NCBI GenBank assembly: GCA_026416715.1
Contig: JAOAEQ010000004.1
Location: forward strand, 1-64,000
DNA length: 64,000 nt
Reading direction: 5' to 3'
Source: a bacterium
GTDB taxonomy: Bacteria > UBP4 > UBA4092 > JAOAEQ01
Shown here: piece after piece, positions 1 through 64,000 of the stretch
Numbering within the stretch: position 1 is the stretch's first letter
How the letters are laid out: every line of letters starts with the position of its first letter
The notes under the pieces: generated by a model
What the model saw: the letters and a program-made list of their open reading frames with translations, nothing else
Database searches by the model: none
What the model was told of the DNA's origin: nothing
Position numbers and translations under genes: made by a program

Positions 1-1110
1 ACCGCGACCTGCAACTGTATTCGGGTCTTTTGTATTCATTAGTTCATCCGGCACGGGGTCATAGCCCCAGTTCTCGAATAATACCCGCCGTTTCTTCTCC
101 AGATATTGTTCCGCTTGTGTGAACACTTCGTAATCTTTTTGCGTAGCTACTCTGTATCTTTTTCCCTTATTCGCTAATGCTCTTGTGCTATTTCCTCCCT
201 GTAAAACAACTACTACCATTCTCTGTCCTGCTTTCCCCGTTTGAAATTGGTTGCGCACATCTTTATCGCTCAATCCGGAACCACAACACGGACAGATAAC
301 TCTCGCCCGTGATACCGTCCCGTTCTCAGGGTCGAAATCAATTTTTTTCCCTTCAACAATTTCAAATGCAACGGTATTTTTTCTGGGTATCAACCGATAC
401 GCTACTCGTTTATTCTCTTTTTTCGCGAGCCACGTCTGACGAACTAGCGGAATTTCTGCGCCACATTTCGGATTGTTGCATTTAACGGTTCTCGCCCAGA
501 TATAACCAACTGGAATAGAACCGTCAGGGTCAGCGGGATAAAACTTCCCGAGTTCTTTTTTCGCTTCTTCGAGAACCCAAGTACCCCATTTCTTTACATC
601 TTCTAGTAACGGATTGATTTCCCTTACGCCAGCTAAATCACCGGATTTGACTTTTTTCGGTTGTCCGTATTTCTGCGGATATTCCAGTGTGCATTTTTCA
701 ATTAACACAGCAACCGGATTCAAATCGCTCGCATAAGTCTCACAGCCTAGCCGTAACGCTTCTAACGGGATCGCGCCGCCACCAGCAAACGGGTCGAGCA
801 CTTTCGGTGGTTTGCCATTATTCGCGTTTAGGATTTCTTCTCTTGCTCGGTTGATTAAATCTTTATTCAACGAATTTTCCCATTTGGAAAGATTATGGAT
901 AAACTGGACGCGTTTTAATCGTTCTTCTTCATCTTTCGGTTCAGGCGTTAAACAGGCATAAATTGACGCACGAGATGAAGCTAACGGCCGTCGTGCCCAC
1001 CAGATATGCAGTGTCGAAATATGCCCGTGTCGGATATTCTTCTCCCGAGCGGATTCTTCGCTAACTTCCTTTACCGGAAAATCTACTTCAATAAACGATT
1101 TCTTCGGCAT
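1..1110 (-). CDS. DUF1156 adenine-specific DNA methylase, N-terminal part (runs off left edge)
   Basis: Predicted N6-adenine DNA methyltransferase of the DUF1156/COG1743 family; 370 codons are present and the frame is still open at the window edge, so the C-terminus is missing. Residues 1-50 match the family's N-terminal signature ([14 protein letters not shown], then [13 protein letters not shown]). The SAM-binding motif I is [18 protein letters not shown] central insert has a Zn-ribbon-like arrangement (CNNPKC and CPCC), as usual for this family. The catalytic NPPY-type motif is not seen and probably lies outside the window. The ATG at 1108-1110 has AGAGGA upstream. The frame is also open upstream of this ATG for 81 codons, into an AlbA_2-like remnant. 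With the upstream SNF2 helicase it resembles a phage-defence locus (DISARM or helicase-methylase-ATPase type). The defence role is inference; the methylase call is firm. Confidence 0.88.
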
Positions 1111-1353
1111 TTTGTATTTCCTCTTTAAGTTATATAATATAACAAAGTCAGTATTAAAGTTTGTACTGTCCGATGTTATGCAATTTTCTTTAACATAGGA
1201 TACCGCTTGAATCTGTCGTTCATTCAGCCCTAGATTGTGCAGGTATTCTTCGGTACAAATATCTTTCCGAAATAAAGTTAAAATTCCACCTGTAATCTCC
1301 TGTAATTCTAGTGCATACAATCCATACTGTCGTTTCCGATTCAGCTTATTTAA
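1111..1353 (-). pseudogene. Remnant of an AlbA_2-type ATP-binding/regulator protein C-terminus
   Basis: Between helicase and methylase there are 81 sense codons with no convincing start, bounded upstream by TAA at 1354-1356 and in frame with the methylase ATG. The translation contains [12 protein letters not shown], then [20 protein letters not shown] and [10 protein letters not shown] recognise this as the hinge and start of the C-terminal winged helix of AlbA_2/COG2865 proteins (family-like LGLNERQ.KAV.YVKE..KIT). The N-terminal AlbA_2 and ATP-binding domains are absent, and the winged helix breaks off after about ten residues. I read this as a gene largely deleted between its two neighbours. 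Because the frame is open into the methylase, an N-terminally extended methylase from a non-ATG start is possible but less likely. Confidence 0.6.
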
Positions 1354-1376
1354 TTATTTTTAAAGGTCAGTCTGAA

Positions 1377-4300
1377 TCATTTCACCACCGCAGCGTTATC
1401 CTTCCAATTTTTAATGAGATACCGAACGATACTCACTTCTTCTTCTGGCGTCAAGCAGGAAGCAGGATTCTGGATGAGGAATAGTTCAGGTTCGCTCCTA
1501 GCATTCGTTACGATATAGAGCCAATATTCATCTTTCAACCGTTGCGCCATCAGCCATTCATTCGGAGTAAGAATAACCGCTCCTTCTCTCGCGCGCGCTT
1601 TAACTTCAATATACCGATAGTTATCCTGAGCATCTTTTGACCGAATATCATACCCTAAATTCTGATGATGCACATCTTCAGCGGCTCGCCCTTGTTGTTT
1701 TTCATAATCCATCGCAACCTGCATTCCGATTCGTTCGATTTCTTCATCGGTAACCATCCGTAGTGTGGTCTCATCGGGTGAAGCTGGGATAACGCGCACT
1801 ACCCCGATAATTTTCGGATCCGTAGCATAGAGCGCTACTTCTGCTTGAATATCGTGCAGAAGTCGGTCTTTTTTGCGGAGTAAATCTTCTTTTTTTGCTT
1901 GTTCTTTTTGGACGGTCGGCTCTGGAATCGGTGCTCCCTTCATCTTTCTGGTTTCATAATCAGTTAATTTCGCATCGGAATCGAGTATCATTGCCTCCAG
2001 AGAGCGAATCCCATACTTACTTTTAATATCTGTATCTCGTTGCCGTCTAGCTAATAGTTCCTGTTTATATATTTCTAATCCATTGGTTACTACAAAGGAT
2101 TTAACCGTATCGGCATCGATGATTTGGTCTAATGGCTGGTTCAGTGTCGCATTGTCCAGTGCTGATACCGGTTTTAAGTCCCATAAAATCGCTGGGTTGA
2201 CAAAAGATAAACGGGTATGTTCTAGCTCCTGATACACCGCAAATAACCGCTTGCCAGCGATTTCGTTCTTTCCGTCTTTAATTTCTGATTCAAAAAACCA
2301 GAGGATTCCGTTCATTTTCCCATCTGGGTCAATAAAAATCGCTCCGTCACGAACCTCTGGCTCAAACTGAGTAAAGATTGTCTCTACGACCGCTTCGAGT
2401 AGCGGATGACCCATCGCCACGAATTCTGCCTGATGCTTAAATGCGTTCTCTTTATCGAACGATACGTTCGCATATTCTCGAAGTACTTCTCCATATTTAG
2501 TTTTGAAATGATGCGGTTGATTTCGCAGCTCAAATGGAACCGAAGTTATCCGCCAGAACCCGTCCTCGCGTTTATCCAGCTTGATATTAAACTTTTTTGC
2601 TGCGCGTTTGAAAAATTCTTCAATATATTCCGGGACGAGTTTGTTTTCTTTCGCGAAACGCTGTTCACCTAAAATCCTGGCTAAATCTATATGCCGAGTT
2701 GCTAACGCTTCTAAACTCGCTTCTTTTACCTTCTTTATCGCTTCTTCATCAGGAATACGTTCAAAATCTTTTAAAATATCATCCATACTCCGCCGGTTCG
2801 CTATCGCATCAACAATCAGGTCTTTAAGACTTTTCCCAACCAACACTTCGCCAACAACATCAAATACCCTATCCGAACCGAGATGTTCTCGAATCCGAGC
2901 CAATTTCTCGAACAGCTTATTTAAAATCATCCCTTCCCGAGTATCCATCGCTACCAAGTTATAAATATGGACTTCATGTTGTTGCCCATACCGATGAATC
3001 CGACCCATCCGCTGTTCTAACCGATTGGGATTCCAAGGAATATCATAGTTGACCATTAAGGAACAAAATTGAAGGTTAATCCCTTCACCGCCCGCTTCCG
3101 TTGAGACCATAATCTGTACCCGCTGCTGATTTTTAAAATCTTGTTCCGCTTGAATCCGCTGGTCGAGATTCATGCCACCATGGATGTAGGTTACCGTATA
3201 TCCCCATTTGCGGAGCTTTTCAACTAAATATTCTAAGGTGTCCCTTGCTTCAGTGAAGATAAGCAGTTTCGTTTTGGTTTGCTGAAGTTTTTCTACATCC
3301 ATCACTGTCTTCAATTCAGTCAGTTTCGTCTCAATCTCTTTCTTCTCTGCTTCCTTGGCAAGAGTGACCAGTTCAGCAAGTTTATCGATTTCGACTTTCA
3401 GTTCTTCTAACGTTTCTGCAGACGTAAATTTCTCTAACAACTCTTCTTCTTTTTTCCATCGTTCTTTTTCTTCTAAATCTTCAAGATATTCTTCATCATA
3501 ACCGATTTCTTGAATTATCTGTCCCTTTTCGTAGAGTTGCTTTAATCGTTCGTATCTACGCTCTAAAGATTTTCTAATCGCACGGATGCTGGAAGCGAGT
3601 CGTCGTTGCAAGATGGTTAAGGCGAAAGTAACATTCCGTTTTTCTTTTTGTAACGCTTTATTGAAATGTTGTTCTACATATTCGGTCACAGCATTATAGA
3701 GTTTTTTTTCGTCATCGGAAAGATAATATTTCACCGTGTCAACGTGCCGTGGCGGAAATATCGGGGTACCATCGAAATTTTTTAAATCTTCTTTCAACCG
3801 ACGGATGAATAACGGATTATCTTTATTCTGGATAGATTCGGCTAGCATCTCAGTATTTGCGAAGAATCCGGGTTCGAGTAAGTCGAGGAGTAACCGGAAA
3901 TTCTCAGGATCGCCCCGATGTGGAGTAGCGGTGAGAAACAGGAGATAATTGGTTAACTGCGATAACTGTTCCCCGAAAAAATACCGCTGCGTTTTGTTTA
4001 CCTTCTCACCATATTTATATGCCGACATTTTATGCGCTTCATCAACAATACAGAGGTCCCATCTCGAATCTTTTAACGCGAATAAAACATCGTCTTGCTT
4101 AGCGAAATCCATCGAAACGATGATTTGATTCCTATCGGTAAAAATGTTCTGTCCCCAGGAGGAATTCATTACTCCTCTATCTAGGAGTATGAAATTTTCT
4201 TGGAACTTCTCCTTCATTTCCCGCAGCCATTGGTCTTTCAGATGTCCAGGAACAACGATCAGTACCCGCTCGACTAAACCCCGATACTTCAGCTCTTTCA

Positions 4301-4715
4301 GCAGTAATCCGGCCATGATGGTTTTCCCTGCACCAGGGTCATCCGCTAGCATAAATCGTATCCGTGGATTCTGAATAATGTAATGGTAAACCGCTTCAAT
4401 CTGATGCGGTAACGGGTCGATTTGAGAGACATTGACCGCATAAAGCGGGTCGAACTGGAACGCATTCCGGATACGGTGCGATTCGAGATACAAAAATAAT
4501 GTTTCGCCATCAGCCGTGAATTGGTATGGTTTCTCTTCGATAATCTCAACCGTTTTTAAATCCTCTTCAGAAAAAATCGAATTGTAATATTGACGGGTAT
4601 TTAATCCTACCGCTTCAATACGAATTCGCGTTCCGCTAAACGGTTGAACTGATATCACCCTGACTCGCTCCGGCCAAAACGGTCCTTTGAGGATAGTTCC
4701 CAGCTGAATTGGCAT
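1377..4715 (-). CDS. SNF2-family DEAH helicase with C-terminal DUF3883 (defence-type)
   Basis: A 1112-residue superfamily 2 DNA translocase. Walker A is DDPGAGKT (about 125-132), the DEAH box is VDEAHKM (about 224-230), and the C-terminal helicase lobe holds HGGMNLDQR and QRMGRIHRYGQ (arginine finger). A charged coiled-coil-like stretch rich in E and K lies around 400-490. The end of the protein is a DUF3883 domain (DMHH-like GRAAEDVHHQNLGYDI, then YIEVKARA), often found at the C-terminus of defence helicases such as DrmD-like proteins. The start is supported by AGGAG nine bases before the ATG and by a promoter 48-77 bases upstream. It is followed by an AlbA_2-like remnant and a DUF1156 methylase, so it probably translocates DNA in a restriction- or DISARM/Hma-like system whose other genes lie left of the window. 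Confidence 0.9.
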   Translation of the reverse strand: MPIQLGTILKGPFWPERVRVISVQPFSGTRIRIEAVGLNTRQYYNSIFSEEDLKTVEIIEEKPYQFTADGETLFLYLESHRIRNAFQFDPLYAVNVSQIDPLPHQIEAVYHYIIQNPRIRFMLADDPGAGKTIMAGLLLKELKYRGLVERVLIVVPGHLKDQWLREMKEKFQENFILLDRGVMNSSWGQNIFTDRNQIIVSMDFAKQDDVLFALKDSRWDLCIVDEAHKMSAYKYGEKVNKTQRYFFGEQLSQLTNYLLFLTATPHRGDPENFRLLLDLLEPGFFANTEMLAESIQNKDNPLFIRRLKEDLKNFDGTPIFPPRHVDTVKYYLSDDEKKLYNAVTEYVEQHFNKALQKEKRNVTFALTILQRRLASSIRAIRKSLERRYERLKQLYEKGQIIQEIGYDEEYLEDLEEKERWKKEEELLEKFTSAETLEELKVEIDKLAELVTLAKEAEKKEIETKLTELKTVMDVEKLQQTKTKLLIFTEARDTLEYLVEKLRKWGYTVTYIHGGMNLDQRIQAEQDFKNQQRVQIMVSTEAGGEGINLQFCSLMVNYDIPWNPNRLEQRMGRIHRYGQQHEVHIYNLVAMDTREGMILNKLFEKLARIREHLGSDRVFDVVGEVLVGKSLKDLIVDAIANRRSMDDILKDFERIPDEEAIKKVKEASLEALATRHIDLARILGEQRFAKENKLVPEYIEEFFKRAAKKFNIKLDKREDGFWRITSVPFELRNQPHHFKTKYGEVLREYANVSFDKENAFKHQAEFVAMGHPLLEAVVETIFTQFEPEVRDGAIFIDPDGKMNGILWFFESEIKDGKNEIAGKRLFAVYQELEHTRLSFVNPAILWDLKPVSALDNATLNQPLDQIIDADTVKSFVVTNGLEIYKQELLARRQRDTDIKSKYGIRSLEAMILDSDAKLTDYETRKMKGAPIPEPTVQKEQAKKEDLLRKKDRLLHDIQAEVALYATDPKIIGVVRVIPASPDETTLRMVTDEEIERIGMQVAMDYEKQQGRAAEDVHHQNLGYDIRSKDAQDNYRYIEVKARAREGAVILTPNEWLMAQRLKDEYWLYIVTNARSEPELFLIQNPASCLTPEEEVSIVRYLIKNWKDNAAVVK

Positions 4716-5082
4716 TCAATAAACTCCTGAAAAAATCATATTTTGAAATTATATGTGAGTGTAATTGTATACCTAATTCTCTAGTCAGGTCAAGATATAA
4801 TTGTTGGCGGAAATCTTTCCTGATGTTTTCTTCACTTTATGCAACAATTCTACGCTGCTGCGAATCCGTTTTCGCATTGGATGTTATTTTTGAGCACATT
4901 GTCCCTTGATTCCATAAACTATTGATATTCGATAACATAAACCGATTTAGGTATAGGCGCTATAATTTTAAGAAACAGATACAATATTCTAAAAAGATAA
5001 GTTTTATGTTGGAAATGTAAACCTGTAGTTCTACCGAAAGTGGTACAGATAGCAACTGGATATTGCGCGAATAGATTCTGAA
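4716..5082. other. Intergenic region between ftsY and the helicase
   Basis: 367 bases without a supported gene. The left part holds the helicase SD (AGGAG) and promoter. The right part (about 4800-5082) is AT-rich; I see no recognisable hairpin terminator, RNA or coding remnant in it. Confidence 0.6.
4764..4793 (-). promoter_or_regulatory. Sigma70-type promoter of the helicase-methylase locus
   Basis: Read on the minus strand: TTGACC (4788-4793), an 18-base spacer, then TACAAT (4764-4769). It lies 48 bases before the helicase ATG and is the only good match in this intergenic region. Confidence 0.55.
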
Positions 5083-6012
5083 CTAGTCTGTAGCAAAAAG
5101 AGCGGAAACAAAATCTTGTGGTGAGAAATCGCGAAGGTCATCGATTGTTTCCCCGATTCCAATAAGTTTTACCGGTAGTTGTAGTTCATCTCGAATAGTA
5201 ATAATAATTCCACCTTTTGCCGTGCCGTCAAGTTTGGTTAGTATCAATCCGGTAACTGCGATAGCATTCTTAAATAATTTCGCTTGCGAGACTGCATTCT
5301 GGCCGGTCGTTGCATCCAGCACCAGAAGTATTTCCGGTTTGATTTCCGGTAGTTCCCGAGAGATGACCCGTTGGATTTTTTTTAATTCTTCCATCAGATT
5401 ATATTTGGTATGTAGCCGTCCTGCGGTATCAATAATCAAAATATCTACTTTTCTCGCTTTACTTGCAGCGATCGCATCATAGACTACCGCAGCAGGATCA
5501 GCTCCCGGTTGATGTTTAACTATTTCACAACCAGCACGTTGTGCCCAAATATCAAGCTGGTCTATCGCCGCAGCACGGAATGTATCAGCAGCGGCGATAA
5601 GTACTTTTTTCCCTGACCGCTGGTATCGGGCAGCGAGTTTGCCGATAGTCGTTGTTTTACCTGTACCATTAACCCCAACAATGAGAATAACCGTTGGTTT
5701 CAGACTTTCACTGATCAGAATTTCATGGGGAGTATCATTAAGAATACGGAGTATTTCTTGCTGTAACGCTTCGCGAAGTTGCTCGGGGGTTAGGATTCGT
5801 CCGGCATTAAGTTCAGTTCGTAAATCTTCAATCATCCGCATCGTGGTTGATACGCCGACATCGCTTGTAATCAGCACTTCTTCAAGTTCAGCAAGCATCG
5901 CTTCATCAAGTTTTTTCCCACCGAACAAAAGATTATTTACTTTTTTAACCAGTTGATTACGTGTTGCGGTTAATCCACGTTTGAGTGAAGCAAATAAGTT
6001 TGAGCCGTTCAT
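5083..6012 (-). CDS. ftsY: Signal recognition particle receptor FtsY
   Basis: GTPase that docks SRP-ribosome complexes at the inner membrane. At 309 residues it has the N and G domains but not the long acidic A domain of proteobacterial FtsY. The N domain (about 1-95) has the typical SDVGVSTTMRMIEDLR helix. G motifs are GVNGTGKT (113-120), DTFRAAAIDQL, DTAGRLHT and TKLDGTAKGG; the C-terminus FSPQDFVSALF is typical. It follows smc by 62 bases on the same strand, a common smc-ftsY pair. No SD precedes the ATG; the short gap is AT-rich with TATAAA-like words, so it may have its own promoter or be read from smc. Confidence 0.97.
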   Translation of the reverse strand: MNGSNLFASLKRGLTATRNQLVKKVNNLLFGGKKLDEAMLAELEEVLITSDVGVSTTMRMIEDLRTELNAGRILTPEQLREALQQEILRILNDTPHEILISESLKPTVILIVGVNGTGKTTTIGKLAARYQRSGKKVLIAAADTFRAAAIDQLDIWAQRAGCEIVKHQPGADPAAVVYDAIAASKARKVDILIIDTAGRLHTKYNLMEELKKIQRVISRELPEIKPEILLVLDATTGQNAVSQAKLFKNAIAVTGLILTKLDGTAKGGIIITIRDELQLPVKLIGIGETIDDLRDFSPQDFVSALFATD

Positions 6013-6074
6013 TTTAGTCTATGATTTATACTTTATAGGTAATGAGCCATATAAGCACTGTAACTTTTGCATCT

Positions 6075-9000
6075 TTAATCAACTTTAGTTTCTGTAACTT
6101 CTTTGGTTTTCGGAAGGATTGCTTTGTTGAAATCAAGACTGAGCGTTAACTCGCCACCATACCAAGCTTGTCCGGTCATTTTTACAGCAATCACTTTCGA
6201 TACTCCCGGTTCTTCCATGGTGACGCCATACAGAACATCAGCAGCTTCCATCGTCCGTTTATTGTGTGTCATAATGATGAATTGCGATTGGGTGGTTAAC
6301 TCTTTAATCAAGTCAGTAAACCGCCCGATATTAACATCGTCGAGAGGCGCATCTATTTCATCTAATACACAAAACGGGCTCGGTTTAAGCCGATAGATGG
6401 CAAACAGCAGTGCAATTGCGGATAATGCTTTTTCTCCTCCGGATAATAAGGTTATACTTTGCAGTTTTTTCCCTGGCGGATTCACCATGATCTCAATGCC
6501 AGATTCGTTAATATTCTCTGTATCTAACAGAGTTAACTGAGCTTGCCCTCCACGGAATACCTGGCGAAATACTTCGTGGAAATTCGCTTGAATCCGGGCA
6601 AAGGTTTCTGCGAACCGTTCTTTTGTTGTCCGATTAATATGCGTTATGGTCGCGATAAGTTGTTCTTTTGCATCGGTTAAATCTTTCTCCTGTTGAGTTA
6701 AAAATTCTAACCGTTGTTTTAACGTTTCATATTCTTCAATAGAACCTGGACTAACCGGTCCGACCCGTTGTATTTTCGACTTTAATTCATGAATACGAGA
6801 TTCTTTCCCTGTCGAATCTAACGCAGATAACGATTCTGGCAATTCCGGAACTTGGCACGTCCGCAAGTCAGTCTGATAGGTTTCAAGAATATGCTGATAC
6901 ATAGTTTCCATCCGCATCCGGAGTTGGGCAAGCTGAATCTCGCAGTCGCGCAGGTCGTTCTGTTTTCCATTTTGGTCACGGCGGTATCCCTGTATCTTTT
7001 CGGCTAATGTATCCAGCGATTGGTTCAATGTATCTCGTTCCTGCTGAAGCTCAATTAACCGTTTGCTAACTTCATCTTTTTTGCCCAAAAGTACCGTGAG
7101 CCGGTCTTCAGCAGTTTGAATATTCTTCTCGGCATTGGTTTTTTTGTCTAAATATGTCTGATAGAGGATATTTTTCTGATTTAATTCTATATTTCGTTCG
7201 TTAATTTCATTTACAATTCGGGTTAATGTTTCGGTAAGATTCTGTTTCCGATTTCGTATTTCAACTAATTGAATCTGGATAGCAGTTAATTCGTGAATCT
7301 TTCCGTCTTTATTTTTTACCACTGTTTCGATTTGATTCCGGAATTCGACCAATGCAGCTTGATTCTCTTTTAGGGTTTTTTCTAACTCTTCAGCCTGTTT
7401 CGATAACGCCGTTTTTTGAGCGATTAATTTCTGTTCATCATTGATTAAATTGGACAAAATTACCGATACAGCCTCAACTTCATTTTGTGCATGGTGTTGC
7501 TGTTTTATCAACGAATCTAAGTCACGATGTAATCCGGTAAACTCAAGTTCTGAATCAAAAAGCAATAATTGTTGTTGCTCAACTTGTTTCTGATTCTGTT
7601 CGATTTGACGAGTCACCGAGGTAAGTTGAGAGGTGGTGTGGTCGATTTGGTGTTCTAATTGGCTAATTTGGTCAATAAGTTCATGCAACTCGCGATCTCG
7701 GGCAAATAACTGGGCTGATTCTGGTATCCCACTGCTTATTTGGCCACTGCTGGTTACCGTATCCCCTTCCAAGGTTACACATTGAATCCCTTCAGGAATT
7801 TGGGACATAATTCGAAATGCGGTATCGAGTGTATCAACCACCAGCGTATTTCCCAATACCCAATGTACTACCGCTTTATATTTAACGTCATAAGCCGCTA
7901 AATCGGTTGCTAAACCAATAACCCCAGGTGATGTTAAAACTTCCGTAGGTATTGTTAGTTGATTCGTTTGGTTAAGTTGGTCAAGAATAAGAATCGTAAC
8001 CCGACCTGATTTTTTCTGTTTCAAAAACGACATTACTTGTTTCGCTACCGCAGTATTTTCAATTACTAGAAACTGTGCCGCGGTTTCGAGCGCTGCAGCT
8101 AATGCTAGTTCATAGTTCGCTTCCGGTCGAATCAATTCTGCTACGGTTCCCAATAACCCTGGAAACGTTTCTCTCGCTTGTAACAATGTTTTGGGTCCCT
8201 GATAGTATCCTTCAAAACTTTCTCGTAAAGCGACTAACGATTCTTTCCGAGCAACTTTATTATTGTATTCAGATTTCAACTGGTCTAAGATACCCGCAAG
8301 TTTCTGGTGCTGTTGTAGGAGCTGCTGTTTAACTGATTGCTGCTGTTTAATTTTCTCTTTTCCTGCAGAAACAATTTGTTCGACGTTTTCGAGTTGTTTT
8401 CTAAGGGTAGCAACCCGAGCAGTTAGTTCATCCACCATTTGTTGCTTGTGCGTCAGATTTTGTTCAGTCTGGTGTTTTTGAGCGATAATTGATTCTAGAT
8501 TGGCGTTTATCCGCGAGATAAGTTCACGGAGTTCGGTATATTGTTTATTCTGCGCTGCGATAGATAAGGTTGTTTCCTGAACGTTTTGTTCGAGCTGTTG
8601 GAGTTGTACCGCAAGTTGTTCAATAGTTGTTGTTTGTTCAGCAACCATCTGTTCGATTTTTTGTTCCTGTTCGGCGACCTGACTGCATTCTTGTTTAATG
8701 GGATCAACTGATGCGGTAAGTTCAGTGATTCGTTCGTTAATCTGCTGGATATCGCGAGTTATCGTTTCGAGAGATTCATCTGCTGCGGTAATCTGGTTTT
8801 TAGCAATAGAAATTTGCGCTTGTTGTTCTTGCATTTCTCGGTCAATATCCTGCCGTTCCTGTTGAATCGCTAGAAGTCTCTTTTCGCTATCGGTTAAATG
8901 GGTTTTTATTGTTTCCTGTTCCGCTTCCAGTTTGTCGATAGCCACAGTAATCTGGCTCATTTCATCCTGGAGCTGATGCAATTTTCCCTGCTGGGTTTGT

Positions 9001-9722
9001 TCTTCAGTAAATAATCGGTCATATTCGGTCTTATGCAAATATATCTCTAATAATTTTAATTCATTAAAATATTCTTGATATCGTTGGGTAGCGCGCGCCG
9101 CGCGTTCTACTAAACTCACCTGCTTTCGTACTTCTGCGATAACATCATGGAGCCGTAATAAGTTTTGTTCAGTCCGTTCAAGTTTACGGATCGCTTCATC
9201 TTTTCTAGTTTCATATTTGGTTATACCAGCTGCTTCTTCAAAAACAAACCGTCGTTCTTGCGGTTTCTGGGAAAGTAATAAATCCATTTTCCCCTGTTCC
9301 ATAATCGCATAAGCATGGGAGCCAATTCCGGTATCCATAAACAGTTCTTCAATATCTTTCAGTCGGCAAGGAACCTTGTTGATTAGATATTCGCTCTCGC
9401 CGGAACGAAACAAACGGCGAGTTACGGTAACTTCATTATATCCTAATGGTAACACATTTTCAGTCTCCGCTAAGGTTAAACTCACTTCCGCTAAACTCGT
9501 TGCTGGTCGAACTGCGCTCCCATTCCAGATAATATCTGCCATCCGGTCGCAACGCAGGATCTTCGGACTCTGTTCACCGAGCACCCAGCGGATTGCATCT
9601 AAGAGATTACTTTTCCCGCAACCATTAGGACCTACAATGACACTGATACCAGGCCCGAACTCTAAAACCGTCTCATCGACAAACGATTTGAATCCAAGTA
9701 ATTCCAATTTCTTAAGATACAT
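6075..9722 (-). CDS. smc: Chromosome partition protein SMC
   Basis: Full-length condensin ATPase of 1215 residues. The N-terminal head has Walker A GPNGCGKS (31-38). The C-terminal head has the ABC signature LLSGGEKALSAIA and Walker B FCVLDEIDAPLDD. The heads are separated by two long Gln/Glu-rich coiled coils and a hinge domain around 515-640 (begins about FEGYYQGPKTLL). The length and layout are normal. It compacts and segregates the chromosome with ScpA/ScpB, which are not in the window. The ATG directly precedes the conserved MYLKKLELLGFKSF start. ftsY follows on the same strand. Confidence 0.97.
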   Translation of the reverse strand: MYLKKLELLGFKSFVDETVLEFGPGISVIVGPNGCGKSNLLDAIRWVLGEQSPKILRCDRMADIIWNGSAVRPATSLAEVSLTLAETENVLPLGYNEVTVTRRLFRSGESEYLINKVPCRLKDIEELFMDTGIGSHAYAIMEQGKMDLLLSQKPQERRFVFEEAAGITKYETRKDEAIRKLERTEQNLLRLHDVIAEVRKQVSLVERAARATQRYQEYFNELKLLEIYLHKTEYDRLFTEEQTQQGKLHQLQDEMSQITVAIDKLEAEQETIKTHLTDSEKRLLAIQQERQDIDREMQEQQAQISIAKNQITAADESLETITRDIQQINERITELTASVDPIKQECSQVAEQEQKIEQMVAEQTTTIEQLAVQLQQLEQNVQETTLSIAAQNKQYTELRELISRINANLESIIAQKHQTEQNLTHKQQMVDELTARVATLRKQLENVEQIVSAGKEKIKQQQSVKQQLLQQHQKLAGILDQLKSEYNNKVARKESLVALRESFEGYYQGPKTLLQARETFPGLLGTVAELIRPEANYELALAAALETAAQFLVIENTAVAKQVMSFLKQKKSGRVTILILDQLNQTNQLTIPTEVLTSPGVIGLATDLAAYDVKYKAVVHWVLGNTLVVDTLDTAFRIMSQIPEGIQCVTLEGDTVTSSGQISSGIPESAQLFARDRELHELIDQISQLEHQIDHTTSQLTSVTRQIEQNQKQVEQQQLLLFDSELEFTGLHRDLDSLIKQQHHAQNEVEAVSVILSNLINDEQKLIAQKTALSKQAEELEKTLKENQAALVEFRNQIETVVKNKDGKIHELTAIQIQLVEIRNRKQNLTETLTRIVNEINERNIELNQKNILYQTYLDKKTNAEKNIQTAEDRLTVLLGKKDEVSKRLIELQQERDTLNQSLDTLAEKIQGYRRDQNGKQNDLRDCEIQLAQLRMRMETMYQHILETYQTDLRTCQVPELPESLSALDSTGKESRIHELKSKIQRVGPVSPGSIEEYETLKQRLEFLTQQEKDLTDAKEQLIATITHINRTTKERFAETFARIQANFHEVFRQVFRGGQAQLTLLDTENINESGIEIMVNPPGKKLQSITLLSGGEKALSAIALLFAIYRLKPSPFCVLDEIDAPLDDVNIGRFTDLIKELTTQSQFIIMTHNKRTMEAADVLYGVTMEEPGVSKVIAVKMTGQAWYGGELTLSLDFNKAILPKTKEVTETKVD

Positions 9723-9818
9723 ATTAGAACACCGATTACACCGATTTCTAAATTTGATTGTATCAATTAAATCGCTGTAATTGCGTTTTAGTTTCTGTAA
9801 TTACTTTTTTATATTTTT

Positions 9819-9846
9819 AGTATAACATCATACACTATTTAGCCAA
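9819..9846 (-). promoter_or_regulatory. Likely smc promoter
   Basis: Minus strand: TTGGCT (9841-9846), 16-base spacer, TATACT (9819-9824), about 97 bases before the smc ATG. An inverted repeat AATATC...GATATT (about 9845-9862) overlaps the -35 and could be an operator; that is speculative. Confidence 0.45.
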
Positions 9847-9894
9847 TATCTAACAAGATATTGAACAAAATGAATACAGTGCTATACATTTAAC

Positions 9895-9923
9895 TTGACA
9901 GAACTTCAATAATTCAATACACT
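9895..9923 (+). promoter_or_regulatory. Strong sigma70 promoter for the DUF6485-like gene
   Basis: TTGACA (9895-9900), exactly 17 bases, TACACT (9918-9923), 54 bases before the ATG at 9978. Together with the smc promoter it makes this a divergent promoter region. Confidence 0.65.
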
Positions 9924-9977
9924 TTATACCAAAATTTATAGTAGTTTATTTATACTTAATCAGGGGATAAACAATCT

Positions 9978-10178
9978 ATGGAATGTCGGATAGATAAAAA
10001 TCAGAAAATATGCAGTTGTTCGTATGAACCATGTTCTCGGAAAGGTATCTGCTGTGAATGTATCATATATCATCGCAGAAATAACGAGTTACCCGGCTGT
10101 TTTTTCCCAGCGGATTATGAACGAACGTACGACCGCTCAATAGCCAATTTTATTCGAGCATATCATCGAAAACAATAA
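9978..10178 (+). CDS. Small Cys-rich DUF6485-like protein
   Basis: 66 residues. The N-terminal half has a tight cysteine cluster: C at 3, then [17 protein letters not shown], followed by [12 protein letters not shown] and a TYDRS(I)xxF tail. This matches my memory of the DUF6485 family, short proteins of anaerobic bacteria and archaea with no known role. The cysteines could bind Zn or an Fe-S centre. It has its own consensus promoter and a short leader with GGGGATAA before the ATG, so it is probably expressed as a separate unit ahead of the symporter gene. Function is unknown. Confidence 0.75.
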
Positions 10179-10295
10179 AGCAGATTGCAATATCGAAATC
10201 TGAACCAGTCTAACTATAGAACCTGAAAACGGAAGAAGTAGAGAGTGTGTATAAAACGAGAATATTTTTTCGGTTTTTAGGGCTTTCGGTTTTTT

Positions 10296-11858
10296 ATGCT
10301 ACAGCTTAAATTGTTAGATATCGTCGTAATGATGATGTATCTGGTTAGCGTGACGATATTAGGTCTCTATTTCACTCGACGACAGCGGACTACCCGGGAC
10401 TATTTCCTCGGTGGACGTTCTCTTCCCTGGTGGGCAGTAACTATGTCAATTGTTGCCACGGAAACTTCAGCGGTAACGGTTATTTCTGTTCCTGGCATAG
10501 CATTTAATCCCAATGGTGGAAATTTCCATTTTATCCAAGTTGCGTTCGGATATCTCGTTGGACGGATATTGCTTGCCTGGTTATTTATCCCACGGTTATA
10601 TCGCGGTGAATATTTTACCGTATATGGGTTTCTCGGAGACCGGTTTGGACATAAAGCACAATCTGTTGCGGTGGTAACTTTTTTTATCAGTCGGATTCTC
10701 GCAACCGGAATTCGGATATTTACCGGCGCATTGGTCGCTAAGATTGCGTTTGGGTTACCAATAACTGTAAGCATCGTTGCAACCAGTATTTTAGCGCTCG
10801 TCTATACCGTATTCGGTGGATTTATCGCCGTCGTCTGGACTGATGTCTTACAGTTTATCGTTTATCTTATCGGACCATTACTAGCGATAGTATTAATTTG
10901 GCTCCGGCTCCCGAACGGATTCAGTGATGTTATCCACTACGGTATGCTAGCAAATAAATTTTCGTTCTTTAACTTCACGCTTAATCCGACAGTTAACTAT
11001 GCTTTCTTTGCCGGACTCATCGGCGGCTGTTTCTTGACTATGGCAACCCATGGAACTGACCAATCCGTTGCCCAGCGAATGCTTGCCTGCCGGACAGAAA
11101 AGGATAGTAAACGAGCGATTATCGGTAGCGGGATAACGGTTAATGTACAATTTCTTTTCTTTTTATTACTCGGGGTTATGCTCTATGCGTTCTATCAACA
11201 GTTCGATCCGAAAGCGACTTTTGACCGGTTCGATGAAGTTTTTCCGCGATTTGCGATAACCTATCTGCCGATTGGTTTTGGCGGGTTAGTTGTTGCTGGG
11301 ATATTCGCGGCGGCGATGTCCACTGTCAGTTCAGATATCAACGCACTCGCTAATACCACGGTTAACGATATTTATAAACGCTATATTAAACCGCAGGCAC
11401 ATGATAACCATTATTTATTGATGAGCAGAATTTTTACCGCATTTTGGGGTATTGTCATGATCCTCATTGGTATAGCAGCTTCAGGGTCGAAACAGACGAT
11501 CATTGATATGGCATTACAGATTCCGTCGTATACTTTCGGGGCATTACTTGGGATTTTCTTGTTAGGATTATTAACTAAACGAGCGAATGAACTTGGCGCG
11601 ATTCTCGGTGCGATTGCTGGTGCTTGCACTGTTCTTCTAGCTGCACCGCCTTGGCCATTAAACTTGGTTTATAAAGGGATTTTACCGTTATTGGCAACTA
11701 ATATTCCCGCAATTGGAAATGCGTTTTTATCCGCAAATCCATCGCTCGATTTACAGACATTGAAACTTGCTTGGCCTTGGTATGCTCCGCTCGGTTGTTT
11801 AACCACGATACTGGTAGGATATTTGATAAGTCGCTTATCCTTTGGTAAAATGAAATGA
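10296..11858 (+). CDS. Sodium:solute symporter (SSS family)
   Basis: 520-residue inner-membrane transporter with about 13 hydrophobic segments. The N-terminus shows the SSS pattern: a first helix, then RRQRTTRDYFLGGRSLPWW and the Na+-site region SIVATETSAVT. SNxx-type loops and the Gly-rich core helix GFGGLVVAGIFAAAMSTVSSDINALAN also fit; the latter, with TVSSD(I)NA, is a family hallmark. The substrate cannot be told; relatives carry sugars, sialic acid, amino acids or other organic ions. No clear SD. The leader has a direct repeat TTCGGTTTTT just before the ATG. The PAS-GGDEF gene starts three bases after its stop, so the two are almost certainly co-transcribed. Confidence 0.92.
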   Translation: MLQLKLLDIVVMMMYLVSVTILGLYFTRRQRTTRDYFLGGRSLPWWAVTMSIVATETSAVTVISVPGIAFNPNGGNFHFIQVAFGYLVGRILLAWLFIPRLYRGEYFTVYGFLGDRFGHKAQSVAVVTFFISRILATGIRIFTGALVAKIAFGLPITVSIVATSILALVYTVFGGFIAVVWTDVLQFIVYLIGPLLAIVLIWLRLPNGFSDVIHYGMLANKFSFFNFTLNPTVNYAFFAGLIGGCFLTMATHGTDQSVAQRMLACRTEKDSKRAIIGSGITVNVQFLFFLLLGVMLYAFYQQFDPKATFDRFDEVFPRFAITYLPIGFGGLVVAGIFAAAMSTVSSDINALANTTVNDIYKRYIKPQAHDNHYLLMSRIFTAFWGIVMILIGIAASGSKQTIIDMALQIPSYTFGALLGIFLLGLLTKRANELGAILGAIAGACTVLLAAPPWPLNLVYKGILPLLATNIPAIGNAFLSANPSLDLQTLKLAWPWYAPLGCLTTILVGYLISRLSFGKMK

Positions 11859-11861
11859 TAT

Positions 11862-12776
11862 ATGAATGTTGCAATGAATCAGTTAAGTCAGACAATGTAT
11901 CAAGAATTGTTAGACCATATCGCTGATGGAATTTTTTTCGTTAATACGAATCGGGAAATCATCTATTGGAATAAATCAGCAGAATTGATTACGGGATATT
12001 CCCGTGAAGAAATAGTTGGGAAACAATGTTCGGAGTCCGGTCTTGACGATATTGACGATGCTGGAACAAAACTCTGTGACTTACGCTGTCCGTTATTAGA
12101 AGTAGCGAATTCGGGTAGAAAGGTAGTATCGAAAGTATGGGCGAAAAATAAGGACGGACAACGAATCCATCTCGCCATCCGTGCGATACCTTTATGTAAT
12201 AGCGATAATCGTATGATTGGAGCGGTAACCCTATTTACCGACCAGTCTAGTCTAGATAAACTAGCTGCGACGGAGAATCTTATCTCTGAATTAACCATTC
12301 GAGATACGCTCACCAACGTTTATAATCGTCGGTATATAAGTGAAGTATTATTGAAACAGATAGCGTTAAAAAAGCGCGGTCAAATCTCGTTCGGATTAAT
12401 TATGGTTGATATCGACCGGTTCAAACGGATTAATGATACGTATGGCGAACAAATCGGAAACGAAATCCTATATCAGATAGCAACATTGTTAAATGTGAGT
12501 GTTCGTTTACCGGATTTAGTCGCGCGATGGGGCGGAGAAGAATTTCTGATTTTAGCGTATACCAATTCAATGCTCGGCTGTAAACAGCTGGCGGAACGAC
12601 TCCGTCAGACTATTGAACTCCATAAATTTCCCGTTGAAGATATTATCATAACCGCTAGTTTCGGATGTACATTCGTTAAAGGAGATGATACGTTCGAAAA
12701 GCTCATTAGCCGTGCTGAAAAAGCATTGTTGCGCGCGAAAGAAATCGGACGAAATCGCGTCGCCTTGTTTGAATAG
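11862..12776 (+). CDS. PAS-domain diguanylate cyclase (GGDEF)
   Basis: 304-residue soluble protein. Residues 14-125 form a PAS domain (LLDHIADGIFFVNTN, YWNKSAELITGYSREEIVG), including several Cys (56, 72, 76) that might sense redox state. Residues 140-304 form a GGDEF domain: DTLTNVYNRRY, MVDIDRFKRINDTYG, and an intact active-site loop GGEEF (224-228). An inhibitory I-site RLPD (215-218) lies five residues before the loop, so it is predicted to make c-di-GMP and to be feedback-inhibited. No membrane segment. It begins three bases after the symporter stop without an SD, suggesting coupled translation. Confidence 0.93.
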   Translation: MNVAMNQLSQTMYQELLDHIADGIFFVNTNREIIYWNKSAELITGYSREEIVGKQCSESGLDDIDDAGTKLCDLRCPLLEVANSGRKVVSKVWAKNKDGQRIHLAIRAIPLCNSDNRMIGAVTLFTDQSSLDKLAATENLISELTIRDTLTNVYNRRYISEVLLKQIALKKRGQISFGLIMVDIDRFKRINDTYGEQIGNEILYQIATLLNVSVRLPDLVARWGGEEFLILAYTNSMLGCKQLAERLRQTIELHKFPVEDIIITASFGCTFVKGDDTFEKLISRAEKALLRAKEIGRNRVALFE

Positions 12777-12857
12777 CCGTTTTCTCCCTAGTTCTGTAAT
12801 ACAACGGGGTAAATAACGGTAACTCAAATCATAATAAAAGTTAGGTCGAAATTTTTT

Positions 12858-14144
12858 ATGGTAACACTAAAAGACATTAAAATTGGAATAGGCTATCCAC
12901 TCGTGCTTATTGCTGGACCTTGCGTAATCGAAAATCCAACGATGGCTTTTGAGCTCGCGCAAGAATTGAAATCGATTGCGCAACAGGTTGGGATTCCGTT
13001 CATTTATAAAGCATCGTATGATAAAGCGAATCGGTCAAGTATCAGGTCGTTTCGTGGACCTGGCCTAAAAGAAGGTATAAAAATCCTTGCGAAAATAAAA
13101 AAGAAAGTCGCTGTCCCGATTTTAACTGATGTCCATTGTGTAACTCAGGTAGAAACGGTCGCTGAAGTTGCGGATATCATGCAAATTCCAGCGTTTTTAT
13201 GCCGACAGACGGATTTAGTCGTTACCGTAGCGAAGACCGGGAAAATCGTTAATGTTAAAAAAGGGCAGTTCCTTTCCCCATGGGAGATGAACAATATTAT
13301 CGAGAAAATTGAATCAACCGGTAATAAACAAATTTTATTAACTGAACGAGGGACTTCGTTTGGATATAATAATCTTGTCGTTGATATGCGTTCGTTACCG
13401 ATATTGCGCTCGTTCGGTTATCCAGTTATCTTTGATGGAACCCATTCAGTTCAGCAGCCGGGTGGTGCGGGAGATAAAACGAGTGGTGACCGGACGATGG
13501 TGCCCTATCTCTGCCGAGCAGCGGTTGCAGTTGGTTGTGATGGAATATTCCTTGAAGTACATCAGCAGCCGGAATTAGCGAAAAGCGATGCTGCAAATGC
13601 GCTAGCGCTTGGTAATTTAAAGCCGTTATTACAGCAACTTATCCAAATCCATAAGATTCATTTCACAAATGAAACTAAAATTACAGAGTTCGCTGATTCT
13701 TCTAAATCTCAACCTGCAGTGGGAAGTTCAAATCGTCAATCTGCAATCCTGTATATTGACGGGGCGTCACGGGGTAATCCTGGCGATGCAGGGATAGGTA
13801 TTCTGCTTACCGATACACAGGGGAACGAACTCGGGCGTATGGCGAAATATATTGGTAAAACGACCAATAATGTTGCGGAATATACCGCATTGATTGAAGG
13901 ATTACAATTGGCGCAAACGTTAGGAATCGAAGAACTTCAGATTATTTCTGATAGTGAACTGTTAGTCCGTCAGCTTAGTGGGAAGTATAACATTAAACAA
14001 CCGCATCTAAAACAGCTCTATCACCAGGTTAAACAGTTATCTACCCAGTTTAGAAAGACTACCGTGAATCACGTTCCACGAGAAAAGAATCGCGACGCTG
14101 ATAGACTGGCCAACGAAGCTATCGACGAAAAAAATAATTTATAG
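12858..14144 (+). CDS. kdsA: KdsA (Kdo-8-phosphate synthase) fused to RNase HI
   Basis: One 428-residue frame encodes two enzymes. Residues 1-266 are 3-deoxy-8-phosphooctulonate synthase, which joins PEP and arabinose 5-phosphate for LPS Kdo: AGPCVIE, KASYDKANRSS, TDVH, VKKGQFLSPWE, DGTHSVQQPGG, FLEVHQQPELAKSDAAN. Cys22, His196, Glu233 and Asp244 match the metal-dependent class (E. coli has Asn at the Cys position). After a polar linker (about 267-294), residues 295-425 are RNase HI: YIDGASRGNPG (D301), NNVAEYTAL (E341), ISDSELLV (D365) and NRDADRLAN (D415), the full DEDD set. Both halves look intact with no frame slip. Why they are joined is unknown; separate activities are the simplest reading. 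The ATG follows a T-run with only a weak AGG upstream. Confidence 0.93.
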   Translation: MVTLKDIKIGIGYPLVLIAGPCVIENPTMAFELAQELKSIAQQVGIPFIYKASYDKANRSSIRSFRGPGLKEGIKILAKIKKKVAVPILTDVHCVTQVETVAEVADIMQIPAFLCRQTDLVVTVAKTGKIVNVKKGQFLSPWEMNNIIEKIESTGNKQILLTERGTSFGYNNLVVDMRSLPILRSFGYPVIFDGTHSVQQPGGAGDKTSGDRTMVPYLCRAAVAVGCDGIFLEVHQQPELAKSDAANALALGNLKPLLQQLIQIHKIHFTNETKITEFADSSKSQPAVGSSNRQSAILYIDGASRGNPGDAGIGILLTDTQGNELGRMAKYIGKTTNNVAEYTALIEGLQLAQTLGIEELQIISDSELLVRQLSGKYNIKQPHLKQLYHQVKQLSTQFRKTTVNHVPREKNRDADRLANEAIDEKNNL

Positions 14145-14258
14145 ATTAAACCGACGAAAGGTACGATTGTTTTACCTTGAACTGCGCTAGAGACGGAAAT
14201 ATCCAGCAACCATAGTCAGCTCATTGGCAAAAATTAGTGGAATCAATTTGAAACCGGG

Positions 14259-14954
14259 TTAATCTAGTTGAACCGTGGTACGTGCATATTTCCGGTCATA
14301 CAATTTCTGGTCATACGGCGCACGTCGTCCAGGACAAATTTCTCGCGGGCATAATTGACAGCTTTCAAAATCGACTTCAGTTGGAAATCGTATTCCAGAA
14401 ATGGATTTTGTCGGCACCATTACCATACTTTCCGTTAAAGTTACTCCGATGGTTTCTTGTGTATCTCCTAGTAATGAAAAGAGAATCCGCTGTTCTGAAA
14501 TTGGCCAATCGTCAAGCGATCCCGGACTCATAGTAGCGGATTTTCCGGGATGGAATGTTTGAACGAGATGGGAATTCATCATATCAAACGCGATGGTTAA
14601 CGCTTCAGCTTTAATTGCATCTGCCCAATATTGATGTAATGGGTCAGCAATCTTATTCGCCCAAGTTTCCAATTCCGTTCCGCACGTAGCTACATAAAGG
14701 AACACTCGATGGGCGTGTTCTAAATTAACCCGCAACACACGGCTGGTAAACCGTTTACCGTCCAGTTCGATATAGTCTTCACCTTTAGCATCAATATAGA
14801 ACGGTTTATATAATCCTTTCGGTTTTCCGATTGATTCCGCTTCTTCTACCAATACAGTTAATTCGTTATCGAAACGAGTATCATCAGGTGGTATCCGTAA
14901 CCGAGATTTTAACTTATCTCGATTTAGTTTGAATGGTTCTGCAATAACTATCAT
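14259..14954 (-). CDS. Stand-alone MetH activation-domain-like protein
   Basis: 231 residues resembling the vitamin B12-dependent methionine synthase activation domain, without the folate, homocysteine or cobalamin domains. Matching features: YVATCGTELE, a DAIKAEAL helix, SPGSLDDWPISEQRILFSLL, IGVTLTESMVMVPTKSISG, and a Cys-rich end (CQLCPREICPGRRAPYD) common in stand-alone homologues. In MetH this domain binds SAM and reductively remethylates cob(II)alamin. Here it may reactivate a separate cobalamin methyltransferase or serve another SAM/cobalamin system. It lies 17 bases downstream of tkt, so it is probably in the same transcript. The partner is not in the window. Confidence 0.8.
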   Translation of the reverse strand: MIVIAEPFKLNRDKLKSRLRIPPDDTRFDNELTVLVEEAESIGKPKGLYKPFYIDAKGEDYIELDGKRFTSRVLRVNLEHAHRVFLYVATCGTELETWANKIADPLHQYWADAIKAEALTIAFDMMNSHLVQTFHPGKSATMSPGSLDDWPISEQRILFSLLGDTQETIGVTLTESMVMVPTKSISGIRFPTEVDFESCQLCPREICPGRRAPYDQKLYDRKYARTTVQLD

Positions 14955-14971
14955 AGATTAAACACAGCAGA

Positions 14972-16996
14972 TTACTTACCGTAAAGAATCGCTTTTACGC
15001 TCCCCACAATATTTTCTACCGTAAAACCGTATTCTTTCAGCAAGACTTCTGCCGGCGCTGATGCCCCGAACGTATTGATTCCGATAATCTGACCGGAATC
15101 GCCGACATATTTATACCAGCCGAGTGGTGACCCAGCTTCAATAGCAATACGTTTTTTAACCGTTTTCGGTAATACCGAGTCTTGATATTCTATCGATTGC
15201 CGTTCAAATAATTCCCAGGACGGCATACTCACGACTCGAACCCCGGTTATATTCTCTTGTTTCAATACTTCCTGTGCTGCTAATGCGAGATGGACTTCTG
15301 AACCGGTAGCTATTAAGATAATTTCCGGCGGATTTTTTTCACTCTCAGAAATGACATACGCTCCTTTAACCAAATTTTCCGCAGCAGCATATTTTTTCCG
15401 ATCAATAATCGGCAATTTCTGCCGGGTTAATACTAACGCTACTGGTCCGCCACGATGTTCAATGGCAATTTTCCACGCTACTGCAGTTTCAGTGGCATCC
15501 GCTGGTCGGATAACCAGCAAATTCGGAATCGCCCGTAACGCCATTAACTGTTCAATCGGTTGATGGGTCGGTCCATCTTCACCCAGCGCTATACTATCAT
15601 GAGTAAAAACATATATCGGCTTAATTTTCATCAACGCAGCTAATCGAATTGGTGGTCGCATATAATCCGAAAAAACGAGAAAGGTTGCACCGTAAGGTAT
15701 AATTCCATCGGTAAGCGCCAGTCCATTGAGGATTCCGCCCATTCCATGTTCCCGAACCCCGAAATGCACGTTTCGTCCGCTATAATTTTCCGGCTCGAAA
15801 TCGCCAAACCCGGTTAGAATCGTCTCGGTTGACGGCGCTAAATCCGCAGAACCACCGAGTAGCGTTGGCAATTGCGGAGCGATTGCATTGAGTACTTTTC
15901 CAGACGCTTGCCGAGTCGCTATCAAGCCCAATGCTGGATTAAATATCGGGATATTTCGCTCCCAGTTTTCCGGAAGAGTACCATTCTGTAACCGGAGATA
16001 TTCTTCCGCTAACTCCGGATATTGTTTCTGATATTCTGCAAAGAGATTCTTCCATTTCGCTTCTGCTTGTTCTCCATAAACCACTGCTCGCTGCATAAAT
16101 GTTTTCACTTCTTCCGGAATATAGAACTGTTTTTCCGGATCCCAACCGAGTTGTCGTTTAGTCAATTTAACTTCTTCGACGCCAAGTGGTGCACCGTGTG
16201 CTTCCGGCGTATCCTGTTTATTCGGGCTCCCGTAACCGATATGGGTTCTGATTTTAATCAACGACGGTTTATCCTTAACCGATTGAGCGGTTCTAATTGC
16301 GGTAGCGATTGCCTCAATATCATTACCATCAGGGAGAACTTGAACGTGCCAGCCGAATGATTCAAACCGGTTGACCGTATCTTCGGTGAAAGTTATCTCT
16401 GTTTTCCCTTCAATAGAAATATGGTTGTCATCATAAAGGTAGATGAGGTTGCCTAATTTCAGATGACCGGCTAACGAACCGGCTTCTGAAGATATTCCTT
16501 CCATCAAATCACCGTCGGTCACTATTGCGTAGATATAATAATCAACAATTTCAAATCCCGGTCGATTGTACCGTGCAGCGAGATATTTCTGACCGATAGC
16601 AAGTCCGACTCCGTTGGCAAACCCTTGCCCGAGCGGACCGGTGGTCGTTTCAACGCCGTAATTCAAGTTATATTCAGGATGGCCAGGCGTTTTGCTCCTT
16701 AACTGCCGAAACTTTTTGATTTCATCTAACGATAAATCGTATCCGGTCAGATGGAGAAGACTATAGAGGAGCATTGACCCATGTCCGCCGGAAAGAATGA
16801 AGCGATCGCGGTTTTGCCATCGTGGATTTTTCGGATTATGTTTGAGAAATCGCGTCCAGAGGATATACGCCATTGGCGCGGCGCCGAGTGGCATCCCTGG
16901 ATGACCGGAATTAGCTTGTTGAATCGCATCAATGGCTAAACACCGGATAGTGTTTATGCAGAGTTGATCCAAACTTTGCTGGGTATCGTATATCAT
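14972..16996 (-). CDS. tkt: Transketolase
   Basis: Thiamine-diphosphate enzyme of the pentose-phosphate pathway, moving two-carbon units between ketose and aldose phosphates. The full-length protein has [29 protein letters not shown], the ThDP motif (TDGDLMEG ... DDNHISIEG), HGAPLG, and the pyrimidine-binding domain [16 protein letters not shown] with [17 protein letters not shown] chose the ATG at 16996 rather than the one at 17002: AAGGA lies five bases before 16996, but only directly against the first ATG. In a run of same-strand genes with ribokinase and the nucleoside phosphorylases, it would take ribose phosphate from nucleosides into central metabolism. Confidence 0.97.
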
Positions 16997-17134
16997 GGTC
17001 ATCCTTCGAATTTATGAAAATTATAGTTATGTTGAATTAATTAGTATAGCGAACATCAATAGGTTGGGCAACTGAAAAACAGAGCAATCCGATGGATTCG
17101 ATAGTGGAGTTACTACGAACGAGATCGAGTCATT

Positions 17135-17638
17135 TTATGGTGAAGGTTGACTCGTGAATTGCAGGATGCAGTATTCCGCACCTTTACAAAGTTGAGTTTG
17201 GTAGGTAAATGTTATTCGGTCACTAAATTCTTGAGCAAAAACTTTAAATTCAGTCGAACAGATTCGGTCATCAAAGTTTTTCTCGCGAAACAGATGCTCG
17301 CGACCGGATTTAACCCGTAACGTATACCATGGGCAGGATTTAATTACGATGTTGAATGCAGTTTTATCGGGTTTTTTCTCGGCGATATATGCAAACCTAT
17401 CCAGCGTTAATTTCTGGAGAAAACATTCGAATAATGCATCGAAACCCGATTCAACATTCAGGAACGATTTTAACATTCGCGCCTGAATTTTCGGCAGAAC
17501 TTTCCAGACCGCAGTATCAATATCCATAGCGGTTACAAAATCGAACTTCTCTTCAGTTTTAACGAACCACAATCCATCAACCGTTTTATAACTTCGGTGA
17601 TAATATTCAATCATTTGCTCTTGAGTTAACTCTGACAT
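17135..17638 (-). CDS. DUF6125-like / ATC-hydrolase-like cytosolic protein
   Basis: 167 residues, no membrane segment or signal. The N-terminus LTQEQMIEYYHRSY, then VDGLWFVKTEEK and AMDIDTAVWKVLPKIQARMLKSF, matches what I recall as DUF6125, related to L-2-amino-thiazoline-4-carboxylate hydrolase-like proteins. The C-terminal half has CPWYTLRVKSGREH, then ICSTEFKVFAQEF, with Cys residues (KSCPW, DRICS, QLCKGAEYC) at positions typical of that fold. The role is not established. It sits between GT39 and tkt on the same strand; an AGG lies about 13 bases upstream of the ATG. Confidence 0.65.
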   Translation of the reverse strand: MSELTQEQMIEYYHRSYKTVDGLWFVKTEEKFDFVTAMDIDTAVWKVLPKIQARMLKSFLNVESGFDALFECFLQKLTLDRFAYIAEKKPDKTAFNIVIKSCPWYTLRVKSGREHLFREKNFDDRICSTEFKVFAQEFSDRITFTYQTQLCKGAEYCILQFTSQPSP

Positions 17639-17697
17639 AATGAATGCTTATAAACCTCAAAGAATTTGCGGGGTTGGTTCGGGTATTCCCATTAAGA

Positions 17698-19413
17698 TTA
17701 ATTCCGTTGAATTTTATAAATTTGAATTATCGGACCCGGTCGAACCCGCATAAATAAGGTCTCGGTCGGAAAACCTTCCGGTTTCGGGGCTGGAATGATA
17801 TTATTCCGATACGGACTGAACCGAGCGATTAGCTCCGTTTCTTTTGGTAACGATTCATAGAACTTGATTGCCTCAGGATTATGTTCCGGACGAACCCAAT
17901 ATCGTAAATAGGTATAACTTGCGATAATCAGATAATCATACCGTTGTTCGCGATAATAGTTCAGCGGATATAGTGCTGCTCCTTTCGTTGGAAGTTGAGT
18001 GACTTGATATCGTTCTCTAGCAGTATCTAACGAAACCCATGATTTTAAAGATTCGCGATAATGCGTTAACGGCGGACCGTATCCTTCCATAGCGATTTTA
18101 CTTCCAGCAGGAATATTTTGTTCAACCCATTCTTTAGCAATCGTTCGCGTGTCTTTTTGCGTAAATAGATAATTTGAATAACTCGCTTGCACCAGCGGTT
18201 GAATGATAACAATACCAGTGCATAATGGCAAGATAACCTTTTCTATTTTAGGTATTTTGGTCAACACATCGAAGATGAAAATAGCGCTAGCACAGCATAG
18301 AAATGGTAAAACCGGTAACATATATCGGTCGTACACCAATTTAGAATCTGACATAAATACATAGTAAATCGGCGGAAATAGAAATACCATGATTCCGTTT
18401 AATTTATATTTATAGAGACAATAACCGATACCTACAAGTCCAGAAATGAAAATGAATAAACCCAGTTGCCAGTTTAACGATTGGAGATAGAAAAGATATC
18501 CATTTACATCCGGGTCAATTCCCCAATGACCGGTTTTATCCATATACCGCAGATTCTGAATCGAGGCGATGAACTTGGGATAATCTAGCAGGGCATAGGG
18601 ACAGGCAATAAAGAAACCAATGAACGTAACCACGAAAAAAAGCAAGAACCATCCTAGCTGCTGTTTCCAATTCGTACCCAAATTGTTTCTGCGCAACAGC
18701 AATGCGAACATAATCGGAATCACAATGAACCCGGCGGTATATTTAAATCCGACCGCAATTCCGGCGAAAAAACCAGCAAGTAATACGAGCAATCTTTCTT
18801 TTCGCCCTGATTGTAGTTGGGGAATATCGGATTTTAATCCTGTATGATTTGTATCGTGAAGTAAGGTTTTTTCTGAAAAATAGAATTGAACCATACAATA
18901 AAATGCAAGAATAAGGAAAAATGCCATTGGAATGTCCGGAACCGCATAATGGGAATCGCGAATATGCCCAAACGATACGGCGAGAAATAATGCGGCAAGT
19001 AGTCCTACCGTTCGATTCACTGTTTTTTTCCCAATCAAATAGGTTAGCCAAACTGTTCCTACGCCGAACAATGCTGCGGTGAGTCGTCCGAGCAACACAT
19101 AAATAGATGGATCCTGATAATAGAGGATAGCTAAATCCCGTGGAGAATGGAAGATTGAAAAAAGTCGGCCGATTAGATAGAGTAACCCATATTCAAAAAA
19201 GAGTAGATAACTATATCCAGTCGGGTTGTCGAAATAGCCAACATTCAATCCGACTACACCGACTTTCAATCCGAGAATAACGTATTTAACCTCGTCAGGA
19301 TGGTATTGTTCCGGTAATCCGAACTGGATACCCCAGATTCTCATCAGTAAAGCGAATGCTAAAATACCAATGAGCCATTTATGCTCAGATAATATTTTGT
19401 ATAATCGATTCAT
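17698..19413 (-). CDS. GT39-family membrane glycosyltransferase
   Basis: 571-residue integral membrane protein with about 11 hydrophobic segments. The first outside loop carries LPEQYHPDE; the acidic pair after the first helix is the catalytic feature of PMT/ArnT-type (GT39/GT83) enzymes that use polyprenyl-phosphate sugars. The C-terminal 150 residues are a soluble periplasmic domain. Acceptor and sugar cannot be told; protein or lipid glycosylation in the periplasm is likely. The ATG has no SD. No glycan gene cluster surrounds it. Confidence 0.85.
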   Translation of the reverse strand: MNRLYKILSEHKWLIGILAFALLMRIWGIQFGLPEQYHPDEVKYVILGLKVGVVGLNVGYFDNPTGYSYLLFFEYGLLYLIGRLFSIFHSPRDLAILYYQDPSIYVLLGRLTAALFGVGTVWLTYLIGKKTVNRTVGLLAALFLAVSFGHIRDSHYAVPDIPMAFFLILAFYCMVQFYFSEKTLLHDTNHTGLKSDIPQLQSGRKERLLVLLAGFFAGIAVGFKYTAGFIVIPIMFALLLRRNNLGTNWKQQLGWFLLFFVVTFIGFFIACPYALLDYPKFIASIQNLRYMDKTGHWGIDPDVNGYLFYLQSLNWQLGLFIFISGLVGIGYCLYKYKLNGIMVFLFPPIYYVFMSDSKLVYDRYMLPVLPFLCCASAIFIFDVLTKIPKIEKVILPLCTGIVIIQPLVQASYSNYLFTQKDTRTIAKEWVEQNIPAGSKIAMEGYGPPLTHYRESLKSWVSLDTARERYQVTQLPTKGAALYPLNYYREQRYDYLIIASYTYLRYWVRPEHNPEAIKFYESLPKETELIARFSPYRNNIIPAPKPEGFPTETLFMRVRPGPIIQIYKIQRN

Positions 19414-19531
19414 AATTGCAGAGTTTAAATAAATGCTAATAACCGAACTTCTAACTAGAAGTTAACTGGACTGTGTAGTACCCACAAACCATTTGCGAGA
19501 AAAACATTTAGCTGGTGCGTGATTACACAGT

Positions 19532-20467
19532 TTAGGTATTAGAATTTGCCATGAATCGCATCACGTCATCGTATGTCGGCATCGACGGTTGAGCGCCCAT
19601 TTTGGTTACGGATAACGCGCCGACATAATTCGCAAATTGTACCGCTTCAAGTAACGATTTTCCAGTAGCTAATGCAACGGCAAGACCGCCGTTGAACGCA
19701 TCACCTGCTGCCGTAGTATCAACTGCGGTCACTTTCGGTGCCGGAATTAACTTCGTTGTTTCAGCAGTTACTACCAGTGCACCCGCAGCGCCTAGCGTTA
19801 CTATAACGGTTTCCACCCCTAGTTCAATTAATTTTTTCCCAGCGGTTTCCGCAGTAGATGTATCATTAACCTTAATGCCGGATAATATACTCGCTTCAGT
19901 TTCATTAGGCGTTAAATAGGTTATCTCATGGAGTAAGTTTGGAGATAATGTCGTTGCCGGAGCAGGATTGAGTATAACCGGAACATTATACGATTGCGCT
20001 AGTGAAACCGTATATTCAACGGTGGCTATCGGAATTTCGAGTTGCAGTAAAATCACCGCCGCAGTTCGAATAATCGCTTCCGCCTGCTGGACATCATCAG
20101 GACTTAATTTCGCATTTGACCCTGGCGCAACCACGATAACATTTTCTCCGTGTTCATCAACGAAAATCAGCGCTACTCCAGATGGAGTCTCTGGGTCGCG
20201 TTGAATATAACGCGTATTAATTCTGTTTGCGATAAAATTGGATAGCGAACTATCGCCAAAAATATCGTTTCCAACTCGCGCAATGAAGGTTACCTGCGCT
20301 CCAAGCCGAGATGCTGCTACCGCTTGGTTTGCTCCTTTCCCGCCGGGAACCATAATAAATTCACGGCCAAGAATTGTTTCTCCTTTAACTGGGATTCGAG
20401 GAGTTTTAACTACCATATCGGTATTCGAACTACCGACCACAACGATATTTGGATTAGATTGACTCAT
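19532..20467 (-). CDS. rbsK: Ribokinase
   Basis: PfkB-family sugar kinase of 311 residues: GSSNTDMVV at the start, GGKGANQAVAASRLGA (substrate site), and the C-terminal ATP/anion-hole signature DTTAAGDAFNGG. It matches ribokinase more closely than fructokinase or adenosine kinase. SD GAGG lies seven bases before the ATG. It is downstream of the two nucleoside phosphorylases: these yield ribose 1-phosphate, so the kinase would serve free ribose or deoxyribose. No phosphopentomutase gene is seen nearby. Confidence 0.93.
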   Translation of the reverse strand: MSQSNPNIVVVGSSNTDMVVKTPRIPVKGETILGREFIMVPGGKGANQAVAASRLGAQVTFIARVGNDIFGDSSLSNFIANRINTRYIQRDPETPSGVALIFVDEHGENVIVVAPGSNAKLSPDDVQQAEAIIRTAAVILLQLEIPIATVEYTVSLAQSYNVPVILNPAPATTLSPNLLHEITYLTPNETEASILSGIKVNDTSTAETAGKKLIELGVETVIVTLGAAGALVVTAETTKLIPAPKVTAVDTTAAGDAFNGGLAVALATGKSLLEAVQFANYVGALSVTKMGAQPSMPTYDDVMRFMANSNT

Positions 20468-20564
20468 TGAGTTACCTCAAAGTGATTCAAATAAATGAAA
20501 CTGGTAAACTTAGTATATTGAAAATCTCTCTTTGTGTAAAATATGTTAATCGGGAATTAAACGT

Positions 20565-21869
20565 TTATTTTATTACCTTTAGTATCAGTTTTGGTGGTAT
20601 AGGTCTTTTTCTTCCGATTGAAAATGCGGATGTGATTAAACCAATAGATTCCTTTAATTGTTTCGTTTGATTATATAAAACCGTCGCAATCGGTTCATCC
20701 TTTTGGACAACCTCGCCGATTTTTTTATGGATAATGATTCCAACTGCATGGTCAATCGGTGCACCGAGTTCCTTTCGTCCAGCACCGAGATACACGGAAG
20801 CAAGTCCAATATGATACGCATCAACTTTTTGAATATACCCAGTTTGGGTCGCACGGAGAATCTTACGATATTTCGCTTGCGGTAATCGATCCGGATGCTC
20901 GACAATACTCGGGTCACCGCCTTGTTCTTTAACCATTTCGATAAACTTTTTTAATCCCGCACCGGAACGAATCAATTCCGTTATCTTCTTTTTTCCAGAT
21001 TCAACCGTTGAGACTACTTTCCCGAGCCACAGCATATATCCGCCTAGCGTTACCGTTATTTCAACTAAATCCGCTGGCCCGTTCCCTTTTAATACGTCAA
21101 TACATTCCTGCACTTCTACTGCATTACCTACCGCATTGCCTAATGGTTGGTTCATATCAGTTATCAGCGCAACCGCTGACCGGTTCAGCTGTTTTGCTAT
21201 CCCTACCAAAGTTTTTGCAAGGGTAACCGCATCGGAATATTTCTGCATAAACGCGCCGGAACCGGTTTTAACATCAAATACGATTCCGTTCGCTCCTTCA
21301 GCGAGTTTTTTACTCATAATACTTCCGGCAATTAACGGAATACATTCTACCGTTGCTGTTACATCGCGTAACGCATAGAGTTTTTTATCCGCAGGAACTA
21401 GCTCAGCTGTTTGTCCAATCATAGCGACATTAATCTTTTTCAATAGCCGTATGAATTCTGCAATAGTGAGATTAGTTCTAAATCCGGGGATAGATTCGAG
21501 TTTATCCAAGGTTCCGCCGGTATGGCCGAGTCCACGACCGGAAATCATCGGAACCGGAACTCCAGCAGCAGCGACTAACGGCGCTAGTGCGATACTAACC
21601 TTATCCCCAACCCCGCCTGTACTATGTTTATCAACCGAAATTTTCTTGAGCATAGATAAATCAATAGTTTTGCCGGAACGGAGCATCGTTTCGGTTAAAA
21701 TTGCTGTTTCAGTCGGAGTCATTCCCCGGAAATAAGATGCCATAAGAAATGCACTCATTTGATAATCCGGAATCGTTCCTTGAGTATAGCCATTTATTAG
21801 AAAAGCGAGTTCTTCCGCCGAGAGTTCTATTCCATTACGTTTTTTGCGTATGATATCGTAAGCGAGCAT
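20565..21869 (-). CDS. pdp: Pyrimidine-nucleoside (thymidine) phosphorylase
   Basis: 434 residues, the usual family length. It cleaves pyrimidine nucleosides with phosphate to base and (deoxy)ribose 1-phosphate. Key motifs: KHSTGGVGDK (81-90, phosphate binding), the family signature SGRGLGHTGGTLDKLESIPG (110-129), and DVTATVECIPLIAGSIMSKKLAEG, followed by the C-terminal domain ending QKDEPIATVLYN. I cannot separate thymidine-specific from broad-specificity enzymes. It lies between the purine nucleoside phosphorylase and ribokinase on the same strand, with gaps of about 100 bases. No SD. Confidence 0.95.
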   Translation of the reverse strand: MLAYDIIRKKRNGIELSAEELAFLINGYTQGTIPDYQMSAFLMASYFRGMTPTETAILTETMLRSGKTIDLSMLKKISVDKHSTGGVGDKVSIALAPLVAAAGVPVPMISGRGLGHTGGTLDKLESIPGFRTNLTIAEFIRLLKKINVAMIGQTAELVPADKKLYALRDVTATVECIPLIAGSIMSKKLAEGANGIVFDVKTGSGAFMQKYSDAVTLAKTLVGIAKQLNRSAVALITDMNQPLGNAVGNAVEVQECIDVLKGNGPADLVEITVTLGGYMLWLGKVVSTVESGKKKITELIRSGAGLKKFIEMVKEQGGDPSIVEHPDRLPQAKYRKILRATQTGYIQKVDAYHIGLASVYLGAGRKELGAPIDHAVGIIIHKKIGEVVQKDEPIATVLYNQTKQLKESIGLITSAFSIGRKRPIPPKLILKVIK

Positions 21870-21976
21870 AAACTTAAAATTTCGGATTGGTATGTTAAGT
21901 ATATGTTAAACAGTTAAATGAATTACATCAGACACTAAACTGACGAGGTTCGAATCCGGGAAATCCTTTTTTGCTC

Positions 21977-22819
21977 TTATTCTATATTTTTCACCAATTC
22001 CGTTATCAAGATGCTTAAATTACAACTTGTTTTTTGCGAAATATCCAATACTTCTTCATGCGTCAGTTTCGCTGGAGTTATCCCAGCCCCGAGATTGGTT
22101 ATGCAGGATATCCCGAGAACTTTCATTCCCAGCTCATTCGCAGCAATTGATTCGAGTACCGTTGACATTCCAATCATATCCGCTCCCATTTTTTGAAACA
22201 TCCGAATTTCAGCCGGAGTTTCATAACTCGGACCCTTAGCACCGATATAAACTCCAGTTGCAACCTGTAACTTTTCTTTTTTTGCTATATTTAAAGCGAG
22301 TTGAATTAGTCGTTCATCATAAATCGGCCGACCCCATTGGGTAAAGTCATCTCCGAGTCGGATAAACATAAAATTTATCTGGTCTTTGATTATAACCAGA
22401 GAACCGACCGGAATCTTCGGATTCAATCCACCTGCAGCATTCGTTAATATCAAAGTTTCAACCCCTAGTTTAGCTAAAATTTGTATAGGATATAATATCG
22501 TTTCAACCGTATGTCCTTCATAGAGATGGAATCTACCCTGCATAATTGCAATCGGGATATTCTGGCATAACCCGAGAACAAGATTCCCGTGATGTCCTGC
22601 GACCGTCGGTTGCGGAAAATGCGGAATTGAAGAATAGGGTATAACCGTTTTAGAGCAATCAATAATCCTATCAGCGACATTGCCTAAACCTGAACCGAGA
22701 ACAATACCAAGTTGGGGTAATATGTTGCATTGAGAATGAATATAAGCTACCGTTTCTTTTATTGCGGATTGTGGGAGCAAAATTTTAGAATGAAATTTTT
22801 GGATTTTATTCTTTCTCAT
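21977..22819 (-). CDS. punA: Purine-nucleoside phosphorylase (trimeric type)
   Basis: 280 residues with the hallmarks of the low-molecular-mass PNP/MTAP family: GIVLGSGLGN, IPHFPQPTVAGHHGNLVLG, MQGRFHLYEGH, TNAAGGLNP (phosphate/purine site), and KMGADMIGMSTVLE. It splits inosine and guanosine type nucleosides to base and ribose 1-phosphate. The start codon overlaps the end of the ABC permease gene by 14 bases, so the two are translated from one message. A likely partner of the pyrimidine phosphorylase downstream. Confidence 0.95.
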   Translation of the reverse strand: MRKNKIQKFHSKILLPQSAIKETVAYIHSQCNILPQLGIVLGSGLGNVADRIIDCSKTVIPYSSIPHFPQPTVAGHHGNLVLGLCQNIPIAIMQGRFHLYEGHTVETILYPIQILAKLGVETLILTNAAGGLNPKIPVGSLVIIKDQINFMFIRLGDDFTQWGRPIYDERLIQLALNIAKKEKLQVATGVYIGAKGPSYETPAEIRMFQKMGADMIGMSTVLESIAANELGMKVLGISCITNLGAGITPAKLTHEEVLDISQKTSCNLSILITELVKNIE

Positions 22820-23702
22820 ACGGTTTTCCGACAGCTGCCGGCGGTGTTGACCGACCGACTATTCCCGCTAACGCGATTATTGTTAACAAATACGGTATCA
22901 TTTGGATAAGCTGGGTTGGAATCGCATACCCAGCATTCTGCAAATGGATTTGGAACGATTCCGCAAATCCAAATAGCAGACAGGCAGCCGTCGCCCCGAG
23001 CGGAGTCCATTTCCCAAAAATCATCGCCGCTAATGCGATAAACCCGCGACCGCTAGACATTCCATCAGTAAACTGATGCTGGTCGAGTGCAAGATATGCG
23101 CCACCGAGTCCGGCAAGAATCCCGCTGATGAACACACCAGCATACCGCATTCCGCTAACGCTAATTCCGAGCGTATCCGCAGCTGCAGGATGTTCACCAA
23201 CCGCACGTAACCGTAATCCGAACGGGGTATAATATAGAATTCCATGACTGCAAATAACGATTCCTATCGTTAACAAAACAAATGGATTGGTTACCGGAAC
23301 CTGTTCCAGCCCTGGGATATCCCAACTCGGCAGTCCAGCAATCCGTTCGGAATTAGAAGCACTTCCAAAAATGATTTTTAACATAAACTTGGTGAGTCCT
23401 ACCGCTAAAAGATTTAATGCTACTCCGCTAACAATCTGGTCTGCTTTATATTTCACGCAAACGAACGCATGGATACTCGCTAGGATAACTCCGCCAATAA
23501 TCCCGCCAATTAATCCTAACCACGGATTACCGAGATAATATACCAGTAACACCGAACAAAACGCGCCGGTTAACAGCATTCCTTCCAGAGCAATGTTCAC
23601 CACACCGGACCGTTCACTGAACGTTCCACCTAACGCTGCGAGTATATAAGGAACAGAAATTCGCAGCGTTTGTCCTAGCATGGTAAGCGTAAGAATGTCC
23701 AT
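22806..23702 (-). CDS. Nucleoside-type ABC transporter permease (NupQ/BmpD-like), orphan
   Basis: 298-residue inner-membrane permease of the BPD_transp_2 family with 8-9 hydrophobic segments. The core is typical: NVDIALEGMLLTGA-like sequence (FSERSGVVNIALEGMLLTGA), then YKADQIVSGVALNLLAVGLT and AVGEHPAAADTLG. Family members import nucleosides with a second permease, an ATPase and a BMP-type lipoprotein. None of those is next to it: the upstream gene is glgA and the downstream gene is PNP. The ATG follows a run of seven T with no SD. Nucleoside transport is inferred from family and neighbours. Confidence 0.88.
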   Translation of the reverse strand: MDILTLTMLGQTLRISVPYILAALGGTFSERSGVVNIALEGMLLTGAFCSVLLVYYLGNPWLGLIGGIIGGVILASIHAFVCVKYKADQIVSGVALNLLAVGLTKFMLKIIFGSASNSERIAGLPSWDIPGLEQVPVTNPFVLLTIGIVICSHGILYYTPFGLRLRAVGEHPAAADTLGISVSGMRYAGVFISGILAGLGGAYLALDQHQFTDGMSSGRGFIALAAMIFGKWTPLGATAACLLFGFAESFQIHLQNAGYAIPTQLIQMIPYLLTIIALAGIVGRSTPPAAVGKPYEKE

Positions 23703-23825
23703 AAAAAAATGATAAAATTAACCGCTGAAATTGCAACGTACGCTTATAAATTTTTCCACCGTATCAGCGTTCCCTACTGCGGCAATGAATAATCAATATG
23801 GTTATATTTCGAATTTGTGATTATT

Positions 23826-25280
23826 TTACCTTTGATAAAGGGTAATATACTTTTTCGCCGAGGCATCCCAGGAAAAATCTGCTCGCATCGCATTCTCGAT
23901 TAATTTCTTCCACGCTGTTTTATTCTGATATACCGCTAATGCCCGTTGAATCGTGGTTAGGAGCGCTTTCCCAGTATATTCTTCGAAAACGAATCCGGTA
24001 CCAGACTCGGTTGCAGGATTATAATCATCAATCGTATCCGCTAATCCACCAGTTTTCCGAACTATCGGAATCGTTCCATAGGCTAAACTAATCATCTGGC
24101 CGAGTCCGCACGGCTCGAATTTCGATGGCATCAGAAACATATCACTCCCGGCATAAATCAGTTTCGCTAACCGAGCATCAAATTTAAGGTTTACTGCAAT
24201 CTTTTTCGGTGCTTGCTTATGTAATTCAGTAAACAACGCATGATATTTTGGTTCGCCCGTACCAAGTATCACTAACTGGACATCGAGCTGCAGTAGTTCT
24301 TGCGCAATTTCAGCGATAATATCAAATCCTTTTTGGTCAGTCAACCGGCTGATTAGCCCGATAACCGGAATATCTTTCTTACGAGGGATTGGCAATTTAT
24401 TCTCTTTAAGCAACATGCGTTTATTTTTTTGTTTTCCGGATAAATCTGCGCGAGAAAATGATGCCGCTAATTCCGGATCGGTTTGTGGATTCCATTCTTC
24501 ATAATCTATTCCATTGATAATCCCGAACAAATCGTTTTTTCGTTCAATAAGCACTCCTTCTAACCCGCATCCATATTCTGCAGTTTGAATTTCGCGACTA
24601 TACTGTTCACTAACGGTGGTTAAGGTATCAGCGAATACCAGCCCTGCTTTCATTAAGTTAATATTATGATAAAATTCGATATATTTCGGAGTATACGTCC
24701 AGTCTGGCATCGCTAGTCCATTCAATCGTTCTGGTGGGAATATCCCTTGGTATGCAAGATTATGGATGGTAAAAACGGTTTTAACCCGATTCCAAATATA
24801 TTCTTCGTTCGGATATATTTTTATATATGCTGGCAGTAAACCGGTTTGCCAATCATGACAATGAATAATATCCGGTCTCCAGTTTAGATACTTGCATAAC
24901 GCAAGTGCGGCTTGACAGAAAAATGCAAACCGTTCCGCATTATCCGGATAATCTTGTCCCTGAACTTGATATATTTCATCACGACCGAAATTATGCTCGT
25001 TCCCGATAAAATATATTTCAACCGGACTATGCGGGAGCACCCCTTGCAGAATAAACGCTTCGTTCTGTAACGCTGGAGTAGGCCAAGGGATTGTTATTTT
25101 TGTATCACTAATTAACTGAAGTTGATAGCGCTGGTGATCAATTTTTTTATATTTCGGAATAACAATTTTAACTTCGTGCCCGAGTTTAGCTAATGCTTTC
25201 GGCAGCGAGCCGATGACATCAGCTAACCCGCCGACTTTCGCAAACGGTGCACATTCTGCAGCAACAAATAAAATTTTCAT
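23826..25280 (-). CDS. glgA: Glycogen synthase (ADP-glucose type)
   Basis: GT5 enzyme of 484 residues making alpha-1,4-glucan from ADP-glucose. The N-terminus MKILFVAAECAPFAKVGGLADV has the sugar-nucleotide-binding KVGG at 15-18. The C-terminal GT-B half has ISRLTDQKGFD and the catalytic-site region PSKFEPCGLGQMISLAYGT. The SD GAGGAG lies just upstream of the ATG and a good promoter about 60 bases upstream, so it likely starts its own transcript, which may continue into the nucleoside genes. Confidence 0.96.
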   Translation of the reverse strand: MKILFVAAECAPFAKVGGLADVIGSLPKALAKLGHEVKIVIPKYKKIDHQRYQLQLISDTKITIPWPTPALQNEAFILQGVLPHSPVEIYFIGNEHNFGRDEIYQVQGQDYPDNAERFAFFCQAALALCKYLNWRPDIIHCHDWQTGLLPAYIKIYPNEEYIWNRVKTVFTIHNLAYQGIFPPERLNGLAMPDWTYTPKYIEFYHNINLMKAGLVFADTLTTVSEQYSREIQTAEYGCGLEGVLIERKNDLFGIINGIDYEEWNPQTDPELAASFSRADLSGKQKNKRMLLKENKLPIPRKKDIPVIGLISRLTDQKGFDIIAEIAQELLQLDVQLVILGTGEPKYHALFTELHKQAPKKIAVNLKFDARLAKLIYAGSDMFLMPSKFEPCGLGQMISLAYGTIPIVRKTGGLADTIDDYNPATESGTGFVFEEYTGKALLTTIQRALAVYQNKTAWKKLIENAMRADFSWDASAKKYITLYQR

Positions 25281-25340
25281 ATAGGTATCTCCTCTAAAAA
25301 TGGATTAACACATAGTTGAATCAATTTTTACCGTTTTTTA

Positions 25341-25369
25341 AGTATACCATATAAAAAAAGAATAAACAA
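25341..25369 (-). promoter_or_regulatory. glgA promoter with extended -10
   Basis: Minus strand: TTGTTT (25364-25369), 17 bases, TATACT (25341-25346), preceded by TGG (extended -10). It lies 60 bases before the glgA ATG. Confidence 0.55.
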
Positions 25370-25381
25370 TCTCGAGTTAAA

Positions 25382-25410
25382 AAACAAACTCACCATTGGT
25401 GAGTTTGTTT
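25382..25410 (-). terminator. Intrinsic terminator after queA
   Basis: Perfect inverted repeat: arms 25382-25395 and 25397-25410 (14 bp, AAACAAACTCACCA) around a single central T. In the queA direction it is followed by a T-run. It separates queA from the glgA promoter. Confidence 0.8.
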
Positions 25411-25487
25411 AAGTATAACAAAATCAGTACAAAACAAAAATAACCTAGCCTCATTTTGGTTGCATGTGAGTCCTCTGGAATTAAGTG

Positions 25488-26534
25488 TTAAATTATCAAC
25501 ATCGCATCACCATAAGAATAGAACCGATACTTCTCTCGGATTGCTTCTTGATATACTTGAAGTATCTGCTCTCTACCAGCGAACGCTGAAACCAGCATTA
25601 ATAAGGTCGATTGCGGCAGATGAAAGTTTGTTAATAAAGCATCAACTATCTTAAACTTATATCCCGGATAAATAAATAAATTCGACCATCCTTGCCCTGG
25701 ATGTATCCATCCTTGTTCATCAGCTACAGTTTCTAGCGTTCGAGTCGCAGTAGTTCCAACAACAACAATCCGATGTTGATTCTTTTTTGCAGTATTAATC
25801 ATTTCAGCAGCTTGTTTTGAAACCGAATAATATTCAGATTCCATTTTATGCTCACTAATCTGTTTAACGCGCACCGGCTGGAATGTTCCCGGTCCGACAT
25901 GGAGGGTAATGGCAACGATTTTAACCCCTTTATTTTTAATCTTCTCGATTAGTTCTTCTGAAAAATGGAGCCCGGCAGTTGGTGCAGCAATAGACCCGTT
26001 GTATTTCGCATAAACAGTCTGATACCGACTTTTATCGAGTTGTTTAAGTTTAACGGAATCAGATTTCCGTTTAATATATGGCGGAACCGGCATTTCACCA
26101 AATTCGGATAATAACTGATTCCAATCCCCAGAATAACGAAACTCAATTTCACGCCGACTCCCCTCAAGTTTCGAAACGATTTTCGCTTGTATTTTTCCAT
26201 TACCAATAGATAAAATTATTCCCGGCTGGCATCGTTTCGCTGGACGGGTTAATGCTATCCATCGGTCATTTTTAATCCGGTGGATTAATAATAATTCAAT
26301 TTGGTTGCCCGATACCGAGTCCGTTGCCCATAATCGAGCGGGGATAACCCTGCTATCATTAACCACCAAAATATCATTTGAATTTAGATACTCAACTAAA
26401 TCTGGAAAGAGTTTATGTTCAATATTTCCGGTAGTTCGATGATACACTAGCAGGCGAGATTGGCCTCGCTTTTCCGTAGGGAATTGCGCTATGAGTTCTT
26501 TCGGTAGATAATAATCGAATTCAGCGGTTAGCAT
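25488..26534 (-). CDS. queA: S-adenosylmethionine:tRNA ribosyltransferase-isomerase
   Basis: 348 residues, standard length. It transfers the ribosyl part of SAM to preQ1 in tRNA, giving epoxyqueuosine. Signatures: FDYYLPKELIAQFP at the start, VVNDSRVIPARLW, AAPTAGLHFSEEL, ITLHVGPGTFQPVR, and FIYPGYKFKIVDALLTNFHLPQ-like C-terminal motif (FHLPQSTLLMLV). No SD precedes the ATG. Another queuosine gene, queF, is 20 kb away on the other strand. An intrinsic terminator follows. Confidence 0.97.
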   Translation of the reverse strand: MLTAEFDYYLPKELIAQFPTEKRGQSRLLVYHRTTGNIEHKLFPDLVEYLNSNDILVVNDSRVIPARLWATDSVSGNQIELLLIHRIKNDRWIALTRPAKRCQPGIILSIGNGKIQAKIVSKLEGSRREIEFRYSGDWNQLLSEFGEMPVPPYIKRKSDSVKLKQLDKSRYQTVYAKYNGSIAAPTAGLHFSEELIEKIKNKGVKIVAITLHVGPGTFQPVRVKQISEHKMESEYYSVSKQAAEMINTAKKNQHRIVVVGTTATRTLETVADEQGWIHPGQGWSNLFIYPGYKFKIVDALLTNFHLPQSTLLMLVSAFAGREQILQVYQEAIREKYRFYSYGDAMLII

Positions 26535-26646
26535 TTAGGGGAAAAAGGATAATAAATAGGGTTTCAACCTAGAAATTCCATGATGGGCTAAATCCCAAAC
26601 ATTTTATCCATTTATCATAGCTAATTTTACAGTTAGTTTCCATTGA

Positions 26647-27456
26647 TTATTTTCGGAGACCCAGCACATCCAGCATATCATAGATACCTGCAGGTTTATC
26701 CACAATGAATTTCGCAGCGCGAATCGCGCCAAGTGCAAAGGTATCCCGTGAACTCGCCCGATGCGTTAACTCGATTCGTTCACCGATTCCGCAGAAATAA
26801 ACGGTATGTTCGCCGACCATATCTCCGCCGCGAACCGCATGAATCCCGATTTCTTCTTTCGTTCGTTCTCCGGTGATTCCTTTCCGACCGAAAACTGCTA
26901 CTTCTGATAGTGTTCGCCCTAACGCTTGCGCCGCAATATCTGCAAGTTTATTTGCGGTTCCGCTCGGTGCATCCTTTTTCCCACGATGATGCGATTCGAC
27001 AATTTCGATATCAAACTCAGCACCAAGCGTTTTCGCTGTCTGTTCAACGAGTTTGAATAAAAGATTGACTCCAAGACTCATATTCGGCGAAAACACGCAG
27101 GGTATTTGCTGACCGAGATTACGTAATTCATTCAATTGTGTAGTAGAAAATCCGGTGGTGCCGATAACCATCGGTTTTTTTGCATATACCGCTACGCCAA
27201 GATGGTCGAGGGTTGTTTCGGGGTTTGTGAATTCGATGAGCACATCGCCAGCATGGATTATTTTATCGAGAGTATCGGTTATCCGCACATTCAGCGCATT
27301 CCCTAACCCTAGGACTAAACCGATATCTTGTCCGAGTTGCGGATGATGCGGATGTTCTACCGCACCAACGACTTTAACTGACATAGTATGAACTGCGTTC
27401 GTAATAATCCGTTGTCCCATTTTACCGCACGCACCGGAAATGATTAGTTTTATCAT
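26647..27456 (-). CDS. dapB: 4-Hydroxy-tetrahydrodipicolinate reductase
   Basis: 269 residues; NAD(P)H enzyme of lysine and diaminopimelate synthesis, hence peptidoglycan. The N-terminal nucleotide-binding motif is GACGKMGQRI. The substrate/catalytic motif is ESHHRGKKDAPSGTA, and HRASSRDTFALGAI is typical of the C-terminal region. A longer frame exists to 27498, but AGAGGG seven bases before the ATG at 27456 and the family start (MIKLIISGACG) favour the shorter one. A repeat-like inverted element lies just upstream. Confidence 0.96.
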   Translation of the reverse strand: MIKLIISGACGKMGQRIITNAVHTMSVKVVGAVEHPHHPQLGQDIGLVLGLGNALNVRITDTLDKIIHAGDVLIEFTNPETTLDHLGVAVYAKKPMVIGTTGFSTTQLNELRNLGQQIPCVFSPNMSLGVNLLFKLVEQTAKTLGAEFDIEIVESHHRGKKDAPSGTANKLADIAAQALGRTLSEVAVFGRKGITGERTKEEIGIHAVRGGDMVGEHTVYFCGIGERIELTHRASSRDTFALGAIRAAKFIVDKPAGIYDMLDVLGLRK

Positions 27457-27474
27457 AATCCTACCCTCTAGAGC

Positions 27475-27527
27475 CCACAGATGAACACGGATATGCACTA
27501 ACCAAACTAATCTGCGATCATCTGTGG
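27475..27527. repeat. Inverted-repeat intergenic element (CCACAGATGA arms)
   Basis: Arms CCACAGATGA (27475-27484) and TCATCTGTGG (27518-27527) enclose words such as AACACGGAT and AATCTGCGA. This is the style of 'atccgtgttcatctgtgg' filler elements found in many bacterial genomes. It sits in the dapB leader. Confidence 0.5.
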
Positions 27528-27593
27528 TTAATATAGTTTGATGAAAATTCTACCATGAAGATGTAAGACTTGGACAGTGATACAATTGATAGC

Positions 27594-29891
27594 TTACCGT
27601 TTCGGGATTATTGCTGCTGGAGTATCAAGTTCAGTTCCGAAATAAGACAGCTCAACGGGAACATTTGGCTTAGATAAAGTTTTTCCTTCTATAGGGACTT
27701 CCCAACCGTTCGGTTGTTGTGCTCCAGTCCAGTTGTAAGCATCGTTGATACCGTACCCATCAGGATATCGTTGATATGTATAGGTCGTATTACCAGAAGC
27801 TAAAGGTCCGCCATCGAACCCGACTTGGTCGAACCGAACAGTATTCTGATTGAACAAGTAGAAATTATCACTTAAACTTAATCCTGCTGGATTCCCTGCA
27901 GATGTAGGATATGAGAACGTTAGATATGATGTTGAACTAATATATCCTGAAATTGTTAGCAAATCGTCTCCGTCTGATAACAGCCATCCATTCAGGTCAA
28001 CTCCGTTCTGGCTAGAATTATATAATTCAATCTGATTTAACGGAGATAAAGCGATTTCATTCAGTTTTATTGGTGAATCACCAAGGTTACTAGGATTACC
28101 TTGATTTGCGCTGCCGGAAGTTCTAATTCCGGTCATGTTGAAGTCCGCACCATCGTCATCGGTATCCGTTCCATTTGGTAACCGAGAAATAGAGATTCCT
28201 GCAGTCGGGTCTATCGGTGCTTTTCCTTGATTACCATAGGCGACCCGATCAATGGTTACCGATGCACTAGTTCGTAATACGATGATATCTCCATCCTGAG
28301 CAAGTTTACTCGAGGTCGATATTACCGAATATCCATTACCGAGAATATTCATTGCAGTATATGTCGTAATGACACCAGCTGAACTTGAAACCAGTTGCCA
28401 GCCAGATATGTTTACCGTAGTATTTTCAGCATTATATAACTCAATATACTCACTGAATTTCGCTTTAAACTCATTGATAACCACGCGGGGTAAACTTGCT
28501 TCTGTTCCGGTAGGTATACCCGATAATTCGATGGTATTTGTATCTTCATTAAACGCATAATCTACCGCACGGATAATATAATAATAAGTGGTACCGTTAG
28601 ATACAGCTTGGTCAGTAAAACTTGTTCCGCTTATCCCCGTATAAATCGGTGTAGTAAAATCAAATATTCCGCTGGTGGTTGACCGATAAATATTGTAGGT
28701 GATAGGCGGGGTAACATCCGAGGCTGGAGCCCAGAATAAGTTCAACTTTCCGCCGGTGCCAATATCCACAACAGCGGTAATTCCGCTAAACGCTGGTGCG
28801 GTTATATCTGCTGTAGTAAGTTGCCGTATCCAAATAGGCGCTGTCCAGGCACTATCTCCATCAGTTTGAGTTACTTTAACATAGTAATATGTTTCTCCGG
28901 GAACCGTTGGACGAGTGATGATGAGTTGAGTTGAACTAGTAGAAACATTTATCGTGGTTAATATCGAAGCTACTGCACCGCCGATACCATTTAAATCTCC
29001 ATAAAGCCTGACCGTGGTAATTCTATCATTAATATTGGTATCCCATGCCGTAATGGTAAATGTTACTGTGCCGGTAGTTCGTGCATATTCTGACCCTTGA
29101 AAATGAGTACTATCGGCAACGAAAATAACTGCTAATGTTTTATCCTGAGTAGCGAAAATTCGCCGTTTCCGGAAAGCGTTCAGGATTTCGGTTTTCGTTA
29201 ACGCAGTAGCTAATACCCCGGTTCGGTTCGGAGTCGATTTCCCCCAATTAGGGTTATGATTATCTTGGTTAGCTGTTGGTGCGAGTTTCCACCCTTTGTT
29301 GAGAAACGTTTGAAATTCGGATTCGTAATTTGAGCCCCGGTCAGATTCTGTGGTAGAAGTAGAAAATGCGGGTCCGTTCTGAATTTCAACTGATTTGATA
29401 TAATTTGCCGCTACCGTATTGTAAGCGAAAGAATTGAACATATTCGCTGCGTCCGGATGATTGAATTGAACGAACGCAACTTCCGGATGCGCAGGTAGCC
29501 ACGTTTGGTAGAAGCTGTTCCATTTCCCATTTGGAATATTGACCCGACTGTTGGCTTCATATACGTTCACATGACCGGTATCGTAAGTGAAACATTCCTG
29601 ACCAGCGATAGCGACGAATATTCCATCGGCATTATAACTACTCGCAGCTGATAACAATGATGTATACGTAGCATCGGAAATCATATGATTATGGGGAGTG
29701 ATGGCGAAGAAATGTAATCCTGCGGTATACCGAGCATAGTTAAATGCTTGAGCATACGTTCCGCTGCCATCATCGCCGCCGGTTACCGTATGCGAATGCA
29801 AGTTCCCGTAATAAATGTTATACCCAAAAGATATCGTAGCCCCAATGAGAATAAACAATATACTTGTGAATAGTAGTAATATTCGCCTCAT
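27594..29891 (-). CDS. Secreted PHP (CehA/McbA-like) protein with FN3 and two lamin-tail domains
   Basis: 765 residues from the chosen ATG, which opens a clear signal peptide (MRRILLLFTSILFILIGATISFG). A longer frame reaches 30035 but hides the signal. Residues 24-330 are a PHP-type metallo-hydrolase domain of the CehA/McbA kind: YYGNLHSHTVTGGDDG (H32, H34), FFAITPHNH, VAIAGQE, FVQFNHPD, ANQDNHN. Next come a region like bacterial Ig/FN3 sequence (about 335-400), an FN3 domain (about 410-490), and two lamin-tail domains (INEFKAKFSEYIELYN, and LNEIALSPLNQIELYN, each with a WxL turn). It probably acts outside the inner membrane on a phosphoester or similar substrate; the lamin-tail domains suggest surface or polymer attachment. 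Confidence 0.85.
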   Translation of the reverse strand: MRRILLLFTSILFILIGATISFGYNIYYGNLHSHTVTGGDDGSGTYAQAFNYARYTAGLHFFAITPHNHMISDATYTSLLSAASSYNADGIFVAIAGQECFTYDTGHVNVYEANSRVNIPNGKWNSFYQTWLPAHPEVAFVQFNHPDAANMFNSFAYNTVAANYIKSVEIQNGPAFSTSTTESDRGSNYESEFQTFLNKGWKLAPTANQDNHNPNWGKSTPNRTGVLATALTKTEILNAFRKRRIFATQDKTLAVIFVADSTHFQGSEYARTTGTVTFTITAWDTNINDRITTVRLYGDLNGIGGAVASILTTINVSTSSTQLIITRPTVPGETYYYVKVTQTDGDSAWTAPIWIRQLTTADITAPAFSGITAVVDIGTGGKLNLFWAPASDVTPPITYNIYRSTTSGIFDFTTPIYTGISGTSFTDQAVSNGTTYYYIIRAVDYAFNEDTNTIELSGIPTGTEASLPRVVINEFKAKFSEYIELYNAENTTVNISGWQLVSSSAGVITTYTAMNILGNGYSVISTSSKLAQDGDIIVLRTSASVTIDRVAYGNQGKAPIDPTAGISISRLPNGTDTDDDGADFNMTGIRTSGSANQGNPSNLGDSPIKLNEIALSPLNQIELYNSSQNGVDLNGWLLSDGDDLLTISGYISSTSYLTFSYPTSAGNPAGLSLSDNFYLFNQNTVRFDQVGFDGGPLASGNTTYTYQRYPDGYGINDAYNWTGAQQPNGWEVPIEGKTLSKPNVPVELSYFGTELDTPAAIIPKR

Positions 29892-30174
29892 GGATAACCC
29901 CGTAAAAAAATAAACTACACTAGCTCCTCCATAGAAAATTCTACCGCAACTACTCTCGATATTGTCTATGTCTGAATAGACACTGTGGTTTCTTATTATA
30001 ATAGTAAGTATATCGTAATTTGCTAGGATTAGCAAAAGGAAATTTAGGTAAGAAGTAAGTTTGGAATAGCTAGAATGCTGATTGTACCGTTACTCAGGTC
30101 ATATTGCGGATTGCAAATTGCGGTTTTTTGATTTAAGAAAAGGATTTAAGCGTTTTGTGGATTCCATTGATTTT

Positions 30175-31335
30175 TCACCTCTTTTTCCACGGTAAATCTG
30201 GTACTACCGCTGGTTCTTTAAACGGACCGGCGAGTAGCGCGTTAAATCCGGCATCGTTATTTTTCGCTAAATCATCGTAGGCGTAAAGGACTATGCCTTT
30301 AGTCCCGAACTCGCGAGTTAAATAAATATGCTGAACGAGTCGTGATATTGGGTAGTCCTCTTCTGAAAATCCATACGCGCGTAATCCTGGAAAAACATAT
30401 CGGTTCCCAGTATATTTCAATGCAGTCTGGATATAACGATATACGATATCAGTATGAGTATGGTATATCATTGGAATGAGATAATCTGCGATACCGAGCG
30501 AAAGCCAGTTCGTCCAATCCTGTTTATTATCACGTTTCGCCCAATCCGGATTCGGTTTCACCGCAACCGAGATTACCAAGTCCGGTTTCGCTTTCGTCGT
30601 TTCAAAATAGATTCTTTTTAGCAGCCCGGTGATTTGGTCGCATTGCCATTGTTGCCATTCGACCGGTCGTTGTTCCGGTGTGCGGTTATAGAGCATAAAA
30701 AACCGGGTTAAGCTCGGTTGGTCGTATGAATATTCACCGGGTACTTCGCCTTTATCCGGATACCGAAAATGGTCAAGATGGAGTCCGTCTATTTCATAAT
30801 CATTGACTAGCGCATAAAATACTCTACTCAAATGTTCTTGCACTTCCGGATGGCCAGGACTGAGAAAATTATAGAACCGTTTCGCATCCATCCGTGAGCC
30901 GGATTTTTCCACCATCAACCAGTCCGGATGTGCGCGATAGATATGTTCCGCTGATTTCGGCAGATTCTTTTTTGCACCACTCCATACCGGATATACATTC
31001 ACCCACGCATGAACTTGCAACCCTTTCGGATGCGCTAAATCGAGAACCATTTGTAACGGGTCGAATTCCGGGTCTTGATTCGCGAGGTCTTCAGCGCGCG
31101 GTTCGAGATGCGTTTTATAATATGCATCCGCTTCCCCGCGAACTTGAACGAATAACGCATTGAAATGATACCTAGCGGCTTTTTCAACGATCGTCTTGAT
31201 ATTATCCGGATTCGATATCGCCCATCGGGGTATCCATAACCCCCGTAACTCTTCCTGCGGGTACACCAGACTCGTTCCTACTATGATTAAAATGATACCC
31301 AATAGACTACATATTCTATATTTTCTAAATCGCAT
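30175..31335 (-). CDS. Exported glycosyl hydrolase-like 10 (GHL10/DUF187) protein
   Basis: 386 residues. An N-terminal hydrophobic segment (about 11-26) looks like a signal peptide; no lipobox. The mature part starts EELRGLWIPRWA and continues as a TIM barrel: NALFVQVRGEADAYY, FDPLQMVLDLAHPKGLQVHAWVNVYPVW, DYEIDGLHLDHFRYP (acidic catalytic candidates) and ADYLIPMIYHTH. Related proteins act on cell-wall or other polysaccharides, but the substrate here is unknown. It is on the same strand as the PHP/lamin-tail gene, 283 bases upstream of it. No SD before the ATG. Confidence 0.87.
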   Translation of the reverse strand: MRFRKYRICSLLGIILIIVGTSLVYPQEELRGLWIPRWAISNPDNIKTIVEKAARYHFNALFVQVRGEADAYYKTHLEPRAEDLANQDPEFDPLQMVLDLAHPKGLQVHAWVNVYPVWSGAKKNLPKSAEHIYRAHPDWLMVEKSGSRMDAKRFYNFLSPGHPEVQEHLSRVFYALVNDYEIDGLHLDHFRYPDKGEVPGEYSYDQPSLTRFFMLYNRTPEQRPVEWQQWQCDQITGLLKRIYFETTKAKPDLVISVAVKPNPDWAKRDNKQDWTNWLSLGIADYLIPMIYHTHTDIVYRYIQTALKYTGNRYVFPGLRAYGFSEEDYPISRLVQHIYLTREFGTKGIVLYAYDDLAKNNDAGFNALLAGPFKEPAVVPDLPWKKR

Positions 31336-31693
31336 AATCGTCTATCGTAAAGCTATAAGTCTACTATATATGGCTGATTGTTTATCCTATAATGATTATA
31401 TATTATATCAGGATGTCTACGGAATATTTATATTAATTATAGACTCGAAAACGCAATGGTTAACCGCGTTCTGTGTATCCCAATGATTGTTTCTATTATA
31501 CAAACATACCTAAATGACGTACCATTGGTTCTCGTTGTGGGTTCAGGGTTTGAATTCACCGAAACAGAAAAAACAGAATCAGAGTATATAGAATAAATAG
31601 ACAGAAGCGATAAGATGAGAGTAAAATATATACCTATGTCGATAGTTAACCATCCCAGTATTTAACCGATGTATTGCGAGAAAGGATTGAGTT
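31336..31693. other. Divergent intergenic region between GHL10 and cdd
   Basis: 358 bases without a supported gene. It is very AT-rich, with several overlapping TATAAT-like words near 31380-31410 on the minus strand, so I cannot fix one promoter. The right end holds the cdd SD (AAGGA). No hairpin or RNA gene is evident. Confidence 0.55.
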
Positions 31694-32092
31694 ATGCAGT
31701 GGGATAAGCTGATTCATGCAGCGCAACAAGTCAGAAAAAATGCCTATGCACCATATTCGCAGTTCAACGTTGGTGCCGCGCTGGTAACTTCATCCGGGAA
31801 GATATATACTGGTTGTAATGTCGAAAATGCGTCGTTCGGATTAACTATTTGTGCGGAACGGAACGCTATCGCAGCAGCAGTCGCGAATGGCGAAAAGAAG
31901 ATTACGGCAATTGCGATTGTTGCGGATACCGAGGAATTAACACCTCCTTGTGGTGCATGCCGGCAGGTAATCTATGAATTCGGAAAAAATGCAGCGGTTA
32001 TGCTCGCGAACTTGAAAGGGAAAAAGAAAATATTCCGAATAACCGAGTTACTCTGCGAACCATTTAACTTTCATAAGAAAACGAAACGTTAA
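31694..32092 (+). CDS. cdd: Cytidine deaminase
   Basis: 132 residues, the tetrameric type. It deaminates (deoxy)cytidine to (deoxy)uridine. Zn ligands Cys53, Cys86 and Cys89 (TICAERNA, PPCGACRQ) and the catalytic Glu55 are present; NAYAPYSQFNVGAAL and GCNVENASFGLT bind nucleoside. AAGGA lies seven bases before the ATG. It fits the nucleoside phosphorylase route at 20-23 kb. It converges with the DUF2238 gene. Confidence 0.97.
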   Translation: MQWDKLIHAAQQVRKNAYAPYSQFNVGAALVTSSGKIYTGCNVENASFGLTICAERNAIAAAVANGEKKITAIAIVADTEELTPPCGACRQVIYEFGKNAAVMLANLKGKKKIFRITELLCEPFNFHKKTKR

Positions 32093-32120
32093 CCGCAGAG
32101 AATGTAGTACCCGCAGCGGA

Positions 32121-32750
32121 TTATCTGACCGCTTCTTTTTGTCTAACTCTTTCCATGGATTGGTCATGCGCTTTTGATAGGAGAACTATCGCTAATGTTG
32201 CTCCGATCAACGCCATCAGCATATCTTTTTGCGCATCAAAAATATCTCCTTGCATTCCGAGCCATTCCGCTCCTTCTTGCGGATAGAAAACTACTACCAT
32301 CCACCATTCCAATAACTCATAGAATGCGCTGATAGCTAGACAGACCGCAATGCAAATGAATCCGAGCCAACCGCCAGGTTTCAGAGGTGTTTTCCGTAGA
32401 AGCACTTCCCGAACGATGAGCGCTGGAACAAACCCTTGCATGAAATGCCCGACTCGATCGTAATGGTTCCGCGCAAGATGGAACGTATCCCGTAACCAAT
32501 TGAATACCGGCATTTCCGCATAGGTATATTTCGCGCCGATTGCGAGTACTGCAAAATGAATTCCGACCCAGATATAGACTAATCCAGAGAATCGGAATCG
32601 GTTGTAAATGACTATAAGAATCCCTATACCGATTAATCCTAAAGCTAGTTCAAAAAGCCATACGGCATAATCGAACGGGTTAATTGCAGACCAGATGAAA
32701 AACATTCCTGCAATTATCAGCATTATTATGAACGGTTTATCCTGTTTCAT
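32121..32750 (-). CDS. DUF2238 (YjdF-like) membrane protein
   Basis: 209 residues, about six transmembrane segments. Family features are the NHYDRVGHFMQGFVPALI stretch, FYELLEWWMVVV, and GDIFDAQKDMLMALIGATLA near the C-terminus. Function is unknown; conserved His, Asp and Glu in the membrane suggest metal or lipid chemistry. I use the ATG at 32750; a TTG precedes it directly, then a stop. The good SD (AAGGAG) is too far away (24 bases) and instead sits before a two-codon ORF (32761-32769). Confidence 0.82.
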   Translation of the reverse strand: MKQDKPFIIMLIIAGMFFIWSAINPFDYAVWLFELALGLIGIGILIVIYNRFRFSGLVYIWVGIHFAVLAIGAKYTYAEMPVFNWLRDTFHLARNHYDRVGHFMQGFVPALIVREVLLRKTPLKPGGWLGFICIAVCLAISAFYELLEWWMVVVFYPQEGAEWLGMQGDIFDAQKDMLMALIGATLAIVLLSKAHDQSMERVRQKEAVR

Positions 32751-32760
32751 CAACTAATTA

Positions 32761-32769
32761 TCATATCAT
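32761..32769 (-). promoter_or_regulatory. Minimal upstream ORF (ATG ATA TGA) before DUF2238 gene
   Basis: On the minus strand AAGGAG (about 32775-32780) is followed after five bases by ATG ATA TGA; the DUF2238 ATG is ten bases after this stop. A ribosome loaded at the SD would read Met-Ile-stop and could restart at the gene. Confidence 0.4.
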
Positions 32770-32799
32770 AGTAGCTCCTTTTTTGAAAGGAAAATGATA

Positions 32800-32846
32800 G
32801 CGGAGTGTCTACGAACGAGATAATATCTCGTTCGTAGACACTCCGC
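32800..32846. repeat. 47-base perfect palindrome
   Basis: Arms of 23 bases (32800-32822 and 32824-32846) around one central A; the left arm starts GCGGAGTGTCTACGAACGAG. No T-run on either side, so it is not a standard terminator. It lies between two divergent genes. The piece CTACGAACGAGAT recurs once at about 17113-17125 without the second arm. Confidence 0.85.
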
Positions 32847-32890
32847 AGTAACCCCTCTCGCAGTCGGATTAACATTATAGAATCAAGAAG

Positions 32891-32918
32891 TTGCAGAAAC
32901 TTGTTTTTTCAGTATAAC
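32891..32918 (+). promoter_or_regulatory. Likely promoter of the 32960 dehydrogenase gene
   Basis: TTGCAG (32891-32896), 16-base spacer, TATAAC (32913-32918), 41 bases before the ATG. Confidence 0.45.
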
Positions 32919-32959
32919 ATTGTATATCGAACACAACTTAATTATTTACGGAGGAAGGT

Positions 32960-33850
32960 ATGTCTGAATTAAAAGTTGGTATAATTGGGTTAGATACCAG
33001 CCATAGTATTGAGTTTACCCGAAGATTGCAAGCGCCGGATTGCGCGCCTGAACATAAAGTTAATGGAATGAGAGTCGTTACTTGCTTACGGTTTCCGTCA
33101 GCGTTCCAATCCGAACCCGACCAGGATAAACGGCAACAGATTCTCGAAAACTGGGGAGTTAAAGTTACCCGGAATCTGCAGGAAGCGGTCGCTGGCGTTG
33201 AGGTTTTAATGCTCGAAATTAACGATCCGGAACTGCATCTGGAATATTTCAAACAAATCGTCAGGTTTAGCAAACCGATTTTTGTGGATAAACCGCCAGC
33301 GGATACGGTTGCGCATGCACAGGAAATTGGGCGGTTAGCGAGCGAGAACAATGTGCGGATATTCAGTGCGTCATCGCTACGGTTTGCGCCGGAAGTTCTC
33401 CGAATAGCGAACGAAATACCGGATTCGAGAATCTGTGTATCCATCGGTTGTTTAGGGAAAGCGCCGAAAGGGAGTTCGGTAGTCTGGTATGGAGTTCATG
33501 CGGTTGAGATGGTACAGCAGGTGCTTGGAGTAGGTGCAAAAAAAGTCGTTGCCTATCAAGATACGCTCGGAATCGTTGCGATCATCGAATATACCAATAA
33601 TCGGCGGGGCGTAATTCAGCTGACGGAAAATGATTATCAATATGCCATCATGGCGCAGGATGCGAAAACTAAACAATATTATAATGTGGATACCTCACGG
33701 TTATATACCGATTTATTAATCCGAATCCGGGATTTCTTTAATGGCGGGAAAGAACCGGTCGCTTGGAAGGAATCCGTTGAAGTCCAAGCGATTTTGAATG
33801 CTATAGACGAATCGGTTACCGCTGGGAAAGAAACGATAATCAAAATTTAG
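32960..33850 (+). CDS. Gfo/Idh/MocA-family oxidoreductase
   Basis: 296 residues, shorter than the usual 330-380. The N-terminal Rossmann domain begins LKVGIIGLDTSHS, a variant of the GxGxxG motif with Asp-Thr-Ser-His common in one subgroup. FSKPIFVDKPPADT corresponds to the family's EKP motif with Asp-Lys-Pro. The C-terminal domain has WYGVHAVEMVQQVLG, where His is a substrate-site candidate. It likely oxidises or reduces a sugar or inositol derivative with NAD(P). A strong SD (GGAGG) precedes the ATG. It heads a group with a secreted hydrolase-like protein and the DUF5009 acyltransferase. Confidence 0.88.
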   Translation: MSELKVGIIGLDTSHSIEFTRRLQAPDCAPEHKVNGMRVVTCLRFPSAFQSEPDQDKRQQILENWGVKVTRNLQEAVAGVEVLMLEINDPELHLEYFKQIVRFSKPIFVDKPPADTVAHAQEIGRLASENNVRIFSASSLRFAPEVLRIANEIPDSRICVSIGCLGKAPKGSSVVWYGVHAVEMVQQVLGVGAKKVVAYQDTLGIVAIIEYTNNRRGVIQLTENDYQYAIMAQDAKTKQYYNVDTSRLYTDLLIRIRDFFNGGKEPVAWKESVEVQAILNAIDESVTAGKETIIKI

Positions 33851-34035
33851 ATTTTTATTAGGAATCTCAAAACCCGTAGGGGATAACAGATTTTATATGA
33901 GAAACAATTCCCTGGTTATACGGGGTATATCGGCTATAACCTGCAGCTAGTTAGTGCCTGTGTGTGAATAGTCCCAAGAGCTTGAGCTAGGGGTATCAAT
34001 ATTTTCTATTAGGCAGTAATATTTTTATAAATTAA

Positions 34036-35058
34036 ATGAATGCAGGTCTCCTAAAATTATATCCGCTCATTTTAATAGGAGCTATCGTTTCCCCATTGCA
34101 TATGGTAGCGGTTGCCCGAACAGGACAAATCCCGGGATTCGAATTCAGCCCATATTTTCAGGAGCAGGTTAAAAGTTATACTTTTGATACTGATGTAAAC
34201 ATCGTTATTAACGCTCCTGCCGAGAATCGGTTTAACCCGAAACGACCGATTAAACTGATTCTCTATTTTCTGCCGAACGGGAATACCATCGAACATACTA
34301 TCGGAAAAAAGCTGAAACCTGGCGATGACTGGCATTATAATATCCAGCATATCGGCGCTCAAACCCGACGATTGCGGGAAGTGATTACAAAAGAGAATAT
34401 TATTGTCGCCTATCTAACGCCAACGTTTCGAAGCTGGCCGAGCTGGAGTGCGACCCATAAAGAGAACCGAAATCAATTAGTCCTGCAGATACTCGATTCG
34501 GTTACAAGCCAGCTTCCACGTCCGCCGGATGAAGTGATTCTTTCGAGCCATAGTGGCGGTGGTAGTTTCATTTTCAATTATCTAAATAGTGTTGAGTGTA
34601 TCCCTGATTGGATAACTCGAATCGCATTCCTTGATAGTGTATATAACTATAATGATGAAGAGAACAAACACGGGGAGAAACTGATTGAATGGTTGACTCG
34701 AAAGCCGAACCATTATTTGAGTATTATTTCTTACGACGATCGGAATATTATGCTTGATGGCAAACTGGTCGTTGGTTCGACTGGTGGAACCTATCGGAAA
34801 ACGTATAAACTCATTGAACGGTTCCAGCAGGAGATTCCATTAACCGTTAGCTCAACTGGAGATTATCTTCGCTGGCGAGGACTAAACGGGCAGGTTGATA
34901 TCATCATTCATCCGAACCCGGAAAATAAGATATTGCATACGGTTCTGGTTGAGAAGAATGGATTTATTCATGCAATAACCGTTGGAACAAAATTTGAAAA
35001 TAAAGCGGGAGTATTTTGGGGTCCAGTCGCGTATACGAAATGGATTCAAGAAGATTAA
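34036..35058 (+). CDS. Exported alpha/beta-hydrolase-like protein
   Basis: 340 residues with a hydrophobic N-terminus (about 5-27) that looks like a signal peptide. Body features: KLILYFLPNGNTIEHTIG (first strand and oxyanion region), VILSSHSGGGSFIFNY, whose SHSGGGS is a nucleophile-elbow candidate, and IAFLDSVYNY, an Asp candidate. HTVLVEKNGFIHAITVG near the end supplies possible catalytic His. I do not recognise a named family; a secreted esterase or peptidase-like enzyme is the best reading. No SD precedes the ATG; the gene follows the dehydrogenase by 185 bases. Confidence 0.6.
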   Translation: MNAGLLKLYPLILIGAIVSPLHMVAVARTGQIPGFEFSPYFQEQVKSYTFDTDVNIVINAPAENRFNPKRPIKLILYFLPNGNTIEHTIGKKLKPGDDWHYNIQHIGAQTRRLREVITKENIIVAYLTPTFRSWPSWSATHKENRNQLVLQILDSVTSQLPRPPDEVILSSHSGGGSFIFNYLNSVECIPDWITRIAFLDSVYNYNDEENKHGEKLIEWLTRKPNHYLSIISYDDRNIMLDGKLVVGSTGGTYRKTYKLIERFQQEIPLTVSSTGDYLRWRGLNGQVDIIIHPNPENKILHTVLVEKNGFIHAITVGTKFENKAGVFWGPVAYTKWIQED

Positions 35059-35169
35059 ACGCTCCCGTAACGTTCACTAGGATAACTCGCAAAGAACGCT
35101 AGGAATCCTAGATAACTTATGGAACCATTTAACGTTTCAACCAATAAACTATTCAACAAGGAGAAACCT

Positions 35170-36501
35170 ATGAATCAACCTGAACAAGAGCAAAAACCGG
35201 TTGCTAAACCGAAACAACGCGTTGAATCCATAGATGCGTTTCGCGGGTTTACCATTTTTGCAATGATATTCGTTATCATGGTCGCCGGATATCGGCAGCT
35301 CCCATTAACGTTTCCGCATTTCGGGAGTGTTCCGGTATCAACATTTAAACATGCCGGAGAAGATGATGGACCAACCGATTGGATGTTATGGAAACAACAG
35401 AATCCGAATTCAAAATATACCTATCGCTTAGCCAAAGTTGATGCGGAAACCGCAACTCGGCGATATGATGTTTCGGTTATCGGTGAAAATGAAGAGACGA
35501 TAGCTTCGTTTAAAGAGGTTCCGGTATGGACTTCAAAACCGTTACATCCGGGAGAAGAAGTAGTTGCGGTATATTCCGATTCAGGAACACAACCGCGGTT
35601 TCAGCAACGCGGTATCGGATGTACGTTCACCGATTTAGTTGCCCCGTTTTTTGTATTCATCGTCGGGCTATGTATTCCGTTAAGTCGGCAGAAACGCGGC
35701 GCACAATGGTGGAAACATGTAGGATTTCGAACCATCGGATTGATTATCGCTGGCGTGATTTATATTTCGTTAATTCTAAAGTTTTCCTACTGGTGGGGGA
35801 TTTTGCAAGCGATAGGAGTCGCCTATTTTATGGGTGCAACGTTTATGCTGCTACCAGCTTCAGCGAGATGGATTGCGGTGTTCGTTCTTGCTGGAGTGCA
35901 TAGCTGGTTAACCTGGCATATTCCATGGTGGGTTGAATTAGGCGATAAATCCAGACCGTTCTGGACGATAGTTACTCCGGATGGAGATATGCTTCGTCCG
36001 TTAACCGTCCATTGCACGCCTTGGGGTTCAATTTCATACGGTATCATCACTATTATCGGAACTTTGCTCGGTGAAGCGGTAGCGACTCGGGATAAACTGA
36101 AAATTTTAAAACAATCAGTTTTGGTCGGTATCGTGTTTACGGTGGTCGGATATCTGTTGCATCAATATCATCTGCCGATGCATAAAGAGTATGTTTCTTC
36201 ATCCTATGCGTTATTTACCGCTGGTATCGGCGCAATAACCTTCCTTATCTTCTATTGGCTGATTGATGTCTGGAAACTCAAATGGGGCTGGGCATGGTTT
36301 TTCGGTGTCTTCGGAGCGAATGCGCTACTTGCGTATTTCATGCAACCGGTCGTTCGGATATTCATTTCTGCAATGGGATTCTATGACGGATTAAAAGGAC
36401 ATATTGGGTGGACTGGTGTAGTAGCTGGACTAGAATGGACAATGTTACTCTGGTGCGTGGTGTTATGGTGCAATAAGAAAGGACTCTATTGGAAATTATA
36501 A
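35170..36501 (+). CDS. DUF5009 / heparan-alpha-glucosaminide acetyltransferase-like membrane protein
   Basis: 443 residues. It begins with a cytosolic tail, then RVESIDAFRGFTIFAMIFV, the hallmark of COG4299/DUF5009 proteins related to HGSNAT and NagX. A periplasmic insert of about 120 residues (about 70-150) follows the first helix, then about nine more membrane segments (PFFVFIVGLCIPLS, WWGILQAIGVAYFMG, GANALLAYFMQ). Relatives acetylate amino sugars across a membrane, but activity is untested for most. The ATG at 35170 has AAGGAG six bases upstream and is preferred to the in-frame start at 35119. A terminator follows. NanE next door supports amino-sugar use. Confidence 0.88.
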   Translation: MNQPEQEQKPVAKPKQRVESIDAFRGFTIFAMIFVIMVAGYRQLPLTFPHFGSVPVSTFKHAGEDDGPTDWMLWKQQNPNSKYTYRLAKVDAETATRRYDVSVIGENEETIASFKEVPVWTSKPLHPGEEVVAVYSDSGTQPRFQQRGIGCTFTDLVAPFFVFIVGLCIPLSRQKRGAQWWKHVGFRTIGLIIAGVIYISLILKFSYWWGILQAIGVAYFMGATFMLLPASARWIAVFVLAGVHSWLTWHIPWWVELGDKSRPFWTIVTPDGDMLRPLTVHCTPWGSISYGIITIIGTLLGEAVATRDKLKILKQSVLVGIVFTVVGYLLHQYHLPMHKEYVSSSYALFTAGIGAITFLIFYWLIDVWKLKWGWAWFFGVFGANALLAYFMQPVVRIFISAMGFYDGLKGHIGWTGVVAGLEWTMLLWCVVLWCNKKGLYWKL

Positions 36502-36573
36502 TATATAATAAATTGAACATACGAACAGTTTGCGAAATAGGTAAATAATTTGGTTCTGAATTATTAGAATTAG

Positions 36574-36604
36574 AAAGCAAAGTCCGAAGTTCGGACTTTG
36601 CTTT
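36574..36604 (+). terminator. Intrinsic terminator after the DUF5009 gene
   Basis: Perfect inverted repeat: arms 36574-36588 and 36590-36604 (15 bp, core GCAAAGTCCGAA) around a single G, followed by a T-rich tail (TTCTTTT). It lies 73 bases after the stop. Confidence 0.85.
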
Positions 36605-36641
36605 TTCTTTTAGAATCAACCGTTCTGATAGATTTTTCTCT

Positions 36642-36670
36642 TTGAAAAAAATCGGAAATTAGCATATAAT
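36642..36670 (+). promoter_or_regulatory. nanE promoter (predicted leaderless transcript)
   Basis: TTGAAA (36642-36647), 17 bases, TATAAT (36665-36670). Only nine bases separate the -10 box from the nanE ATG, so transcription should start at or within three bases of it. Confidence 0.7.
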
Positions 36671-36679
36671 TTTGGCACT

Positions 36680-37369
36680 ATGTATGTGTTAGAGAAGTTG
36701 AAGGGAGGACTGATTGTTTCCTGCCAGGCGCGACCGGATGAACCGTTCTATGGTTCGCAATATATGGCGTTATTTGCGAAATCCGCTGAACTCGGTGGTG
36801 CAGTCGGAATCAGAGCAAATACACCAGCAGATATCCAGGCAATCCGGCAAACAGTTTCGCTACCGATAATCGGTCTCTATAAAATCCAAACTCCCGGGTT
36901 TGACGTCTATATCACTCCTTCGAAACAAGCAGCGGAACAGGTCGCTGCCGCCGGTGCAGATATTATTGCGATCGATGCGACGTTACGCTCCCGTGCAAGT
37001 GGTGAATCGGTTAAAGAAATTATTGAGTATATCCATCGAACGCTGAACAAACTCGTTATGGCAGATATTTCGACTCTCGAAGAAGGAGTTGCTGCGGAAC
37101 AATCTGGTGCAGATATGGTAAGTACTACGCTTTCTGGATATACTTCATATAGTCCACAACAAGATGAACCGGATTTAGCGCTGGTTAAACAATTGGTAGC
37201 GCACGTAAAAATTCCGGTTATTGCGGAAGGAAGAATTCATACTCCAGAAGAATTAGTTACGGCATTTGAATATGGGGCGTATGCGGCGGTAATTGGCGGA
37301 GCGATAACGCGACCGCATGTGATTACCGCACGGTTTGTTAATGCAATACAAAAAAGAATACAACGATAA
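36680..37369 (+). CDS. nanE: N-acylglucosamine-6-phosphate 2-epimerase
   Basis: 229-residue TIM-barrel enzyme that turns N-acetylmannosamine 6-phosphate into N-acetylglucosamine 6-phosphate in sialic acid/amino-sugar use. It has the family sequences GGLIVSCQA at the start, AVGIRAN, IIGLYKI, ADIIAIDAT, and VIAEGRIHTPE with AAVIGGAITRP at the end. The catalytic Lys is in GLYK. There is no SD; the promoter sits directly before the ATG. Neither NanA nor NanK is seen nearby, so the source of the substrate is open. Confidence 0.95.
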   Translation: MYVLEKLKGGLIVSCQARPDEPFYGSQYMALFAKSAELGGAVGIRANTPADIQAIRQTVSLPIIGLYKIQTPGFDVYITPSKQAAEQVAAAGADIIAIDATLRSRASGESVKEIIEYIHRTLNKLVMADISTLEEGVAAEQSGADMVSTTLSGYTSYSPQQDEPDLALVKQLVAHVKIPVIAEGRIHTPEELVTAFEYGAYAAVIGGAITRPHVITARFVNAIQKRIQR

Positions 37370-37429
37370 CATATCGATTACGGCGATATACCCCGTATCG
37401 CTCGTTTCGGGAATGTAATCACCGTTATC
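37365..37429 (+). promoter_or_regulatory. Three-tier nested inverted repeat between nanE and the AAC(3)-like gene
   Basis: GATAAC (37365-37370) pairs with GTTATC (37424-37429), GATTAC (37376-37381) with GTAATC (37415-37420), and GCGATA (37383-37388) with TATCGC (37396-37401). It includes the nanE stop and ends ten bases before the next ATG, with TTATTTTC between. It could terminate transcription or shape the next gene's leader. Confidence 0.5.
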
Positions 37430-37438
37430 TTATTTTCA

Positions 37439-38293
37439 ATGATTATTGATAAAGAAACGATTATTAAACAACTGCGTCAGTTTGGGTTATCGCCCGGAGA
37501 TGTAGTAGTTTTGCATAGCTCGTTATCGAGTATCGGCCAGGTTATTGGCGGGGCAAATAGCGTTATCGATGCGTTAATGAATGTTATTGACCCGAATGGG
37601 ACGTTGGTTGTTCCGACATTTACCTTTTCATTTAAACGGTTCGGTGAGAAACCCCCGCCGTTCTGTCCGACCGAATCCGCATCGTTATGTGGGTTGATTT
37701 CTGATACTCTGTGGCGCAGACCGGATGCACATCGGAGTTTACATCCGACCCATTCTGTAGCGGCAATCGGTTTTTTTGCACGCGAGATGGTTAAAGGACA
37801 TGATAAAACTACCCCGTTAGGAATCGGGAGTCCATATCATAAATTAAGTCAAATTGGCGGGCTAGTGATGTTACTCGGAGTTGGACCAGACCAGAATTTT
37901 TTGTTATATACAGCAGAAAAACTCGCTGGAGTACCGTATCTGCATATTTCTTATTCTGATGATAAAAATGGGACCGAAATTGCGCGCGTGAAATCCGGAG
38001 ATGAAATTATTGAAGTGCCAATATCTGAGGTACCGGGATGTAATGCTGGGTTTGTTAAAGCTGAGTCACTCCTTCGAGAACGAGGGATTGTGGAAGAAGG
38101 TATGGTTGGTAAAGCAAAAACCGAATTGATGAAAGCGGAAAATGTAATTGAGGTTCTATCAGAACGACTACAGAGCGACCCGTTCTTTCTATTATGTGAT
38201 AATCCGGGATGTCAACTCTGTGTGAAACGGAAACGTATCACTCGGTCGAAACTGCGGGTGAATAAGCAAAAACGCAGTATCCATAAGACATAA
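37439..38293 (+). CDS. AAC(3)-family N-acetyltransferase
   Basis: 284 residues of the COG2746 family (aminoglycoside 3-N-acetyltransferase fold). Matches: VVVLHSSLSSIGQVIGGANSVIDAL, GTLVVPTFTFSF, RSLHPTHSVAAIG, TPLGIGSPYHKL, and MLLGVGPDQNF. The C-terminus is extended with DNPGCQLCVKRKR and a basic tail. Chromosomal members of this family often have metabolic substrates (amino sugars, FrbF- or YokD-like) rather than causing drug resistance, and the NanE/DUF5009 context favours that. Antibiotic resistance should not be assumed. No SD; a hairpin precedes the ATG. Confidence 0.85.
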   Translation: MIIDKETIIKQLRQFGLSPGDVVVLHSSLSSIGQVIGGANSVIDALMNVIDPNGTLVVPTFTFSFKRFGEKPPPFCPTESASLCGLISDTLWRRPDAHRSLHPTHSVAAIGFFAREMVKGHDKTTPLGIGSPYHKLSQIGGLVMLLGVGPDQNFLLYTAEKLAGVPYLHISYSDDKNGTEIARVKSGDEIIEVPISEVPGCNAGFVKAESLLRERGIVEEGMVGKAKTELMKAENVIEVLSERLQSDPFFLLCDNPGCQLCVKRKRITRSKLRVNKQKRSIHKT

Positions 38294-38336
38294 CGTATAA
38301 TCTATACTCGGTTATGATATAGTTCACAATTCATGT

Positions 38337-39428
38337 ATGCAAATTAATAAAACGGAGATACACCGAATTCTCATCATTCAACCAAGCCGATTAGGCGATT
38401 GTGTTTTTTGTTTACCTACCGTTTCCTCGTTACGGAAAGAGTTCCCGCACGCATATATTGCCTGGCTGGTTGATGACCGATGTAAAGATATTGTTATCGG
38501 GAATCCGGATTTGAATGAAGTGATTATTTTCGAGCGGAGCCGTTTCCTAGATCTATGGGAACGGAGAAATTTCCGAGAACTCTGGCGGTTCACTATGCAG
38601 CTAAAACGAACCTTGCACGAAAAACAGTTCGATTTAGCTATCGATTTAAATGGATTATTTAAATCCGGTCTCTTAGCATTATTAAGCGGTGCTAAATATC
38701 GGATTGGCTCGTATAACACAGTTGGAATGCGGGAATTGAGTTATCTATTTTCAAAAGAGGTTCCGATACAACCGGCTGAAGTTCATGTCGTTGACCGGCA
38801 TCTTGCGACTGTTCGCTATCTTGGCGGACAACGTAATGGTGTTTATTTTCCTATTGTTTTTTCGGAAACGGATAAACAGGTGATTCAAGAGATTTTCACA
38901 ACTAATGGAATCACGGAACACGATACTCTGGTCGTGATTCATCCTGGAGCCGGCTGGTTAACCCGGCGATGGTTTAAAGAACGGTTCGCGCAACTTGCAG
39001 ATAAACTAATTGAGAAGTTTAATGTTCAAGTTGTGTTGGTGGGGGGGCGAGTTGGTGGAAAAGAAGAAAATGGGTTATCCGAAGAAATCGCGAATATGAT
39101 GCATCATCCGGTATTGAATCTCGCTGATAAAATTTCTATCAAACAACTGGTAGCACTCCTGCATTATACTGATTTATTTATTGGCAACATTGCGGGTCCG
39201 CTGCATATCGCTACTGCGGTTGGTGTTCCCGTCGTGGCAATAGTCGGGCCAACTGATCCGGCAGTTGATGGGCCGTATGGCAATAATGCGATTATCATTC
39301 ATAAAAAGATATCCTGTAGTTTCTGCCGGAAAAAGAATTGTCAAACCTTAGAATGTATGGATAAAATCACGGTTGATGAAGTATTATCCGCAGCGGAAAT
39401 TCTATTAAAGAGAAATACAAAGAGATAA
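38337..39428 (+). CDS. GT9 heptosyltransferase-like glycosyltransferase (first copy)
   Basis: 363-residue GT-B enzyme of family 9. N-terminus: RILIIQPSRLGDCVFCLPTVSSLR; middle: FDLAIDLNGLFKSGLLALLSGAKYRIG; C-terminus: VVIHPGAGWLTRRWFKERFAQLADKL and FIGNIAGPLHIATAVGVPVVAIVGPTDP. These are typical of LPS heptosyltransferases. A C-terminal Cys group (CSFCRKKNC...C) is common in GT9 enzymes from anaerobes. It probably adds a sugar to the lipid A-Kdo core on the inner face of the inner membrane. A second GT9 starts four bases after its stop and waaA follows, forming one operon. Confidence 0.92.
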   Translation: MQINKTEIHRILIIQPSRLGDCVFCLPTVSSLRKEFPHAYIAWLVDDRCKDIVIGNPDLNEVIIFERSRFLDLWERRNFRELWRFTMQLKRTLHEKQFDLAIDLNGLFKSGLLALLSGAKYRIGSYNTVGMRELSYLFSKEVPIQPAEVHVVDRHLATVRYLGGQRNGVYFPIVFSETDKQVIQEIFTTNGITEHDTLVVIHPGAGWLTRRWFKERFAQLADKLIEKFNVQVVLVGGRVGGKEENGLSEEIANMMHHPVLNLADKISIKQLVALLHYTDLFIGNIAGPLHIATAVGVPVVAIVGPTDPAVDGPYGNNAIIIHKKISCSFCRKKNCQTLECMDKITVDEVLSAAEILLKRNTKR

Positions 39429-39432
39429 CTGC

Positions 39433-40572
39433 GTGTTTTCCCACCCGAGGATTTTAATTGTAAAGATGAGTTCTATCGGTGACGTTATCCATGCGTTACC
39501 AGCAGTAAAAACGTTACGGAATCATTTTCCAGATGCGGAACTCGATTGGGTTGTTGAAGCGAAAGCAGCCGATATTTTAGTAGGGAACCCGTTAATTACC
39601 AACCTCATTTTATTCGACCGAGAGAAAATAGTTCGTTATTTTAAGTCCGGTCATTGGATACAAGGATGGCGTGAAATTCAAACGTTAAAGCAAAAGTTGC
39701 AGGAACGCAATTATACGCTATCGATAGATTTACAGGGTCTTGCTCGTTCAGCATTTATTGTTATTCTTGCCAAAGCAAAACGGAAACTCGGATGTTATGG
39801 GATGCGGGAGTTAAGCTATTTAGTTTCCAGACCGCCCAAGGCTAGGGTCCAAACCGATGTGAGCCCGAACCATTCATACGATATGACACCGAAGATAAAT
39901 GCACGTTCTACGATATCTAATCCCGAAACGCTGCATGCAGTTGACCGATTGCTCGAAGTGATGAAATCAATTGATAGTCAGATTGTTCCGGTCATCGAAT
40001 TTCCGATAGCGTTGACGGAAGCAGAATTCAATTTTGCGGATGAGTTTCTGAATCACCATAAGGTTAACCTCGCTATTCCGATTATTGGAATCAATCTCGG
40101 TGCATCCAATCCGTTAAAACGGTGGCAAAAAGAAAAATTTGCTGAATTGATTGACCGATTATCGACAGAGTTGCAGTATCAGGTTATCCTTTTCGGTGGA
40201 GAAGCGGATACTGGAATCGCACATGACGTTATCAGGTTAACCCAATCGCCACCGATTAATGCCGTAGGAAAAACTACCTTACGGCAACTAACCGCACTGA
40301 TTAAACGATGTATAGTATTTGTTTCCGCCGATACCGGTCCCTTACATATTGCCGCTGCGGTCGGTATCCCCGTAGTAGCATTATTCGGTCCAAGTGATCC
40401 GAATAAAACCGGTCCGTATACTACTCAAAAAATAGTTATTTGGAAAAAGCCGAAGTGTAGCCCGTGTTCGTTTACCACCGAATGTGATTACGGTCACAAC
40501 TGTATGCAGCGCATAACGGTTAACGAAGTAGTTTTGGCTATTCAAGAGTTAACCACGAAATCCACAAATTGA
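39433..40572 (+). CDS. GT9 heptosyltransferase-like glycosyltransferase (second copy)
   Basis: 379 residues, GTG start four bases after the first GT9 gene. RILIVKMSSIGDVIHALPAVKTLR is the classic WaaC/WaaF N-terminus; C-terminal motifs are IGINLGASNPLKRWQKEKFAELI and FVSADTGPLHIAAAVGIPVVALFGPSDP. It shares the C-terminal CSPCSF...C...C group with its neighbour. An insert of about 30 residues around 135-165 (RPPKARVQTD...) is not in the first copy. Likely role: a successive sugar transfer to the LPS core. Confidence 0.92.
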   Translation: MFSHPRILIVKMSSIGDVIHALPAVKTLRNHFPDAELDWVVEAKAADILVGNPLITNLILFDREKIVRYFKSGHWIQGWREIQTLKQKLQERNYTLSIDLQGLARSAFIVILAKAKRKLGCYGMRELSYLVSRPPKARVQTDVSPNHSYDMTPKINARSTISNPETLHAVDRLLEVMKSIDSQIVPVIEFPIALTEAEFNFADEFLNHHKVNLAIPIIGINLGASNPLKRWQKEKFAELIDRLSTELQYQVILFGGEADTGIAHDVIRLTQSPPINAVGKTTLRQLTALIKRCIVFVSADTGPLHIAAAVGIPVVALFGPSDPNKTGPYTTQKIVIWKKPKCSPCSFTTECDYGHNCMQRITVNEVVLAIQELTTKSTN

Positions 40573-40614
40573 GTGGAATATTAACTTACTGTAGGGTTAA
40601 TTTGCGGTATCATT

Positions 40615-41970
40615 ATGCTATTAATCTACAATATTTTGCTTCATTTATCGTTAATAATGTTGCTTCCGTTTTATCTGGTTAAAGCGAAACGAACTGGGGT
40701 AGATATTCGATATTGGTTTGGATTTATCCCGCCAGAATTACATACTGGTTCTAATGTAAGAAAAACCATTTGGATCCACGCAGTTTCAGTAGGGGAAGTA
40801 AACGCGGTAAAACCGCTCATAAAAAAAATTCGAGAATCAAATCCTAGTCTACGGATTATCCTTTCCACGGTTACCGGAACCGGGCAAACAGTCGCTCGGC
40901 AGTCAGTTCCGGAAGTAGACCAGTTTATCTTTTTCCCATCCGATTTAATCTGGAATCTCCGTCGGTTATTTAAGTATATTAACCCGCAGTTGCTGATTTT
41001 AGTTGAAACAGAACTCTGGCCTAATCTGATTTCATTATGTGCAAGTCGTTCGATTCCGATTATGCTTATTAATGGCCGGATTTCGCCCCGTTCATTTATG
41101 CGATATAAAAAAGTGCGCTGGTTTTTCCAGCCATTGCTGAATAAAATGACTTTATTCTTGATGCAATCGGAAACGGAAGTAGACCGAATCCGAACCATCG
41201 GCGCACCGCACCATAAAATCAAAATTACCGGCAATATCAAGTTCGATATTTCCATCCCAGAATTAACCGATTTGGAAAAACAGCGATATCGTGCTATGTT
41301 CGGATTTGAACCAAGCCAACCTGTCTGGTTAGTCGGGAGTACCCATCCAGGCGAAGAAAAACTTATTCTTCAGGTATATAAAGCTATCCGTGCAACACAA
41401 CCTGAATTAAGATTGATTCTGGTTCCGCGCCATCCGCATCGGGCTGAGGAGGTAGGTAAAGAAATCGAATTGCTAGGACTACCCTATGTTCGCAGAAGTC
41501 AATTACCTCCTGAATGCGCTACCGACCGAGTAAACAAAGCATTCACAAAAGCTCTATCACCTATACTATCAAACCCTGATTCTCCGGTTCGGGTTAAGAA
41601 CTCACATTCGATTATTTTAGTTGATACCGTCGGTGAATTAACGAAGTTATATGCGTTAGCCGATGTCGTTTTTATTGGCGGAAGTTTGGTACCTATTGGC
41701 GGACATAATGTTCTGGAACCGGCGACCCTTGGAAAACCGATTTTATTTGGACCGTATATGCATAATTTTGAGTTTTGTGCAGAATTATTATTATCTGCCG
41801 GTGGTGGAATTCAAGTTAACAATATTCAAGACTTAGAATCACAACTGTCAGCATTACTCGAACAACCGGAACTACGACGTCAATTAGGAGAAAAAGCGCG
41901 TTCGGCAGTAATTGCAAACCAAGGTGCAACCGAAAGAACATTTGAAGAAATCAAAAAATACTTGAATTGA
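40615..41970 (+). CDS. waaA: Kdo transferase
   Basis: 451-residue GT30 enzyme that transfers Kdo from CMP-Kdo to lipid IVA. An N-terminal membrane anchor is followed by RYWFGFIPPEL (in place of the usual RxGxxP), WIHAVSVGEVNAVKPLI with the catalytic Glu, STVTGTGQTVA, LVETELWPNLI, and in the second half LVGSTHPGEE, RHPHRAEEV and GGSLVPIGGHNVLEPA. It follows the two GT9 genes by about 40 bases. With KdsA at 12.9 kb it shows that this organism makes a Kdo-containing lipid A. Confidence 0.96.
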   Translation: MLLIYNILLHLSLIMLLPFYLVKAKRTGVDIRYWFGFIPPELHTGSNVRKTIWIHAVSVGEVNAVKPLIKKIRESNPSLRIILSTVTGTGQTVARQSVPEVDQFIFFPSDLIWNLRRLFKYINPQLLILVETELWPNLISLCASRSIPIMLINGRISPRSFMRYKKVRWFFQPLLNKMTLFLMQSETEVDRIRTIGAPHHKIKITGNIKFDISIPELTDLEKQRYRAMFGFEPSQPVWLVGSTHPGEEKLILQVYKAIRATQPELRLILVPRHPHRAEEVGKEIELLGLPYVRRSQLPPECATDRVNKAFTKALSPILSNPDSPVRVKNSHSIILVDTVGELTKLYALADVVFIGGSLVPIGGHNVLEPATLGKPILFGPYMHNFEFCAELLLSAGGGIQVNNIQDLESQLSALLEQPELRRQLGEKARSAVIANQGATERTFEEIKKYLN

Positions 41971-42191
41971 TCTATACATGCTATGCTAGTAAAAGTAACA
42001 GCTTATTCGATCGATTTTCCATGATACCCATGCGTTCGATACATCACTTGGTGAACGTTGATACAGCAATTGCCTATACCTACAATCGGATAATCCTGTA
42101 TCGCATACTGGGTTTATGGTAAAATATTAAAAACAATATACGCCATAGATATATGAAAAATTAAGTGGCGATAGCAATCATCGGAGATTTA

Positions 42192-42227
42192 ATGGTTAGG
42201 CGAGATGAACTCGCCTTTATGTTATGA
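42192..42227 (+). CDS. Putative 11-codon leader ORF overlapping the rseP start
   Basis: ATG at 42192 with GGAG five to six bases upstream; encodes MVRRDELAFML and ends in TGA at 42225-42227, overlapping the rseP ATG (ATGA). The ORF spans a hairpin (AGGCGAG/CTCGCCT, about 42197-42215). RseP itself has no SD, so its translation may depend on ribosomes ending this leader. Inferred from sequence only. Confidence 0.5.
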   Translation: MVRRDELAFML

Positions 42228-43579
42228 TATTACCAATACTAATTTTTTTCGCAATCGCAATTATTTTCCACGAGCTAGGTCATTTCCTAGCGTGCAAACT
42301 GTTTGGGATTCGGGTAGAAGTATTTTCGATTGGGTTCCCTCCGAAACTGGTCAGTAAAAAAATCGGCAATACGGAATATGCGATTTCCTTAATTCCACTC
42401 GGCGGATATGTTAAAATCGCTGGACAAGATCCAACCCAAGAGATTACGGGGGCACCGGATGAGTTTGTCTCACATCCACTCTGGCATCGAGCGCTGGTGG
42501 TTGTCGCAGGACCGGTATTCAACATTTTAGTTGCGCTTATTCTGATGTATATGCTATTCATAATCGGGACAGAAGTGAATACGTTCTCGAATACTATCGG
42601 AATCGTTACCCCGAATTCACTTGCTGACCGCGCAGGATTAAAGCCGGGAGATAAAATCATTGCTATTGATGGGCAAAAAGTCAAATATTGGGACGATATA
42701 TATACACTTTATGGCAAAACATCTGAGGTCGTTCCAGCAGAAACAGGAACGAAGTCAGAAGTTCGATTAACTGTTGATCGAGCAGGGGATAAACTCGAAT
42801 TCATCTTACCGAGATTGAGCATAAAGACAGCCCAGCTTGATCTTGAAACCGACTATGGATTACGACCGTATGTGCCTGAACCGTATGTTGAAGTAGAACT
42901 TGTTGCCCCGAACTCGATTGCATACCGTGCTGGACTGCGTCAAGGAGATAAAATTCTGGCGATAAGTAATCTCGCTGGTGCGACTACCTTTCACAGTATT
43001 ATTGACGGCATACATCATTCACCAGATACATTATTAATCTTAACTGTCCAGCGGAATAATAATATTTTTCCAATCCCGGTGCGACCGGAATTAGCAACTC
43101 CGGATGCAAAATATGCTACGATCGGATTTATCATAAAACCGCCAGTAACCTATAAAATTAAACATTCACCGGTTGAATCAATACAATTAACTTTTATTTC
43201 AGCCCTGCGCATCGTTTCTTTAACTGCATCAACCGTTGCCGATGTTTTCACTGGGAAAATGCCGTTACGAAAAGCATTCGGTGGACCGCAATCTATTGCT
43301 ATTGTTGCGCAACAGCAGGCGAACCTCGGGATAACTCAGTATCTGTTTCTGGTAGCACTACTCAGTTTCCAGCTTGGTATCATTAATCTATTTCCTTTTC
43401 CAGTACTTGACGGGGGACATCTGCTTTTATATACGATCGAAAAAATTCGGAAAAAACCGTTTTCAGTTAAAACGCTGGAAAATATCTCTAGATTTGGGGT
43501 GGCGGTGTTAGTTTCGCTAATGTTGTATTTTATCATTAATGACCTGATTATGTCAGGAACCCTAACTAAATTCTTTTAA
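42224..43579 (+). CDS. rseP: RseP-type site-2 metalloprotease (M50)
   Basis: 451-residue inner-membrane zinc protease with four predicted core helices. HELGH (16-20) in helix one and LDGGH (Asp396) near the end form the active site. Two periplasmic PDZ domains lie between them (about 120-190 with NSLADRAGLKPGDKIIAIDG, and about 215-285 with APNSIAYRAGLRQGDKILAI). Family members cut anti-sigma factors or leftover signal peptides. No SD; an 11-codon leader ORF overlaps its ATG. proS follows by about 60 bases. Confidence 0.96.
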   Translation: MILPILIFFAIAIIFHELGHFLACKLFGIRVEVFSIGFPPKLVSKKIGNTEYAISLIPLGGYVKIAGQDPTQEITGAPDEFVSHPLWHRALVVVAGPVFNILVALILMYMLFIIGTEVNTFSNTIGIVTPNSLADRAGLKPGDKIIAIDGQKVKYWDDIYTLYGKTSEVVPAETGTKSEVRLTVDRAGDKLEFILPRLSIKTAQLDLETDYGLRPYVPEPYVEVELVAPNSIAYRAGLRQGDKILAISNLAGATTFHSIIDGIHHSPDTLLILTVQRNNNIFPIPVRPELATPDAKYATIGFIIKPPVTYKIKHSPVESIQLTFISALRIVSLTASTVADVFTGKMPLRKAFGGPQSIAIVAQQQANLGITQYLFLVALLSFQLGIINLFPFPVLDGGHLLLYTIEKIRKKPFSVKTLENISRFGVAVLVSLMLYFIINDLIMSGTLTKFF

Positions 43580-43638
43580 ACCAAAGTTTGGTTTAATGTA
43601 ACCTAGTTAACGTATCTACCTTATCAAACTAGTATAAT

Positions 43639-45363
43639 ATGCGCTGGAGTAAAACTTTTATTCCAACATTACGAGAAAATCCGGCAGAAGCAGAAACCGT
43701 TTCGCATCAGTTGATGCTGCGCGCAGGACTAATGCGGAAACTTGCGTCTGGTCTCTATACCTATCTTCCGCTCGGTTGGCGGTTTATCCGAAAAGTTGAA
43801 CAAATTATCCGAGAAGAGATGGATCGCGCGGGTGCAATCGAAGTAATGATGCCAATGCTGCATCCTTTGGAGTTATGGGAACATAGTGGTCGTGCCAAAG
43901 TGATGGGTCCCGAAATGATGCGGCTGCATGACCGGAACGCACGCGGGTTTGTTCTCGGTCCGACCCATGAAGAGATTATTACCGCATTAGCTGCTGGTGA
44001 AATTCGGTCGTATAAACAATTACCAATTAACTTCTATCAGATAGCAAATAAATTCCGAGATGAAATTCGCCCTCGGTTCGGAGTGATGCGCGCGCGTGAG
44101 TTTATTATGAAAGATGCATATAGTTTCGATGCCGATGATACCGGCGCTAATAAAAGTTACCAGATGATGTTTGACGCTTATAAGCGGATTTTTAACCGAT
44201 GTGGACTAACTACCGTTGCCGTTGAAGCTGATACTGGCGCGATGGGCGGCAGTTTTTCCCATGAATTTATGGTTCCTGCAGAAATCGGCGAAGATCGAAT
44301 GGCAGTATGTTCTCAATGCGGATATGCAGCGAATCTCGAAAAAGCCGAATCCGCACTTATGGAAAATGAATGGGATACACATCTGTTTGATATAGCGAAA
44401 AAAACAACGTATCAGGAAGTTGATACGCCGAATATGCGGTCGATAGAAGACGTATCGAGATTCTTGAATGTGCAGCCGAAACAACTGGTTAAAACGCTCA
44501 TTTATTTAGCGGATACGCAGGTTATCGCTGCATTAATTCGTGGCGACCACCAAATTAATGAATCGAAACTGAAAAAAGCGGTCGGTTGCGAGACCCTGAC
44601 CTTAGCTACACCAGAAACAATCGAATCAGTTACGCAAGCGCCGGTCGGGTTCGCTGGACCGGTCGGACTAACAGCGGTTCCCATTATTGCCGACCCGGCA
44701 GTTATGGCAATGCCGTCTATGATTACTGGCGGAAATAAAATCGATACCCATTTGCTTAATGTTATTCCGAACCGAGATTTTAAACCGGCGAAAATTGCGG
44801 ATATCCGAGTTGTAACCCAGGGCGATCGATGCGTGAACTGCCAAGGAACCCTAACCGTGTCTTATGGTATAGAAGTTGGTCATTGTTTCAAACTAGGTAC
44901 GAAATATAGCGAAGCGTTTCATGCAACATATCTAGATGCTGAAGGAAAAGAAAACCTACTAATTATGGGCTGTTATGGAATTGGGGTAACCCGTACCGCA
45001 GCAGCAATTATCGAATGTAATAACGATAAAGATGGAATTATTTTTCCGTGGTCAGTTGCGCCATATCAGATATATCTGATGGCAGTTAATCCTAGCAATT
45101 CAGAGTTAGTTCAGCTTGCAGAAAAATTTTATATCGTCTTGCGCGATGCCGGATTTGAAGTCATCTACGACGACCGAAATGAGCGGCCAGGAGTTAAATT
45201 TAAAGATGCTGATTTGCTCGGATTCCCGATTCGTGTTATAATAGGAGATAAGAATATTAAGCAGGGTTTAATTGAAGTTACTGAACGGAGAACCAAGCAA
45301 ACTCGATTGGTTCAAAAAAACCCAGAAACTTTGATATCTGCTATAAAACAATATGGAGTTTAA
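43639..45363 (+). CDS. proS: Prolyl-tRNA synthetase (bacterial type with editing domain)
   Basis: 574 residues, class II synthetase. Motif 2 region: NKFRDEIRPRFGVMRAREFIMKDAYSF; motif 3: GCYGIGVTRT. The insertion (about 225-405) is the YbaK-like editing domain that clears Ala-tRNA(Pro), with the HQINESKLKKA region. The C-terminal anticodon-binding domain ends the protein. The N-terminus MRWSKTFIPTLRENPAEAE is the family start. TATAAT directly abuts the ATG; as a promoter it would start transcription inside the gene, so I discount it. The response-regulator gene begins at once after the stop. Confidence 0.97.
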   Translation: MRWSKTFIPTLRENPAEAETVSHQLMLRAGLMRKLASGLYTYLPLGWRFIRKVEQIIREEMDRAGAIEVMMPMLHPLELWEHSGRAKVMGPEMMRLHDRNARGFVLGPTHEEIITALAAGEIRSYKQLPINFYQIANKFRDEIRPRFGVMRAREFIMKDAYSFDADDTGANKSYQMMFDAYKRIFNRCGLTTVAVEADTGAMGGSFSHEFMVPAEIGEDRMAVCSQCGYAANLEKAESALMENEWDTHLFDIAKKTTYQEVDTPNMRSIEDVSRFLNVQPKQLVKTLIYLADTQVIAALIRGDHQINESKLKKAVGCETLTLATPETIESVTQAPVGFAGPVGLTAVPIIADPAVMAMPSMITGGNKIDTHLLNVIPNRDFKPAKIADIRVVTQGDRCVNCQGTLTVSYGIEVGHCFKLGTKYSEAFHATYLDAEGKENLLIMGCYGIGVTRTAAAIIECNNDKDGIIFPWSVAPYQIYLMAVNPSNSELVQLAEKFYIVLRDAGFEVIYDDRNERPGVKFKDADLLGFPIRVIIGDKNIKQGLIEVTERRTKQTRLVQKNPETLISAIKQYGV

Positions 45364-45364
45364 T

Positions 45365-45802
45365 ATGGAAACTACACCGAAAACTAAAAAGACAATTTTA
45401 GTTGCTGATGATGCTCCGGATATTTTGGTAGTACTGCAGAAAATGTTGGAAGCTGAAGGATTTGAAGTTATCACCGCAACGAATGGAAAAGAAGCGTATC
45501 AGAAAGCGATTGAATTGAAACCAGACCTGATTATTTCCGATATTTTGATGCCGTTAATGAACGGATTTAAACTCTGCGATGAATTGAAAAATAATCCACA
45601 GTATGGCCATATTCCCATAATTCTCATGACCGCTGTATATCGTCAGCCGGATCATATTGAGATGGGGTTTAAATATGGCGCAGATGCTTATATTGCTAAA
45701 CCGTTTAAACCGGAACAGCTCCTTGAACTAACTAAACAACTTTTAGCAAAACCAATCACTGCTCCGGTTCAGCCCCGACCTAGCATACTCATTCGCCCGT
45801 AA
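45365..45802 (+). CDS. Single-domain response regulator (CheY-like)
   Basis: 145 residues, receiver domain only. Acidic pair VADDAPD near the N-terminus, phospho-acceptor Asp in LIISDILMPLMNG, Thr in LMTAV and Lys in IAKPFKPEQ are all present. The tail (AKPITAPVQPRP) is Pro-rich and disordered. No DNA-binding or output domain, so it works through a partner. The ATG at 45365 is one base after the proS stop and has GGAG six bases upstream; this is better than the start at 45353. The cognate kinase is not in the window. Confidence 0.93.
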   Translation: METTPKTKKTILVADDAPDILVVLQKMLEAEGFEVITATNGKEAYQKAIELKPDLIISDILMPLMNGFKLCDELKNNPQYGHIPIILMTAVYRQPDHIEMGFKYGADAYIAKPFKPEQLLELTKQLLAKPITAPVQPRPSILIRP

Positions 45803-45957
45803 CCAGATGGTACAATACTGAAAATCGGAAAATGGTATTGGAATAAATTGAGGTATCTTCCACACGATGTTTCTCCAGTATCTTTACACGATACATACTT
45901 TGGTTTACTTAATGCATTAACTTATAGAACCTATTGGCATAAGTTCTGAATAAAGCT

Positions 45958-46329
45958 ATGTCAACGAAACCGACTAAAAGAATCAAGGTTATTCCCAACC
46001 CATACCCGCAACGGAATTATGTAATTGAAATTACCAGTCCAGAATTCACTTGTTTATGTCCGATAACAGGCCAGCCGGATTTCGCAACGTTTAAAATCGA
46101 GTATATTCCGGATAAGAAAATCATTGAGTTGAAAGGATTGAAGTTGTATCTCTGGTCATATCGGAATGAAGGGCATTTCCATGAAGGGGTAACCAATAAG
46201 ATACTCGATGATTTGGTTAGAGCAGCGCACCCGCGTTGGATGCGGATCATCGGAACATTCAATGTCCGTGGTGGAATCTATACCACGGTAACCGCTGAAC
46301 ATGGTATCAAACCGGAAAAGAAACAATAA
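45958..46329 (+). CDS. queF: preQ0 (7-cyano-7-deazaguanine) reductase, QueF type I
   Basis: 123 residues, the short unimodular class. It reduces the nitrile of preQ0 to preQ1 with NADPH. The catalytic motif [13 protein letters not shown] holds Cys34 and Asp41; [17 protein letters not shown] holds the substrate-binding Glu-His region; the end (RGGIYTTV) is typical. Its product feeds QueA (25.5 kb). The 155-base leader has small hairpins (GTATC/GATAC, AACTTAT/ATAAGTT) but does not match the preQ1 riboswitch consensus. No SD. Confidence 0.97.
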
Positions 46330-46342
46330 AGGATGATTGGTC

Positions 46343-46443
46343 AATTCCAAACTCCGACATTCCGAATTTCAAACAAGACTTATCATCGCTGGGCGGTTTA
46401 GTTTTGAAATTGAGCATTTACTTGGAATTTGGAGTTTGGAATT
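46343..46443. repeat. AT-rich inverted-repeat element (AATTCCAAACTCC arms)
   Basis: Arms AATTCCAAACTCC (46343-46355) and GGAGTTTGGAATT (46431-46443), with a second inner imperfect pair (GAATTTCAAAC and GTTTTGAAATT). It fills the gap between queF and the next gene and ends just before a T-run and that gene's ATG. A related sequence lies at about 48988-49068. Confidence 0.55.
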
Positions 46444-46452
46444 TCATTTTTT

Positions 46453-47505
46453 ATGAACAGGGATATGACGAAAGTTAAAATTGGGATTATCGGATGCGGT
46501 ACGGTTGCTGGATATGGACATTTACCGACCACCGCAAACCATCCGGATTGCGAGCTATATGCTATCGCAGAAATAGATAAGAAACGGTTGCAAGAAGTAG
46601 GCGATTTATATGCAATTCCACAAGAACGACGGTTCTCAGAGTATCAGCGATTATTAGCCCTACCGGAAGTTGAAGTGGTAACTGTTTCAACCCGGGTTGA
46701 ACAGCATAAGCCGGTGGTGCTCGATGCAGTAAAAGCGAAAAAGAACATTTTCTGCGAGAAACCGATTGCGCCAACTATCGAAGAAGGATGGGAAATGGTT
46801 CAGGCAGCGAAACAATCAGATGTATTACTTCTTATCAACCTCCATAATCGGGTGAAAAGTTCTGTCAAGCTGATCCTTGATTATCTGAGAAAAAATCAAA
46901 TCGGGAAATTACATACGATCAGAACGATTCACCTATGGTCTGGTGCTGATAATACCCCGCGTGCTGATGGTCGGTCACGTCGGGATTTGTTGAGTGAAGA
47001 AGGTGGCGGACCGATTGTCGATTGCGGAGTTCATTTTTTTGATCTTGCCCGATTGTTTGCCCAAAGTGATTATAAACAGATTTCTGCTATCGGACAATGG
47101 GTAGAAAAGAAATATAGCAATCCTGGACATGTTATCGCTTCCTGTATTTTCGAAAATGGCGTAATGTATATCAACGAGCAGAGTTGGTTGTATACTAATA
47201 CTGCAGCGAGTAAAAATGTCGTTCATCGGGTTGAATTGCTTGGTACCGAGGGATTAATTTCTGCATTCTGGGATTGGGACCCGAAACAGCAGAAATGTTT
47301 CGGCGAAAAAGTCCAATTGTTTAATGCAGAAGGTTTTACCGAAACGGTACACGATTTTGGGAAACCGTTTGCTGAGATGTATCATCGATTAGCGAAAATA
47401 ATCCGAACCGGCATAAAAGACCCTGACCTTGCTTATGGCGAAGATGGGATTCGCGCGATGGAAGCAGCGTTGGCCGCATTAAACTCTACTAAGAAAAAGA
47501 GTTAG
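46453..47505 (+). CDS. Gfo/Idh/MocA-family oxidoreductase (second)
   Basis: 350 residues, standard length. Rossmann motif KIGIIGCGTVAGYGHLP, then ENIFCEKPIAPT-like EKP motif (KNIFCEKPIAPTIEEGW), and VDCGVHFFDLARLF with the conserved Asp and His of the active site. Predicted NAD(P)-linked sugar or cyclitol dehydrogenase. Two ATGs are possible, 46453 and 46465 (MTKVKIG). Neither has a well-placed SD; the first follows a T-run. A long hairpin terminator follows the gene. Confidence 0.9.
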   Translation: MNRDMTKVKIGIIGCGTVAGYGHLPTTANHPDCELYAIAEIDKKRLQEVGDLYAIPQERRFSEYQRLLALPEVEVVTVSTRVEQHKPVVLDAVKAKKNIFCEKPIAPTIEEGWEMVQAAKQSDVLLLINLHNRVKSSVKLILDYLRKNQIGKLHTIRTIHLWSGADNTPRADGRSRRDLLSEEGGGPIVDCGVHFFDLARLFAQSDYKQISAIGQWVEKKYSNPGHVIASCIFENGVMYINEQSWLYTNTAASKNVVHRVELLGTEGLISAFWDWDPKQQKCFGEKVQLFNAEGFTETVHDFGKPFAEMYHRLAKIIRTGIKDPDLAYGEDGIRAMEAALAALNSTKKKS

Positions 47506-47689
47506 TAAACCTAGCGATAATTCTGTTGATATTAGGTCATTTCAACCAAAATATTGTAAGCCTTCAGATTCAGTTTCGAGAACCGTTGTCATGGTTTCGT
47601 TCGAAGAACTGGAATACATTTCTTCCTGCAAAGACTTACTTGCCCTCCATGCATTCCCCAAATAGCCTTTTAAGTTAATATTGAAATAG

Positions 47690-47731
47690 AATCAGGAATA
47701 TCGAATCTAGATTGCGATAGTCCTGATTTTT
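47690..47731 (+). terminator. Hairpin terminator after the dehydrogenase gene
   Basis: AATCAGGA (47690-47697) pairs with TCCTGATT (47721-47728); inside it TATCG pairs with CGATA and AATCT with AGATT, giving about 18 base pairs with small bulges. Five T's end the structure (47727-47731). Confidence 0.65.
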
Positions 47732-47741
47732 AGCTTATAAT
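47712..47741 (+). promoter_or_regulatory. Possible promoter of the redox cluster
   Basis: TTGCGA (47712-47717), 18-base spacer, TATAAT (47736-47741), about 120 bases before the cytochrome b5-like ATG. It overlaps the terminator of the gene before. Confidence 0.45.
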
Positions 47742-47860
47742 GGTTTCAGAAAGAAAATACAATACGGAGATATTAAAAAACCATTCTTCTGGTTATACAT
47801 TTTGTCTCAATTTTGGTTATCGTTGTCAACAATTTTTTAATTTACGAAAGGAGATATTTT

Positions 47861-48091
47861 ATGAAACAATTTACCCGTGCGGAATTAGCTAAGTTTGACG
47901 GAACGAACGGTCAACCTTGTTACATTGCGTATCAAGGGAAAGTCTATGATGTAACCAACAACCCGAATTTTTCTGATGGTTCACATTATGGACACCAAAC
48001 CGCAGTAGATTTAACCGCAGAGTTTGAAGAAGCTCCCCATGGGGAAGAAGTATTTGACCGTTTGCCAGTAGTAGGAGAATTAATAGAATAG
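47861..48091 (+). CDS. Cytochrome b5-like heme-binding protein
   Basis: 76 residues, one domain, no signal peptide. [30 protein letters not shown] is the cytochrome b5-like fold start; [15 protein letters not shown] and [17 protein letters not shown] carry His residues that could be axial heme ligands. Stand-alone bacterial proteins of this type are found in anaerobes and are poorly studied. A strong AAAGGAG lies seven bases before the ATG; the in-frame start at 47813 has none. It heads a cluster with rubredoxin, rubrerythrin and a flavoprotein, so a redox role is likely. Confidence 0.85.
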
Positions 48092-48331
48092 ATTCATTGC
48101 TACAGAAAAACCGAGCCAAACGGCAATATTCCACCTAAATTTAGTCTACCTGATGCAGATTATTATCCCAATGTATATGGGGAATATGTGCTGAATAGTT
48201 CTGCCGGGTGAATTCCGGGTTTGAGCTCAGGAGAAGATGTGTATAATCAATTTTTTGGGTGGTTAACAGAACATCCTGAATTACGTGAAGCTAAAATTTA
48301 CCGATTATCAAAAATCGAGGATAACTTATGA
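48092..48331 (+). pseudogene. Interrupted reading frame between cytochrome b5-like and rubredoxin genes
   Basis: The cytochrome b5 frame stays open after its TAG for 39 codons (IHCYRKTEPNGNIPPKF, then DADYYPNVYGEYVLNSSAG), meets TGA at 48209-48211, and runs 39 more codons to TGA at 48329-48331, which overlaps the rubredoxin ATG (ATGA). The second part has AGGAG five bases before a GTG at 48239, so a 30-residue protein (YNQFFGWLTEHPELREAKI...) could be made. I do not recognise a family. It may be a gene broken by one stop, or a real micro-ORF coupled to rubredoxin. Confidence 0.4.
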
Positions 48332-48456
48332 AACAATGGAAATGTTTAACTTGTGGATATATACATATTGGAGTGGAACCGCCGGATTTCTGTCCACGAT
48401 GTGGGGTATCGAAAAATTTGTTTGTTGAGATGAGCGAAACGTCGATACCTAAATGA
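48328..48456 (+). CDS. Rubredoxin-like protein
   Basis: 42 residues: MKQWKCLTCGYIHIGVEPPD, then CPRCGVSKNLFVEM. Two CxxC pairs (Cys6/Cys9 and Cys22/Cys25) bind one iron, and the spacing (12 residues between pairs) is that of the short rubredoxin domain at the C-terminus of rubrerythrin. Here it is a separate gene directly before the ferritin-like rubrerythrin domain, with ATGA overlaps on both sides (48328-48331 and 48453-48456), so the genes look translationally coupled. SD GAGG. Predicted electron carrier to rubrerythrin. Confidence 0.9.
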   Translation: MKQWKCLTCGYIHIGVEPPDFCPRCGVSKNLFVEMSETSIPK

Positions 48457-48488
48457 AGACCGAATCAGGAATAAAGGGGGATACCGGT

Positions 48489-48977
48489 ATGCCGGAATTA
48501 CCGAAAACTGTAGAACAAGCATTAGTCATGGCAATCGCTGCGGAAATAGACGCAAACGCTACCTATTTACATTTAGCCGAGATAACCAAGAAACCGGAAT
48601 CGAAAACGTTATATCAAAATCTCGCACGTGATGAACAATGGCATAAAGAAACGCTTGAAGAACGATATCGGGTTCTATTCGGCGATAAACCAATAGAGCC
48701 AGGTTCCGCTAGCATCGAAGGGGCAGTATTACGTCGAAAAGCGCAAGAAATCCTCGATGAATTCACGATTCTCAATATTGCGATTGAAGCGGAAACAGCC
48801 GCAGTTGCATTCTATACCGGAGCGGAAAAAATCACAAATGATGCGAAAACGAAACAGGTATTTTCGCAACTCGCTAAAGACGAAGAACGACATCGGGATT
48901 TGCTGGAAAAAGAGATTCAGGGTAGGCAAGGGAAACCGACTGATGAAATGGAACTCGATAACTGGGTACGGGAGTAA
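48489..48977 (+). CDS. Rubrerythrin-type ferritin-like diiron protein (no rubredoxin domain)
   Basis: 162 residues from the chosen ATG, forming a four-helix diiron domain. Candidate ligands: Glu in AIAAEIDANATYLHLAE, ExxH in DEQWHKETLEERY, Glu in IAIEAETAAVAFY, and ExxH in DEERHRDLLEKE. The usual C-terminal rubredoxin domain is missing; it is encoded just upstream as its own gene. Predicted NAD(P)H-linked peroxide reductase in oxygen defence. GGGGG lies eight bases before the ATG at 48489. An ATG at 48453 overlapping the rubredoxin stop is the alternative start. Confidence 0.9.
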   Translation: MPELPKTVEQALVMAIAAEIDANATYLHLAEITKKPESKTLYQNLARDEQWHKETLEERYRVLFGDKPIEPGSASIEGAVLRRKAQEILDEFTILNIAIEAETAAVAFYTGAEKITNDAKTKQVFSQLAKDEERHRDLLEKEIQGRQGKPTDEMELDNWVRE

Positions 48978-49083
48978 TACCGCAAATCTCTAATTCAAAT
49001 CTCAAATAAGTTTTTACATCATACAATCAACGTATTGATTGATTTTGATTTTTGAATTTGGAATTTTTCCAAACGAGGATAAT

Positions 49084-50118
49084 ATGCATCATATTATCAT
49101 TGGTGATGGTCCCGCTGGCGAAAAAGCAGCTGAAATTATTCGGCGAGAACAACCGAATGATGCGATTACCCTTATTACAGAGGAACCGTATCCATTCTAT
49201 TTACGACCTGGGTTAATGAATTATCTCGCTGGCGAATTTAACGACCATCCGTTTTGTGTGAAAGAGATAGCAAGGTATCGAGAACGGAATATTGACCTAC
49301 GCCTGAATACTCGTGTAACCAGAATTAATCCCGAGTCACAGGAAGTCAGCGTGGTGAGTAGTCACGATGCGAGAGCGGAACAACAGTTGCATTATGACCG
49401 ACTGCTTATTGCCGCTGGTGCAAGTTATTTTATCCCACCGCAATTGATACCGGTTCAACAGTATCTGCAGATGGTATATACGTTAGATGATGCGAATCGG
49501 TTACTTGCAGCGAGTAAAACTGCGAAGTCTGCAATTGTTATGGGCGGGAGTCTATTGGGAGTAGAATTAGTTCGTGCGTTATATCAGCTTGGTCTACAAG
49601 TAATCTATCTGACGCGAAAAGAAACATTCTGGCCAAGGACTCTGTTTCATACGCAAGCAGAACAGGTTGCGGCACTCCTTCGCCAGCATGGAATCGAACT
49701 TATCTTTGGAGAAGATATCCGCGAATTACTTATTCAATCAGATAAAGTTATCGGAATAATCACTACAAAACGGCGGGAATTACCCTGCGATTTAGTTGGT
49801 ATAGCTACTGATTTAGTTCCGAACGTTGGTTTCTTAAAAAATAGCGGGCTGAAGATATTTCGGGGTGTTGTGGTTGACCCGCACATGCGCACGAATATTC
49901 CCAACGTTTATGCAGCCGGTGATATTGCGCAAGTGTACTATACAAAAACACGGATGCATCAGGTGCATTATAGTTGGATAAACGCTACTGAAGAAGGCGA
50001 AATTGCCGGGTGGAACATGGCAGGAATCTCGAGAACCATTCGTGAAGAATATGCTAATGATGAATTCGAAATGTATGGGATGAACATTTTTTCTCGGTGG
50101 ACCCATGCGAAACAATAA
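49084..50118 (+). CDS. NAD(P)H-dependent FAD oxidoreductase (rubredoxin reductase-like)
   Basis: 344 residues, pyridine nucleotide-disulphide oxidoreductase class. The N-terminal FAD motif is HIIIGDGPAGEKAAEII; the second, NAD(P)H-binding motif is AIVMGGSLLGVELVRALYQLG; VYAAGDIAQV is the C-terminal FAD-contacting motif. No redox-active CxxC is visible, which fits rubredoxin or ferredoxin reductase/NADH oxidase members. In this place it most likely reduces the rubredoxin encoded upstream. GAGG lies five bases before the ATG; the ORF extends in frame to 49039 without support. Confidence 0.88.
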   Translation: MHHIIIGDGPAGEKAAEIIRREQPNDAITLITEEPYPFYLRPGLMNYLAGEFNDHPFCVKEIARYRERNIDLRLNTRVTRINPESQEVSVVSSHDARAEQQLHYDRLLIAAGASYFIPPQLIPVQQYLQMVYTLDDANRLLAASKTAKSAIVMGGSLLGVELVRALYQLGLQVIYLTRKETFWPRTLFHTQAEQVAALLRQHGIELIFGEDIRELLIQSDKVIGIITTKRRELPCDLVGIATDLVPNVGFLKNSGLKIFRGVVVDPHMRTNIPNVYAAGDIAQVYYTKTRMHQVHYSWINATEEGEIAGWNMAGISRTIREEYANDEFEMYGMNIFSRWTHAKQ

Positions 50119-50285
50119 GTGTAAATGATGAACCTAGCTTGCTCAATTAGTTTCGGTATGGTTTCGGGTTCAAGATGAGGATAATCTTATCCTTATTTTT
50201 TCTACCACAACAATAGAATTATTTCTGATCTCTCTTTTTCTTACGCCGCATGCTGCAATTTTTTATAAAAATTAGTCGGTTATTC

Positions 50286-50314
50286 TTGACAAAACCATAC
50301 TCCCAGATTAGAAT
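50286..50314 (+). promoter_or_regulatory. Consensus promoter of lemA
   Basis: TTGACA (50286-50291), 17 bases, TAGAAT (50309-50314), 53 bases before the lemA ATG. Confidence 0.7.
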
Positions 50315-50367
50315 TGATTTACTGAATTGTTGTCAACCAACTGATTTTTAAGGAGGGATAACCATTT

Positions 50368-50928
50368 ATGGGTATATTTCTTTTATTAATGCTCATCCTA
50401 TTATTTCTATTAGTCGGGTTTATCATATTAAGTTATAATCGGCTAGTAACCTTGCGAAATCGAATTGATAACGCTTGGGCACAAATTGATGTTCAGCTTC
50501 GACGTCGGTATGATTTAATTCCGAATCTGGTCGAAACGGTTAAAGGATATGCGAAACATGAACGGGAAACCTTTGAAAAAGTTACGGAAGCGCGAGCGAA
50601 AATGGCTTCCGCTACAACCGTAAAAGAACAAGCGGACGCGAATAATATGATTACGCAAGCGTTAAAATCGTTATTTGCAGTCGCAGAAGCATATCCGGAA
50701 TTGAAAGCGAACCAAAATTTTTTGGCGTTACAAGAAGAATTGACTGGAACGGAAGGGAAAATTGCATACGCGCGACAGTTCTATAACGACAACGTTATGC
50801 AGTTTAATACCTTACAGCAAACATTTCCTACCAATCTGATTGCGAGTTTATTCGGATTCAAACCGCGAGAGTATTTCGAAATTGAAGAAGGTACTGCCCG
50901 AGAACCGGTGAAAGTTAGTTTTGAATAA
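50368..50928 (+). CDS. lemA: LemA family membrane protein
   Basis: 186 residues. An N-terminal membrane helix (about 2-22) is followed by the LemA core: [54 protein letters not shown], and [12 protein letters not shown]-like [23 protein letters not shown]. The body is helical and faces outward. Its function is unsettled; lemA is often next to htpX, as here, and the pair may act in membrane-protein quality control. SD AAGGAGGG and a good promoter are present. Confidence 0.95.
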
Positions 50929-50945
50929 TCAGCGTGAATTTATTT

Positions 50946-51018
50946 GCCACAGAGACGCAACCTCGCTGGGAGTCGATATCCTTTAATATTACTAGCGGAG
51001 CTGTAGCGACTCTGTGGC
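50946..51018. repeat. Inverted-repeat element (GCCACAGAG arms)
   Basis: GCCACAGAG (50946-50954) pairs with CTCTGTGGC (51010-51018); the arms extend by GCG/CGC past one mismatch. It resembles the 'ccacagagacacagag' intergenic elements seen in many bacteria and lies between lemA and the htpX-like gene. Confidence 0.5.
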
Positions 51019-51059
51019 GTTTATTTCATAGACTGGACTCGGCTATATATTAATCACCT

Positions 51060-51980
51060 ATGCTCTACGACCAGATTAGTAGTAACAAGTTTCGCTCATC
51101 ATTAATGGTAATCGGGTTCATTATTTTCGTTATGCTGGTAGTGTATATTTTCAGTCAGGCGATGGGATATGGAACGTATGTTTCGCTTCCGTTAGCGGTG
51201 ATTATTGCGAGTATCTCCGGTTTCAGTAGTTATTATTATAGTGATAAAATCGTGCTGGCGATGAGTCGTGCTCGACCAGCATCACGTGAAGAATATCTGC
51301 AACTGCATAATATTGTTGAAGGGCTCTGTATCGCTGCGGGGCTACCGCTCCCGAAAATATACGTTATCGATGATACTGCACCGAATGCATTTGCTACCGG
51401 TCGGAATCCACAGCATAGTGTTATTGCGGTGACTACCGGTCTATTACAGAAATTGAACCGAACTGAACTAGAAGGGGTTATTGCGCATGAATTAGCCCAT
51501 ATTAAGAATTATGATATCTTGTTACAAACATTAACCGTAGTTATGGTCGGGATCGTAGCATTGTTATCCGATTGGTTCTTGCGGATAATGCGGTTCGGCA
51601 GTTTCAGCGGACGAAGAAGCCGGATAGGTCGTACAACATCGCGTTCGGGTGGAAATCCCGCAATGGTAATTTTTGTTATTCTCGGGATTATTCTCGCATT
51701 GTTATCGCCGTTAATCGCGCAACTAATTCGACTAGCGATATCGCGTCGTCGTGAATTTCTCGCTGATGCGACCGGCGCATTATTAACTCGATACCCGCCA
51801 GGACTCGCGAGTGCATTAAAAAAAATCGCCGCGGATACTGAACCGTTAGAAGTAGCAAATAAAGCGACTGCCCATCTATATATCGTTAATCCACTGAAAG
51901 ATTTCTCGGGGAAAATAAATAATCTTTTCAGCACCCACCCGCCGATTGAAGAACGGATTGCAGCGTTAGAAAAGATGTAG
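51060..51980 (+). CDS. htpX: HtpX-like M48 membrane metalloprotease
   Basis: 306 residues. Two N-terminal membrane segments (about 15-35 and 42-58), then the M48 domain: TAPNAFATGRNPQHSVIAVT, zinc motif HELAH (143-147), two further hydrophobic segments, REFLADATGALLTRYP with the third ligand Glu, and FSTHPPIEERI at the end. It degrades damaged inner-membrane proteins in E. coli with FtsH. It follows lemA, its common partner. No SD before the ATG. Confidence 0.94.
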   Translation: MLYDQISSNKFRSSLMVIGFIIFVMLVVYIFSQAMGYGTYVSLPLAVIIASISGFSSYYYSDKIVLAMSRARPASREEYLQLHNIVEGLCIAAGLPLPKIYVIDDTAPNAFATGRNPQHSVIAVTTGLLQKLNRTELEGVIAHELAHIKNYDILLQTLTVVMVGIVALLSDWFLRIMRFGSFSGRRSRIGRTTSRSGGNPAMVIFVILGIILALLSPLIAQLIRLAISRRREFLADATGALLTRYPPGLASALKKIAADTEPLEVANKATAHLYIVNPLKDFSGKINNLFSTHPPIEERIAALEKM

Positions 51981-52036
51981 GATCAGATTTTGTGAATCTA
52001 TCAGGTGATATCTCTATCGCAACGAAATCGATTGAT

Positions 52037-53671
52037 ATGCAGAATCATATTCGCATAATTTTAATAGTTAGTAGTTGTTTTTTTGCTTATCAGGCGAAAA
52101 GTTGGCCAGCGATATTTACCGTGAGTGATTTACCTGCATTTCAATCAGCGCTAAATACCGCTGCCGTGAACGGTGAACCGGATACTATCAATATTTCTGC
52201 AGGAATTTATAATCTAACTTCTCCGTTAAGATATAATTCAACTGAGAATTATTCGCTGACTATTTCCGGTGCAGGAATTGGCGTAACGATTCTTGATGGT
52301 AGGAATACGACCCAGATTCTCAACCTGCTTGCTACCGGTTCCTCTGGTAACATCACTATTCGTAGAATCAGTTGTACTAACGGAACTAGTACTGCTGAAG
52401 GAGGTGGAATTCGAATTGAGACCGGCGCTTCTGCAACGGTAGAAAATGCAGAGTTAACTTATAACTCAGCAAGTACACTCGGGGGTGGTCTGCATATCTT
52501 ATCGAATTTCGGTACGATTTCAGTTATGAGCTGTTCATTTCGGAATAACTCTGCGGGCTTGAACGGTGGCGGATTAAACGCAGGCTCAACTGATGGAACG
52601 ATTTTACTCGCGCATAATACTTTTACCGGCAACATTATTCCCGGCGTGCATACTGTTGAACCGGCATACGATGGCGGCGGTGCGATGCTGTATATCGATG
52701 GTGTCGGTCAGGTGATTGTTACTAGAAACACGTTTATTTGCAACACTGCTGCGGATGACGCCGGTGGATGTATGACCTATGCAAATAGTTCCGGTGTCAC
52801 CATCAATATCAATCACAATATTTTTTCGCACAATGTATCTCAACTCGGTGGTGCTGGATGTTTCACCCGAATGAATGAAACTGAAGCTAGAGTGGCATAT
52901 ACCAACAACTATTTTTCCGCTAATTCCACGGTAACCGGAGATGGGGCAGGAACCTTAATCCATCTCAATGATGGTTCGCTCACGTTTTCCGGCAATACCT
53001 ATTTAAATAACTGCGCAACCGGCGATGGTGGCGGCGTTTCGATTTGGAATGGAACCGGAAAACTCGTTTTATCCAGCAACATTTTTCAAGGGAACCGGAC
53101 ATTGAATAATGGCGGAGGAATGGTTCTCGCAACCGATTTCGGCACGATTACCTGTATTCGGAATATTTTCAATACGAACACTGCCATCAATATCGGCGGC
53201 GGGCTCTCTTATGCGGCAACTTCCGGAAAACTTGAACTTAATAATAATACGTTTTATCAGAATACTGCTACTGAAGGTAGCGGCGTTTATTTATATTTCG
53301 ACCGAACTGGAGCGAGAGCAAATATCGTTAATAACATTTTCTGGCGGGATAGCGACCCAGCTATAGCAATGTCCGGCGCAACTAGCGCGATTGCCAGATA
53401 TTGCGATATCGAGAACGGCATTGGTCAACCTTGGTTCGGGACTGGATGTATCGCGCAAAACCCGCTATTCAAAAATCCAGCGAACGGAAATTTCAATTTA
53501 ACCTGGACAAATTACCCTGCATCGGATACTACAAAATCACCATGTATTGATACCGGAGACCCGACTACATCGCTAGATCCTGATGGCACCCGAGCGGATA
53601 TCGGTGCATTTTATTTCGACCAATCAGCTTTAACTACTATCGACCCATTGCGCTGGATATACTTTGATTAG
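52037..53671 (+). CDS. Exported right-handed beta-helix repeat protein
   Basis: 544 residues. A signal peptide (MQNHIRIILIVSSCFFAYQA) follows the chosen ATG; a GTG at 51992 in frame is less likely. The body is a run of about ten repeats of 25-40 residues with patterns such as GGGL...FGTI...N.F..N, ending in the SPCIDTGDPTTSLDPDGTRADIGAFY motif typical of Chlamydia-POMP-like/beta-helix surface proteins. It is probably secreted or surface-bound and may bind or degrade polysaccharide; no catalytic residues can be named. It sits on the same strand after htpX with no SD. Confidence 0.82.
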   Translation: MQNHIRIILIVSSCFFAYQAKSWPAIFTVSDLPAFQSALNTAAVNGEPDTINISAGIYNLTSPLRYNSTENYSLTISGAGIGVTILDGRNTTQILNLLATGSSGNITIRRISCTNGTSTAEGGGIRIETGASATVENAELTYNSASTLGGGLHILSNFGTISVMSCSFRNNSAGLNGGGLNAGSTDGTILLAHNTFTGNIIPGVHTVEPAYDGGGAMLYIDGVGQVIVTRNTFICNTAADDAGGCMTYANSSGVTININHNIFSHNVSQLGGAGCFTRMNETEARVAYTNNYFSANSTVTGDGAGTLIHLNDGSLTFSGNTYLNNCATGDGGGVSIWNGTGKLVLSSNIFQGNRTLNNGGGMVLATDFGTITCIRNIFNTNTAINIGGGLSYAATSGKLELNNNTFYQNTATEGSGVYLYFDRTGARANIVNNIFWRDSDPAIAMSGATSAIARYCDIENGIGQPWFGTGCIAQNPLFKNPANGNFNLTWTNYPASDTTKSPCIDTGDPTTSLDPDGTRADIGAFYFDQSALTTIDPLRWIYFD

Positions 53672-53813
53672 CCGAAAAATTTAATTTTCTACTATCAAGA
53701 TACTACGACACCAAATAACTTTGAAAATCAATGCAAAACCATCAATGTTCAATCATCTGCCACTTTTGTATATCGGGTCTTTGTTTTCCTGGTTGCTTAA
53801 TCCACCGTTATCC

Positions 53814-53842
53814 TTGCCTAAACCTTCAAATCACAGTAGAAT
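53814..53842 (+). promoter_or_regulatory. Promoter of the GH4 gene
   Basis: TTGCCT (53814-53819), 17 bases, TAGAAT (53837-53842). It gives a leader of about 75 bases that contains GGAGG and the hairpin listed next. Confidence 0.5.
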
Positions 53843-53860
53843 ATATAGAGAAAATTATAC

Positions 53861-53924
53861 GGAGGTTTTTCTAATAAACCGCCGGGAATGTTGTTAAGCA
53901 TTCCCAGTGGTTTATTTTTATTTT
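53861..53924 (+). promoter_or_regulatory. Leader hairpin between an SD-like GGAGG and the GH4 start
   Basis: GGAGG at 53861-53865; stem 53873-53890 with 53899-53916 (AATAAACC and GGGAATG paired, about 17 bp with one mismatch and one G-U); then T-rich sequence to the ATG at 53925. It looks like an intrinsic terminator, yet the gene begins eight bases later. It may act as an attenuator, or folding may bring GGAGG to within about 15 bases of the ATG. Confidence 0.55.
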
Positions 53925-55229
53925 ATGAAAATAACGTTTATCGGTGCAGGAAGTTTAGGGTTTTCGCGCAGGTTGATGATTGATATCCTCGGATTCCCGG
54001 AATTCCAGGATGCAACTTTTGCCTTAATGGATATTAATCCGAAACGACTGGATTATACCCGACGGATAGCAGAAAAAATTATTAAACAAGGGAATTTCTC
54101 TGCGAAACTGCAGGTGACTACTAACCGTCGGGAAGCGTTGCAAGATGCAGATTATGTGATTATCATGATTTTAGTTGGTGATATTGAAGTTATCCGCCCG
54201 GATATTGAAATTCCATTGAAGTATGGAGTTGACCAGTGTATCGGCGATACTCTTGGCCCCGGCGGTGTATTCCGTGCGTTACGAACGATTCCGGTGCTAA
54301 TTGATATCTGTAAAGATATGGAAGAAGTCTGTCCGAATGCGTGGCTATTGAATTATACCAACCCGATGGCGATGCTTTGCTGGGCGATGAATGATTATAC
54401 GAAAATTAAAAATGTTGGGCTATGCCATAGCGTGCAAGGAACCGCTTGGCAATTATCGAATTATCTCGGCGTCCCAACGAATGAAATCGACTATTGGGTT
54501 GCCGGGATAAATCATCAAGCATGGTTCTTAGAATTTAAATGGAAAGGGAAGGATGCATATCCGTTACTTCGGGAGAAAATTAATGACCCGAACATATATA
54601 ATATCGAAACAACCCGGTTTGAAATGTTCAAACATCTCGGCTATTTCGTTACCGAATCCAGCGGACATAACTCGGAGTATAACGCTTGGTTCCGCAAACG
54701 GCCGGATTTAAAAGAAAAATATACGCCTGGTGGTGGGTGGAACGGCGGCACCGGATTCATTCTCCAGCTGTATGGAACCGATCGTGAGAATTATGAAGTC
54801 GAACTCGAGAAAATCGCTTCGAGTAACGATCCGGTCGATTTAACTCAATCGCATGAATATGGCGCATATATCATCCATTCATTACATACGGGAGTCGTCC
54901 GACGGATTAACGGGAATGTTAAAAATACCGGGTTAATCACCAATTTACCGGAAGGGTGTTGCGTTGAAGTCCCGTGTTATGTTGATAAACAAGGGATTCA
55001 TCCATGTTATGTTGGCGCGTTACCGCCGCAATTAGCGGCGTTGAATCGGAGCAATATTGCAGTCCAGGAAATGGCGGTTAAAGCAGCAATGACCGGCGAT
55101 AAAGATATGGCATTCTGGGCGGTAGCGTATGACCCGTTAACCGCAGCGGTATGCTCGTTAGAAGAGATTCGAAAGATGGTAGATGAACTGTTCGAAGCTG
55201 AGAAAAAATGGCTTCCTCAATTTACATAA
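53925..55229 (+). CDS. GH4-family alpha-galactosidase/glycosidase (MelA-like)
   Basis: 434 residues, NAD+ and Mn2+-dependent glycoside hydrolase family 4. Rossmann start KITFIGAGSLGFSRRLM; NYTNPMAMLCWAMN; metal and active-site motif GLCHSVQGTAWQL (Cys-His); GINHQAWFLE; HNSEYNAWFRK. CHSVQ and unphosphorylated-sugar features favour alpha-galactosidase or alpha-glucosidase over 6-phospho-glucosidases. I start at the ATG at 53925, where the family consensus begins, not at GTG 53907. No nearby transporter or regulator identifies the sugar. Confidence 0.92.
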   Translation: MKITFIGAGSLGFSRRLMIDILGFPEFQDATFALMDINPKRLDYTRRIAEKIIKQGNFSAKLQVTTNRREALQDADYVIIMILVGDIEVIRPDIEIPLKYGVDQCIGDTLGPGGVFRALRTIPVLIDICKDMEEVCPNAWLLNYTNPMAMLCWAMNDYTKIKNVGLCHSVQGTAWQLSNYLGVPTNEIDYWVAGINHQAWFLEFKWKGKDAYPLLREKINDPNIYNIETTRFEMFKHLGYFVTESSGHNSEYNAWFRKRPDLKEKYTPGGGWNGGTGFILQLYGTDRENYEVELEKIASSNDPVDLTQSHEYGAYIIHSLHTGVVRRINGNVKNTGLITNLPEGCCVEVPCYVDKQGIHPCYVGALPPQLAALNRSNIAVQEMAVKAAMTGDKDMAFWAVAYDPLTAAVCSLEEIRKMVDELFEAEKKWLPQFT

Positions 55230-55317
55230 AAAGATTACCGCGAGGTTAACAACCGATTACATAAGATATACCTAATTCGTTCAATACGCTATCACATTCA
55301 AGGTGTTGGCTATCAAT

Positions 55318-56703
55318 ATGATTACGGAAAACATTAAACAAGAATTAATGAAACTAGTTGGTAAAGAGAATTATTTCGATTCGCCGGAAGACCTCTATGT
55401 TTATGGTTATGATTCAACGCCGCTACTGCATTATCCACCGGAAGCGATAGTTCGGCCAGCGAATACTGCAGAAATTTCTGCTCTCGTTAAGTTAGCTAAC
55501 CAATATAAGTTCCCCATTATTCCCCGCGGTTCTGGAACGAATTTATCCGGGGGCTCGATTCCTGTTCAAGGTGGAATCGTAATGATACTAAACCGGTTGA
55601 ATCGGATACTTGAAATTGATAAGGAAAACCTAACGGCTACGGTTGAACCGGGAGTGATTACAACCGATTTGCATACCGCGGTCGAAAAACTCGGGCTATT
55701 CTACCCGCCTGACCCAGGAAGTATGAAAGTAAGCACGCTCGGTGGGAATGTTGCAGAAAATGCTGGCGGTCCCCGTTGTTTCAAATATGGGGTAACGAAA
55801 GATTATGTTTTAGGGTTAGAGATCGTCTTACCGGACGGAGAAATACTGAATACTGGAGGGAAATCGGTTAAAGATGTTGCCGGATATAATTTAACCCAGT
55901 TATTCATCGGTTCTGAAGGAACGTTAGGGATCGTAACCAAAATCATTGTGAAACTTATTCCGTTACCGCAATCTCGGAAAACCTTATTAGTTTATTTCAA
56001 AGAACTGGTTCACGCGGCGCAAGCGGTTTCGAAAATCGTTGAAGCGAAAGTTATTCCGGTTACTCTCGAAATTTTAGACCGATTAACCATAAAATGCGTT
56101 GAAGATTACGCAAAAATCGGGTTACCGCTAGATGTCGATGCAATTCTCTGGATAGAAGTTGACGGGGTTCCCGCAGCAGTTGAAGAGGATGCGAAATCCG
56201 TCGAACAAGTTGTTCGAGAATGCCATGCGGTTGAAGTTAAAGTAGCGAAATCCAAAGAGGAAGCTGACCAGCTTGCTATGGCACGGCGAAGCGCGTTAGC
56301 TGCATTAGCCCGGACACGACCGACAACGATTCTTGAAGATGCAACAGTTCCACGCAGCAATCTTGCTGCAATGGTTACAGAAATAACCAATATCGCACAG
56401 AAGTATCAGCTCCAGATAGCGACGTTCGGGCATGCCGGCGATGGTAACCTACATCCGACGATTCTAACGGATGAACGGGATACTGCAGAAATGGAACGAG
56501 TCCATAAAGCGGTTGAAGAGATATTTACCGCGGCATTAAAACTCGGCGGAACAATTAGCGGTGAACATGGGATTGGAATTGCGAAAGCGAAATTTTTACC
56601 GCAGCAAGTCGGGATTCCGGGGATAAACACCATGCGGAAGATTAAAGATGTACTTGACCCGAACGGAATCCTTAATCCCGGAAAAATCTTTATCAATCAT
56701 TAG
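55318..56703 (+). CDS. glcD: GlcD-type FAD-linked oxidase (glycolate/lactate dehydrogenase subunit)
   Basis: 461 residues. The PCMH-type FAD domain (about 35-215) has PIIPRGSGTNLSGGSIP, PPDPGSMKVSTLGGNVAENAGG and GKSVKDVAGYNLTQLFIGSEGTLGI. The C-terminal domain has ATFGHAGDGNLHPTI and SGEHGIGIAKAKFL, both typical of GlcD and D-lactate dehydrogenase. It oxidises a 2-hydroxy acid and passes electrons to the Fe-S subunit encoded downstream. ATG at 55318; AAGGTG is 12 bases upstream. No glcE is present. Confidence 0.93.
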   Translation: MITENIKQELMKLVGKENYFDSPEDLYVYGYDSTPLLHYPPEAIVRPANTAEISALVKLANQYKFPIIPRGSGTNLSGGSIPVQGGIVMILNRLNRILEIDKENLTATVEPGVITTDLHTAVEKLGLFYPPDPGSMKVSTLGGNVAENAGGPRCFKYGVTKDYVLGLEIVLPDGEILNTGGKSVKDVAGYNLTQLFIGSEGTLGIVTKIIVKLIPLPQSRKTLLVYFKELVHAAQAVSKIVEAKVIPVTLEILDRLTIKCVEDYAKIGLPLDVDAILWIEVDGVPAAVEEDAKSVEQVVRECHAVEVKVAKSKEEADQLAMARRSALAALARTRPTTILEDATVPRSNLAAMVTEITNIAQKYQLQIATFGHAGDGNLHPTILTDERDTAEMERVHKAVEEIFTAALKLGGTISGEHGIGIAKAKFLPQQVGIPGINTMRKIKDVLDPNGILNPGKIFINH

Positions 56704-56715
56704 GCCGCTGATATT

Positions 56716-56776
56716 CGCAGATTTAAAGGATAAACATTATTTCCCTGCGACAACGAAGTCGCTGCGTAAATCTGCG
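56716..56776. repeat. Inverted-repeat element (CGCAGATTTA arms)
   Basis: CGCAGATTTA (56716-56725) pairs with TAAATCTGCG (56767-56776), with an inner GCGAC/GTCGC hairpin. It fills the gap between glcD and glcF and belongs to the same style of element as those at 27475 and 50946. Confidence 0.55.
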
Positions 56777-56791
56777 GCTAATTTTATTTCA

Positions 56792-58129
56792 ATGAATCGT
56801 TCTCCAAAATTCGCTGCTCCTACCTACGAGCAGTTACTCAACTGTATGCGGTGTGGGTTCTGTCTGCCGGTATGTCCGGTATATCGCGAGCTCGGAATCG
56901 AAACCGCAAGTCCGCGGGGATGGTTAGCATTATCAAGAGCGGTTGCAGATAGTAAACTCCCTATTTCGAGAAAATTTGATCGTCTGATGTATCATTGTTT
57001 ATCCTGCCAGGCATGCGTTGCTGCATGTCCTTCCGGCGTTTTAGTAGATTCAACAATTCTCGATACTCGCGCTATCCTTAATCAGGAACGAAAACAGCCG
57101 TGGTTTAAAGCGCCTCTATTCCATTGGCTGACGGTAACTTCTCCGCGACTTGAATGGGCGATGGTTCCCTATCGGGTTTATGACAGAATCGGGTTACGGA
57201 GTGTTATTCAGAAACTCGGGATATTACGGTTAATCTCGCAACAGTTAGATGATTTAGATCATATTTTACCGAAGTTAGAATCACGAGCGATACGAAGAAC
57301 ACTGCCTAAAGTTATGCAAGCAGTTGGTGAACGCAAATTTCGGGTTGGCTATTTCTTAAACTGTGCAAATAACCTGATTTTTACTGGTAATGTTCGTGCA
57401 AGTTTAACGGTATTAACAGAAAACCATTGCGAAGTAGAGAATATTCTCGATGCAAAATGCTGCGGAATGCCGCATCGGGCGTATGGCGAACTAGGTATTG
57501 CAAAGCAGATAGCGCGACATAATTTGAATATTTTTAAGAATTTGGATGTCGATGCGATTATCACCGACTGTGCGACTTGCGGATCGATGCTGAAAGAATA
57601 TGAAACCTTATTCCGTGGTGAGCCAGAAGCGGAATTAGCGAAACAGCTCGATAAAAAACTGGTGGATATCTCCGAATTTCTTAGTCGAATCGGTATAAAA
57701 GAACCGCCAGCAGTAACGCCGGCTGTCATCCAGTCAGCCAATATTCACTGGTTAACAACAGGCGCTACGCCAAGCGGTAAACTTCGGGTGACCTATCACG
57801 ATCCATGTCATCTCGGTCGAGCGCAGAAGGTAACTAAATCGCCGCGAATTCTTTTGCAGTCTATCCCAAACGTTGAATTCGTTGAATTGGTTGAATCCGA
57901 TTGGTGTTGCGGAGGAGCGGGGTCGTATAATCTAACTAAATACGATATCTCGATGAAAATTCTCGACCGGAAAATGAAAAATATTGGAAATACTGCAGCG
58001 AACCTAGTCGCTTCCGGCTGTCCCTCATGTTTAATGCAGCTCGGACTAGGAGTATATCGGTCAAAGTTAAATGTCCAGGTTATCCATCCCGTTCAACTTC
58101 TAGCGTTAGCGTATCAGAAACAGCGTTAA
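56792..58129 (+). CDS. glcF: GlcF-type iron-sulphur oxidoreductase subunit
   Basis: 445 residues. Two 4Fe-4S clusters near the N-terminus: CMRCGFCLPVCPVY and CLSCQACVAACPSG. Two CCG (cysteine-rich) domains follow: NCANN...KCCGMPHRAYGE and YHDPCHLGRAQKV...DWCCGGAGSYNL. This is the electron-accepting partner of GlcD-type dehydrogenases. The frame is open upstream to 56648 across the repeat element, but family similarity starts near the ATG at 56792. Its stop codon overlaps the stop of the convergent methyltransferase gene. Confidence 0.93.
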   Translation: MNRSPKFAAPTYEQLLNCMRCGFCLPVCPVYRELGIETASPRGWLALSRAVADSKLPISRKFDRLMYHCLSCQACVAACPSGVLVDSTILDTRAILNQERKQPWFKAPLFHWLTVTSPRLEWAMVPYRVYDRIGLRSVIQKLGILRLISQQLDDLDHILPKLESRAIRRTLPKVMQAVGERKFRVGYFLNCANNLIFTGNVRASLTVLTENHCEVENILDAKCCGMPHRAYGELGIAKQIARHNLNIFKNLDVDAIITDCATCGSMLKEYETLFRGEPEAELAKQLDKKLVDISEFLSRIGIKEPPAVTPAVIQSANIHWLTTGATPSGKLRVTYHDPCHLGRAQKVTKSPRILLQSIPNVEFVELVESDWCCGGAGSYNLTKYDISMKILDRKMKNIGNTAANLVASGCPSCLMQLGLGVYRSKLNVQVIHPVQLLALAYQKQR

Positions 58130-58932
58130 CGATGTTTAAAATTATATTTCAGTACCTGTGCCAGTCTACCGGCAGCGATTTCGTTGGTTAAATACTTCAG
58201 ACGCCAAATCCGTTTCTGCAAGAGAACAATATCCTGTTTATCCCATCCTTGCGGGATATAATCGGTTAACGCGAATTTCCGGGTTAATGCGGTTCGGATA
58301 TATTTCTCCGGATGATAGGCAACGCAAGGATTCCCGCCGACATCTTCCGCTTGAATAACAATAAACTTTCCGGATTTAAATTTCGCATATAACTCCGGAG
58401 TTAACCAATCTTTCGCATAGGGTTCACCGTGTGTGGTTATCATCAGATAACCGTTGGGCATTAGAACACGCCATAATTCATCTAGCCACGCGAATTGAAG
58501 CTCTTCCGTGAAATGCGTGAACACCGACCCAGCGAAAATGAAGTCGAACGTATCCTCCGGATAATTCAGCGGCGGGGCAAGCTGGTTAACCTGAAATTCC
58601 GCAAATGGTAGGTTCTCTTTACACCATTGAATCAGTTTAGGATTATAATCAGTGCCATAGATTTTGGTATTTGATAAGAATTTGAAATGCCGGGTTATCC
58701 GACCGCAACCGCAGCCGAAATCAAGGATAGCACGGAACTGAGTTAAGCTTAACTTATTTTTTTCCAACGCAGTGACAATGCTTTGAAACGCGATTTCTTT
58801 CCCGAGTTTAACGAAATCGCGCGGATTCGATGGACCGACGACGAGATTAATCAGTTCAAACGGCGGAATCGGTAAATCATCGACATCGTTAATCCATTCA
58901 TTCTGATTCTGCGGAGATGGTGAAGTATTCAT
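58126..58932 (-). CDS. Class I SAM-dependent methyltransferase
   Basis: 268 residues. SAM motif I is AILDFGCGCGRITRHF; the acidic loop after beta 2 is IYGTDYN; motif IV region is FDFIFAGSVFTHFTEE, followed by ELWRVLMPNGYLMITTHG. This is the Methyltransf_11/25 type that often methylates small molecules or glycolipid precursors. The substrate is unknown. I start at the ATG at 58932, behind AGG, which avoids overlap with the CYTH gene 25 bases upstream; the frame extends to 58983. Confidence 0.85.
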   Translation of the reverse strand: MNTSPSPQNQNEWINDVDDLPIPPFELINLVVGPSNPRDFVKLGKEIAFQSIVTALEKNKLSLTQFRAILDFGCGCGRITRHFKFLSNTKIYGTDYNPKLIQWCKENLPFAEFQVNQLAPPLNYPEDTFDFIFAGSVFTHFTEELQFAWLDELWRVLMPNGYLMITTHGEPYAKDWLTPELYAKFKSGKFIVIQAEDVGGNPCVAYHPEKYIRTALTRKFALTDYIPQGWDKQDIVLLQKRIWRLKYLTNEIAAGRLAQVLKYNFKHR

Positions 58933-58957
58933 TTCAAAACCTATTGTAATTTGGAAT

Positions 58958-59473
58958 TTAGATGGTTTGCAATAAAAGGTCACTATATGAAGTAGACACT
59001 AAATCCTGTTTTCGGATATCAAACAAGGTTAAATAATGGTCGCATTGCTTCCTTAATGTATCAATCCCAATTTTCCCGTCGGTATCAATTGCTTCTATTT
59101 CAATAAATGTTCCTAAATCTTTAACGGTATCTATATGGAATTTAACATTATCAATGAAATATATCTCCCGCTGTTTATCAACCACAACGAGGATACCCAA
59201 CACTTTCGTTAATATTTCTTTCAGCGCTGTTCCCGGCTGCGTTGCATAGAGAATAACGTCGCTTTTTTTCGGTTCGGCGATATCCTCGCGTTTATAATAA
59301 ATCAGATAGTTCTCGATAGTTCCCTCCCGCAATTTTAATCTGCCGTTAGCAACTTTGAAATAAGTATCAATTTGATGGTCTATTCCTATAAGAATCGCTC
59401 GATGATTGTTTAGTATTTCTCTAATCTTATCGTGATTAGAACATTTCGCTTTTATTTCAATATTGGTTAACAT
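58958..59473 (-). CDS. CYTH-domain protein (class IV adenylate cyclase/triphosphatase-like)
   Basis: 171 residues. The N-terminal NIEIKAKC is the ExExK-type motif of the CYTH tunnel fold, followed by DTYFKVANGRLKLREG, YLIYYKRED, VDKQREIYFIDNVKFHIDTV and LGTFIEIEAI, all characteristic beta strands lined with Glu, Lys and Arg. Members hydrolyse triphosphates or make cAMP (CyaB). Activity cannot be told from sequence. ATG at 59473; the frame's TTG at 59479 lies in the promoter. The -10 box is only seven bases upstream, so the mRNA is probably leaderless. Confidence 0.87.
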   Translation of the reverse strand: MLTNIEIKAKCSNHDKIREILNNHRAILIGIDHQIDTYFKVANGRLKLREGTIENYLIYYKREDIAEPKKSDVILYATQPGTALKEILTKVLGILVVVDKQREIYFIDNVKFHIDTVKDLGTFIEIEAIDTDGKIGIDTLRKQCDHYLTLFDIRKQDLVSTSYSDLLLQTI

Positions 59474-59480
59474 ATTCAAT

Positions 59481-59489
59481 ATTATACCA
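59481..59489 (-). promoter_or_regulatory. Extended -10 promoter of the CYTH gene
   Basis: Minus strand TGGTATAAT (59481-59489), with a weak -35. Seven bases separate it from the ATG at 59473, placing the start of transcription at or one base from the start codon. Confidence 0.6.
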
Positions 59490-59518
59490 TGACCTCTACC
59501 TAGAACGAGCTAGACCAC

Positions 59519-59545
59519 TTGCAATTTTTCTACTCGTGGTATAAT
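59519..59545 (+). promoter_or_regulatory. Promoter of the purine permease gene
   Basis: TTGCAA (59519-59524), 15 bases, TATAAT (59540-59545) preceded by TGG (extended -10). The leader is about 35 bases and holds AAGGAAGGG before the ATG. It diverges from the CYTH promoter. Confidence 0.6.
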
Positions 59546-59586
59546 ATTTCGATAGTAAATTTCGCTCAAAAAAGGAAGGGAACCCT

Positions 59587-60921
59587 ATGTATCATCTCCT
59601 CGACCGAATTTTTAAATTGCAGGAGAATCAAACGGATATCAGAACTGAACTTCGTGGCGGGTTAGTAACCTTTTTAACTATGAGTTATATTATTTTCGTG
59701 CAACCGGCAGTATTATCGCAAGCGGGGATGGATTTCAATGCGGTGCTCGCTGCGACCTGTATTTCCAGCGCAATCGCGATATTTTTTATGGGCTTGGTAG
59801 CGAATTATCCAATCGCATTAGCGCCGGGGATGGGTGAAAATTTTTTCTTTGCATTCACCGTCGTGTTAGGGATGGGAGTTTCATGGCAGGTAGCGCTCGG
59901 TGCGGTGTTTATTTCCGGAGTGATTTTTATTCTCCTATCCGCATTTCGAATTCGGGAAATGGTTATCGAATCGGTTCCGCAATCGTTACAATATGCGATT
60001 GCTACAGCAATCGGCATTTTCATTGCGTTTATCGGATTGCAACAAGCGGGTATCATTGTCGGGAGCCCTGGGAGTTTAGTTCAGTTAGGTAACATCAAAT
60101 CGCCGCCGGTGATTCTCGCAATAGTCGGGTTAATTATCATCTCAATTCTGCTGATTCGAAATGTTAAAGGCGCTATTCTCTGGGGAATATTAGCGACTGC
60201 GCTTATTGGGCTACCGTTCGGGTTAGTTAAATTTTATGGAGTTGTTAGTTCGCCGCCATCGTTAGCGCCGACATTCTTAAAAATGGATATATTTGGAGCA
60301 TGGGATTTAGGGTTGGTAACCGTTATTCTCATCTTTTTATATATGGATTTATTTGATACTGTCGGAACCGTTATCGGAGTCGGCGCACAAGCTGGATATC
60401 TCAAAAACGGGAAGTTACCCCGTGCAGGACGAGTGCTCATGTCAGATGCGATTGGAACCGTGGTCGGTGCATCGCTCGGAACTTCTACAGTCACCAGTTA
60501 TATTGAAAGTACTGCCGGAATCGCGGCTGGCGCTCGAACTGGATTAGCAAATATGGTAACCGGATTACTATTTCTGCTCTCGCTCTTTTTCGTTCCGATA
60601 GTTCAGATGGTTGGTGGGGGATACCAGATTGCCGAAGGGAAATTTTTGTATCCGGTAACCGCGCCGGTGCTGATTCTGGTTGGGTGTATGATGGCGAAAA
60701 GTATCCTGAAAATCAACTGGGATGACTGGAGTGAAGCGATCCCAGCGTTTTTAACCATTATTGGGATGCCGTTAACCTATAACATTGCGCATGGACTTGC
60801 GTTCGGATTTATTTCATATCCGATTCTGAAACTACTTAGCGGGAAAGGGAAAGAAGTCAACTGGCTGATGTATGTTTTAGGAGCGATATTTATCCTGCGG
60901 TATGCTTTGGTTAAGACATAA
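59587..60921 (+). CDS. NCS2/AzgA-type purine (adenine/guanine/hypoxanthine) permease
   Basis: 444 residues with about 12-14 hydrophobic segments. Family sequences: TELRGGLVTFLTMSYIIFVQP at the start, ALAPGMGENFFFAFTVV (substrate-site helix), FLYMDLFDTVGTVIGVG, and GTSTVTSYIESTAGIAAGARTG. These fit the AzgA/PbuG/YicO purine-base importers. SD AAGGAAGGG and an extended -10 promoter precede it. No purine riboswitch is visible in its short leader. It supplies bases that complement the nucleoside salvage genes at 20-23 kb. Confidence 0.94.
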   Translation: MYHLLDRIFKLQENQTDIRTELRGGLVTFLTMSYIIFVQPAVLSQAGMDFNAVLAATCISSAIAIFFMGLVANYPIALAPGMGENFFFAFTVVLGMGVSWQVALGAVFISGVIFILLSAFRIREMVIESVPQSLQYAIATAIGIFIAFIGLQQAGIIVGSPGSLVQLGNIKSPPVILAIVGLIIISILLIRNVKGAILWGILATALIGLPFGLVKFYGVVSSPPSLAPTFLKMDIFGAWDLGLVTVILIFLYMDLFDTVGTVIGVGAQAGYLKNGKLPRAGRVLMSDAIGTVVGASLGTSTVTSYIESTAGIAAGARTGLANMVTGLLFLLSLFFVPIVQMVGGGYQIAEGKFLYPVTAPVLILVGCMMAKSILKINWDDWSEAIPAFLTIIGMPLTYNIAHGLAFGFISYPILKLLSGKGKEVNWLMYVLGAIFILRYALVKT

Positions 60922-61051
60922 TTTTGCAAACTACGCGAGAATGATAGCGACTATGAGATGGTAAACGGTTAAACGGAAGAGTTATGCGTTAGCAGGAATC
61001 CATTGATTTCTTCAATACCCTAAATTATCAAATCTATTTCATTCACCTGTT

Positions 61052-61282
61052 CTACTTGGCATTATAACCTAACCACAAAACATATCTATTCTCAAGGTTC
61101 TGCTTAAGTTTGCAGTTCAATTCGCTAGGAATAAACAGGCTATTTTCTAACCGGTTGATTTTATCTAATGAGCGCCCGTACAATGTTCCGACCGCTTTTT
61201 TGCTAGGTATGGTGTAGGCAACACCATTTACCGCAACATGCAATTTATACACTAGAACGACGCTGTCTGTGATAAGGGTCAT
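61052..61282 (-). CDS. Hypothetical 76-residue protein
   Basis: ORF with an ATG but no clear SD, between the purine permease gene and mnmE. The sequence (VYKLHVAVNGVAYTIPSKK, then SLDKINRLENSLFIPSELN) is plausibly protein-like and partly amphipathic, with no Cys motif, signal or membrane helix. I do not recognise it. It could be a chance ORF in an intergenic region of about 520 bases. Confidence 0.3.
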   Translation of the reverse strand: MTLITDSVVLVYKLHVAVNGVAYTIPSKKAVGTLYGRSLDKINRLENSLFIPSELNCKLKQNLENRYVLWLGYNAK

Positions 61283-61348
61283 TGATCTATCTTCTTGACA
61301 AATTTAGATTACCTCGATATTAATTCAACCAAATTCGTTTGGAATCTT

Positions 61349-61391
61349 GGAGGAGAACAAGAGCGGGTTTAACCCGCTCTTGTTCTCCTCC
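61349..61391. repeat. 43-base perfect palindrome
   Basis: Arms 61349-61369 and 61371-61391 (21 bp; left arm GGAGGAGAACAAGAGCGGGT...) around one central T. There is no T-run on either strand. It lies 57 bases downstream of mnmE. A factor-dependent terminator or mRNA-end stabiliser is possible. Confidence 0.85.
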
Positions 61392-61447
61392 GGTAGGAAA
61401 CAGGGGTACAAAAGGGGAATCTTATAGTTGATTTCGTTAACTATCTA

Positions 61448-62848
61448 TCATTTTCCGATACAGAATCGGGAAAAGATGCGGTCGAGCAGGTCAGCGGTGA
61501 TATTTGTCCCAAGGATTTCACCGAGTTTAGCAATCGCTTGCCGCAGTTCAGCAGCGATAAGTTCCGGGGCTTGATTCTGGGTTAAATCTTGTTCAACTAC
61601 GGTAAGCGCATCCAGCGATTGACGCAGTAACTCTGCATGACGGATGTTGGTGACCCAAACCGCATCCGCTGACGATACCGCTTCTCCGGCGGAGATTAAT
61701 GTTTGCAGCATAGTTTCTAGTTGAGGGATTCCCTCTCCGGTTACCGCTGAAATTTTGACTATAGGAATGTCTGGAAGTAACCGAAACAATTCTGATTGCG
61801 CAAGGTTATTCGGAAGGTCAATTTTGTTGATTACAGCTATCATTGGTAATCCAGTTAATTTAACCTGTTCGATGATATACAGGTCTTCCGTTGATAACGG
61901 TTGGCTATTGTCGAACAAGACGAGAATAATATCTGCTTGTTTCAGTGCGTTCCGAGTCCGTTTAACCCCTTCCTGTTCGATAACATCATCAGTTTCACGC
62001 CATCCAGCCGTATCAATAAACTCAAATGGTATCCCGTTAAGATTTATCGTTTCGTGGATAGTATCTCGGGTTGTTCCTGGATGCGGGGTAACAATTGCCC
62101 GTGGTTCTTGCAGAAACGCATTTAAAAGCGATGATTTACCGACGTTCGGTTTGCCAATAAGCGGAACGTTAACCCCTTCACGTAGTTTCCGACCGAATCG
62201 TGCAGAATTGAGTAATGGAGTCAGTTGCGATTGTATCGTATGTATCCTAGCAAGATACTGCGGATAAGTTCCTTGCGGAATATCTTCTTCCGGAAAATCA
62301 ATCTGCGCTTCTATCTCAGTAAGAATATCCATCAAAGCATGGGATATTTGGCGCAGTTGTTCCGATAATCTGCCTTCTAACTGCTGCAGTGCAGCTCGTT
62401 GCGCTAGTTCCGTCTGGCTCTGAATAAGGTCAATCACCGCTTCCGCTTGAATTAAATCGATTCGACCGGCGAGAAACGCGCGTTTGGTAAACTCGCCGGG
62501 TTCCGCTAATCGTGCACCGAGTGATAGAACCAGATTCAAAATCTGCCGGAGAACCAGCGGACTACCATGGGCACTGATTTCGACAATATCTTCAGTGGTA
62601 TACGAATGCGGAGCGCGAAATATCGTGATAACCACTTCATCAAGTTCAGTATTTGTTTTTGGATTGAAGATACGTCCATGGTAAACGGTATGGCTCGGTC
62701 GGAGGTGGAGCGGTTGAGGATGAGCATCGCGGAAAAGCTGGCTAACAATTGCTAACGCATTAACCCCGCTTATTCGGACTATGCCGATACCACTTTCTCC
62801 CAGCGGAGTAGAAATCGCAGCGATGGTATCAGAGAAAGTCGTCGGCAT
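61448..62848 (-). CDS. mnmE: tRNA uridine-5-carboxymethylaminomethyl GTPase MnmE
   Basis: 466 residues, complete. It modifies the wobble uridine of some tRNAs with MnmG. N-terminal folate-binding domain (DTIAAISTPLGESGIGIVRISG), helical domain, G domain inserted at about 220-375 (IGKPNVGKSSLL, PGTTRDTI, DTAGWRE, NKIDLP), and the C-terminal FCIGK motif with its essential Cys. AGGA precedes the ATG. The order yidC-jag-mnmE is the usual one next to rpmH/rnpA and oriC. Confidence 0.97.
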   Translation of the reverse strand: MPTTFSDTIAAISTPLGESGIGIVRISGVNALAIVSQLFRDAHPQPLHLRPSHTVYHGRIFNPKTNTELDEVVITIFRAPHSYTTEDIVEISAHGSPLVLRQILNLVLSLGARLAEPGEFTKRAFLAGRIDLIQAEAVIDLIQSQTELAQRAALQQLEGRLSEQLRQISHALMDILTEIEAQIDFPEEDIPQGTYPQYLARIHTIQSQLTPLLNSARFGRKLREGVNVPLIGKPNVGKSSLLNAFLQEPRAIVTPHPGTTRDTIHETINLNGIPFEFIDTAGWRETDDVIEQEGVKRTRNALKQADIILVLFDNSQPLSTEDLYIIEQVKLTGLPMIAVINKIDLPNNLAQSELFRLLPDIPIVKISAVTGEGIPQLETMLQTLISAGEAVSSADAVWVTNIRHAELLRQSLDALTVVEQDLTQNQAPELIAAELRQAIAKLGEILGTNITADLLDRIFSRFCIGK

Positions 62849-62979
62849 AATCTATCCTGTTAAGATAGGGGTTCGATGGATTGAGTGCGCCTATACTATA
62901 GCTGAATAAATGAATCAATCAAACCCCTACCTAGTATATTCTCAAAGAAGATGGTGTACGGTAATCGTGTTAGTAATGA

Positions 62980-63636
62980 CTACCGATGATTATTTTTATA
63001 TTTTGCTGGGGTAATGACAATATGGCGGTCAGGTCCTTCCCCGACGCTAACGGCAGTAACTTCTTGTTCATTCCGTAATAACAGATGAACATATTTCCGA
63101 TCAACTGCGCCCATCGCTTCCATATGAATTGGAACTCGTTTCTCTTTAGCTTTTTTGACCGCTTCTTTGGTTAATCGGGTAAGCAGTTGCTGTCGTCGTT
63201 TTCGGTAATCCTGAAAATCGATTTCAATATTTTTGGCGGTTAACTTTTCTTTTGCTAGAACCTGATTGAGTAGATATTGAATCGCATTCAAGGTTCGACC
63301 ACGATATCCGATCAACAATCCGCCGGTATAAGAACTCCGAATTGATAGAATAATTGCGGTATCCGTTTCTTCGACTTCGATTTGGCTTGGGATATGCATC
63401 CGGTCAAGTAATCCCTGGAGAAATTCAACGGCTTTTTTCGCTTGGTCACCAGCGGATTTCGTCTCTTTAACCGTAACTCGAACTTTGGCAGATTTACCGC
63501 CCATAAATCCGAGTAGTCCACGGGTCGGTTCCTGCAACACTTCAAAATTTACATCAGCAATACTTACCCCCAACTCTTTACAGGCGAGACTAACCGCTTC
63601 ATCGACTGTTCGAGCTTCTATTTCAATACTTCGCAT
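62980..63636 (-). CDS. jag: Jag/KhpB (SpoIIIJ-associated) RNA-binding protein
   Basis: 218 residues from the chosen ATG. The Jag N-domain (RSIEIEARTVDEAVSLACKELG, GLLGFMGGKSAKV) is followed by a KH domain (GLLIGYRGRTLNAIQYLLNQV) and an R3H domain (DRKYVHLLLRNEQEVTAVSVGEGPDRHIVI). It binds RNA and is linked to cell elongation in Gram-positive bacteria. AGGAGGG lies about ten bases before the ATG at 63636; a start at 63663 overlapping yidC is in frame but would place the SD inside the gene. Confidence 0.95.
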   Translation of the reverse strand: MRSIEIEARTVDEAVSLACKELGVSIADVNFEVLQEPTRGLLGFMGGKSAKVRVTVKETKSAGDQAKKAVEFLQGLLDRMHIPSQIEVEETDTAIILSIRSSYTGGLLIGYRGRTLNAIQYLLNQVLAKEKLTAKNIEIDFQDYRKRRQQLLTRLTKEAVKKAKEKRVPIHMEAMGAVDRKYVHLLLRNEQEVTAVSVGEGPDRHIVITPAKYKNNHR

Positions 63637-63659
63637 AGCATTAAAACCCTCCTGAAATA

Positions 63660-64000
63660 TCATTTACGTTTTTCATATTTTTTCTTCATTTCCTGCCATC
63701 GGCTATATTTCGATTTCTGCACTACTGGTTCCAATTTAATCGGCTGCTTATTGATATAATACTGATGGATAATTGATAAGATATTGGTGATGAACCAGTA
63801 GAGCACTAATCCGGATTGGAGACCCCAGAACAGGAATATGAAGAATATATTCATAACCATCATCATTTTTTGCTGTTGTTTATCCGGATTTGGCGTCATT
63901 TTCATTTGCCACAGCATACTTATCCCCATTAATATGGGCAGAATGTTGACAGGCAGTCCGGCGATATAAAAAATCGTATCCGGTTTTGATAAATCCTTAA
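63660..64000 (-). CDS. yidC: Membrane protein insertase YidC, C-terminal part (5' end beyond right edge)
   Basis: The frame is open to the window edge; 113 codons are visible. DLSKPDTIFYIAGLPVNILPILMGISMLWQMKMTP, KMMMVMNIFFIFLFWGLQSGLVLYWFITN and IHQYYINK are the conserved last membrane helices of YidC/Oxa1. A basic tail (KYSRWQEMKKKYEKRK) probably touches the ribosome. It inserts proteins into the inner membrane with or without SecYEG. The jag gene follows at once. Confidence 0.96.
   Translation of the reverse strand, partial: KDLSKPDTIFYIAGLPVNILPILMGISMLWQMKMTPNPDKQQQKMMMVMNIFFIFLFWGLQSGLVLYWFITNILSIIHQYYINKQPIKLEPVVQKSKYSRWQEMKKKYEKRK

Follow-up and report, generated by a model that had tools for sequence, protein, structure and literature searches.

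The window, a stretch of 64,000 nucleotides of bacterial DNA, encodes a Kdo-8-phosphate synthase (KdsA) and a ribonuclease HI (RNase HI) within one polypeptide. This fusion is real, intact and lineage-specific, as it is found in both genomes sampled from the phylum. We consider it probable that the gene encodes a bifunctional KdsA-RNase HI protein derived from two genes that were joined in frame, and that its domains work largely independently. The two enzymes are known ones in a new combination, which is unreported in the open-access papers searched: these contained neither a KdsA-RNase H fusion nor a link between kdsA and rnhA, in agreement with an earlier reading of the DNA from sequence alone (the sequence-only reading), which knew of no characterized fusion of this kind.

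The open reading frame corresponds exactly to positions 12858–14144 of the plus strand (Table 1), confirming the single intact frame of the sequence-only reading. No stop codon is present inside the 428-codon frame, including the linker, where a stop in the reads had been named as evidence against a fusion; in the assembled sequence there are none. In the fusion protein, Pfam identified DAHP_synth_1 (residues 4–266, 1.2e-77), RVT_3 (PF13456; residues 301–421, 1.1e-29, 103.3 bits with a gathering cut-off of 21.6) and RNase_H (PF00075; residues 294–422, 3.4e-13, 50.4 bits with a gathering cut-off of 25.8). The AlphaFold2 model (mean pLDDT 89.8, pTM 0.64) comprises two confident domains, connected by a stretch (residues 271–292) with a pLDDT below 50 that is predicted to be disordered. 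The single candidate start codon within the frame from which RNase HI could be made separately is an in-frame GTG at linker residue 288, and no clear ribosome site was seen before it.

Table 1. Features of the fusion gene in the window.
Feature	Position	Strand	Description
kdsA-rnhA fusion gene	12858..14144	+	428 aa, ATG to TAG, single open frame; both domains recognized by Pfam and NCBIfam
KdsA (KDO8P synthase) domain, residues 1–267	12858..13658	+	TIGR01362; metal site C22/H196/E233/D244; KANR motif 56–59
Polar linker, residues 268–294	13659..13739	+	Sequence HFTNETKITEFADSSKSQPAVGSSNRQ; 27 residues
RNase HI domain, residues 295–424	13740..14129	+	RVT_3 and RNase_H matches; acids D301/E341/D365/D415

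The N-terminal part of the protein scored 398 bits against the NCBIfam model KDO8P_synth (TIGR01362), for which the cut-off is 314. An identity as DAHP synthase is ruled out by the NCBIfam scores, as all DAHP synthase models remained far below their own cut-offs on the fusion protein. The domain has the features of the metal-dependent class of KdsA, with the ligands C22, H196, E233, and D244 (the complete metal site described in the sequence-only reading) and K56-A57-N58-R59. These residues are invariant in the aligned relatives, with the exception of A57, which is nearly invariant. In the model, the KdsA domain aligns with structures of KDO8P synthase at 1.1–1.6 Å. It shares the full catalytic domain and the metal site with the stand-alone KDO8P synthase (KdsA, TIGR01362) of Aquifex aeolicus (1fwn, 304 bits), whereas the present protein adds the C-terminal linker and the RNase HI domain. 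The KdsA core is likely to produce Kdo-8-phosphate from PEP and arabinose-5-phosphate for the inner core of LPS; indirect support for this activity comes from the kdsB gene of the genome.

In the C-terminal half we readily identified all the catalytic carboxylates of RNase HI (D-E-D-D: D301, E341, D365, and D415), consistent with the full domain with four catalytic acids noted earlier, and these residues are invariant across 32 relatives. The nearest proteins are the RNase HI domain of Rv2228c, RNases H of the Halobacterium type and the solved RNases H 3u3g and 4h8k. The match to NF005567 (bifunctional RNase H/acid phosphatase) is limited to the RNase H part and reached 145.8 bits vs. a cut-off of 326. 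By sequence, both enzyme domains of the fusion are complete and have kept their catalytic residues. RNase HI domains of this type were also encountered in other contexts. In one genome (L075:1–1899 region, G025:C42) the domain forms the C-terminus of a CoA_binding/Succ_CoA_lig protein, in one 628-aa frame, and a 469-aa open frame (G035:C34:9073–10347) contains three tandem RNase HI-like domains, two of which have diverged.

Besides the present genome (G000), the phylum is represented by one further genome (G001), from a different family of the same class. It encodes a fusion of 425 aa (L043:10693–11970, minus strand) with the same architecture and domain order and a linker of similar length, which answers the concern that the two domains might always be separate genes in homologues. 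The two proteins are 54% identical over their whole length, with 61% identity for KdsA, 45.4% for RNase HI and 21.7% for the linker, and all four RNase HI catalytic acids are kept in both. The gene neighborhoods of the two fusions differ. As separate neighboring kdsA and rnhA genes occur in other genomes, one base error could mimic a fusion; yet G001, an independent genome that has diverged from the present one and has other genes beside the fusion, shows the same domain order and a similar linker length. A local artefact of assembly or frameshift is thereby ruled out, and we attach a vanishingly small chance to the general explanation that a sequencing or assembly error joined two separate neighboring genes.

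Each of the two genomes has one copy of KdsA; a second, weaker match is a separate DAHPS-type gene (C4:136633, 36% identical). The fused RNase HI is the sole PF00075 match in each, and when its sequence was used as a query no other match was found in either genome. A search for a separate rnhA or rnhB, as had been advised, thus identified rnhB, located elsewhere as a separate gene in both genomes, and detected no other RNase HI. The fused protein therefore appears to supply the RNase HI of the genome, and we infer that its domain removes RNA-DNA hybrids in the cell beside the product of rnhB. In the present genome kdsB lies away from the fusion, next to an HldE-type sugar kinase gene (the kinase was identified by inspection), and a strong kdsB-type match in G001 is also located away from the fusion. 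With kdsB present in addition to a sole KdsA, the cell very likely makes CMP-Kdo.

The gene content bears on the possibility that only one of the domains matters, for instance if the nucleolytic role of the RNase HI had been lost or altered and the domain now served KdsA as an attachment that binds nucleic acid or has a structural function. The lower conservation of RNase HI between the two fusions (45%, against 61% for KdsA) could be read in this way, but such a value is ordinary for this RNase HI family between phyla. Together with the retention of the four catalytic acids in both fusions and the lack of another detected RNase HI in either genome, this makes a one-sided function highly improbable.

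The fusion gene is flanked by genes for a sodium:solute symporter, a PAS-GGDEF protein, a protein with a partial Met_synt_B12 match and a transketolase. The partial match (29.3 bits, to the activation domain of B12-dependent methionine synthase) is found in a 231-aa protein encoded at 14259–14954 on the minus strand. No RNA families were found in the window at the gathering score, and a promoter scan showed no excess over shuffled sequences. A terminator scan was slightly above the shuffles, with the signal on the opposite strand.

In a sample of 386 genomes from across the domain Bacteria, a single match spanning both domains was found in G000 and G001 only. No further kdsA-rnhA fusions were found in 35 genomes of the phylum of G126, which has the nearest KdsA, or in 45 genomes of the phylum of G065, and the KdsA relatives found in a scan of genome contigs were all unfused. 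With both genomes of its phylum positive and no others among the combined total of about 460 genomes surveyed, the fusion qualifies as the lineage marker that the sequence-only reading had suggested. In 31 other families for which both genes could be placed, kdsA and rnhA are on different contigs or have 30 kb or more between them, in a comparison by eye. A second kind of proximity was observed in another genome (G252; L042, 5–3281), where rnhA is near kdsA but divergent from it, with another gene in between; here rnhA is accompanied by a zinc-ribbon-type coiled-coil gene and kdsA by a KpsF/KdsD-like gene.

A different arrangement is present in the G065 phylum, in which 31 of the 45 genomes, from about ten families, contain 32 loci with kdsA and this type of rnhA. 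The rnhA gene is directly downstream of kdsA on the same strand in 27 of the 32 loci, and in the other five it is found 1.1–6.2 kb downstream, also on the same strand. For three loci the position of the RNase H gene was estimated, as BLAST joined both genes across the stop; inspection of the junctions confirmed the adjacency. Junctions range from 4-nt overlaps (ATGA), which are often seen, to gaps of approximately 225 nt. Long open frames hinted at fusions in this phylum as well, and these were rejected, since a stop codon ends kdsA in all of the loci that were checked. In two loci examined for gene order (L122 of G065, 340–4640; L124 of G458) the order is hldE-type nucleotidyltransferase, kdsB, pyrG, kdsA, rnhA, where the first gene and pyrG of L124 were recognized by eye through their similarity to L122. 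In both, rnhA ends a CMP-Kdo cluster that includes the gene for CTP synthase, and is followed by a TldD-like gene. The statement in the sequence-only reading that the two activities have no known link does not hold at the level of gene order, given that the separate genes are linked in this phylum, directly adjacent in most loci and behind CMP-Kdo genes in the two loci examined.

The unfused pair has the same two enzymes as the fusion, in the same order and on the same strand, as neighboring or overlapping genes, and differs from it in that kdsA has kept its stop codon and the enzymes are encoded by two genes rather than as one chain. Because of this pair, the fusion looks like a gene pair that was joined into one frame. 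Most likely, a linked kdsA-rnhA pair became a single frame when the stop codon of kdsA was lost or a small indel occurred; the pair in the G065 phylum would be a likely kind of precursor, as a model and not as a demonstrated ancestor. Free tree searches with either domain were weakly resolved and did not group the two fusions. Trees constrained to place the two fusions in one clade obtained a higher score than the free search and were not rejected (AU p = 0.605 for RNase HI and 0.897 for KdsA). These data are compatible with a fusion that arose once in this phylum.

The low-confidence stretch at residues 271–292 and the diverged linker fit two enzymes on a flexible tether, which would work largely independently. 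KdsA enzymes whose structures are known form tetramers, and the fusion is therefore expected to make a multimer of RNase HI; it would also fix a 1:1 expression of KdsA and RNase HI. Subsequently, the fusion was most likely retained because both halves are needed, with no requirement for the joining itself.

Coupling of the activities offers a different explanation, in which RNase HI is controlled by the substrate state or oligomerization of KdsA, or Kdo synthesis by the binding of hybrids, so that envelope growth would be tied to replication or transcription. The fusion has been kept in two diverged families, as would likewise be expected if the fusion itself were under selection (the sample of fused sequences is two), and the same two genes stay linked in a second phylum beyond chance adjacency. 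In addition, crosstalk between domains is described for DAHP synthase-chorismate mutase fusions (PMC12202928). Against this, the linker is only 22% identical and predicted to be disordered, the two enzymes have no substrate or pathway in common, kdsA and rnhA are unlinked in the 31 other families, and the nearest analogue, MSMEG_4305, is functionally dissociated in vivo (PMC7466739). Coupling of this kind is unlikely in our view, and it is decidedly unlikely that the gene linkage in the G065 phylum and the fusion described here reflect a real, undescribed functional tie between Kdo synthesis and the removal of RNA-DNA hybrids, such as the state of one enzyme controlling the other. The unknown coupling allowed for in the sequence-only reading is thus recast mainly as gene adjacency followed by gene fusion; its other part, direct coupling, is unsupported and of low probability.

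The fusion adds an LPS-biosynthesis enzyme to the partners of RNase HI and, which is unusual, has a visible unfused counterpart, a pair of linked genes in another phylum. It can serve to mark a phylum that has been poorly sampled, and provides a clean test case for whether such fusions bring coupling or stay neutral. Should KdsA be essential in these cells, their sole RNase HI would be carried by an LPS enzyme that the cell cannot do without.

Among known systems, the DAHP synthase-chorismate mutase fusions likewise join an enzyme of this aldolase superfamily to a second one; in these, both enzymes act in one pathway, and crosstalk has been reported (PMC12202928), whereas the partner here is a nucleic-acid enzyme. 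More similar is the RNase HI-CobC fusion (Rv2228c/MSMEG_4305; NF005567), which is restricted to one lineage and in which a variable linker connects an RNase HI of the same RVT_3-like type with a metabolic enzyme unrelated to it (PMC7466739). In that protein RNase HI comes first and is followed by a CobC-type phosphatase, in contrast to the KdsA partner and C-terminal RNase HI of the present protein, and a second RNase HI exists in M. smegmatis, whereas none was detected in the two fusion genomes. The domains of MSMEG_4305 are dissociable in vivo, and the authors favored fixation of the fusion by drift (PMC7466739). By analogy, dissociable domains and fixation by drift are most likely for the KdsA-RNase HI fusion as well.
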